NCBI GenBank assembly: GCA_945874695.1
Contig: CAMCHP010000031.1
Location: 1 to 35,981 of the forward strand
Source: Chryseobacterium gleum
Lineage (GTDB): Bacteria; Bacteroidota; Bacteroidia; Flavobacteriales_D; Sanyastnellaceae
Direction of reading: 5' to 3'
Length of the DNA: 35,981 nucleotides
Part shown: positions 1-35,981 of the stretch, in pieces
Numbering within the stretch: the stretch's first letter is position 1
Layout of the letters: each line of letters opens with the position of its first letter
The notes under the pieces: generated by a model
What the model saw: only the letters and a program-made list of their open reading frames with translations
Databases searched by the model: none
What the model was told of the DNA's origin: nothing
Translations under genes and position numbers: made by a program

Positions 1-1569
1 ATTCTGGCCGCCTACCGCCGCTGGGGCATCGACTGCGTGCAGCATTTCAACGGCATGTTTGCCTTTGCCCTATACGATGCCGATAAACAACGCGTGCTCA
101 TTGCCCGCGACCGCCTCGGCATCAAACCGCTTTATTACGCGCAACATGGTAGCGGAATCGTGTTCTCATCTGAACTTCGAGCCATGCTCGCAAGCGGATT
201 GGTGGAGCGCAAAACCAACGCCAAAGGATTGATTGACTACCTCCGCTACCAAACGGTGCACGCCCCTGATACCCTCATCGATGGCGTGTTCATGTTGGAG
301 CCCGGACATCGCATTGTGATTAGCGACAGTGAAATCGTGCACGAAGCATGGTGGGATTTAGCAGCCGCTGTAACCCCAGTCATTGAAAGCCGTGAACGCA
401 TCTTAACCGAAATCCGCGCCAAACTTACCCAGAGCGTTGCGTTGCGAATGCGTGCCGACGTGAACTTTGGTGCATTTCTTTCAGGTGGCATCGACAGCAG
501 TGCCATTGTGGGTTTAATGGCCGAAGTTTCTGATCGTGCCGTGCAAACATTTACAGTAACCTTTGATGAGAGTGATTTCAACGAAGGCACTTATGCTGCG
601 CAAATCGCCAAAAAATTCAATACCGATCACACGGCAATTCGGTTAACACCGAATGACTTTTTGGCCGCCATTCCTGAAGCACTTGCAGCAATGGACCATC
701 CCAGTGGAGACGGTCCAAACACCTACATCGTGAGTCAAGCCACCCGCCGAGCAGGCGTCAAAATGGCCTTGTCAGGTTTAGGTGGCGATGAGTTATTCGC
801 AGGATACGCCATTTTCAAGCAAGCAACAGACATTTTAGATAAGCGGTGGCTCATGAGCTATCCGAAGTTTCTCCGCCGTACGGCGGGATGGGGTCTCCGG
901 ACCTTCAAACCCAGTGTTGCTTCTTGGAAAACCAGTGAAATCTTGGTGCAAGACTACCTTGATTTGGAGCACATTTACCCCTATGCCCGTTTGGTATTGT
1001 CAGACAAACAAGTGGGCAGCCTCCGTTCAGATGGCCGAATTGCAGAAAACCAGGTCAAGTCGATCCTGAAAAGCACCCTCGCATCCGATTCACCCGCTTT
1101 TGCACTGCCCTATTTAAGTCAGGTTTCTGTTGCGGAGATCTCGACCTACATGCAAAACGTACTTTTGCGCGATACCGATCAAATGAGCATGGCCCATGCG
1201 CTCGAGGTACGGGTTCCTTTTCTCGACCACCACCTTGTGACCTACACGCTCGGCGTACCTGATCCTTACAAGTTTCCTCATACCCCCAAGAAGCTGCTGA
1301 CCGATGCGCTCGGAACACTCATTCCGCGCGACATTGTAGAACGCAAGAAAATGGGGTTTACCCTTCCTTGGGAGCATTGGATGAAAAATGAACTCAAGTC
1401 GTTTTGCCAAGATGCCCTCACGCAATTGGGCAAACGTGAAGGGTTCAACGCCAGAGGCATTCAGCAACTTTGGCAAGCTTTCATTAACGGGAGTACAACC
1501 ATCACTTGGTCGCGCATTTGGCACTTGGTAGTACTCGAAAACTGGTTAAAGCAAAACAACATTGAATGA
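1..1569 (+). CDS. asnB: Asparagine synthase (glutamine-hydrolysing), 5' end outside window
   Basis: The reading frame is open from base 1, so the start lies to the left and 522 residues are visible. Family knowledge: AsnB hydrolyses glutamine in an N-terminal Ntn domain and uses the ammonia to amidate an AMP-activated aspartate. The catalytic N-terminal Cys and roughly the first 75-100 residues are missing because of the window edge. The rest of the glutaminase domain is visible (FNGMFAFALYD, RDRLGIKPLYY, SSELRAM), followed by the synthetase PP-loop SGGIDSS at bases 481-501, then GLGGDELFAGY and the late motif RVPFLDHHLV. A GTG at base 37 is only an internal Val. The next three genes are sugar-modifying enzymes packed without gaps, so this copy probably belongs to a polysaccharide cluster, where AsnB paralogues often amidate uronic acids. 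That role is inferred. The gene end overlaps the next start by 8 bases. Confidence 0.93.
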   Translation: MLAAYRRWGIDCVQHFNGMFAFALYDADKQRVLIARDRLGIKPLYYAQHGSGIVFSSELRAMLASGLVERKTNAKGLIDYLRYQTVHAPDTLIDGVFMLEPGHRIVISDSEIVHEAWWDLAAAVTPVIESRERILTEIRAKLTQSVALRMRADVNFGAFLSGGIDSSAIVGLMAEVSDRAVQTFTVTFDESDFNEGTYAAQIAKKFNTDHTAIRLTPNDFLAAIPEALAAMDHPSGDGPNTYIVSQATRRAGVKMALSGLGGDELFAGYAIFKQATDILDKRWLMSYPKFLRRTAGWGLRTFKPSVASWKTSEILVQDYLDLEHIYPYARLVLSDKQVGSLRSDGRIAENQVKSILKSTLASDSPAFALPYLSQVSVAEISTYMQNVLLRDTDQMSMAHALEVRVPFLDHHLVTYTLGVPDPYKFPHTPKKLLTDALGTLIPRDIVERKKMGFTLPWEHWMKNELKSFCQDALTQLGKREGFNARGIQQLWQAFINGSTTITWSRIWHLVVLENWLKQNNIE

Positions 1570-2713
1570 TCGATTGAACATCTTGGTTTTTGTCGATTGG
1601 TACCTCCCAGGATATCGCGCAGGTGGCCCGATTCAGTCGGTCGCCAACTTGGTGCAGCACCTCCCGCACAACTTCATTATTGTCACTTCGCGCTATGATC
1701 ACCTCTGTACCGAAGCCTATGATGTGCCGGTGGGCACCTTCGTGCAGCGCGCCGCTAACGAAAAGGTGATGTACCTCGACGCCACGGGTCCCAAACCCCC
1801 GTTGATTCAACAAATCATGCACGATTACGCGATTGATTTGGTGTACATCAACAGTTTATTCAGCCTCAAGTACAGCATTATTCCACTCTTGTACTTCCGC
1901 AGGAAAGGACTCCTAAATCGCGTAGTCATAGCGCCACGTGGGATGCTCAAATCAGGTGCACTCTCTGTTAAGTCGCGCAAAAAGAAGGGGTTTTTAAGGC
2001 TCTCCAAAGTGCTCCAATTGCACAAAGGGGTGAATTGGGCAGCATCAAATTCAACAGAACGCGATGAGATTCGAGCCCACATCGGTTCAGATGCGCGGGT
2101 TCACATTGCTCCCAATTTGCCACGCTTGGGCACACCTCGTGCTCAGGTACCCATCAAAAACAAGGGCGAACTTCGTTTGGTAACTGTGGCCCGTGTGAGC
2201 CCAGAGAAAAACATCCTCGGAGCACTGAACTACCTCGCAGTTGCGGCTGATCAACCTGTCAGCTGGTCAATTTACGGCACATGCGAACTGGGCGACTACC
2301 TCGCATCCTGCCGACAGGCAGCTCAAGAAAACCCGAACATTCAACTCACCTTTCACGGTGAAATTGACCCCAATCGTTTGCCCGAAGTGCTAGCCGACGC
2401 CCACATTTTTTACTTGCCTACGTTGGGTGAAAACTACGGCCATGCCATTGTGGAGGCGCTGATTACAGGATTGCCCGTGCTGATTAGCGACCGCACGCCA
2501 TGGCAAAATCTTGAATCACTGCAAGCCGGCTGGAGCCTGCCATTGACTGATTCAGCGATGGTACAAGCCCTGCGCGCATGCCTTGACCTCGATCAAGATG
2601 CGTATGAGCGATTGTGTCAAGGCGCGCAAAAATTAGGTCAAAGCATCGCCCACGACGCAAACGCTGTGCAACAAAATATTGAACTCTTCGAATTCGCCTT
2701 GCAAAACCGTTGA
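1562..2713 (+). CDS. GT4-family glycosyltransferase
   Basis: This 383-residue protein fits the GT-B fold, GT4 family. The N-terminus reads VFVDWYLPGYRAGGPIQS, with the Gly-rich donor-domain loop typical of the family. The C-terminal half has RLVTVARVSPEKN and the EX7E donor-binding signature GENYGHAIVEAL, with Glu at about residues 290 and 298. It would transfer a nucleotide-activated sugar to a growing polysaccharide or lipid-linked glycan at the cytoplasmic face; donor and acceptor cannot be read from the sequence. The start is a TTG at 1562 inside the end of asnB. The overlapping ATG at 1566 is out of frame and stops after three codons, and no in-frame ATG precedes the conserved N-terminus, so the non-ATG start is needed. 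Overlap suggests coupling to asnB. Confidence 0.85.
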   Translation: MNDRLNILVFVDWYLPGYRAGGPIQSVANLVQHLPHNFIIVTSRYDHLCTEAYDVPVGTFVQRAANEKVMYLDATGPKPPLIQQIMHDYAIDLVYINSLFSLKYSIIPLLYFRRKGLLNRVVIAPRGMLKSGALSVKSRKKKGFLRLSKVLQLHKGVNWAASNSTERDEIRAHIGSDARVHIAPNLPRLGTPRAQVPIKNKGELRLVTVARVSPEKNILGALNYLAVAADQPVSWSIYGTCELGDYLASCRQAAQENPNIQLTFHGEIDPNRLPEVLADAHIFYLPTLGENYGHAIVEALITGLPVLISDRTPWQNLESLQAGWSLPLTDSAMVQALRACLDLDQDAYERLCQGAQKLGQSIAHDANAVQQNIELFEFALQNR

Positions 2714-2747
2714 CATTGGTGCAAGAAAGCGTGACTTTTGTAACCCC

Positions 2748-3305
2748 ATGACCGCAGCAAAAACAGACCTCAGTCGTTTCAACAACCAATGGTATCGCCC
2801 AGGCCCTCCTGCCTTGCGTGCTGCATGGTACCTTGTGAACGCACTGTTTTTTCTGAATCCACTCTTTCCTTTTTCGGCGATCAAATGCGCTATACTTCGC
2901 ATTTTTGGCGCAAAAATCGGGCAGGGCGTGGTCATCAAACCCGGCGTCAATATCAAATACCCTTGGCGCCTCGAAATCGGCGACTACAGCTGGATCGGTG
3001 AAAGCGTGTGGATTGACAACCTCGACCAAGTAACGATTGGCCCAAACTGCTGCATATCGCAAGGTGCCATGCTTTTGTGCGGCAACCACGATTACACTTC
3101 GGTGGGTTTCGACCTAACGGTCGGATGCATTACCCTTGAAGACGGCGTGTGGATTGGAGCAAAGGCGCTGGTTGGCCCCGGTGTGACCTGTAAATCACAC
3201 GCGGTACTGAGTGTGATGAGCGTAGCAACGCATAACTTGGATGCATACGGCATTTACAGAGGCAATCCGGCCCAGCGTGTGCGCGAGCGAATCATCAAGC
3301 CATGA
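2748..3305 (+). CDS. WcaF-like hexapeptide acetyltransferase
   Basis: This 185-residue protein has the left-handed beta-helix hexapeptide pattern (IGQGVVIKPGVNIKY, IGDYSWIGESVWI, IGPNCCISQGAML, LEDGVWIGAKALVGPGV). The motif CGNHDY contains the His expected for acetyl-CoA-dependent O-acetyl transfer. The N-terminal stretch (SRFNNQWYRPGPPALRAAWYLVNALFF) resembles the WcaF group of colanic-acid-type acetyltransferases. It probably O-acetylates a sugar of the exopolysaccharide or its lipid-linked precursor. The chosen start is ATG 2748, 34 bases after the previous stop. An upstream in-frame TTG at 2679 would add unrelated residues lying inside the preceding gene and is not used. The stop overlaps the next start as ATGA. 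The exact substrate is unknown. Confidence 0.86.
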   Translation: MTAAKTDLSRFNNQWYRPGPPALRAAWYLVNALFFLNPLFPFSAIKCAILRIFGAKIGQGVVIKPGVNIKYPWRLEIGDYSWIGESVWIDNLDQVTIGPNCCISQGAMLLCGNHDYTSVGFDLTVGCITLEDGVWIGAKALVGPGVTCKSHAVLSVMSVATHNLDAYGIYRGNPAQRVRERIIKP

Positions 3306-4060
3306 AAATCAGCATCATTACCATTGCTTACAACAGTGCTGCGACCATTGAAGACACCATTCAATCGGTGCTTGGCCAAGATTATCAGCACGTAGAATAT
3401 ATCGTCATTGACGGCGCCTCAAAAGATGGTACCCAAGCCATCATTGAAAAGTACCAGTCACGCATTGCGTATTACGTTTCTGAACCTGACAAAGGCATTT
3501 ACGACGCAATGAACAAAGGTGTTCAGGCAGCGACCGGCGATGTGATAGGCATTTTGAACAGCGACGATTTTTATGCAGATGCGCATGTGTTAAGCGATGT
3601 GGTGAAAACCTTTGTCGCGGCTAAAAATTGCGATGCGATTTATGCTGATTTGGTATATGTCGATCGCGATCAAACCGACAAGGTGGTTCGGTATTGGCGG
3701 GCTGGGGCTTACAAACCTGGACGTTTTCGCCAAGGATGGATGCCCCCTCACCCGACCTTTTTTGTTTCAAAGCGTTGTTATGATGCCTTTGGCTTGTACA
3801 ACACGGCTTTACGCTCGGCGGCTGATTACGAGTTGATGCTTCGTTTCATGCACAAGCACGAAATTGCAGTTGGTTATTTGGATCGGGTGATTACGAAAAT
3901 GCGTGTTGGTGGTGAGAGCAATGTGAGTTTAAAGAACCGCATTCGCGCGAACAAAGAAGACCGCAAAGCTTGGACGATGAACGGCTTACGTCCGGCATGG
4001 TACACACTTACCTTAAAACCCCTTTCGAAGATCGGGCAATTCGTTCGTAAATCAGCTTAA
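3302..4060 (+). CDS. GT2-family glycosyltransferase (WcaA-like)
   Basis: This 252-residue GT-A glycosyltransferase opens with ISIITIAYNSAATIEDTIQSV, typical of family GT2. It continues with YIVIDGASKDGT, EPDKGIYDAMNKG and the metal/nucleotide-binding acidic motif LNSDDF (Asp at about residues 88-89). A later SAADYELMLRF resembles the catalytic-base region of bacterial GT2 enzymes. No membrane segment is evident, so it is probably cytoplasmic or membrane-associated. It starts at ATG 3302, overlapping the acetyltransferase stop by four bases (ATGA), which suggests translational coupling. It is the last gene of the polysaccharide run and is followed directly by a strong hairpin. Donor and acceptor sugars cannot be assigned. 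Confidence 0.88.
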   Translation: MKISIITIAYNSAATIEDTIQSVLGQDYQHVEYIVIDGASKDGTQAIIEKYQSRIAYYVSEPDKGIYDAMNKGVQAATGDVIGILNSDDFYADAHVLSDVVKTFVAAKNCDAIYADLVYVDRDQTDKVVRYWRAGAYKPGRFRQGWMPPHPTFFVSKRCYDAFGLYNTALRSAADYELMLRFMHKHEIAVGYLDRVITKMRVGGESNVSLKNRIRANKEDRKAWTMNGLRPAWYTLTLKPLSKIGQFVRKSA

Positions 4061-4063
4061 AAA

Positions 4064-4091
4064 AAAGAGCTGACTTTGCAGCCAGCTCTTT
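4064..4091. terminator. Bidirectional hairpin terminator between convergent genes
   Basis: A perfect 9-base inverted repeat, AAAGAGCTG (4064-4072) and CAGCTCTTT (4083-4091), has a 10-base loop. A-rich sequence precedes it and T-rich sequence follows, so it can act in both directions. It sits between the plus-strand GT2 gene and the minus-strand DUF6089 gene, where a shared terminator is expected. Confidence 0.8.
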
Positions 4092-4117
4092 CTATTTCAA
4101 TGGGGTGAGCGTCGTTC

Positions 4118-5074
4118 TTAGAACTTCGCGCGTGACTTACGTGCACCGGTGCGGTTGCGTAACCAGCTGTACTTCTTACGGTAGAACTGGCTTCGTCCAC
4201 GAATCACTTTCCCAATAGAGAATTGCGTTGTGAGGAAGCTGTCGTTATTGGTCGGATCTCCTCGCTTGGTTGAGAACCCTTCCATGTATTGATGCGCCTC
4301 TACAGATCCAGATGAAGGGTCGTTGATTGCATCGATAACTGCTTGATTGGTTTGGCTAGCGAGCGCGCGCGCAAGATCAGAAGGCAACGTTGCTGGATCA
4401 GCATAGGTGCTTGAAACATCGTCGAGGTAGTCGGTGAACGTAGTTCTCCAGCTCAACTCCCACCCTACGCGCCATGTTTTGTCGAAGGTAAAGTAAAGCC
4501 CTATACCTGCTGGTACAGCGAGGCCAAGCAACCCATATTCTTCGTTTTGCCCTTCCGTGCGCAACGGGCGCAGGTTGTGCCAGGTATCTCCAAAGAATTC
4601 GCTTTCCGGATTGCGCACTTGCGCTTGTGGATTGTGTGCGAAGACTGAAAAACCACCAAAGACATAAAACCGGAAATCAGGGTTGTAGTACCCTTTTCCA
4701 CCCACGTCGTTGTCGTAGAAAATGGTTACTTCAGCGCGACCACCGAGTTCAAACATTCGGTTTCGGAAATTCAAGTTACGGGCTACACGGGCAGGGTTTA
4801 GCGACTCGCTGTCTGCGGTATTGAGCTGCATGTAAGAGAAATTCGCTAAAACCGCCATACGCTTCGACAGCTTGTAGCGGCCATATGCGCCCAGAGCAAT
4901 GTTTGTTTTATGCAAGTGCATATCCCAAACGAAGTCGCGACGGGTTTGTTCTTGGCCTCCGATATCGCCGAGATAATTGGCGCCGCCTACGAGTAGGCCG
5001 TACTCCCAGTTGTATTGGGCCCGGGCGCTAAAAGTAAGAAAGCACACCAGCAGTATGAGTAGTAGTCGATTCAT
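4118..5074 (-). CDS. DUF6089-type outer-membrane beta-barrel protein
   Basis: This 318-residue protein has a clear signal peptide (MNRLLLILLVCFLTFSARAQ) followed by YNWEYGLLVGGANYLGDIGG. That opening is characteristic of the DUF6089 family of small Bacteroidota outer-membrane barrels. The body alternates aromatic and polar residues in strand-sized blocks with turns rich in Asn, Asp and Gly. The C-terminus is strongly basic (RKKYSWLRNRTGARKSRAKF) and ends in Phe. The function of DUF6089 proteins is not established; some related barrels are T9SS accessories, but nothing here proves that. The start is placed at ATG 5074 rather than the GTG two codons upstream. A Bacteroidota-type promoter lies 29 bases upstream. 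The gene is convergent with the polysaccharide operon and appears monocistronic. Confidence 0.82.
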   Translation of the reverse strand: MNRLLLILLVCFLTFSARAQYNWEYGLLVGGANYLGDIGGQEQTRRDFVWDMHLHKTNIALGAYGRYKLSKRMAVLANFSYMQLNTADSESLNPARVARNLNFRNRMFELGGRAEVTIFYDNDVGGKGYYNPDFRFYVFGGFSVFAHNPQAQVRNPESEFFGDTWHNLRPLRTEGQNEEYGLLGLAVPAGIGLYFTFDKTWRVGWELSWRTTFTDYLDDVSSTYADPATLPSDLARALASQTNQAVIDAINDPSSGSVEAHQYMEGFSTKRGDPTNNDSFLTTQFSIGKVIRGRSQFYRKKYSWLRNRTGARKSRAKF

Positions 5075-5103
5075 TATCACGTATTTAAACTACGCTAAGG
5101 CTA

Positions 5104-5133
5104 CAAAAATACAGTTTTCGTGGGGAATTCAAA
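5104..5133 (-). promoter_or_regulatory. Bacteroidota-type promoter for the DUF6089 gene
   Basis: On the minus strand the -7 box reads TATTTTTG (5104-5111), matching TAnnTTTG. A -33 TTTG (5130-5133) lies 18 bases upstream of it. The -7 box ends 29 bases before the ATG at 5074. Both elements and the spacing fit the published flavobacterial consensus TTG-N17-23-TAnnTTTG. Confidence 0.65.
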
Positions 5134-5195
5134 GCCCCCGATCGAAAACTTACTTTAAAAAGCGCCATGGCATGACCTATAGCTTGAAAGATACG

Positions 5196-5282
5196 AAAAA
5201 AAAAGGGATGTGTTTCACCCCTCTTTTTTGAGAGAGCCGATTGATTGCGTTGAGATCGGCTTGCATCGCTAATGGCATCGCT
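5196..5282 (-). ncRNA. Possible small structured RNA in the 308-base gap 5081-5388
   Basis: Read on the minus strand, this gap holds a 7-base perfect stem, AGCCGAT (plus-strand 5235-5241 against 5255-5261, 13-base loop). A second hairpin follows (5205-5222, GGGGTG/CATCCC with one mismatch), leading straight into nine T residues (5196-5204). That order is the shape of an intrinsic terminator. The two flanking genes are divergent, so neither needs a terminator here. An 8-base direct repeat GCATCGCT occurs at 5263-5270 and 5275-5282. I find no open frame with a plausible start and no clear TAnnTTTG box upstream, so the RNA and its 5' end are inferred. The terminator-like hairpin alone is more secure. 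Confidence 0.3.
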
Positions 5283-5364
5283 TGAACTACTGTAAATGTA
5301 GAACGGTTGTGCAGCGCTTGAAATACGACAAATGCCTTAAAACCACTCCTATCTCTGGAGTTCG

Positions 5365-5372
5365 TAAATTTG
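5365..5372 (+). promoter_or_regulatory. -7 box upstream of the nitronate monooxygenase-like gene
   Basis: TAAATTTG matches TAnnTTTG exactly and ends 16 bases before the ATG at 5389. No good TTG is seen 17-23 bases upstream, so only the -7 half is supported. Confidence 0.5.
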
Positions 5373-5388
5373 GAACTTCAGTGATCTC

Positions 5389-6342
5389 ATGAAAAACCGA
5401 ATTTGCGCGCTCCTTGATATTGATTACCCCTTGATTCAAGCGGGTATGGTTTGGTGTTCGGGCCATGAATTGGCGTCGGCCGTCGGCAAAGCTGGGGGCT
5501 TGGGAATTTTAGGAGCAGGGTCAATGTACCCTGAAGTGCTCGAACAGCACATTCGCAAGACCCAGGCGGTCACCACGAAGTTTGGCGTGAATTTACCGCT
5601 TTTGTATCCGCAAATTGAGGCGCACATTGACCGCATTGTTGCGCTGGGGGTAAAGACTGTTATTACGAGTGCTGGAAATCCGGCTCTACACACTGCGCGA
5701 CTTCAAAGCGCTGGAATTCGGGTCGGCCACGTGGTTTCAAGCAGCAAGTTTGCGCGCAAAGCTGAAGCAGCAGGCGTTGATTTTGTCGTGGCTGAAGGAT
5801 TTGAAGCTGGTGGTCATAACGGGCGCGATGAAACCACGACCCTCTGTTTGGTTCCTGCCGTAGTTGACGCTGTGCGCATTCCTGTGGTTGCAGCTGGTGG
5901 TATATCTGACGGACGTAGTATGCTCGCTGCAATGGTATTGGGTGCCGAAGGGGTTCAAATCGGAAGTCGATTTGTGGCATCAACCGAATCATCAGCACAT
6001 GGTGCGTTCAAACAAGCCGTAATCGAAGCCGAAGAGGGCGCAACCCAACTCACGCTGAAAGAGCTCACGCCGGTTCGCTTGCTCCAAGGCCCGTTCTTGT
6101 CGGCGGTACAAAAAGCGTATGCGAGCGGGGCGACATCCGATGAGCTCCGTTCCTTACTGGGGCGCGGACGTGCGAAAAAAGGCATGTTTGAGGGAGATCT
6201 TGAACAAGGGGAACTTGAGATTGGGCAGGTGGCAGCACGTATTCACAGCATCCGGCCAGCGGCCGAAATCATTCGCACCATCATTAGCCAATACGTTGAA
6301 ATTGGTGGTTCAACACTCGGCGGGCGATACGACTTTCTTTGA
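5389..6342 (+). CDS. Nitronate monooxygenase / FabK-like FMN oxidoreductase
   Basis: This 317-residue TIM-barrel flavoprotein belongs to the 2-nitropropane dioxygenase/FabK family. Visible family signatures are YPLIQAGM near the N-terminus, AVGKAGGLGILGAG, EGFEAGGHNGRDE with the catalytic-type His at residue 143, and the FMN phosphate-binding segments PVVAAGGISDGRSM and GAEGVQIGSRFVAS. Family members either oxidise alkyl nitronates with O2 or reduce enoyl-ACP (FabK). Sequence alone does not separate the two here, and no fatty-acid genes lie next to it. It is soluble with no signal peptide. It is preceded by a TAAATTTG promoter box and appears to be monocistronic. Confidence 0.82.
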   Translation: MKNRICALLDIDYPLIQAGMVWCSGHELASAVGKAGGLGILGAGSMYPEVLEQHIRKTQAVTTKFGVNLPLLYPQIEAHIDRIVALGVKTVITSAGNPALHTARLQSAGIRVGHVVSSSKFARKAEAAGVDFVVAEGFEAGGHNGRDETTTLCLVPAVVDAVRIPVVAAGGISDGRSMLAAMVLGAEGVQIGSRFVASTESSAHGAFKQAVIEAEEGATQLTLKELTPVRLLQGPFLSAVQKAYASGATSDELRSLLGRGRAKKGMFEGDLEQGELEIGQVAARIHSIRPAAEIIRTIISQYVEIGGSTLGGRYDFL

Positions 6343-6344
6343 GA

Positions 6345-6370
6345 GGAGGCAACCTGTTGGGCCTTCTTTG
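6345..6370 (+). terminator. Weak hairpin after the nitronate monooxygenase-like gene
   Basis: GGAGGC (6345-6350) pairs with GCCTTC (6361-6366) with one G-T pair and a 10-base loop, followed by TTTG. The T tract is short, so termination would be weak. Confidence 0.3.
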
Positions 6371-6435
6371 CGTTCACACTCTAGGAAAGATGATAAAATT
6401 ACTTTCAACTTTCTGCGTTAGTGCTAAGTAAGCCG

Positions 6436-6443
6436 TAATTTTG
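6436..6443 (+). promoter_or_regulatory. -7 box for the T9SS type B protein gene
   Basis: TAATTTTG matches TAnnTTTG exactly. It ends only 7 bases before the ATG at 6451, so the transcript would have almost no leader. A TTTC near 6410-6413 is a poor -33 candidate, 22 bases upstream. Confidence 0.5.
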
Positions 6444-6450
6444 TGCCTCC

Positions 6451-8583
6451 ATGGGCAAGAACCTTGAAGCAACATATCGTTTTTGGCTCGCTGCCATTTT
6501 TGCATTCGCTGCCTGCAGTGGATTTGCACAATCGCCGGCATCGCCTGATATTGACTGCGTTACCGTGAGTAACAACGGCAACATTATTTTGACATGGACG
6601 CCTCCGGCGGATCCGAACAACCAATTCGTCTCCTATCAATTGTATTGGGCGAATCCGAATACGCTCGAAACCATTTTTATCCAAGATATTTTAAACTACA
6701 ACACCAGCAGTATTGTGGTTACTGCATACGATGGAAATGCAGCGGCAAGTTGTTTTTACTTGCAAACTACTTATGATGACGGTGCGATTCAAGCTGCAGA
6801 ACCTGGAGATTTTGCCTGCTCAATGTTCCTTGTTGTTAACGCAACGATTGTTCCCGGTTTGGCGCAACTTGGTTGGAACTTCCCTTATCTTACAGACCCG
6901 TTGCTGATCGGCGGCCAGTTCAATGTCTTGCGCGAATACCCCGCCGGCGTGTGGACAACCATTGCAAACCTCCCATATGCCCTTGGCAACAACATTTACG
7001 AGTACGCGGTTGACATTTGCGAGGCTGATCTGAACTTTCAAATCCGCTTCAGCGGTGGTTCACCTTGCAGCCATTTTTCGAATATTGACGGAGGAAGCTT
7101 TCAAGATCAAATTGATCCATCACCACCGACCATTGCATCAGTCAGTGTGGATGTGAATACCAACGATGCCGTGTTGTCATGGACGCCAAGTCCAGAACCG
7201 GATCTTTATGGCTACATCGTTTACCAGTGTTTTCCTGGCTTAAACCCGATTCCGCTTGATACAATTTGGGACGCTTCAATTACAACTTGGACCAACCCGA
7301 ATTCTACAGCCGAAATGGACTCGGAGTATTACAACATCGCCGCTTTTGACAGTTGCTTGAACGTAGGGAATTTACCCGACCCCGGACCCGCTAGTCTGAA
7401 CTGTGAAAACACTATCTTTTTAACCCACGACTGGGAACCGTGTACCGATTTCGTTACCCTAATTTGGACACCCTACACGGGTTGGGACGGCGTTTCGAGC
7501 TATCAAATTTTCGCAACCGAAGAACCGAATCCAGGCAGCGGGGTATTTCTTCCGACCGTTTTAATAGGCTCAGTGGACGGCAATGCGACCACCTTTGTGC
7601 ACGAAAACTGCAACCTAGGAAGCTCATACCGTTATCGGGTAATGGCTACTTCGGATGATTTGCTGTACACCTCAACTTCGAACCGAAGAACGGCAACCTT
7701 ATTTTATCCGGCATCACCGGCTTTCAATTACATCTCAGGTGTTAACGTAATCTCTGGGACTGAAGTTCAGGTTAATGTCCAGATTGGTCCGGGTGCCGGC
7801 ACCGAGCACACCTTTTTGCTCGAGCGCCAACGCGCAAACCTTGAGGAATTTGACATCATCGATGCGCAAAACTTAATTGGACAGGGCACCTTGCAGTTCA
7901 GTGATGATGTAACAGATACCGGTGAACGCGCATACACCTACCGCATCACGGTTGAAAACACGTGTGGTGACCTCGTTGACGAATCCAACATAGGAACATC
8001 CATTCGCTTGACGGGCGTAGTCAATCGCGATCGTTTGGTGAACACTTTATTTTGGACGCCATACAGCGATTGGGACAACGGCGTTCAGCGTTATGAAATT
8101 TTCAGAAGCACACCTGAAGACCCTTTACCCCTATTACTAGCTACTGTCCCTGGTAGTGTGACCTTTTTGGAAGATGACGTAAGTCAGCTCTTATTCACCG
8201 AAGGTGAGTTCTGCTATTTAGTTCGGGCAATCGAAGCTGACAATGGCTACACCCTGCCCGGAAGTGCAGACAGCAACGAGCGCTGCCTTACCCAAACACC
8301 GGTAATTTGGGTGCCCAATGCGTTTCTAATCAACGGCATCAACAACACCTTTCAACCGGTTATTTCATTTGCTGATTTCGACAACTACCGCCTCCAAGTG
8401 TATAGCCGGTGGGGAGATGTCGTATTTGAGACCTTCAACATAGAAGAGGCTTGGGACGGAAAGTACCGCGACAAACTCGTACCTGAAGGTTTGTACGCAT
8501 GGTTCGTTTCAGTGACCGATGGATCAGGAAGAATTTACGAAAAACGAGGCACAGTTTTCATGATGGTATACCCTGAGGATTAA
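6451..8583 (+). CDS. Secreted fibronectin-like protein with T9SS type B sorting domain
   Basis: This 710-residue protein begins with a signal peptide (cleavage expected near ACSGFAQ, about residue 27). It then carries several fibronectin type III-like modules, recognised by repeated strand motifs such as ILTWTPP (about 47), [15 protein letters not shown] (about 241), [16 protein letters not shown] (about 336) and [17 protein letters not shown] (about 531). The last two are clearly related copies. The C-terminus (about 619-710) has [22 protein letters not shown] and [10 protein letters not shown]. This is the gliding-motility/T9SS type B sorting domain, which directs export across the outer membrane and attachment or release outside. 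The protein is probably a cell-surface or secreted adhesin-like or structural protein; no enzymatic domain is visible. Paired Cys residues fit an oxidised extracellular location. Confidence 0.9.
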
Positions 8584-8586
8584 CGC

Positions 8587-8616
8587 TTTCTCACGCCAAC
8601 CTTTTTCTTACCTTTG
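8587..8616 (+). promoter_or_regulatory. Promoter for guaB
   Basis: TACCTTTG (8609-8616) matches TAnnTTTG and lies 37 bases before the guaB ATG. TTTC (8587-8590), 18 bases upstream, is a near match to the -33 TTTG. Confidence 0.5.
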
Positions 8617-8653
8617 CCCCACTTTTTTTGTCTCTACAAACAAGTTCTCGAGA

Positions 8654-10129
8654 ATGGCATTTAACATTCATGATAAAGTCGTAGGTGAAGGTCTCACTTA
8701 CGATGACGTGCTCCTCATACCTGCATTTTCACAGGTTCTACCACGCGAGGTGAATATCCAATCGAAACTCACGCGAAACATCACCCTGAACACCCCCATC
8801 GTTTCGGCTGCCATGGATACCGTTACCGGTGTGAACATGGCTATTGCCATGGCGCGTGCTGGTGGTATTGGAGTGATTCACAAAAACATGAGCATCAAAG
8901 ACCAAGCCAATGAAGTGCGCAAGGTTAAACGTTCAGAGAGCGGAATGATTCAAGATCCGGTTACGGTGAACGACAAAGCCTTGGTCGGTGATGCACATGG
9001 CCTCATGGCAGAGCATAAAATTGGAGGCATTCCGGTTGTTGATGATAACGGAAAACTCGTTGGCATCGTAACCAACCGCGATTTGCGCTTTGAAAAAAAC
9101 GCCCAACGCCCGATTCGTGAGGTGATGACCCACGAGAACATTGTTAAGGCGACCGAAGGCACCGACTTGAAGCAGGCTGAAGAAATCTTGCAGAATTATA
9201 AAATTGAGAAGCTCCCAGTTGTTGATGCCAACGACAAGTTGATCGGCTTGATCACCTACAAAGACATCCTAAAATTGCATGAGTACCCGAACTCTTGCAA
9301 AGACCAATTTGGCCGTTTGCGGGTGGCAGCAGCGGTTGGGGTTACGGCAGACACGATTGACCGCGCAGAAGCTTTAATACAAGCTGGGGTTGATGCATTG
9401 GTTGTTGATACCGCGCACGGCCACAGCCAAGGGGTTTTGAATACCCTTCGCAAAGTTAAAGACCGTTTCCCAGACATTGAGATCATTTGCGGAAACGTGG
9501 CCACAGGTGCTGCTGCCTTAGCATTGGTTGAGCATGGTGCCGATGCCGTTAAGGTTGGAATTGGTCCGGGCTCAATTTGCACCACACGCATCATCGCAGG
9601 GGTCGGCGTTCCGCAGCTCACTGCTGTAATGGAAGTTGCTCACGCACTGCGCGGCACGGGTGTTCCAGTTATTGCTGATGGTGGTATACGTTTTACTGGT
9701 GACATTGTAAAAGCAATCGCCGGTGGTGGAGATACCGTAATGGTAGGTTCGATGCTCGCGGGCGTTGAAGAATCGCCTGGTGAAACCATCATTTTTGAAG
9801 GCCGTAGATTCAAAAGTTACCGCGGAATGGGTTCTATCGAAGCCATGCAGAAAGGTTCGAGCGATCGCTATTTCCAAGACACCGAAGACGACATCAAGAA
9901 ATTGGTTCCTGAAGGCATCAGCGGACGAGTTCCTTACCGCGGTACGACGCAAGAAGTAATGTATCAAATCATCGGCGGTTTGCGCGCAGGCATGGGCTAT
10001 TGCGGCGCACCAAACATTGATGCATTGCAATCGGCACAGTTTGTGCGGATCACCAACGCTGGAATTCGCGAAAGCCATCCACACGATGTACTTATTACCC
10101 GCGAAGCCCCCAATTACAGCATCCGGTAA
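8654..10129 (+). CDS. guaB: Inosine-5'-monophosphate dehydrogenase
   Basis: This 491-residue enzyme oxidises IMP to XMP with NAD+, the first committed step of GMP synthesis in the cytoplasm. The N-terminus [21 protein letters not shown] is typical. A pair of CBS domains (about residues 97-205) interrupts the TIM barrel. The catalytic loop [20 protein letters not shown] places the nucleophilic Cys at 309. The IMP phosphate loop [11 protein letters not shown] and the flap SSDRYFQ with its Arg-Tyr pair are present. Length and domain order match bacterial IMPDH. It stands alone with its own promoter, flanked by the T9SS gene and the SurA operon. CBS domains in this family bind adenine and guanine nucleotides, and (p)ppGpp is known to restrain GuaB in several bacteria; regulation here is inferred. 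Confidence 0.97.
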
Positions 10130-10131
10130 AA

Positions 10132-10164
10132 TTTGACTTTTACCTGATCAACACATTAATTTTG
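10132..10164 (+). promoter_or_regulatory. Promoter of the PPIase / lipoprotein / surA operon
   Basis: TTTG (10132-10135), a 21-base spacer and TAATTTTG (10157-10164) match both halves of the Bacteroidota consensus. The -7 box ends 28 bases before the ATG at 10193. It begins three bases after the guaB stop. Confidence 0.7.
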
Positions 10165-10192
10165 CCTGTTAAGCTTAAAAATACAGACCGCT

Positions 10193-12184
10193 ATGAAGCA
10201 CTTCTGGACTAAACTTTCATTCTTCTTCCTTGCATTCCTCGCAACGAGTTCTGCTTTTGCCCAACCCAGCAAAGGCAGTGTGCTCAATGCTTCGGGCAAC
10301 GGCATTGTGCTCACTGTCGAAGATGAGAAGGTAACTCGCGATGACTTCGAAGCCGTTTTTAGAAAAAACAACCGAGATACAGTTGTCACCGCTGCGTCAC
10401 TTGACGAATACATGGAGCTCTTCGTGAACTTCAAGTTGAAAGTGCGCGAAGCGCGCGCCGAAGGACTCGACACTGCAGCGTCGTTCATTCGTGAATTGGC
10501 CGGATACCGCAAGCAATTGGCACGTCCATACCTTATTGACAACGACCTGCTTGATGCGCTTGTTCAAGAAGCCTATGACCGCAAACAATTCGAGGTGCGT
10601 GCGAGCCACATCCTCATTAAAGTCGATCCGAGTGCCACACCCGAAGACACCTTGCGTGCCTACAAGCGCATTATAACCTTGCGCAATCGCATTCTTGCAG
10701 GTGAATCATTTGCCGACGTAGCAACGGGCAAACAGGGTAGCGAAGACCCTTCAGTACGCGAAAACCGCGGTGATTTGGGATACTTTTCTGCTTTTCAAAT
10801 GGTGTATCCCTTTGAAAGTGCAGCATACACTACACCTGTTGGCGAAGTGAGCATGCCTGTGCGCACCCGGTTTGGTTATCATATCGTTAAAACCATCGAT
10901 AAGCGCCCAGCACGCGGAGAATTGCGCGCAGCACACATCATGTTGCGTCACAAAGACACGACCAATGCGGAAGCCAATGCCGAAGTTGAAGCGCGTATTC
11001 AAGAAATCTATAGCAAACTTGTAGCTGGGGAAGATTTTGGCGAATTGGCTATGCGCTTCTCGGCCGATGCAAGCACCGCGCGTAATGGTGGCGAACTCCC
11101 TTGGTTTGGAACCGGAAAAATGGTCGAACCCTTTGAGAACGCTGCATTTGCTCTTTCAGCGGATGGCCAAATCAGCAAACCCATTAAAACCAGCTATGGA
11201 TGGCACATCATCAAACGTTTAGAGTACAAACCGGTACCCACCTTTGCTGAAAGTGAAAGCGAAATCCGTAAAAAAGTAAGTCGCGACACCCGATCAGACA
11301 TGACCCGCCAGAGCTTCATTCGCAAATTGCGCGCTGAATATAGCACCACAGTGAACCCTAAAAGCCTTCAGCCGATTTACAAAGCGGGGGCAGCTGATAG
11401 CGCATTCGCAAGTGGACAAGGCATTCGCGTGAAAAAACAAAAGTCACTCAACAAGCCACTTTTTTCAATCGCTGATCGTACCTACACAGCACGTGAATTC
11501 TACCAGTACCTGAATGATGCACGCATCAAACGCCGCGGTGAAACGGGTAAAGAAATCATCGATCGTGAGCTCGACAAGTTCATCGAAACCGAAATCATGG
11601 CTTACGAAGATAGCCAACTTGAAAACAAGTACAATGAGTTCAGATTGCTGATGAACGAATACCACGATGGCATTCTCCTTTTCGAGTTAACCGACCGTAA
11701 GGTTTGGTCACGCGCAGTAAAAGACACAACCGGTTTAATTGCTTTTTATGAGGCCAACTTGGATCGCTTCATGTGGAATGATCGGGCAACAGCTACCGTT
11801 TACCTTTGCAACGATGAGAAAGTAGCACGCCAGGTTGAACGCTTGATTCAACGCGGCCGCACCCCCATTGAAATCAAAGACGAAATCAACAAAACGTCGG
11901 CTTTGAATGTGCGGATTGAAGAAGGAAGCTACGAACGCGGCGAAGATGAACTCATCGACGCGCTTCCATGGGAAATTAATAAGGTACAACTTCGCCCGCA
12001 CAACGGACAAACCGCAGTGGTCGTGATCACCGATGTGATACCCGCTGCGCCGAAAAAACTTGACGAAGCACGCGGAATGATTACCGCTGAATACCAAAAC
12101 TACCTCGAAAAGGCCTGGATCGATGAATTGCGTGCCAAATACAAGTACATCATTCATAAAGATGTGCTCCATACCATTCGATGA
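10193..12184 (+). CDS. Periplasmic peptidyl-prolyl isomerase with two parvulin domains
   Basis: This 663-residue protein has a signal peptide (MKHFWTKLSFFFLAFLATSSAFA, then QPSKG). Two parvulin (PpiC) domains follow, at about 135-234 (ASHILIKVD to FGYHIVKTID) and 245-343 (AAHIMLRHKD to YGWHIIKRLE). Both carry the His-containing ends and the GDLGYF/GELPWF signatures of the fold. A long helical C-terminal region with no recognised domain makes up the last 300 residues; such extensions are common in Bacteroidota PPIases. It should help unfolded outer-membrane proteins cross the periplasm. It is first in a three-gene operon and overlaps the next gene by four bases (ATGA). It is longer than E. coli SurA and is best called a PpiC/SurA-family protein. 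Confidence 0.9.
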   Translation: MKHFWTKLSFFFLAFLATSSAFAQPSKGSVLNASGNGIVLTVEDEKVTRDDFEAVFRKNNRDTVVTAASLDEYMELFVNFKLKVREARAEGLDTAASFIRELAGYRKQLARPYLIDNDLLDALVQEAYDRKQFEVRASHILIKVDPSATPEDTLRAYKRIITLRNRILAGESFADVATGKQGSEDPSVRENRGDLGYFSAFQMVYPFESAAYTTPVGEVSMPVRTRFGYHIVKTIDKRPARGELRAAHIMLRHKDTTNAEANAEVEARIQEIYSKLVAGEDFGELAMRFSADASTARNGGELPWFGTGKMVEPFENAAFALSADGQISKPIKTSYGWHIIKRLEYKPVPTFAESESEIRKKVSRDTRSDMTRQSFIRKLRAEYSTTVNPKSLQPIYKAGAADSAFASGQGIRVKKQKSLNKPLFSIADRTYTAREFYQYLNDARIKRRGETGKEIIDRELDKFIETEIMAYEDSQLENKYNEFRLLMNEYHDGILLFELTDRKVWSRAVKDTTGLIAFYEANLDRFMWNDRATATVYLCNDEKVARQVERLIQRGRTPIEIKDEINKTSALNVRIEEGSYERGEDELIDALPWEINKVQLRPHNGQTAVVVITDVIPAAPKKLDEARGMITAEYQNYLEKAWIDELRAKYKYIIHKDVLHTIR

Positions 12185-13041
12185 AAACCGCATTTCTGAT
12201 CGTGTTTAGTTTTGCGTTGTTTGCTTGTTCAAGCGACGATGACAACGCAGTACTCACAGACAGCACTACAGCTGCGCGTGCCTACGACCGTGTATTGACG
12301 TGGGCTGAAGTAGGGGCTGTGATTCCCGATGCGAGCACCCCCGAAGACAGCGCGATTTTAGCTGAACGGTACATCAACGACTGGTTGAAGGAGCAAGTCA
12401 TATTGCATACTGCTGAGCAGCGGCTGCCCGACGAGCAAAAAAGGTTCGAGGCCGAGCTCGAAGCGCACCGCAAAGCCTTGCTCACATTTGCCTACGAAAA
12501 CCTCTTCGTACAACAGCGGCTCGACACGCTCATCACTGAAGAGGAAATTCAAGCCTTTTACGATGAAAACCAGTCGATTTTCAGCTTGAACGACTACATC
12601 GTTAAAGTTAAATTTGCGGTACTCGCCAAAGACACCCCTAAGTCAAAGCTAAAGCAGTTCAGAAAACTCTTCGAAAGCGAAGATTCAGAAGACTTGGTCG
12701 CACTTGAACAATTCTGTGTAGACAATGGCGCTGCGTATTACATCGACATCGAAACGTGGATGTATTTCGAAGAACTCTTGACCAAAGTGCCGATCGATGT
12801 TTACAACATCGAGAGCTTTTTGAGGTCGACCCGATCAGCCGAATTTGAAGAGGGCGGCAAGAGCTATTATTTAAAGTTACTCGCGTACGAACTTAAAGAC
12901 GCGGTTTCACCGTTACCTTTGGTGACAAACAACATCAAGAGCATGATCCTCAACCGCAGAAAACGCGACTTGTTGGTAAAAATGCGCGACGAACTTTTCA
13001 ATGATGCTTATGCTCGAAAAGACGTCGAAAAACTGTATTAA
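12181..13041 (+). CDS. SurA-like lipoprotein without a parvulin domain
   Basis: This 286-residue protein has a lipoprotein signal (MKTAFLIVFSFALFAC) with the acylated Cys expected at 16. The sequence after Cys is SSDDDN, an acidic run resembling the lipoprotein export signal that sends Bacteroidota lipoproteins to the cell surface. The mature part is mainly helical and charged. The segment TEEEIQAFYDENQSIFSLNDYIVKVKFAVL resembles the linker that enters a parvulin domain in SurA-type proteins, but the His/Gly parvulin motifs are absent. It therefore looks like a chaperone-like relative rather than a PPIase. It overlaps the upstream gene by ATGA and is two bases from surA, so all three are co-expressed. 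Function is inferred from context. Confidence 0.75.
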   Translation: MKTAFLIVFSFALFACSSDDDNAVLTDSTTAARAYDRVLTWAEVGAVIPDASTPEDSAILAERYINDWLKEQVILHTAEQRLPDEQKRFEAELEAHRKALLTFAYENLFVQQRLDTLITEEEIQAFYDENQSIFSLNDYIVKVKFAVLAKDTPKSKLKQFRKLFESEDSEDLVALEQFCVDNGAAYYIDIETWMYFEELLTKVPIDVYNIESFLRSTRSAEFEEGGKSYYLKLLAYELKDAVSPLPLVTNNIKSMILNRRKRDLLVKMRDELFNDAYARKDVEKLY

Positions 13042-13043
13042 TT

Positions 13044-14417
13044 ATGACCCCTCGTTTATTTGCAATCGTCGCTCTCCTCTGTTCAACGCTGGTTTCAACA
13101 GTTGCACTAGCGCAGCCTGCCGAAACGCAAGGTGAAATTATTGACCAAATCATTGGTGTTGTAGGCAACGAGATTTTACTTCAAAGCGAACTTGAAAATG
13201 ACCTCTTGCAACAACGCATGCAAGGACTCGACCCCGACGGTGATAGCCGTTGTCAAACCATCGAAGACCTCCTTTTTCAGAAGCTCTTACTCAACCAAGC
13301 TCGATTCGATAGTTTGGTGGTGACTGAAGGCGAAGTGCAGTCGCAAATCGAAAGCCGCCTTGAGTACTTTCTTTCGATGTTTGGCTCAGTCGACGCTTTT
13401 GAAGCTGAATATGGCAAAACCATCGCGCAGTGGAAATCTGAATTCAGAGAACCGATCGAAGAACAGCTCCTCATTCAGCAGATGCAATACAAGCTCGAAG
13501 CGAAAGCTGACGCCACTCCCAAAGATGTGCAGCGCTATTACAAATCCATTTCCACCGACAGCTTGCCACTCATCAGCGAAGAGATTCGTTACTCGCAAAT
13601 CGTTTACCAACCTGAACCTTCGCTGGCCGAGAAAGAGGCTTTGCGCATGAAGGCTGACTCGATTCGAAATCTGGTGGCTAGTGGCCAAATGAAAATGACC
13701 ATCGCCGCACTGCGCCACTCCGATGACCCCGGATCAAAGTACAAAGGCGGGTGTTACACCGAGGTGCGCCGCGGCATGTTCGTTCCTGAATTCGAGGGTG
13801 CCGTATACAATACAGATGTTGGGAGCGTCTCAAACGTTTTCGAATCACCTTTCGGCTATCACTTCTTACAGGTCACTGAAAAACGTGGGGAGGTATTTAG
13901 CGCTTGTCACGTGCTTTTCTCGCCCAAAGTAAAAGATGAAGACCTGTTGCGGGGTGAAAGCTTTCTCGACAGCTTAGCCCAAGTCATTCGCAATGATAGT
14001 TTGGCCTTCAGCGATGCAGCCCTGCGCTACTCAACCGATGAAGAAACAAAAAATCAGGGTGGGAAGGTCGCGAACTTTCAACAAGGCGGAATGAAACACG
14101 GCGTTGATGCGCTCGAACGCGATATCTTTTTGGTTCTATCTAAAATGCAAGTTGGTGATGTTTCTGCCCCGGTTCTGCGCGAGTCGCCCGGAGGATCGCC
14201 CTACTTTGTGATTTACCGTCTCGACGACCGAAGCGCTGCCCACCAAGCCAACCTTCGCGATGATTATCTGCTCTTTAAACAAATGGCTGAAGCCGATATT
14301 CGCGAAAAGAACCTCGAAAAATGGATGGAGAAGAAACTCAAAACCACCTACATCCGTTTAAATGATGAATACCAATTGTGTTCTTTCAAATACCCTTGGA
14401 TAAACGCGAAGCTCTAA
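13044..14417 (+). CDS. surA: SurA-type periplasmic chaperone/PPIase
   Basis: This 457-residue protein has a signal peptide (about residues 1-23, ending STVALA before QPAE). The SurA N-domain follows, with IIDQIIGVVGNEILLQSEL and a later EDLLFQKLLLNQARFDSL. Two parvulin domains lie at about 181-279 (IRYSQIVYQP to FGYHFLQVTEK) and 285-394 (FSACHVLFSP to PYFVIYRLDD). The order and length match SurA, which guides outer-membrane proteins to the BAM complex. Unusual cysteines at about 237 and 288 fall in the two parvulin domains. It is the last gene of the operon, starting two bases after the lipoprotein stop. Confidence 0.9.
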   Translation: MTPRLFAIVALLCSTLVSTVALAQPAETQGEIIDQIIGVVGNEILLQSELENDLLQQRMQGLDPDGDSRCQTIEDLLFQKLLLNQARFDSLVVTEGEVQSQIESRLEYFLSMFGSVDAFEAEYGKTIAQWKSEFREPIEEQLLIQQMQYKLEAKADATPKDVQRYYKSISTDSLPLISEEIRYSQIVYQPEPSLAEKEALRMKADSIRNLVASGQMKMTIAALRHSDDPGSKYKGGCYTEVRRGMFVPEFEGAVYNTDVGSVSNVFESPFGYHFLQVTEKRGEVFSACHVLFSPKVKDEDLLRGESFLDSLAQVIRNDSLAFSDAALRYSTDEETKNQGGKVANFQQGGMKHGVDALERDIFLVLSKMQVGDVSAPVLRESPGGSPYFVIYRLDDRSAAHQANLRDDYLLFKQMAEADIREKNLEKWMEKKLKTTYIRLNDEYQLCSFKYPWINAKL

Positions 14418-14425
14418 ACGAGCTT
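14409..14425 (+). terminator. Short hairpin spanning the surA stop codon
   Basis: AAGCTC (14409-14414) and GAGCTT (14420-14425) form a perfect 6-base stem with the stop codon in its 5-base loop, followed only by ATTTC. With no T tract it would be a weak terminator or an RNA-end stabiliser at most. Confidence 0.25.
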
Positions 14426-14460
14426 ATTTCGTAACTTGCAAGCCCAATCCCGTTTGATAC

Positions 14461-15432
14461 ATGGCCTTACCCAATTACGCTTCAGATAAAGAAGCCCTCG
14501 ACCACCTCAAAGAAAACTACCACAAACTAACCAAAGAAATTGGTAAGGTCATCATCGGGCAAGATGAAGTGATTCAACAAGTGGTCATTAGCATCTTCGG
14601 TAACGGACACAGCCTCCTAGTTGGTGTTCCGGGCCTCGCAAAAACCCTACTGGTGAACACCATTTCTGAAGCACTGGGCCTCTCGTTCAATCGCATCCAG
14701 TTCACACCCGACTTGATGCCTTCTGACATTATCGGCTCTGAAATTCTCGATGAAAATCGCCAATTCCGCTTTGTGAAAGGTCCGCTCTTCTCAAACATTA
14801 TCTTGGCCGACGAAATCAACCGTACGCCGCCAAAAACACAAGCGGCGCTGCTCGAAGCAATGCAAGAAAAGGCCGTAACTGCTGCGGGGCAACGCTATCC
14901 GCTGCCGGCTCCGTTCTTCGTTTTGGCTACCCAAAACCCGATTGAACAAGAAGGTACCTACCCGCTTCCTGAAGCGCAACTCGACCGTTTCATGTTCAAC
15001 ATTTGGGTCGACTACCCAACTTACCAAGAAGAATTGAGCGTTGTTAAAAGTACAACCGGCAACGTGGTGAACAAGGTAAACTCGGTCATCGATGCCGAAC
15101 ACATTTTGTTCTTCCAACAACTCATTCGCAAAATGCCAGTGGCCGATAACGTGATCGAATATGCGGTGAAGTTGGCCAGTAAAACCCGTCCAGGCCGCGA
15201 AATGGCACCACAAATCGTGAACGACTTCCTCTCTTGGGGCGCCGGTCCGCGTGCAAGCCAATTCTTGGTGATCGGGGCAAAATGCCATGCTGCAATCCAC
15301 GGCAAATACAGTCCCGACATCGAAGATGTGCAAGCGGTTGCCTTCCCGATCCTCCGCCACCGCGTGGTGCGCAACTACAAAGCTGAGGCCGAAGGATATA
15401 GCGTTGAGCGCATCATTCGCGAGCTGTTTTAA
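14461..15432 (+). CDS. MoxR-family AAA+ ATPase
   Basis: This 323-residue ATPase has the MoxR signature set: VIIGQDEVIQQ, Walker A GVPGLAKT (55-62), FTPDLMPSDIIGSEIL, Walker B IILADEIN (113-120), PPKTQAALLEAMQE, and the sensor-1 segment FFVLATQNPIEQEGTYPLPEAQLDRFMF. MoxR proteins act as chaperone-like ATPases, usually with a DUF58 protein and VWA-domain proteins encoded next door. Here no DUF58 or VWA gene follows; the next gene runs the other way and overlaps its 3' end by 20 bases. It begins 43 bases after surA and could be read through from that operon, because only a weak hairpin separates them. Its partner and substrate are unknown. Confidence 0.92.
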   Translation: MALPNYASDKEALDHLKENYHKLTKEIGKVIIGQDEVIQQVVISIFGNGHSLLVGVPGLAKTLLVNTISEALGLSFNRIQFTPDLMPSDIIGSEILDENRQFRFVKGPLFSNIILADEINRTPPKTQAALLEAMQEKAVTAAGQRYPLPAPFFVLATQNPIEQEGTYPLPEAQLDRFMFNIWVDYPTYQEELSVVKSTTGNVVNKVNSVIDAEHILFFQQLIRKMPVADNVIEYAVKLASKTRPGREMAPQIVNDFLSWGAGPRASQFLVIGAKCHAAIHGKYSPDIEDVQAVAFPILRHRVVRNYKAEAEGYSVERIIRELF

Positions 15433-16312
15433 CAAGCCCATTTTTTTGTTTTCTGCCTAACGGCAGGATGGTCACCGCATGGGCAAGCCACCTTGCACTT
15501 CGCGTCTCGCTTACGAATAAAAGGTAGGCGACCATCATCCCTATTCCAAAGTCAGGCAGTTGCATGCCGATGGCAATGGATGCGTGAAAAACGCACCCTA
15601 AAATGAGCCACACTCCACGAATGCGGCGAACGAATACAGCAATCGGGAACCCGATTTGGTACACCAATCCGAAGTAATTAAACGCAAGAAGCAGCGCGCG
15701 CTGATCAAGCAAAAAATCAGCCATCCAAGTAGTGGTGTAATGATCAAGCTGTAAGGCATAAAACACTGACGAACCTTGGAGCCATGTGTGCCCGGTCAGC
15801 TTGTATCCGCCCGCTAGGGCGTAAACCATTACAACCTGAATCTTGCACGCGAGAAATGCGAAATTACCGAGCATTCTTTGCACAGGCTGCGCAGCTTGAG
15901 GCGCCATGAAAAGCATGAAAAAGGCAAACAAATTAAAGAGCAGCATGGCGGCATTGAAGGCTGGTATACAGGCATAATACAGCATTAAGCCAAGAACAAA
16001 AACCAAGATCCGTAGTACGATCCAGCGCAAGCGGATTTGAACAACGAGCAAGCAAACGAGGTAAAGAAAATACCCGCCAATCGCCCAACTTCGCCGATGG
16101 TCAAGGAAATAAGCCAAATTCAGGTCAGGCGAAGTACCCGGATTCCAGGGCATGATCATCGCATACTCGCCCCACATCAAGTCGCGGATGGGAAAAAAGT
16201 ACAGCGCATTCAGCAACAAAAAAAAGTAACTGCCCCGCATGAAAAGCTGCTGCGTATGCGGCGTATGCACATGCGATGCGAAGTGCTCGGTTAGGCGCGT
16301 AATCAAATTCAT
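15413..16312 (-). CDS. HTTM-domain integral membrane protein
   Basis: This 299-residue protein has about eight hydrophobic segments (roughly 27-42, 76-93, 98-115, 117-137, 150-168, 207-227, 232-250, 255-268). Two motifs point to the HTTM (vitamin-K-dependent gamma-carboxylase-like) superfamily: YKLTGHTWLQGSSVFYAL (about 170-187), and the late CVFHASIAIGM followed by FGIGMMVAYLLF. Bacterial HTTM proteins are mostly uncharacterised; the family includes SdpB, needed for maturation of the SDP toxin of Bacillus subtilis. The gene overlaps the upstream DUF5819 gene by ATGA, so the two are probably made together. Its 3' end overlaps moxR by 20 bases on the opposite strand. A carboxylase activity is not claimed. 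Confidence 0.72.
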   Translation of the reverse strand: MNLITRLTEHFASHVHTPHTQQLFMRGSYFFLLLNALYFFPIRDLMWGEYAMIMPWNPGTSPDLNLAYFLDHRRSWAIGGYFLYLVCLLVVQIRLRWIVLRILVFVLGLMLYYACIPAFNAAMLLFNLFAFFMLFMAPQAAQPVQRMLGNFAFLACKIQVVMVYALAGGYKLTGHTWLQGSSVFYALQLDHYTTTWMADFLLDQRALLLAFNYFGLVYQIGFPIAVFVRRIRGVWLILGCVFHASIAIGMQLPDFGIGMMVAYLLFVSETRSARWLAHAVTILPLGRKQKNGLVKTARE

Positions 16313-16896
16313 GGCGCCGTATTCAAGGGGTAAACAGGAAACTCAAAGGCCTGCGTCTCAGGCGGTGCGCCACCTTCAAAGGGTTGCGCAAAAATCACAT
16401 CCATTCTAAGTTGCACGGCCTCGGGCCGGTTTCCGTACAGAATTTCATGCCGCCGAACGACCCAATACACCATGCGGAAATACGGTTTGGCCACTACAAT
16501 GCGATCATATTGCAACTCACCCGACGGGCTGGTATACAAATTCTTGCGCATGTCAGACGCCAGGTACATTTGTAGTTTACGTGCCATGTAGCCGATGCGT
16601 TGGTGCGCATTGATGCCTGGCAAGGCATCGGTATCTTCCCACGATGACCATTGGCCATCTGTCGTATGGCGATAGAACAAAGCATAGTGCAGGTTTGGGA
16701 CATCCGGTGCAAACAGTTTCCAGCCTTGATGAAAAAAGGGCACCGTGTAACGCTCGGCGTAGTCGCGTGCGCGCCGTGGCCAACCTATGTCAGGTGTTGA
16801 ATAGATGAAGGTACAGGCAAAATGATGTGTGATAACCACCACAGCAGCTATGAAAACCCCTTTGAGGTATGCCGGAAACTTCGATTGATCAGACAT
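16309..16896 (-). CDS. DUF5819-family membrane-anchored protein
   Basis: This 195-residue protein has one hydrophobic segment (about 10-31), probably an uncleaved N-terminal anchor. A soluble domain follows, beginning with the diagnostic FFHQGWKLFAP (54-64). That motif and the length fit the DUF5819 family, which has no established function. A general resemblance to SdpA (one anchor, then an aromatic/Pro-rich W-x-F-P type motif) is worth testing. It starts at ATG 16896, and the minus-strand box TACCTTTC (16914-16921) is a near match to TAnnTTTG. Its stop overlaps the HTTM start (ATGA). An open plus-strand frame upstream of fahA crosses this region and is a shadow. Confidence 0.7.
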   Translation of the reverse strand: MSDQSKFPAYLKGVFIAAVVVITHHFACTFIYSTPDIGWPRRARDYAERYTVPFFHQGWKLFAPDVPNLHYALFYRHTTDGQWSSWEDTDALPGINAHQRIGYMARKLQMYLASDMRKNLYTSPSGELQYDRIVVAKPYFRMVYWVVRRHEILYGNRPEAVQLRMDVIFAQPFEGGAPPETQAFEFPVYPLNTAP

Positions 16897-16975
16897 GAAC
16901 TTAGAAACGCGGTGAAAGGTAACGAAATACCTTGCATTTGTTTCGAAGGGTATGTTCGTAAGCCCCGTGGATTTT

Positions 16976-16983
16976 TAACTTTG
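16976..16983 (+). promoter_or_regulatory. -7 box for fahA
   Basis: TAACTTTG matches TAnnTTTG exactly and ends 18 bases before the ATG at 17002. It also supports that start over the longer frame opening at 16822. TTC at 16955-16957 is a weak -33 candidate. Confidence 0.55.
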
Positions 16984-17001
16984 CGAAGAAGAACTCCCGA
17001 T

Positions 17002-18276
17002 ATGATCCCAGCAAATAACCCGGCATTGAAGTCGTGGGTCGACGTAGCCCCCGACAGTGATTTTCCCATTCAGAACTTACCTTTTGGTATTTTCAAAACT
17101 GACCGGGAAAAGCCGCGCGTGGGTGTGGCCATTGGCGACATGGTGGTTGATTTGCGGGCATTGCACATCTTGGGCTACCTCGAGAACCTACCTTTTGAAC
17201 TGGATGACTTAAGTTCGTCTTCGCTGAATAAGGTTATTGCTCGTGGTAAAAAGGCTACACGCGAGCTTCGCAACCGTGTGAGCAAATTGTTGCGGTCGGA
17301 TGTGCCTGACTTGCGGCAAAAAGAGCACCATGTGAAACAGGCGTTTTTTGCGCAAGAAGATGTAGAAATGTTGATGCCTGTTGAGGTTGGTGATTACACC
17401 GATTTTTACTCGAGCATTGAGCACGCTACCAACGTGGGCATTATGTTTCGCGACCCAGCGAATGCTTTGCTGCCGAACTGGAAACATCTTCCAGTCGGTT
17501 ACCACGGAAGAGCTTCGAGCATTGTGGTCAGCGGCACACCGATTAAGCGTCCGAAAGGCCAAATGGTGCTCAACGATGACACAACACCAGTGTTTGGCCC
17601 CTGTCGATTGCTTGATTTCGAACTCGAAACGGCATTTATCACCTACCCTGGCAAGCCACTCGGCTCGAGCATCGGTGTTGACGAGGCTGAGGATTTCATT
17701 TTTGGCATGGTGCTTTTCAACGATTGGAGTGCACGCGACATTCAAAAATGGGAGTATGTTCCCCTCGGACCGTTCTTAGGAAAGAACTTTGGTTCATCGG
17801 TTTCGCCTTGGGTGGTTACCCTTGATGCACTTGAACCGTTTAAAGTAGCGGGCCCCGTGCAAGACCCGCCAGTATTGCCTTATCTGCAATCGCACGGCGA
17901 AAAAAATTACGACTTGGCACTTGAGGTGTTGATCGCGCCGCACGAAGGCATTGGTGAGCGTACCGTTTGCCAATCGAACTTCAAGTACATGTACTGGAAC
18001 CTCTGCCAACAACTCGCCCATCATACCGTAAACGGCTGCAACATTCGCGGCGGCGATATGCTTGCGAGCGGAACCATTTCAGGTAAAGAGCAAACCAGCT
18101 TTGGCTCAATGCTCGAACTTTCATGGAAAGGGACGCGCACTGTGCAACTTGGAGACGGCATTGAACGTAAGTTTATCCAAGACGGCGACGAAGTAATTAT
18201 GCGCGGACATTGCTCGAAAGACGGTGTGCGTGTTGGCTTTGGCGAAGTTCGTTCCAAAATTCTACCCGCTGATTAA
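17002..18276 (+). CDS. fahA: Fumarylacetoacetase
   Basis: This 424-residue enzyme cleaves fumarylacetoacetate to fumarate and acetoacetate, the last step of tyrosine/phenylalanine degradation. The N-terminal SH3-like part (about 1-120) is followed by the catalytic domain. DYTDFYSSIEHATNVG supplies the metal-binding Asp134 and catalytic His141. LDFELET gives metal ligands Glu207 and Glu209, and NDWSARDIQKWEYVPLGPFLGKNFG gives Asp241 and the active-site Lys. These match the mammalian enzyme closely. The start is ATG 17002: residues encoded by the upstream open frame do not resemble the family, lie across the divergent DUF5819 gene and precede the promoter box. No other tyrosine-degradation gene is in the window. 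The stop shares a base with the next start (TAATG). Confidence 0.95.
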   Translation: MIPANNPALKSWVDVAPDSDFPIQNLPFGIFKTDREKPRVGVAIGDMVVDLRALHILGYLENLPFELDDLSSSSLNKVIARGKKATRELRNRVSKLLRSDVPDLRQKEHHVKQAFFAQEDVEMLMPVEVGDYTDFYSSIEHATNVGIMFRDPANALLPNWKHLPVGYHGRASSIVVSGTPIKRPKGQMVLNDDTTPVFGPCRLLDFELETAFITYPGKPLGSSIGVDEAEDFIFGMVLFNDWSARDIQKWEYVPLGPFLGKNFGSSVSPWVVTLDALEPFKVAGPVQDPPVLPYLQSHGEKNYDLALEVLIAPHEGIGERTVCQSNFKYMYWNLCQQLAHHTVNGCNIRGGDMLASGTISGKEQTSFGSMLELSWKGTRTVQLGDGIERKFIQDGDEVIMRGHCSKDGVRVGFGEVRSKILPAD

Positions 18277-20498
18277 TGGCATTTATGATCGAGATCGACG
18301 AAGAAGAAGAAAAACGCGAAATACTTCGCCGCTACAAAGGGTTACTGCGTGCGGCTGAACGATCTAAGTCTACCCAAGACCGAAAGCAAATCAGACGAGC
18401 TTTCGACATTGCCTTGGAGGCGCATAAAGAAATGCGCCGAAAATCAGGCGAACCCTACATCTATCACCCGATTGCCGTTGCGCGCATTTGTGCAGAGGAA
18501 ATCGGACTGGATACCACCTCTGTGGTTTGCGCCCTCTTGCACGATACAGTTGAAGACACCGACATTACACTCGACGATATTGAAAACCTCTTCGGTAAGA
18601 AAGAGCGGGCGATCATTGACGGATTGACTAAAATCTCGGGCGTATTCGATCACAGCACCCCGGCACAGGCAGAGAATTTCCGGAAGATGTTGCTCACCTT
18701 GTCTGACGACATCCGGGTGATCTTGATTAAGATTGCAGACCGTCTGCACAACATGCGGACGCTCGACCACATGAAACATGAGAAGCAATTGAAAATTGCT
18801 TCTGAAACCATGTTCATGTATGCTCCTTTGGCGCACCGGTTAGGTCTTTACAGCATCAAAACCGAATTGGAAGATCTCTCGCTCAAGTATAAGGAGCCCG
18901 ATCAGTACGAAGAGATCACATCGAAGCTCACGAAAACAAAGGCCGTTCGAACTCGTTTCGTGAATAAATTCACCACCCCAATTGCCCGTGCTTTGGAGGC
19001 CGAAGGGTTTAATTTTGAGATCAAAGGCCGAACGAAAAGTGTGTTTTCGATTTGGAATAAAATGCACAACAAAAAGGTGCGTTTTGAAGACATCTACGAT
19101 GTGTTCGCTATCCGCATCATTATTGACACACCGGTTGAACAAGAAAAATCAGATGCCTGGCGCGTATATTCGATTGTCACCGATTTCTATCAGCCGAGCC
19201 CTGATCGATTGCGCGATTGGATCTCGATACCCAAGGCAAACGGCTACGAATCGCTGCACACGACCGTGATGAGTCCGACTGGCAAATGGGTCGAAGTGCA
19301 AATTCGAAGCAAGCGCATGGATAGCGTTGCAGAAAAAGGCTTCGCAGCGCACTGGAAATACAAAGACGGAAGTTTAGCCGCCGACCACAACCTCGATCGT
19401 TGGCTATCACAAATTCGCGAAGTTTTGGAGAGTACCGATGGTGACGCGCTGGCGTTCATTGACGACTTCAAGCTGAATTTATTCAACGAAGAAATTTACA
19501 TTTTCACGCCCAACGGCGACTTACGCACCCTCCCGAAAGGTGCGACAGCCCTTGATTTCGCATTCAGCATTCACTCCCAAGTTGGGTCGCAATGCATTGG
19601 CGCGAAGGTGAACCAACGCTTGGTGCCTTTGAGCCACCCCTTGCGCAGTGGTGATCAAGTTGAAATTATTCTTTCGCGCAAGCAAACACCGAAAGAAGAT
19701 TGGCTCAACTACGTTATAACAGCACGTGCACGTCAAAAAATTAAGCAAGCCCTAAAGGAAGAGCGCAAGAAAATAGCCGCTGAAGGGAAAGATATTTTGC
19801 GCCGGAAATTTAAGAGCCTAGACGTGAGTTTCTTGAGTGTGAACATCACTGAACTCGAGCAACATTACAACGTTGAATCAGCCACCGAGCTCTACTACCA
19901 AATTGCCAAGGGGAAAATTGACCTTAAAAAGCTCAAAGGCTACCAAGTCGACAATGGCCGCTTGAGCTTCATGCGCAGTCATACCGCGAATACAGCGCCA
20001 ACACCCCAAATCATAGCACCTGCCCCCGGCAAATCAGACAGTTTGCTGATTGGCGATGAGCTTCAAAAACTCGATTACACCTTGGCGCATTGCTGCAATC
20101 CGATTCCGGGCGACGACGTATTCGGGTTTGTCACAAGCAATGGCGAAATCAAGATCCACCGCGAAAACTGCCCGAATGCAACCCAACTCTTGGGCAACTA
20201 CGCGTACCGCGTAATTAAAGCACGTTGGGCCAGCAAGGCACTTGTTCAGTTCGAAGTGAGTGTGCATTTCACGGGAATCGACGATGTGGGGCTCGTGAAT
20301 CAGATCACGAGCATCATTTCGGCCGATATGAACGTGAACATGCGCGCGATCAGCTTCGAGTCAAACGATGGTATTTTTGAAGGCCAAGTGCGCGTTCAAG
20401 TGCATGATACCGAACACTTAAACACCTTAATTCACAAACTACGCAGCGTTGAAGGGGTTCTAACGGTAGAACGCCTCGACCCAGGAAAACGGCAATGA
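18276..20498 (+). CDS. rsh: RelA/SpoT-family (p)ppGpp synthetase/hydrolase
   Basis: This 740-residue protein has the full long-RSH layout. The hydrolase HD domain has YIYHPIAVA (His64), LLHDTVEDT (His89-Asp90) and [11 protein letters not shown]. The synthetase domain has [38 protein letters not shown] and [14 protein letters not shown] domain (about 405-465, [28 protein letters not shown]), a conserved Cys/His region (about 605-630, [11 protein letters not shown]) and a C-terminal ACT domain (about 660-738) follow. It makes and degrades (p)ppGpp in the cytoplasm. The diagnostic loop reads RLRD, close to the RxKD of bifunctional enzymes and unlike the ExDD of RelA-only enzymes. With an intact HD site, a bifunctional enzyme is most likely. 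The start overlaps the fahA stop by one base. Confidence 0.95.
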
Positions 20499-20527
20499 TA
20501 TTTCAACCAGCTCTCGAAGAAAAAGCG

Positions 20528-20535
20528 TAAATTTG
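20528..20535 (+). promoter_or_regulatory. -7 box for the Fur-family gene
   Basis: TAAATTTG matches TAnnTTTG and ends 24 bases before the ATG at 20560. It overlaps the earliest in-frame TTG (20533), which argues against that TTG being the start. TTTC at 20501-20504 (23-base spacer) is a marginal -33. Confidence 0.5.
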
Positions 20536-20559
20536 CGTTTTGGTTCGAATGTGAGCCCC

Positions 20560-21003
20560 ATGCAAGAGAACATTCAGGAGAAAGTACGCGATATCTTCTC
20601 CGCATATCTGGAGACCAACGGTCACCGCAAAACGCCGGAGCGCTTTGCCATACTCCGAGAAATTTACGACTTCGAAGGGCACTTCGACATAGAATCACTC
20701 TATGTCAACATGAAGAATAAAAACTACCGGGTTTCACGCGCCACCCTCTACAATACCATTGAATTGCTGCTGGCGTGCAATTTGGTTCGCAAGCATCAGT
20801 TTGGTAAAAATCTAGCGCAATTTGAAAAGGCCCATCAAAACCACCAACACGACCACGTGATCTTAACCGACAGTGGTGAAGTGCTTGAGTTTTGTGACCC
20901 ACGCATCCATCAGATCAAAGCCACACTTGAAGAAATTTTCGGCATTGAAATCTTGCATCATTCATTGAATTTCTACGCGCAACGCAAACCCAAGAAACCA
21001 TGA
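20560..21003 (+). CDS. Fur-family metalloregulator
   Basis: This 147-residue winged-helix regulator has the Fur DNA-binding half (about 1-80: [42 protein letters not shown]). The dimerisation half contains the metal-ligand-like [11 protein letters not shown] (about 92-102) and [11 protein letters not shown]. The CxxC that usually follows HDH in Fur, Zur and PerR is replaced by TDSG, so the structural zinc site appears absent. Which metal or signal it senses cannot be told. The start is ATG 20560; an upstream TTG frame coincides with the promoter box. The stop overlaps the STAS gene start (ATGA), so Fur, STAS and purA form one transcription unit. Confidence 0.88.
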
Positions 21004-21350
21004 ATCCGCAAGTAACGATTTCGAGCTCAGCGCACTATTGCCTCATCAACCTGAGCGGCCGCTTCGTAGAAGACGAAAGCGATTTGGCTCTCATTGAGCA
21101 GGTCGAAAACCAGTGTGCATTGGGCCAATCGCGATTTATTATTGACCTCAGCGCCTTGAGCTATATGAACAGCACGGGCATCAATTTATTGGTGAAGTGC
21201 ATTAAACGTTTAAATGACAGGCAGGCGAAACTCGTCTTTACTGCCGTTCCCGAGCACATACTTGAATTGCTCAACATCATTCAATTGAACTCCATCATTC
21301 ACATATCACCTTCCATTGAAGAAGGTATTCAAACCCTCAACTTAGCATGA
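21000..21350 (+). CDS. STAS-domain protein (anti-sigma antagonist-like)
   Basis: This 116-residue single-domain protein fits the STAS fold: [14 protein letters not shown], then [28 protein letters not shown], and late [15 protein letters not shown]. In SpoIIAA-type proteins the corresponding loop carries the phosphorylated Ser after an Asp; here the loop is MNSTG with Ser58 retained and Asn in place of Asp. Family members control partner kinases or phosphatases by binding in one phosphorylation state. No cognate anti-sigma kinase, PP2C phosphatase or sigma factor lies nearby. It overlaps both neighbours by ATGA (21000-21003 and 21347-21350), tying its expression to Fur and purA. Its role there is unknown. 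Confidence 0.85.
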
Positions 21351-22630
21351 AAGTTGACATCTTACTTGGGCTCCAATGGGGCGACGAAGGCAAAGGAAAA
21401 ATTGTTGACGTTATCACACCTGATTACACCATCATTGCACGCTTTCAAGGCGGCCCGAATGCCGGTCACACCCTCGAATTTGAAGGGCGCAAGCATGTTT
21501 TGCATACCATCCCTTCAGGCATATTTCATACCGACAAAAAGAACATCGTCGGAAACGGCGTGGTGATTGACCCCGTAATTTTCAAGCGTGAAATCGATGC
21601 CTTAGTGGCGCAGGGTGTTGATGTGAACAAACACCTTCTAATTTCAAGGAAAGCTCACTTGATTTTACCAACCCACCGTTTGCTGGATGCTGCTTCAGAA
21701 CAGGAAAAGGGCAGTGGAAAAATTGGCTCTACCTTGAAGGGCATCGGCCCAACCTACATGGATAAAACGGGGCGCAATGGCTTGCGTGTTGGCGACATCC
21801 TTGGCGACCGCTTCAATGAAAAGTATAACGCATTGAAGTCGAAGCACGAGGGTTTACTCAGTCATTACAGTAACTTCACCTACGATCTCGCACCACTTGA
21901 ACAAGAGTGGTTGGCATGCGTTGCATACTTGCGCACGTTGCGTTTTATCGACAGCGAACATTACATCAATCAAGCTCTTAAATCAGGTCAACGCATCTTG
22001 GCTGAAGGCGCACAAGGGTCGTTGCTCGACATCGACTTCGGATCGTACCCCTTTGTAACTTCTTCAAACACCGTAGCCGCTGGAGCCTGCACTGGCCTTG
22101 GCATTGCGCCCAATCGCATCGGTGAAGTGTTTGGCATTTTCAAAGCCTACTGCACCCGTGTTGGCAGCGGTCCTTTCCCAACTGAATTGAATGACGCCAT
22201 TGGTGAAACCTTGCGTGCCAAGGGGCATGAGTTTGGCGCTACCACAGGTCGCCCCCGCCGTTGTGGATGGCTTGACCTGCCCGCGCTCAAATATGCCATC
22301 ATGATCAATGGTGTTACCCGGTTGATCATGACCAAAGGCGATGTTTTGAGCAACTTTGAAGAAGTGCTGGTGTGTACCCATTACGAGCATAAAGGCGAAT
22401 TAATTGACTACATGCCGTATTCTGTTGACGAAGGCGACATTACTCCTGTTTACAAATCACTCAAAGGCTGGAGCACCGACCTGACGGGCATGCGCAGTCT
22501 TGACGAACTTCCGCAAGAGATGCACGACTACATTGCTTTTGTTGAACGTGAATTGGCGGTGCCAATTACCGTGGTATCAGTTGGTCCTGATCGCACACAA
22601 ACCATCCTTCGGAATTCGGTAACGGCCTGA
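21347..22630 (+). CDS. purA: Adenylosuccinate synthetase
   Basis: This 427-residue GTP-dependent enzyme joins IMP and aspartate to form adenylosuccinate, the committed step to AMP. The N-terminus VDILLGLQWGDEGKGKIVD contains catalytic Asp13. GGPNAGHTL contains catalytic His41. The IMP-binding segments KGIGPTYMDKTGRNGLR and EGAQGSLLDIDFGSYPFVTSSN, and the aspartate loop GATTGRPRRCGWLD, are all intact. Length matches bacterial PurA. It is the third gene in the Fur-STAS-purA unit, coupled by ATGA. PurA is a known target of inhibition by (p)ppGpp in other bacteria, and the (p)ppGpp enzyme lies about 850 bases upstream. Confidence 0.97.
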   Translation: MKVDILLGLQWGDEGKGKIVDVITPDYTIIARFQGGPNAGHTLEFEGRKHVLHTIPSGIFHTDKKNIVGNGVVIDPVIFKREIDALVAQGVDVNKHLLISRKAHLILPTHRLLDAASEQEKGSGKIGSTLKGIGPTYMDKTGRNGLRVGDILGDRFNEKYNALKSKHEGLLSHYSNFTYDLAPLEQEWLACVAYLRTLRFIDSEHYINQALKSGQRILAEGAQGSLLDIDFGSYPFVTSSNTVAAGACTGLGIAPNRIGEVFGIFKAYCTRVGSGPFPTELNDAIGETLRAKGHEFGATTGRPRRCGWLDLPALKYAIMINGVTRLIMTKGDVLSNFEEVLVCTHYEHKGELIDYMPYSVDEGDITPVYKSLKGWSTDLTGMRSLDELPQEMHDYIAFVERELAVPITVVSVGPDRTQTILRNSVTA

Positions 22631-22649
22631 TTTTTGCCGTAGTTTACCT

Positions 22650-24167
22650 ATGAATCGATCGTTGCTCTTGGTTTTGGTGATTGCGTGCATCCTGCCGAAG
22701 GCAGAAAACAACCTCTATGCACAAGATCGAAAGCCGGTTGAAATACTCAACGCCGACAATATTTTTTACGATGCGCGCATTGTAGATGCTGATCGGCTCA
22801 TTGGCAATGTTCGACTCGGATATGAAGGTTCAATTATGAGCTGCGATAGTGCTTGGCGTTACCCATCGGGTGACTTTGAGGCTTTTAGTCGGGTGTTTAT
22901 TAACCGCGGTGACACCCTCAGGCTCTACGGTGACCAGTTGTATCTGTTGCACAAAGACCGAGAGATTAAGTTGCGTGATAACATCCGCTTGATTGACCAA
23001 GAGCTGACGCTGACCACCAATCGGCTTGATTACAACATGGGTACCAACATTGCGCGATACACCGGCGGTGGCACCATCGTTTCGCTGAAAAACAAGAATG
23101 TTCTCACCAGTCAATCGGGTTCGTACGACAAAAACTCGGGCTTCTTTCACTTTCGAAAAAAAGTGCAGCTAAAAAACCCCGAGTATACTTTGGCATCAGA
23201 TACCTTGAGCTACCATAACATAACTGAAGTCGCATACATCTATGGTCCGACGACCATTACTTCAGCCGAAAGTGTGATTTACTGCAACCAAGGTTGGTTC
23301 AATACTCGAAATGATGAAAGTCGTTTCTCAAGGGGAGCTGAAGTGCGCTCGGGCACGAACATCTTGCGGGGCGACAGCATGTACTACCAAGGACAAACCG
23401 GTTATGGTGAGGTGTTTCGCAATGTTTACATGCGCGATACCACCAGTAATTACTACATCACGGGCCACTACGGCTGGCATGATGACCTCAACCAACGCTC
23501 TTTGGTAACCGATTCAGCGCTGATGGTGCAAGTGATGGATGACGACAGCCTCTTTTTGCATGCCGATACATTACGTGCACTCACTGATAGCTTGAATTTG
23601 CGTATGATCTTGGCATCAAAGCACGTGAAATTCTTCAAGCAAGACCTTCAAGGGAAGTCTGATTCGTTGGTTTACCTCGAGCGCGATTCAACGCTGCATC
23701 TTTTTGGGGCTCCGATCTTGTGGTCTGATGCCAACCAGATCTCTGGCCGCACGATTAAACTGCACATGCTGGGAAGCGCGATTGATCGCATGTACATCGA
23801 CGAGCAAGCATTTGTGACTGCCCGTGTTGGTGAAAATTATTATAACCAAATCTCAGGTCGGGAGCTCACAGGCTACTTTCGAAACAACCAGTTGCGAAAA
23901 ATTGATGTTGTTGGAAATGGCGAAGCGGTGTATTACCCCGAGAATGCAGATAAATCAGTAGCAGGGGTAAACCGTGCAGATTGTTCTTCAATGACCATAT
24001 TTGTGAATGCCAACCAAATTGAGCGGGTGGTATTGCACGAAAAACCTTCCGGAGGTCTGCATCCATTGAGCAAATCAAGTGAAACCGATCGTTTCCTCAA
24101 ACGCTTCTTTTGGGAGACGAACAACCGTCCGCTCGCCAAAGCCGACATCTTTATCTGGAATCCTTAA
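22650..24167 (+). CDS. OstA-like (LptA/LptD N-domain-type) exported protein
   Basis: This 505-residue protein has an N-terminal signal peptide ([25 protein letters not shown]). It then shows repeated beta-taco or beta-jellyroll units typical of OstA/LptA-like proteins: [67 protein letters not shown], then [19 protein letters not shown] and [11 protein letters not shown]. Such proteins bridge or bind lipopolysaccharide in the periplasm; in Bacteroidota the OstA-like family is presumed to serve LPS transport, but direct proof is lacking. It begins 19 bases after purA and may be co-transcribed. Its TAA overlaps the glyA stop from the other strand (bases TTAA, 24164-24167). Confidence 0.85.
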
Positions 24168-25453
24168 GCCCCCACCTTTGCTTCGGCAAAGAGCGGATAG
24201 CTGGCCATTTTTTGGTGAACCTCGTGCTTGATCGCTTCGAGCACCGCGTCGTTGTCTGCGTTTTGAATGGCGCGATCAATCCAATCAGCAATGATCACCA
24301 TATCGTGGGCGCGCATGCCGCGTGTTGTTGCAGCGGGCGTTCCTATGCGAATACCTGACGTTACGAAAGGCGACTGGGTATCAAACGGCACCATATTTTT
24401 ATTTACCGTAATGTGCGCTTTGCCGAGGGCAAGGTCGGCTGCTTTACCCGTGATGTTCTTGTTGCGGAGGTCGATCAGCATCGAGTGGTTATCAGTTCCT
24501 CCTGAAACGATAGAAAATCCGCGAGCGACTAAAGCTTGGGCCAGCGCTTGCGCATTGGCGATCACATGTTGACCGTACGCTTTAAAAGTTGGAGAAAGCG
24601 CCTCGCCAAATGCGACGGCCTTTGCTGCGATCACATGTTCGAGTGGGCCACCCTGCATGCCTGGGAAAACCGCTGAATCGAGTAGCGAAGAGAAACTGCG
24701 CAACTCTCCTTTGGGGGTTTTCAATCCGTACGGATTTGGGAAATCGTGGCGAAGCATAATGATGCCTCCACGCGGGCCGCGCAGGGTTTTATGGGTGGTT
24801 GAAGTAACCACATGGCAATGTTCAAGGGGATCGTTTAAGATGCCTGCTGCGATCAAACCTGCCGGGTGCGAAATATCTGCCAGCAAAATGGCACCGACTT
24901 CGTCGGCAATGGCTCGAAAACCAGCATAATCCCAATCACGTGAGTAGGCCGAGGCGCCACAGATGATCATTTTCGGCTGAACTGCGCGAGCTTTTTCAGC
25001 GACTTTGGTCATATCCACTCGACCAGTGTCGGGCTCGACGCCGTAGAAGTTCGCTTGGTATAACTTTCCGCTATAGTTCACTGGAGACCCGTGGGTGAGG
25101 TGACCTCCGTGCGACAAATCGAAGCCCAAAATGGCATCACCCGGTTTCAAACATGCGAGCATCACCGCTGAGTTCGCGCTCGCACCACTATGCGGCTGAA
25201 CGTTGGCCCATGTAGCATTGAAGAGTTTGCAAAGCCGATCAATCGCCAATTGCTCAACCTGATCAACGATTTCACAACCGCCGTAGTAACGCTTACCCGG
25301 CAAGCCTTCGGCGTACTTGTTGGTAAGCACAGAACCCATAGCCGCCATGACTTGGTCACTGACGAAATTTTCAGATGCGATGAGTTCTAAGCCGTTCAAT
25401 TGACGTTCGTGCTCTTGATCGATGAGCGAGAAAATGGCTTGATCGTTATGCAT
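24164..25453 (-). CDS. glyA: Serine hydroxymethyltransferase
   Basis: This 429-residue PLP enzyme interconverts serine and glycine and charges tetrahydrofolate with a one-carbon unit. Signatures are [30 protein letters not shown], the folate/PLP region [12 protein letters not shown], and [13 protein letters not shown], where Lys222 forms the internal aldimine. The start is ATG 25453; a TTG 18 bases upstream would add six non-conserved residues. One-carbon units feed purine synthesis, which fits its place beside purA, though it is on the opposite strand. It lies 50 bases downstream of a small secreted-protein gene on the same strand and could share its transcript. Confidence 0.97.
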
Positions 25454-25503
25454 AGGCTTAGCTCCGAACAATCGGCTGCAATAAGGATAGATGTAAAAAA
25501 CAA

Positions 25504-25956
25504 TTACTTTGCGATGCTGCCGTTGTACTGCAGCGTGATTTCTTTGGCGCCGTTCGCGTCATTGAATCGAAACGCTTGTTTTTCGGCGTAAATCAATCCA
25601 CCATTCGGCTTACCCTCATGCGTTGCGCTTGTTTCAACAACGGTTCCACGATAGGTGCAACGGTAACTCGCTTCGCAAACCAAAGTCACAACTTTCTCGC
25701 CGTCAACTTTTGACTTCACGCGTTTGACCGTGTACTTTGCTTCAATGGTCAATTCGTCAGAAACGGCCAGCGTAACGTATTCGCTCGCTTTCTTCACCTG
25801 AAAGTCAAGCGCATTGGCATTGCCTTTCACGGCGCGCGTTTCCATGCCTGCAAAGACATCGCTAATTTGTAAAACGCCGTTTGATTGAGCCCAAGAAGTA
25901 ACCGAACTCGCTATCAAGACTAACAATGTGGAAAAAAGAAAATTCAAAGGTTTCAT
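25504..25956 (-). CDS. Small exported protein of unknown function
   Basis: This 150-residue protein has a signal peptide ([24 protein letters not shown]) and a mature part of about 127 residues in a beta-rich pattern ([47 protein letters not shown]). It has two Cys in the mature part ([13 protein letters not shown]), which could form a disulphide. I recognise no family. The start is ATG 25956; an ATG three codons upstream is less likely because it nearly touches the promoter box. A TAAATTTG box on the minus strand (25974-25981) lies 17 bases upstream. It precedes glyA in the same direction. Confidence 0.7.
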
Positions 25957-25973
25957 GGCATACATTTAGATCT

Positions 25974-25981
25974 CAAATTTA
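25974..25981 (-). promoter_or_regulatory. -7 box for the small exported protein and perhaps glyA
   Basis: On the minus strand this reads TAAATTTG, an exact TAnnTTTG, ending 17 bases before ATG 25956. No clear -33 TTG is seen at the right distance. Confidence 0.5.
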
Positions 25982-26039
25982 CAAGTTTTCTTTAAGCTCA
26001 GACCTCACGCTGAACAGACAATTGAACAAAGTACCGTGG

Positions 26040-26060
26040 ATGCAGAAAATTAAGCTGCAT
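26040..26060. promoter_or_regulatory. Inverted repeat, possible operator in the divergent gap
   Basis: ATGCAG (26040-26045) and CTGCAT (26055-26060) form a perfect 6-base inverted repeat with a 9-base centre. It lies between divergent genes and just upstream of GACCTTTG (26065-26072), a one-mismatch -7 box for the DUF255 gene. The spacing suits a dimeric regulator, but no regulator gene is adjacent. Confidence 0.3.
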
Positions 26061-26084
26061 AGTTGACCTTTGTACCTTTACCCC

Positions 26085-28178
26085 ATGCGCATTGCCCACC
26101 TTGGATATCTAATGATTTTAGCTTTCAATTGGACATGCGGCCATGGATCATCAAACCGCATGAACGAAAAACACAGCAACGCACTGGCCCAAGAAACCAG
26201 TCCATACCTTCTCCAACACGCAAATAACCCTGTAGATTGGTATCCGTGGGGCGAGGCTGCCTTCACGAAGGCGCGCAATGAGAACAAACTCGTACTCATA
26301 AGTATCGGATACAGTGCCTGCCATTGGTGCCACGTGATGGAACGCGAGACTTTTGAAAATGACAGCGCTGCCGCCTTCATGAACCGGCACTTTGTAAACA
26401 TCAAAGTCGACCGCGAAGAACGTCCGGATGTCGACCAAGTATATATGCACGCCGTGCAACTCATGACGCAGCGCGGAGGCTGGCCCCTGAACTGTTTCAC
26501 CTTGCCCGATGGGCGACCGGTTTATGGCGGAACCTACTTCCCGACCGACGGCTGGATGCAAGTCTTAGAATCGCTCATTGACTTATGGGAAAATGAGCCA
26601 ACAAAAATGCTTGAATACGCCACGAAGCTTACAGCTGGTATTCAACAAGGCGAACTCATTGCGCGGGCTGAAGAAAGCGCGCTTCCGAATACTGAACAGG
26701 TGAACGCTCTTGTTCAGCAATGGCAACCGTATTGGGATCTTGAAGAAGGCGGTGCGAATGGTGCACCCAAATTCCCGCTTCCCAACAACTACCGGTTCTT
26801 ATTGCACCACGCGCGTGTGCACGCCAACGATAGCACTGCGCAATTTGTTGAGCGTACACTTGACAAAATGGCGATGGGTGGAATTTACGACCAAATTGGC
26901 GGAGGCTTTGCCCGCTATGCCGTGGATTCACGCTGGAAGGTGCCCCACTTTGAAAAAATGCTTTATGACAACGCGCAGCTGGTTTCACTTTACTGCGACG
27001 GGTACAAAGTCTTTAAAAAAGAGGCCTACAAACAACTCGTAGAGCAAACCCTCGACTTCATCGCGCGCGAAATGACCTCGCCTGAAGGCACCTTCTACAG
27101 CGCATTGGATGCCGATAGCGAAGGCGAGGAAGGTAAATTTTATGTTTGGACTGAAGCTGAACTGTTCGAAATACTTGGCGATGACTATATCCTTGCGGCT
27201 GACTATTTTAACGTCAATGCCACGGGGTACTGGGAACACGGGAATTATATCTTACTGCGGACCATGCATCCGGCGGATTACGCCGAAAACAAAAAAATTG
27301 ACGCTGAGGAGCTGAAAACACGCTTGCTTCGCATTGAAGAAAAATTGATGCAAGCGCGCAGCACCCGCGTGCGGCCTGGGCTCGACGACAAGCAGTTGGC
27401 CTCATGGAACGCGCTCATGGTGCAAGCCTATACCGATGCATACCGCACTTTTGGGCATGCGCATTATTTGCAGGCCGCTGAACGCGCTATGCAGATGCTG
27501 CTGACTGCCTTTCGGCGCGATGACGGGGGCATGTGGCACAGTTACAAAAACAAACAGGCTCGGGTCAATGGGTATTTGGAAGATTATGCCTTTACCATTG
27601 AAGCGTTAATTGGCCTGTATGAAGCAACTTTCAATGAAGCGTACATTCACGAAGCGAAAAGCCTCGCCGATTATACGATTCAGCATTTCAGCGACGAAAC
27701 CAGTGGCATGTTTTGGTTCACCAGTGACCTCGACGATCGGTTGATTGCGCGTAAACAAGATGTGCAAGACAACGTTATTCCGTCATCGAATTCAACCTTT
27801 GCCAAGAACCTCTTTAGGCTCGGCATAATGCTCGATTCACGTGTTTACAGCGAGCGCGCAGCGCAAATGATGACGAACATCGGTGCCGTTTGGCGCTTCG
27901 GACAGAATTACAGCAATTGGGCAACCCTTGCATTGTGGATGAACCGCGAATATTACGCCGTGGCCATCAGCGGGGCTGGCGACGGACGTGCTGCGGCTCG
28001 CGCGCTCGATGCTTATTATCTGCCTGACGCACTGCTGATGGGCGGCGACAAACCGACCTTGCCTTTGCTTCGCGATAAAAAATCGGCACAAACAACTTAT
28101 TATGTATGTATTTCGGGGGCTTGCAAGCTCCCAGTAACCAACGTAAACGATGCATTGGCACAAATGGCTCCTCGTTAG
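26085..28178 (+). CDS. DUF255 thioredoxin-fold protein (YyaL family)
   Basis: This 697-residue protein begins its conserved part at [25 protein letters not shown]. The thioredoxin-like site [13 protein letters not shown] (Cys79 and Cys82) follows, with RPDVDQVYM and [23 protein letters not shown]. The remainder resembles an (alpha/alpha)6 barrel glycosidase-like fold ([63 protein letters not shown]). The biochemical role is unknown; redox or spermatogenesis-associated-protein-20-like annotations are by homology only. ATG 26085 gives a short hydrophobic N-terminus ([18 protein letters not shown]) that could be an export signal; ATG 26160 would give a cytoplasmic form starting just before the conserved part. 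The 3' end overlaps the next gene by 29 bases. Confidence 0.88.
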
Positions 28179-29013
28179 TTTTTTATTGTTTTCGACCTAT
28201 CGGTCGGATGGGCAACAGATCGATTTGGGTGTTGGGGACATTGATTTCTTACAACTGCCATTCAACCAAGAATTTATACGCCGCAATCGGATTGTGCGCA
28301 TCACGGTAGAAGAGCAGAATAAGCGAAGTAACCAGCCCATCCGCTTCAGCGGAACCCGAAAATCGTACGATTTCGATGGCAAAGGCCGTTGTTCAGCCCG
28401 ATCGACCTATCGTGAGCGCTACGGACGAAACGACACCATTTTTGAGGTCTTCAACATCTCACCTGCTGATCAGGTTACCCGTTACGATCGCAAAGACAAT
28501 GCGGGTTTCTATCGGGAGACGTTCAAACGCAGCGGTGATACCCTTACAACGTGCACCTACCGTGGCTATGGGCAAGATTCTGCAGTGACTTGGATTGCTT
28601 GCGAGCACCGGGTGACCAAACGCTTTGAACTGCGCGAAGAAGAACGCGTTCTGAACGAAAATGGCTTGCCCTACTTGAACCTAATCCGCACGTACGATGC
28701 CGCGGGGTACTTGTTAAAATCGGAAGAGGAATATGTGATTAGTCGAAAAAAGCGAACGACCGAATTTAGCTACAACGACTACGGCAGGCTGCAATTCAGA
28801 CGACGTACAACAGAGAAAGGCACCGAAGAATGGTCGTTTGAATACGATGAACAAGGCATGCTTTCAGAAGTGTTTTATCGGGTCGATGGAGCGTTGGTTT
28901 GGCGTCGTGCAATTGTACCCGACGACTATGGACGGATCGCTGCGGTATTAACGCTTGATCCGAAAACCGAAGACATCACCATTGAGAAGTTTACATACGA
29001 AACGCAACCTTAA
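28150..29013 (+). CDS. Exported protein with YD-repeat-like motifs
   Basis: This 287-residue protein has a likely signal peptide ([22 protein letters not shown], cleavage near residue 22). The mature part has several strand-turn units of the form YDxxGxL/YNDYGRL/YDEQGML ([52 protein letters not shown]). These resemble RHS/YD-type or MORN-like wrap repeats. Arg, Glu and Tyr are abundant. I cannot assign a function. It starts inside the end of the DUF255 gene (29-base overlap), so the two are almost certainly one transcript, and a small charged exported protein follows 14 bases later. Confidence 0.7.
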
Positions 29014-29027
29014 ATCGTTATTAACCC

Positions 29028-29330
29028 ATGATTCGTTGGTTCCTCATCGGTCTTTTAGGTTTCGCCTTAACAGCGCCTCCCGTGCATGCACAAACCCGCA
29101 AAGCACGGAAAGAAACGCAGCGTTCGATGGACGAGCAGGCCAAAGCCAAAGCAGCACGTGAACGCGAGTTCGACGAAAAATATTCAGCGCGCCAGAACCA
29201 GCATTTGAGTGCCCAGGACAAAGCAACCCGTAAGCGCATGAAAGCCAATAGAAAGCGCGCTGAACGTGGGTCATATGGCCAGCAGGTGCCTTTCTACAAA
29301 CGCTGGTTTCGAAAAAAACATTTTCGCTAG
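29028..29330 (+). CDS. Small, highly charged exported protein
   Basis: This 100-residue protein has a signal peptide (MIRWFLIGLLGFALTAPPVHA, then QTRKAR). The mature chain of about 79 residues is dominated by Arg, Lys, Glu, Gln and Ala, probably a long helix or coiled coil (QRSMDEQAKAKAAREREFDE), ending in a basic aromatic tail (FYKRWFRKKHFR). No family is recognised. It may bind anionic periplasmic partners such as nucleic acid or LPS, but that is only a guess from charge. It is the last gene of the short operon starting at 26085. Confidence 0.62.
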   Translation: MIRWFLIGLLGFALTAPPVHAQTRKARKETQRSMDEQAKAKAAREREFDEKYSARQNQHLSAQDKATRKRMKANRKRAERGSYGQQVPFYKRWFRKKHFR

Positions 29331-29373
29331 TCGGCATTCCAAGAGTTCAGCTTAGTTCAGCATTAGACATGTA

Positions 29374-29381
29374 TAGTTTTG
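29374..29381 (+). promoter_or_regulatory. Candidate -7 box in the 273-base gap before the TonB-dependent receptor
   Basis: TAGTTTTG matches TAnnTTTG. Just upstream, AGTTCAGC occurs twice (29344-29351 and 29354-29361) at a 10-base period. A second, better placed promoter lies at 29526-29557, so this one is uncertain. The rest of the gap (29331-29603) has no convincing gene. Confidence 0.3.
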
Positions 29382-29525
29382 GATGATTGTAATTGCATCA
29401 GATGGTGCGTTGCATCAAGGTGTTACCTATCTTAGCCCCGAAAGAGCGTAAAGGGTCGTATTCGATTCTCTGGTTTGGTGACTTCTCAACGAAAGGCAAG
29501 AAGTCTTCAACAAGGGAAAAAGCGC

Positions 29526-29557
29526 TTTGAGAAGCGACCGGATAATTTCTATATTTA
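29526..29557 (+). promoter_or_regulatory. Promoter of the TonB-dependent receptor operon
   Basis: TTTG (29526-29529), a 20-base spacer and TATATTTA (29550-29557) fit the consensus with one mismatch in the last -7 base. The box ends 46 bases before ATG 29604. Confidence 0.55.
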
Positions 29558-29603
29558 CGCCCGTTTGTTGAGAAATAGTACACGTAATCAAAGCCAAAAC
29601 TGT

Positions 29604-32600
29604 ATGTCGCGTAAGATCTACATCCTGTTATTGACGTTTATCCTCGCTGCACCGGGCGTTTTCGCTCAAGTAGCTGCAGGTACCCTCAAGGGGAAAGTCA
29701 CCGATGCTGAGACGGGTGAACCGCTCGCGTTTGTTAACGTAGTGGTATTCCTAAATGGAAACCAGATCACTGGGGTTAACACTGATTTTGATGGTCAGTA
29801 TACCATTAAACCTATTAACGCTGGAACGTATGACATATTGTTTTCCTATGTAGGTTACAATACGAAACGTGTAAACGGAGTTTCGGTGCTCTCGAACAAA
29901 ATCGCTTTCGCCGATGCCAAGTTGACATCGGGTGTAGAAATTGATGTCGTAGAGATTGTTGAATACACGGTGCCTTTGATCAACCGCGATGGTGGTGCGT
30001 CAGGTGGTACTGTAACACGTGAAGACATCGACAAGATGCCTGGTCGTGATGCAGCAAGCCTTGCACAAACCGTTGCTGGTGTGGCAAGTGCCGGAACAGG
30101 CGGTGGAATCTCGATTCGAGGTGCTCGTCCTGACGGTACTTGGATTTACATCGACGGTATTAAAGTCCGCGGCTCTTCTGCACTTCCAAAAGGTGCGATT
30201 CAAGAGATCTCGGTAATGACCGGAGGTATCCCAGCAAACATTGGTGATGCTACAGGTGGTGTAATGAACATCTCGTTGCGAAACTCTTCATCAACTTGGT
30301 TTGGTGGAATCGAAGGCATTTCTTCAGGTTTCCGCTCAGGCGAAACTGCAATCGGGCTTGACCGTTACGGATATAACTTGATCGAAGGGGTGATCTCAGG
30401 ACCAATCGCATTCTATAAAGATGAGAAAGGAGAGTTTTACCGCGACGCAGAAGGCAATAAGAATAAGCCAATGCTTGGTTTGTTCTTGTCTGGAAACTAT
30501 TCAAGCCAAGTAGACCCCCGTCCGGCTTTCGGTGGTGTTTACCGCATGAAAGAAGATGTGCGTCAAGAGTTGTTTAACAACCCAATGCGTCCGAATATTA
30601 GCTCGAACGGTGAAGTGAATGGTGCATTGTTCAATGCAGACTTCTTGCGCGCAGACGATTTCGAGCGTATTCCAACCCGTTTGAATGTTGGCCGTCGTTC
30701 AGCAAACCTTGTAGGTAAGGTTGACGTGAACACTCGCTCAACCATGACCTTGACCTTTGGTGCAACCGGTGCGTTGACACAAGGCAACGAATTTAGCTAC
30801 GGCCGAATGCTTCAAAACCACGAGCGGAATACTGAAGTAACTCAGCTTGACTGGCGTGTTTACGGTAAATTCTCGCAACGCTTTGTCGATGAAGACCGTG
30901 AGCCAGGTACAGAAGGTGCTGCAGCGAGCCGTTTGAAAAACGTATTCTACACGGTGATGATGGATTACAGCCAAGGCCAAGGCCGTCGCCAAGATCCAAA
31001 TCACCAAGACAACTTCTTCCGCTACGGGCACGTAGGTACGTTCGACGTGTTCGATCGTAACTCTTATGCCTACGATTTCGGAACACAACGCTTCGTGCAC
31101 AATGGTTGGGAAGATACCTTGGTAACTTTCACGCCTTCGCCTTACAACCCTGAATTGGCTGCAATCAATAGCCAGTACTTCCAGTTGTTTGATAACGATC
31201 CGTATGATGCTGAGAACCCTGGTCCATACGCCAACCTGCTCCGTGTTCAAAACGGCAACGCGATCTTGAATGGCCAAACACCGCCTGCGACCTACAACTT
31301 GTGGAGCCAGTACGGTACCCCGACCAATGAGTTCTTCAAAGAATTCAACAGCCAGTTCCGTATTACAGCGCAAGGTTCTGCCGACATCGGAGACCACGCA
31401 CTTCAGGTTGGTTTTGAATATGAGCAGCGTCGTGAGGCATTTTACAGCCTTGCCCCTGTAAACCTTTGGTTGTTGGCACGTTTGTACGGCAACAGCCACA
31501 TTAAAGAAATCAACTCAAACGACTCAACCGTTACCAACATCGGTACCGATCAATATGTAACGTACGAGCGTTTGGTAGGTTCTGGCCAGTTCGAATTTGA
31601 CCGCAACTTGCGTATTGCTTTGGGTCTTGATCCAAATGGCAACGACTTCATCAACACAGACGCACTTGATCCATCGGTGTTCTCGATTGATATGTTCGGT
31701 GCAGATGACCTCTTGAACCAAGGTAACAACTTAGTGAACTACTCTGGTTTCGATGCCTACGGTAACCGCACCCGCGGCCGTCGTCCAACCATTGAAGATT
31801 TCTTCAACCAAACCAATGACAACGGTTTCCGTACCCGTCCTGTTGGTGCATATGAGCCTGTTTACATTGCAGGTTACATCATGGATAAGTTTACCTTCGA
31901 TGACATCATCTTCAACGTAGGTGTGCGTGTTGACCGTTTCGACGCGAACCACCCAGTATTGAAAGATCCTTATGTAATTGGTCAAGCATACACCGTTGGT
32001 GATGTGCGTGAAGGTTTACTAGGAGATTTGGATGAAGGTGTAGTTATTCCAAGTAACATTGGCGACGACTACGTTGTATACGTTGACGACATCGACAACC
32101 CAAGTGCTATTACAGGTTACCGTACGGGTGATATTTGGTTCAATGCCTCAGGTACTGAGATCAATGACCCTGATTTGATTGCTTCAACCAACGGTTTCCC
32201 TGCTCCTTGGTTAGTCGGCGGACCAGACGTTGAGTTGAACTCAAGTGCTTTCCGTGACTACACGCCACAGGTGAACATTATGCCTCGTATCGCCTTCTCG
32301 TTTAACATCTCTGACGAGGCGGTATTCTTTGCGCACTACGACATCTTGACACAACGTCCACTTTCTGACAACCGTTTCAGCCCGATCGACTATTTGTTCA
32401 TCGAAGCACGTAATGCGTTGATCAGCAACCCAGACTTGCGTCCGACGAAAACGATCGACTACGAATTGGGCTTCCAACAAGTGCTTTCACCGTCATCATC
32501 GTTGAAAATCTCAGCCTTCTACCGTGAGATGCGCGACATGATTCAGGTGCGCCAGTTCGCTGGAGCTTACCCACGTCCGTACCGCGCGTTTGGTAACCTT

Positions 32601-33347
32601 GACTTTGGTACATCGAAAGGTTTGACCTTAGAGTATGATATGCGCCGTACTGGCAACATCCGTTTGACTGCGTCATATACCTTGCAATTCGCTGACGGTA
32701 CCGGTTCTACAACCACTACAGCGTTGGCATTGATCAACGCAGGTCTACCAAACCTCCGTACGATCGCACCGTTCAACTTCGACCAACGTCACCGGATTGT
32801 TGCTAACCTCGACTACCGTTACGGATCAGGTAAGCAGTACAATGGTCCAGTTTGGGGCGAGCGTCAAGTGTTTGCGAACACAGGTATCAACTTCATTGCC
32901 AACCTTGGCTCTGGAACACCTTACACCGCATCAAACATTGCAACACCAATCACAGGTGAGGTTTCACCATCGACCCAAGGATCGATCAACGGAAGCCGTT
33001 TGCCATGGCAGTTTAACCTCGATATCAACATCGACCGCAACTTCACATTGGAGTTCAAGAAGAAAGGCGGAGCCGAGGGCGCGCCAACCGACAAAGTACG
33101 CACTGCTAACTTGAACGTGTACTTCTGGGTATTGAATGCGTTGAACACCATGAACATCAACTCGGTTTACCGCTTCACCGGAGTACCTGATGACGATGGC
33201 TACTTGGCTGCAGCGCAGTACCAGCCATTGATCGCTTCACAAAACGATCCTGCCTCATTCCGCAACTACTACAGCATGTTTGTTGACAATCCATTCAACT
33301 TGGGTCTGCCACGTCAGATTCGCTTGGGTGTGAAACTCGACTTCTAA
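29604..33347 (+). CDS. TonB-dependent receptor with CarboxypepD_reg-like N-terminal domain
   Basis: This 1247-residue outer-membrane receptor has a signal peptide (MSRKIYILLLTFILAAPGVFA). A carboxypeptidase-regulatory-like beta-sandwich (about 26-108: GKVTDAETGEPLAFVNVVV, TDFDGQYTIKPINAGTYDILFSYVGY) follows. The plug domain (about 125-227) has VAGVASAGTGGGISIRGARPDG, YIDGIKVRGSS and GGIPANIGDATGGVMNISLR. The rest is a long barrel ending RQIRLGVKLDF with terminal Phe. It would import or recognise a ligand with TonB energy; no substrate is evident. It lacks the adjacent SusD lipoprotein expected of a polysaccharide utilisation locus. Arg codons are mainly CGT, unlike most genes in the window, suggesting high expression. 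The frame opens earlier, at 29475, but the signal peptide fixes the start at 29604. It is followed 7 bases later by a large secreted protein gene. Confidence 0.93.
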   Translation: MSRKIYILLLTFILAAPGVFAQVAAGTLKGKVTDAETGEPLAFVNVVVFLNGNQITGVNTDFDGQYTIKPINAGTYDILFSYVGYNTKRVNGVSVLSNKIAFADAKLTSGVEIDVVEIVEYTVPLINRDGGASGGTVTREDIDKMPGRDAASLAQTVAGVASAGTGGGISIRGARPDGTWIYIDGIKVRGSSALPKGAIQEISVMTGGIPANIGDATGGVMNISLRNSSSTWFGGIEGISSGFRSGETAIGLDRYGYNLIEGVISGPIAFYKDEKGEFYRDAEGNKNKPMLGLFLSGNYSSQVDPRPAFGGVYRMKEDVRQELFNNPMRPNISSNGEVNGALFNADFLRADDFERIPTRLNVGRRSANLVGKVDVNTRSTMTLTFGATGALTQGNEFSYGRMLQNHERNTEVTQLDWRVYGKFSQRFVDEDREPGTEGAAASRLKNVFYTVMMDYSQGQGRRQDPNHQDNFFRYGHVGTFDVFDRNSYAYDFGTQRFVHNGWEDTLVTFTPSPYNPELAAINSQYFQLFDNDPYDAENPGPYANLLRVQNGNAILNGQTPPATYNLWSQYGTPTNEFFKEFNSQFRITAQGSADIGDHALQVGFEYEQRREAFYSLAPVNLWLLARLYGNSHIKEINSNDSTVTNIGTDQYVTYERLVGSGQFEFDRNLRIALGLDPNGNDFINTDALDPSVFSIDMFGADDLLNQGNNLVNYSGFDAYGNRTRGRRPTIEDFFNQTNDNGFRTRPVGAYEPVYIAGYIMDKFTFDDIIFNVGVRVDRFDANHPVLKDPYVIGQAYTVGDVREGLLGDLDEGVVIPSNIGDDYVVYVDDIDNPSAITGYRTGDIWFNASGTEINDPDLIASTNGFPAPWLVGGPDVELNSSAFRDYTPQVNIMPRIAFSFNISDEAVFFAHYDILTQRPLSDNRFSPIDYLFIEARNALISNPDLRPTKTIDYELGFQQVLSPSSSLKISAFYREMRDMIQVRQFAGAYPRPYRAFGNLDFGTSKGLTLEYDMRRTGNIRLTASYTLQFADGTGSTTTTALALINAGLPNLRTIAPFNFDQRHRIVANLDYRYGSGKQYNGPVWGERQVFANTGINFIANLGSGTPYTASNIATPITGEVSPSTQGSINGSRLPWQFNLDINIDRNFTLEFKKKGGAEGAPTDKVRTANLNVYFWVLNALNTMNINSVYRFTGVPDDDGYLAAAQYQPLIASQNDPASFRNYYSMFVDNPFNLGLPRQIRLGVKLDF

Positions 33348-33354
33348 TTGAACT

Positions 33355-35981
33355 ATGAATTTCTTAAGCAACACGTCTATGCAGTTCATCAATAAAACAA
33401 TCGCCCTTGCAGCCATTCTGGCGCTTGCTGTGCCCGCATCGGCATACAAGTACACGCCAAGCGGCTTGCCAGGCCAAACTGGACAAGACTCGAAAGGTCA
33501 GGTTGCTGCTACGAAGGCAGCGGCATGTGCTCCAGCAACTGCACTCCGTGACCTGGAGTGGAACAACGTTCGCGCTTTGATCGAAACGGGAGGTTCAATG
33601 TGGCAAGATCGGTCAACCAGCCGAGCAGCCTACGAAATCCCTAAGGATGGCGGTGTATCATCGCTTTATGCAGGTGCACTCTGGATGGGTGGTATTTCAC
33701 CTGACCAGCAGTTGAAATTGGCCGCGATTACTTTCCGTGCCGATGGTAACGATTTCTGGACTGGTCCGCTGACCACAGATGGTGCCGCTGAAATTGATGA
33801 GGCGACTTGTCAAGAGTGGGATCGTTTCTTTGTGAGCCTGCGTGCCGATGCCCAACAGCATCGCCAGTACTTCGATGCTTTGGCAGCCGGCACCGTAGAA
33901 ACAGAGTTTCCTGATGGCTACGTTATTCCTCAGTACTTTTTCGAGTACCCTGGAAACGGAAACGTAGCCTTGGGTCAAGATTACTACTTGGCTCCTTTCT
34001 ATGATTATGACGGTAACACCATCTATGACCCTGCTGCGGGTGACTACCCTTGGTATGATTTCTTGCAAGAAATCAACTGTGCTGAGCGTCGCCGTGAAGA
34101 CGTTGTTCCTTTGTTTGGTGACCAAACTTACTTCTGGATCTTTAACGATAAGGGCAATGTGCACTCTGAATCACAAGGTGAGCCGATTGGTATGGAGATT
34201 CGCGCACAAGCGTTTGCATTCTCTACCAACGATGAGATCAACAACATGACCTTCTACAACTATGTGATGATTAACCAAGGTACCCAAACCTTGGGCGATA
34301 CTTACTTTGGAACATGGGTTGATGCTGACGTAGGTACATCAATTGATGACTATGTTGGATGTGACGTACAGCGCGGTTTAGGCTATGCCTACAACGGTGA
34401 TGCATTCGACGAGCCTACCGCATCTTCTCCAGGTTATGGTGCGAACCCTCCAGCTGTAGGTGTTGACTTCTTTGAAGGACCATACCAAGATGCAGACGGC
34501 ATCGACAACCCACTAACAACCAACTTCGCAGATGCCATTGACTCCCTTGGTATTCCTTACCGCGGAATTGGTATCGGTTATGGTGACGATGTAATCGATA
34601 ACGAACGTTTCGGTATGCGCCGTTTCGTTTACTATAACAACGGTTCAAACCCAATCAATGGTGAACCTGTAACACCTATTCACTACTATAACTACATGAA
34701 TGGCATTTGGAAAAATGGCCAGAAAATGCGTTACGGTGGTGACGGTGTGAATGTTGGTACTTCAGAAATTGAAGCTGATTACATGTTCCCTGGTGAAACC
34801 GATCCATTCAACTGGGGAACTGGTGGAACTCCGGTTGACCCTTGGACGGAGCAAACGGCAGGTAACCCTCCTGCTGACCGTCGTTTCATTCAAGCCGCTG
34901 GTCCTTTTACCCTCCAACCCGGCGATTACAACAACATTACAGTTGGTGTCGTGTGGGCACGTGCTAACGCGGGAGATCCATTTGCAAGCGTAAACCTTTT
35001 GAATGAGGCAGACGATAAGGCACAAGCTTTGTTTGACAACTGCTTTGAAATTGTTTCTGGTCCTGCAGCTCCAGATGTGACCATCCAAGAACTGGATCAA
35101 GAATTGATCTTGTATTTGACCAACGATAACCGCATTTCGAACAACTTCAACGAAGGCTATGTAGGGTTTGACCCAGGTATTCCCGAAGGATTAGCTGATG
35201 GAACCGACCTCGACACGCTTTCTCGTTCATACGTATTCCAAGGCTACCAGATTTATCAGTTGCGCGATGCGCAGGTCTCTGTTGCCGATTTGGAAGATGT
35301 TGATAAGGCGCGCTTGCTTTTGACAATAGACAAAGAAGACGATATCGACGTCGTAGTAAACTATGTGCGTGATCAAACGATGGACCTCCCAGTTCCAAAC
35401 TTGATGGCAGATGGGGAAAACGAAGGGATTCGTCACAGCTTCCGCTTCACGAATGATGCGTTCGCTTCGGGTGATAACCGCTTGATTAACCACAAGACCT
35501 ACTATTACATGGTTTTGGCTTATGGTTTCAACAACTACCTCGACTACAACCCATTGACAAACCAAGGGCAAGATGAGCAATTCAAGGCTTCGCGTACTGC
35601 GGCAAATGGTGCGGCGATCCGCGTATTTACAGGTATTCCTCACAAGCCGAACGTTAGCCTTGGTGGAACAATCATCAATGCTGCTTACGGCGATGGTGTG
35701 CCGATTACCCGTATTGAAGGCCGTGGCAATGGCAACAACGCGCTCGATATTTCACCAGAGTCAGAGGCTGACATTTTGCAGAATGTATTCGCTGAAGAGC
35801 TTACCTATTTGCCAGGTCGCGGACCGGTGAACATTAAAGTGGTTGACCCCTTGAATGTTCCTGCGGCAGATTTCGAATTGCGTCTTGCGCCGGGTGACTC
35901 ATTGGTTGACCTCGAAGGAGCGACTGAAGCCTTCTGGCAATTGACCAACTTGACCATGCTCAATGATGCAGACCCAAGCAA
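33355..35981 (+). CDS. Very large secreted protein, 3' end outside window
   Basis: The frame from ATG 33355 is open to the right edge, giving at least 875 residues. A signal peptide is clear, MQFINKTIALAAILALAVPASA, if counted from Met9 (ATG 33379); the upstream ATG adds eight residues. The mature part has SSLYAGALWMGGISPDQQLKLAA, then FGTWVDADVGTSIDDYVGCD and GYAYNGDAFDE. This acidic DxDxG-like pattern is seen in big Bacteroidota extracellular proteins that usually end in a T9SS sorting domain; that end is not visible here. Codon use is CGT-rich, like the receptor 7 bases upstream, so both are probably co-expressed at a high level. The function is unknown. Confidence 0.85.
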   Translation, partial: MNFLSNTSMQFINKTIALAAILALAVPASAYKYTPSGLPGQTGQDSKGQVAATKAAACAPATALRDLEWNNVRALIETGGSMWQDRSTSRAAYEIPKDGGVSSLYAGALWMGGISPDQQLKLAAITFRADGNDFWTGPLTTDGAAEIDEATCQEWDRFFVSLRADAQQHRQYFDALAAGTVETEFPDGYVIPQYFFEYPGNGNVALGQDYYLAPFYDYDGNTIYDPAAGDYPWYDFLQEINCAERRREDVVPLFGDQTYFWIFNDKGNVHSESQGEPIGMEIRAQAFAFSTNDEINNMTFYNYVMINQGTQTLGDTYFGTWVDADVGTSIDDYVGCDVQRGLGYAYNGDAFDEPTASSPGYGANPPAVGVDFFEGPYQDADGIDNPLTTNFADAIDSLGIPYRGIGIGYGDDVIDNERFGMRRFVYYNNGSNPINGEPVTPIHYYNYMNGIWKNGQKMRYGGDGVNVGTSEIEADYMFPGETDPFNWGTGGTPVDPWTEQTAGNPPADRRFIQAAGPFTLQPGDYNNITVGVVWARANAGDPFASVNLLNEADDKAQALFDNCFEIVSGPAAPDVTIQELDQELILYLTNDNRISNNFNEGYVGFDPGIPEGLADGTDLDTLSRSYVFQGYQIYQLRDAQVSVADLEDVDKARLLLTIDKEDDIDVVVNYVRDQTMDLPVPNLMADGENEGIRHSFRFTNDAFASGDNRLINHKTYYYMVLAYGFNNYLDYNPLTNQGQDEQFKASRTAANGAAIRVFTGIPHKPNVSLGGTIINAAYGDGVPITRIEGRGNGNNALDISPESEADILQNVFAEELTYLPGRGPVNIKVVDPLNVPAADFELRLAPGDSLVDLEGATEAFWQLTNLTMLNDADPS

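Follow-up and report, generated by a model that had tools for sequence, protein, structure and literature searches.

What does a lipoprotein without parvulin motifs do between two double-parvulin proteins, and on which face of the envelope would it be held? The question is raised by a cluster of three genes in the window, the stretch of 35,981 nucleotides that was analyzed here, which comes from a source genome of 3,086,477 bases in 128 contigs. The first-pass annotation had described the middle gene product as a lipoprotein of SurA-like helical character which had lost its parvulin domain, and had proposed that the acidic residues after its cysteine might direct it to the cell surface. The features of the locus, all on the forward strand, were as follows.

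8654..10129 (+): upstream neighbor, presumably guaB (IMP dehydrogenase) judging by its translation; it lies upstream in 68/80 same-family stretches.
10193..12184 (+): PPI-A, 663 aa, with two Pfam parvulin stretches, a C-terminal half similar to the lipoprotein and, by eye, a signal peptide.
12181..13041 (+): the middle lipoprotein, 286 aa, predicted from sequence profiles to be a chaperone of the PEB4/SurA type in which the parvulin domain has decayed.
12181..12228 (+): lipoprotein signal peptide and lipobox (FALFAC), the codon of Cys16 being 12226-12228.
12229..12246 (+): SSDDDN after the cysteine, a candidate export signal that is unsteady across the family.
12613..12615 (+): residue 145 of the lipoprotein, Phe, in the column of the first parvulin active-site histidine of relatives and PEB4.
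12865..12867 (+): residue 229 of the lipoprotein, Tyr, in the column of the second parvulin active-site histidine (GYH motif) of relatives and PEB4.
13044..14417 (+): SurA-like protein, 457 aa, with two Pfam parvulin stretches, SurA_N matches that stay below the cut-off and, by eye, a signal peptide.
14461..15432 (+): downstream neighbor of the surA-like gene, which we take from its translation to be a MoxR-type AAA ATPase gene.

The layout described earlier was borne out: the coordinates were correct, each outer protein carried two Pfam parvulin stretches, and a lipobox, FALFAC, led up to Cys16, with SSDDDN after it. The three genes were tightly packed, the ATG of the lipoprotein overlapping the stop of PPI-A by 4 bases and the surA-like gene starting 2 bases past the lipoprotein stop. 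A promoter and terminator scan gave 6 and 8 sites, compared with 7.0 and 11.5 in shuffled sequences. Throughout the genome, the Pfam parvulin model PF00639 gave five matches in three open frames, namely PPI-A, the SurA-like protein and a 701-aa frame on another contig (G000:C27). Upstream of the cluster, at 6451-8583, lies a gene for a 710-aa protein, the C-terminal end of which, judged from the translation, presumably resembles a gliding-type sorting domain.

Three sets of relatives were compared. The same-family set comprised 80 of the 92 genomes with a match, the window's own genome and 11 others being excluded; the phylum set comprised 60 of 146 matches, 20 from the same class and 40 from other classes; and the named set, which overlaps the same-family 80, comprised 54 loci, 53 of them with an N-terminus and one cut off. 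Profile A1 was built from the window protein and 31 of the 80 same-family relatives (32 rows), A3 from the window protein and 51 of the 54 named loci after L185, L191 and L207 had been dropped as incomplete, and A4 from the window protein and the 60 phylum relatives (61 rows). The closest named relatives were Flavobacteriales records, and the A4 relatives shared 13-29% identity with the window lipoprotein.

Searched alone, the lipoprotein gave weak matches below the cut-off to Pfam Rotamase_2 (E 0.0021) and to an EpsD-type isomerase model (E 0.0016), no match to the Pfam SurA_N models, and no match in a PDB sequence search up to E 5. Profiles were far more informative. A1 matched PEB4/Cbf2 (3rfw; E 5.9e-5) in the N-terminal half only, from position 13 to 139 of 270; A4 matched the same structure with E 1.6e-17 over profile positions 12-258 of 265 and HP0175 (5ez1) with E 1.2e-15 over nearly the full length. 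Among the 61 A4 members, Rotamase_2 was found in 43 (E <= 0.01, best 5.7e-19) and Rotamase in 4, and at E <= 0.01 SurA_N_3 matched 6 members and SurA_N_2 matched 2. The A4 matches to PEB4 and HP0175, taken with local ones to the SurA parvulin region and to PrsA, upheld the SurA-type chaperone character that had been proposed, the fold assignment resting on sequence profiles. The middle gene product is predicted to carry a lipid anchor and to be related to SurA and PEB4, two chaperones of the envelope. Its most likely layout starts with a helical chaperone region at the N-terminus, continues with a parvulin domain that lacks the catalytic histidines and closes with a helix at the C-terminus. 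No published account of this lipoprotein was found among the open-access literature matches listed.

PEB4/Cbf2 (Cj0596) and HP0175, single-parvulin SurA-like chaperones, appear to be the nearest in kind, with a profile match from end to end and the same succession of a helical N-terminal part, a single parvulin domain and C-terminal helices (PMC12428200). The lipoprotein differs from them by its lipobox cysteine, by the absence of aligned catalytic histidines and by its two double-parvulin neighbors. The Gram-positive foldase PrsA is also a lipid-anchored chaperone of the parvulin family; its A4 matches were local and weak (E 0.00025 to 0.00065), and a lipobox is present in our protein, for which lipidation is predicted. 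Unlike PrsA, the lipoprotein has neither the catalytic motif nor the histidines, and it belongs to a diderm envelope and has a surA-like gene as neighbor. SurA belongs to the same superfamily, with a local match to its parvulin region (E 5.3e-5), and one of its two parvulin domains is likewise inactive (PMC12428200); the window protein has one decayed domain, not two, and is predicted from its lipobox to be lipid-anchored.

The proposed membrane anchor was supported. With lipobox callers that were simple rules written by the analysis author, all N-termini that were read showed a lipobox cysteine: 80/80 in the same-family set, 60/60 in the phylum set and 53/53 in the named set. The residues after the cysteine were far less constant. 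The first-pass annotation had proposed to compare them among orthologues, and had named beforehand the absence of an acidic run in them as refuting its idea; relatives with no acid in positions +2 to +7 do exist, in 12/80 same-family, 17/60 phylum and 2/53 named cases. At least two acids in these positions were found in 30/80, 16/60 and 28/53, respectively, the last being the result that leans most towards a surface location, and runs of three acids in 3/80 same-family and 2/60 phylum relatives. As background, lipobox proteins were crudely called in the window and in 40 stretches of 20 kb each (~0.84 Mb in all), the middle lipoprotein included, and here 12/32 had at least two acids, so that an acidic stretch after the cysteine is common as such; the only run of three acids among the 32 was that of the middle lipoprotein itself. 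By Fisher's test against this background, p was 1.0 for the same-family, 0.34 for the phylum and 0.19 for the named relatives, with no clear difference in any of the three. A conserved surface signal as a family trait was rejected on these counts, and the comparison did not support surface export as a property of the family.

Four distinct N-termini were found among the closest relatives (56-61% identity), reading QPKEEA, STSGEQ, TQKAEA and KSKAEA after the cysteine, three with one acid and one with two; in L074, which was counted among the 30/80, the likely cysteine was followed by DEETNV. In the same genome, the sole SusD-like protein (DKMLEY) has two acids, BamD (SDYNKV) one and LptE (GLYTPY) none. 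The sequence SSDDDN agrees with the published surface signal, for which at least two of six residues are acidic (PMC12578637), and resembles SDDDD and SDDFE, the signals worked out in B. fragilis and F. johnsoniae (PMC5080379). It could work as a surface signal in this species, because in the minimal published signal a positive or polar residue is followed by two acids (PMC5080379); QPKEEA, which was found in two relatives, likewise resembles the published signal. SSDDDN thus fits the pattern of Bacteroidota surface lipoproteins (LES), a pattern that was not kept among the relatives.

A chaperone exported by this acidic run to the outer face of the outer membrane, where it would aid the folding of surface proteins, is accordingly one reading of the locus. 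A surface-side lipoprotein of isomerase type would be no oddity among members of this phylum, since the isomerase lipoproteins BamJ and BamK, which co-purify with BamA of B. thetaiotaomicron, are inferred to be surface lipoproteins (PMC12578637), and a PPI fold is reported for BamM, which belongs to the BAM complex of F. johnsoniae (PMC12611786). These BAM-linked lipoproteins, compared here by description, share the isomerase type or fold with the middle lipoprotein and differ in that BamJ and BamK are placed at the surface; the middle lipoprotein is unmentioned in the available parts of PMC12611786 and PMC12578637. The SusD-like control and the named-genome count also point in this direction. 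However, a signal should persist if the surface function were conserved, and the counts in the same-family and phylum sets were like the background; moreover, the steady neighbor is a SurA-like gene, the relatives of which act in the periplasm. We consider a surface-side chaperone unlikely.

A second reading places the protein in the inner membrane, as a PpiD-like anchored chaperone which receives proteins from the Sec translocon. Sequence alone does not tell which membrane holds the lipid anchor, and the NCBIfam model PRK10788, which we take to be PpiD, matched 11/61 relatives at E <= 0.001; EpsD-type (30) and PRK00059 (26) models were more common. Against it stands the separate 701-aa single-parvulin protein (G000:C27), the beginning of which resembles that of PpiD. 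This alternative was judged quite improbable.

The parvulin region itself was decayed and not lost. As had been noted, none of three scanned parvulin motifs was present in the lipoprotein (0/3), and both neighbors carried motifs. The claim that the domain as a whole was missing was not sustained: the region aligns with histidine-keeping relatives, and the phylum profile aligns it with PEB4 and HP0175 as well. In the PEB4 alignment the two parvulin histidines fall on Phe145 and Tyr229. Among the 61 rows of A4, both aligned histidines were kept in 14, only that at position 229 in 11, and neither in 36, which include all 20 of the same-class rows; in A3 a histidine was found at position 145 in 0/52 rows and at 229 in 6/52. 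An HMM built from the 14 histidine-keeping relatives matched the window lipoprotein with E 3.8e-22 over model positions 7-260 of 269 and found 52/52 A3 members, 46 of them spanning from model position <= 20 to >= 240, and a profile-profile comparison gave 99.8% over 262 columns. The 14 had originally been found with profile A3, so the match back was expected; what it adds is its extension through the parvulin region. Loss of the whole domain was rejected on this match and on the A4 matches; by sequence, what has been lost is the catalytic signature.

In a maximum-likelihood tree, which was built with the two histidine columns kept in, the window protein and the 20 same-class rows, all without histidines, formed one side with 100/100 support. 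The catalytic histidines may have been lost repeatedly, because the label "none" needs 4 changes on this unrooted tree and well-supported branches force 2 of these. That the window protein still works as an isomerase, with an active site that has diverged, is highly improbable, for although both histidines in 14 phylum rows and the second in 11 more suggest that some relatives may be active, and 6/53 named relatives contain the pattern H[IVL][LM] when it is searched unanchored, Phe145 and Tyr229 occupy the catalytic columns here, histidines there are absent or rare in A3, and an FGYH-type motif was found in 0/53 relatives.

The neighborhood of the lipoprotein was then compared. Among the same-family stretches, PPI-A was found upstream in 79/80 and the surA-like gene downstream in 74/80, the open frame of the latter starting <= 60 bases after the lipoprotein in 65 of 80; of the six stretches without it, three were at contig ends and L059, L060 and L073 had none in the examined part. 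Each of the two neighbors was present in 53/54 named loci, with the misses at contig ends. Across the phylum stretches, the surA-like gene was found in 60/60 (within 60 bases in 58) and PPI-A in 53/60, which makes the lipoprotein-surA pair the steadier part of the cluster. The MoxR-type gene followed in 58/80 same-family and 45/60 phylum stretches. In four of the seven phylum stretches without PPI-A, tblastn matches fell in surA and none lay upstream. Four of the seven (L249, L253, L256 and L258) come from one family of the same class and keep the MoxR gene as well as the lipoprotein and surA; in L262, L264 and L267 two other genes, which from their translations we take to be thymidine kinase-like and nucleoside transporter-like, stand in the place of PPI-A. 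At the named contig L185 the lipoprotein frame is interrupted, and two separate open pieces match.

A lipoprotein match (E <= 0.001) was obtained in 146/296 phylum genomes; in the other 150 the protein may be absent or too diverged. Neither the trio nor the lipoprotein can be called universal from these sequences, since PPI-A is absent in 7/60 stretches and 150/296 genomes gave no match. In B. thetaiotaomicron, BT_3849, which adjoins SurA BT_3848, was considered as an orthologue and rejected, being LptD in the available part of PMC10861873.

The sequence itself shows the homology, the loss of the histidines, the lipobox cysteine and the place before the surA-like gene, and these are probably best explained by a non-catalytic partner of SurA, of SurA/PEB4 kind, which is anchored in the outer membrane and faces the periplasm. 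The periplasmic orientation has a single basis, the unsteadiness of the acidic signal. From the periplasmic face of the outer membrane, the lipoprotein would bind unfolded outer-membrane proteins without isomerizing their prolines and, together with the soluble SurA-like protein and PPI-A, would hand these clients to the BAM machinery. SurA (Bt3848) co-purifies with BamA in B. thetaiotaomicron (PMC12578637), and surA is among the listed essential genes of P. gingivalis (PMC3547785). BamC and BamE are reported missing from Bacteroidota, and BamB is probably missing from B. thetaiotaomicron (PMC12578637). As a tentative and rather doubtful extension, the lipoprotein might serve much of the Bacteroidota as an accessory factor that has so far no name, a non-catalytic chaperone tethered to the outer membrane that docks SurA and its client at BamA in a role played elsewhere by BamB, BamC or BamE. 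The protein bears on how unfolded barrels reach the unusual BAM complex of Bacteroidota: a lipid-anchored SurA relative without catalytic histidines, placed ahead of a surA-like gene in all 60 phylum stretches sampled, is a testable candidate for a tether of soluble chaperones to the outer membrane, and it would also be a case in which a parvulin domain was retained after loss of the catalytic residues.

Finally, the lipoprotein was compared with its two neighbors using profiles on both sides, the comparison of its profile with single neighbor sequences being uninformative. The best match was to the C-terminal half of PPI-A (residues 400-663), with hhalign E 8.1e-5 and a probability of 61% over 189 columns, followed by the PPI-A N-terminus (E 8.2e-4, 24%); the surA N-terminus reached 5.8%, full surA 2.5% and the PPI-A parvulins 1.8%. 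This gives a hint that the C-terminal half of PPI-A and the lipoprotein might stem from an old duplication.
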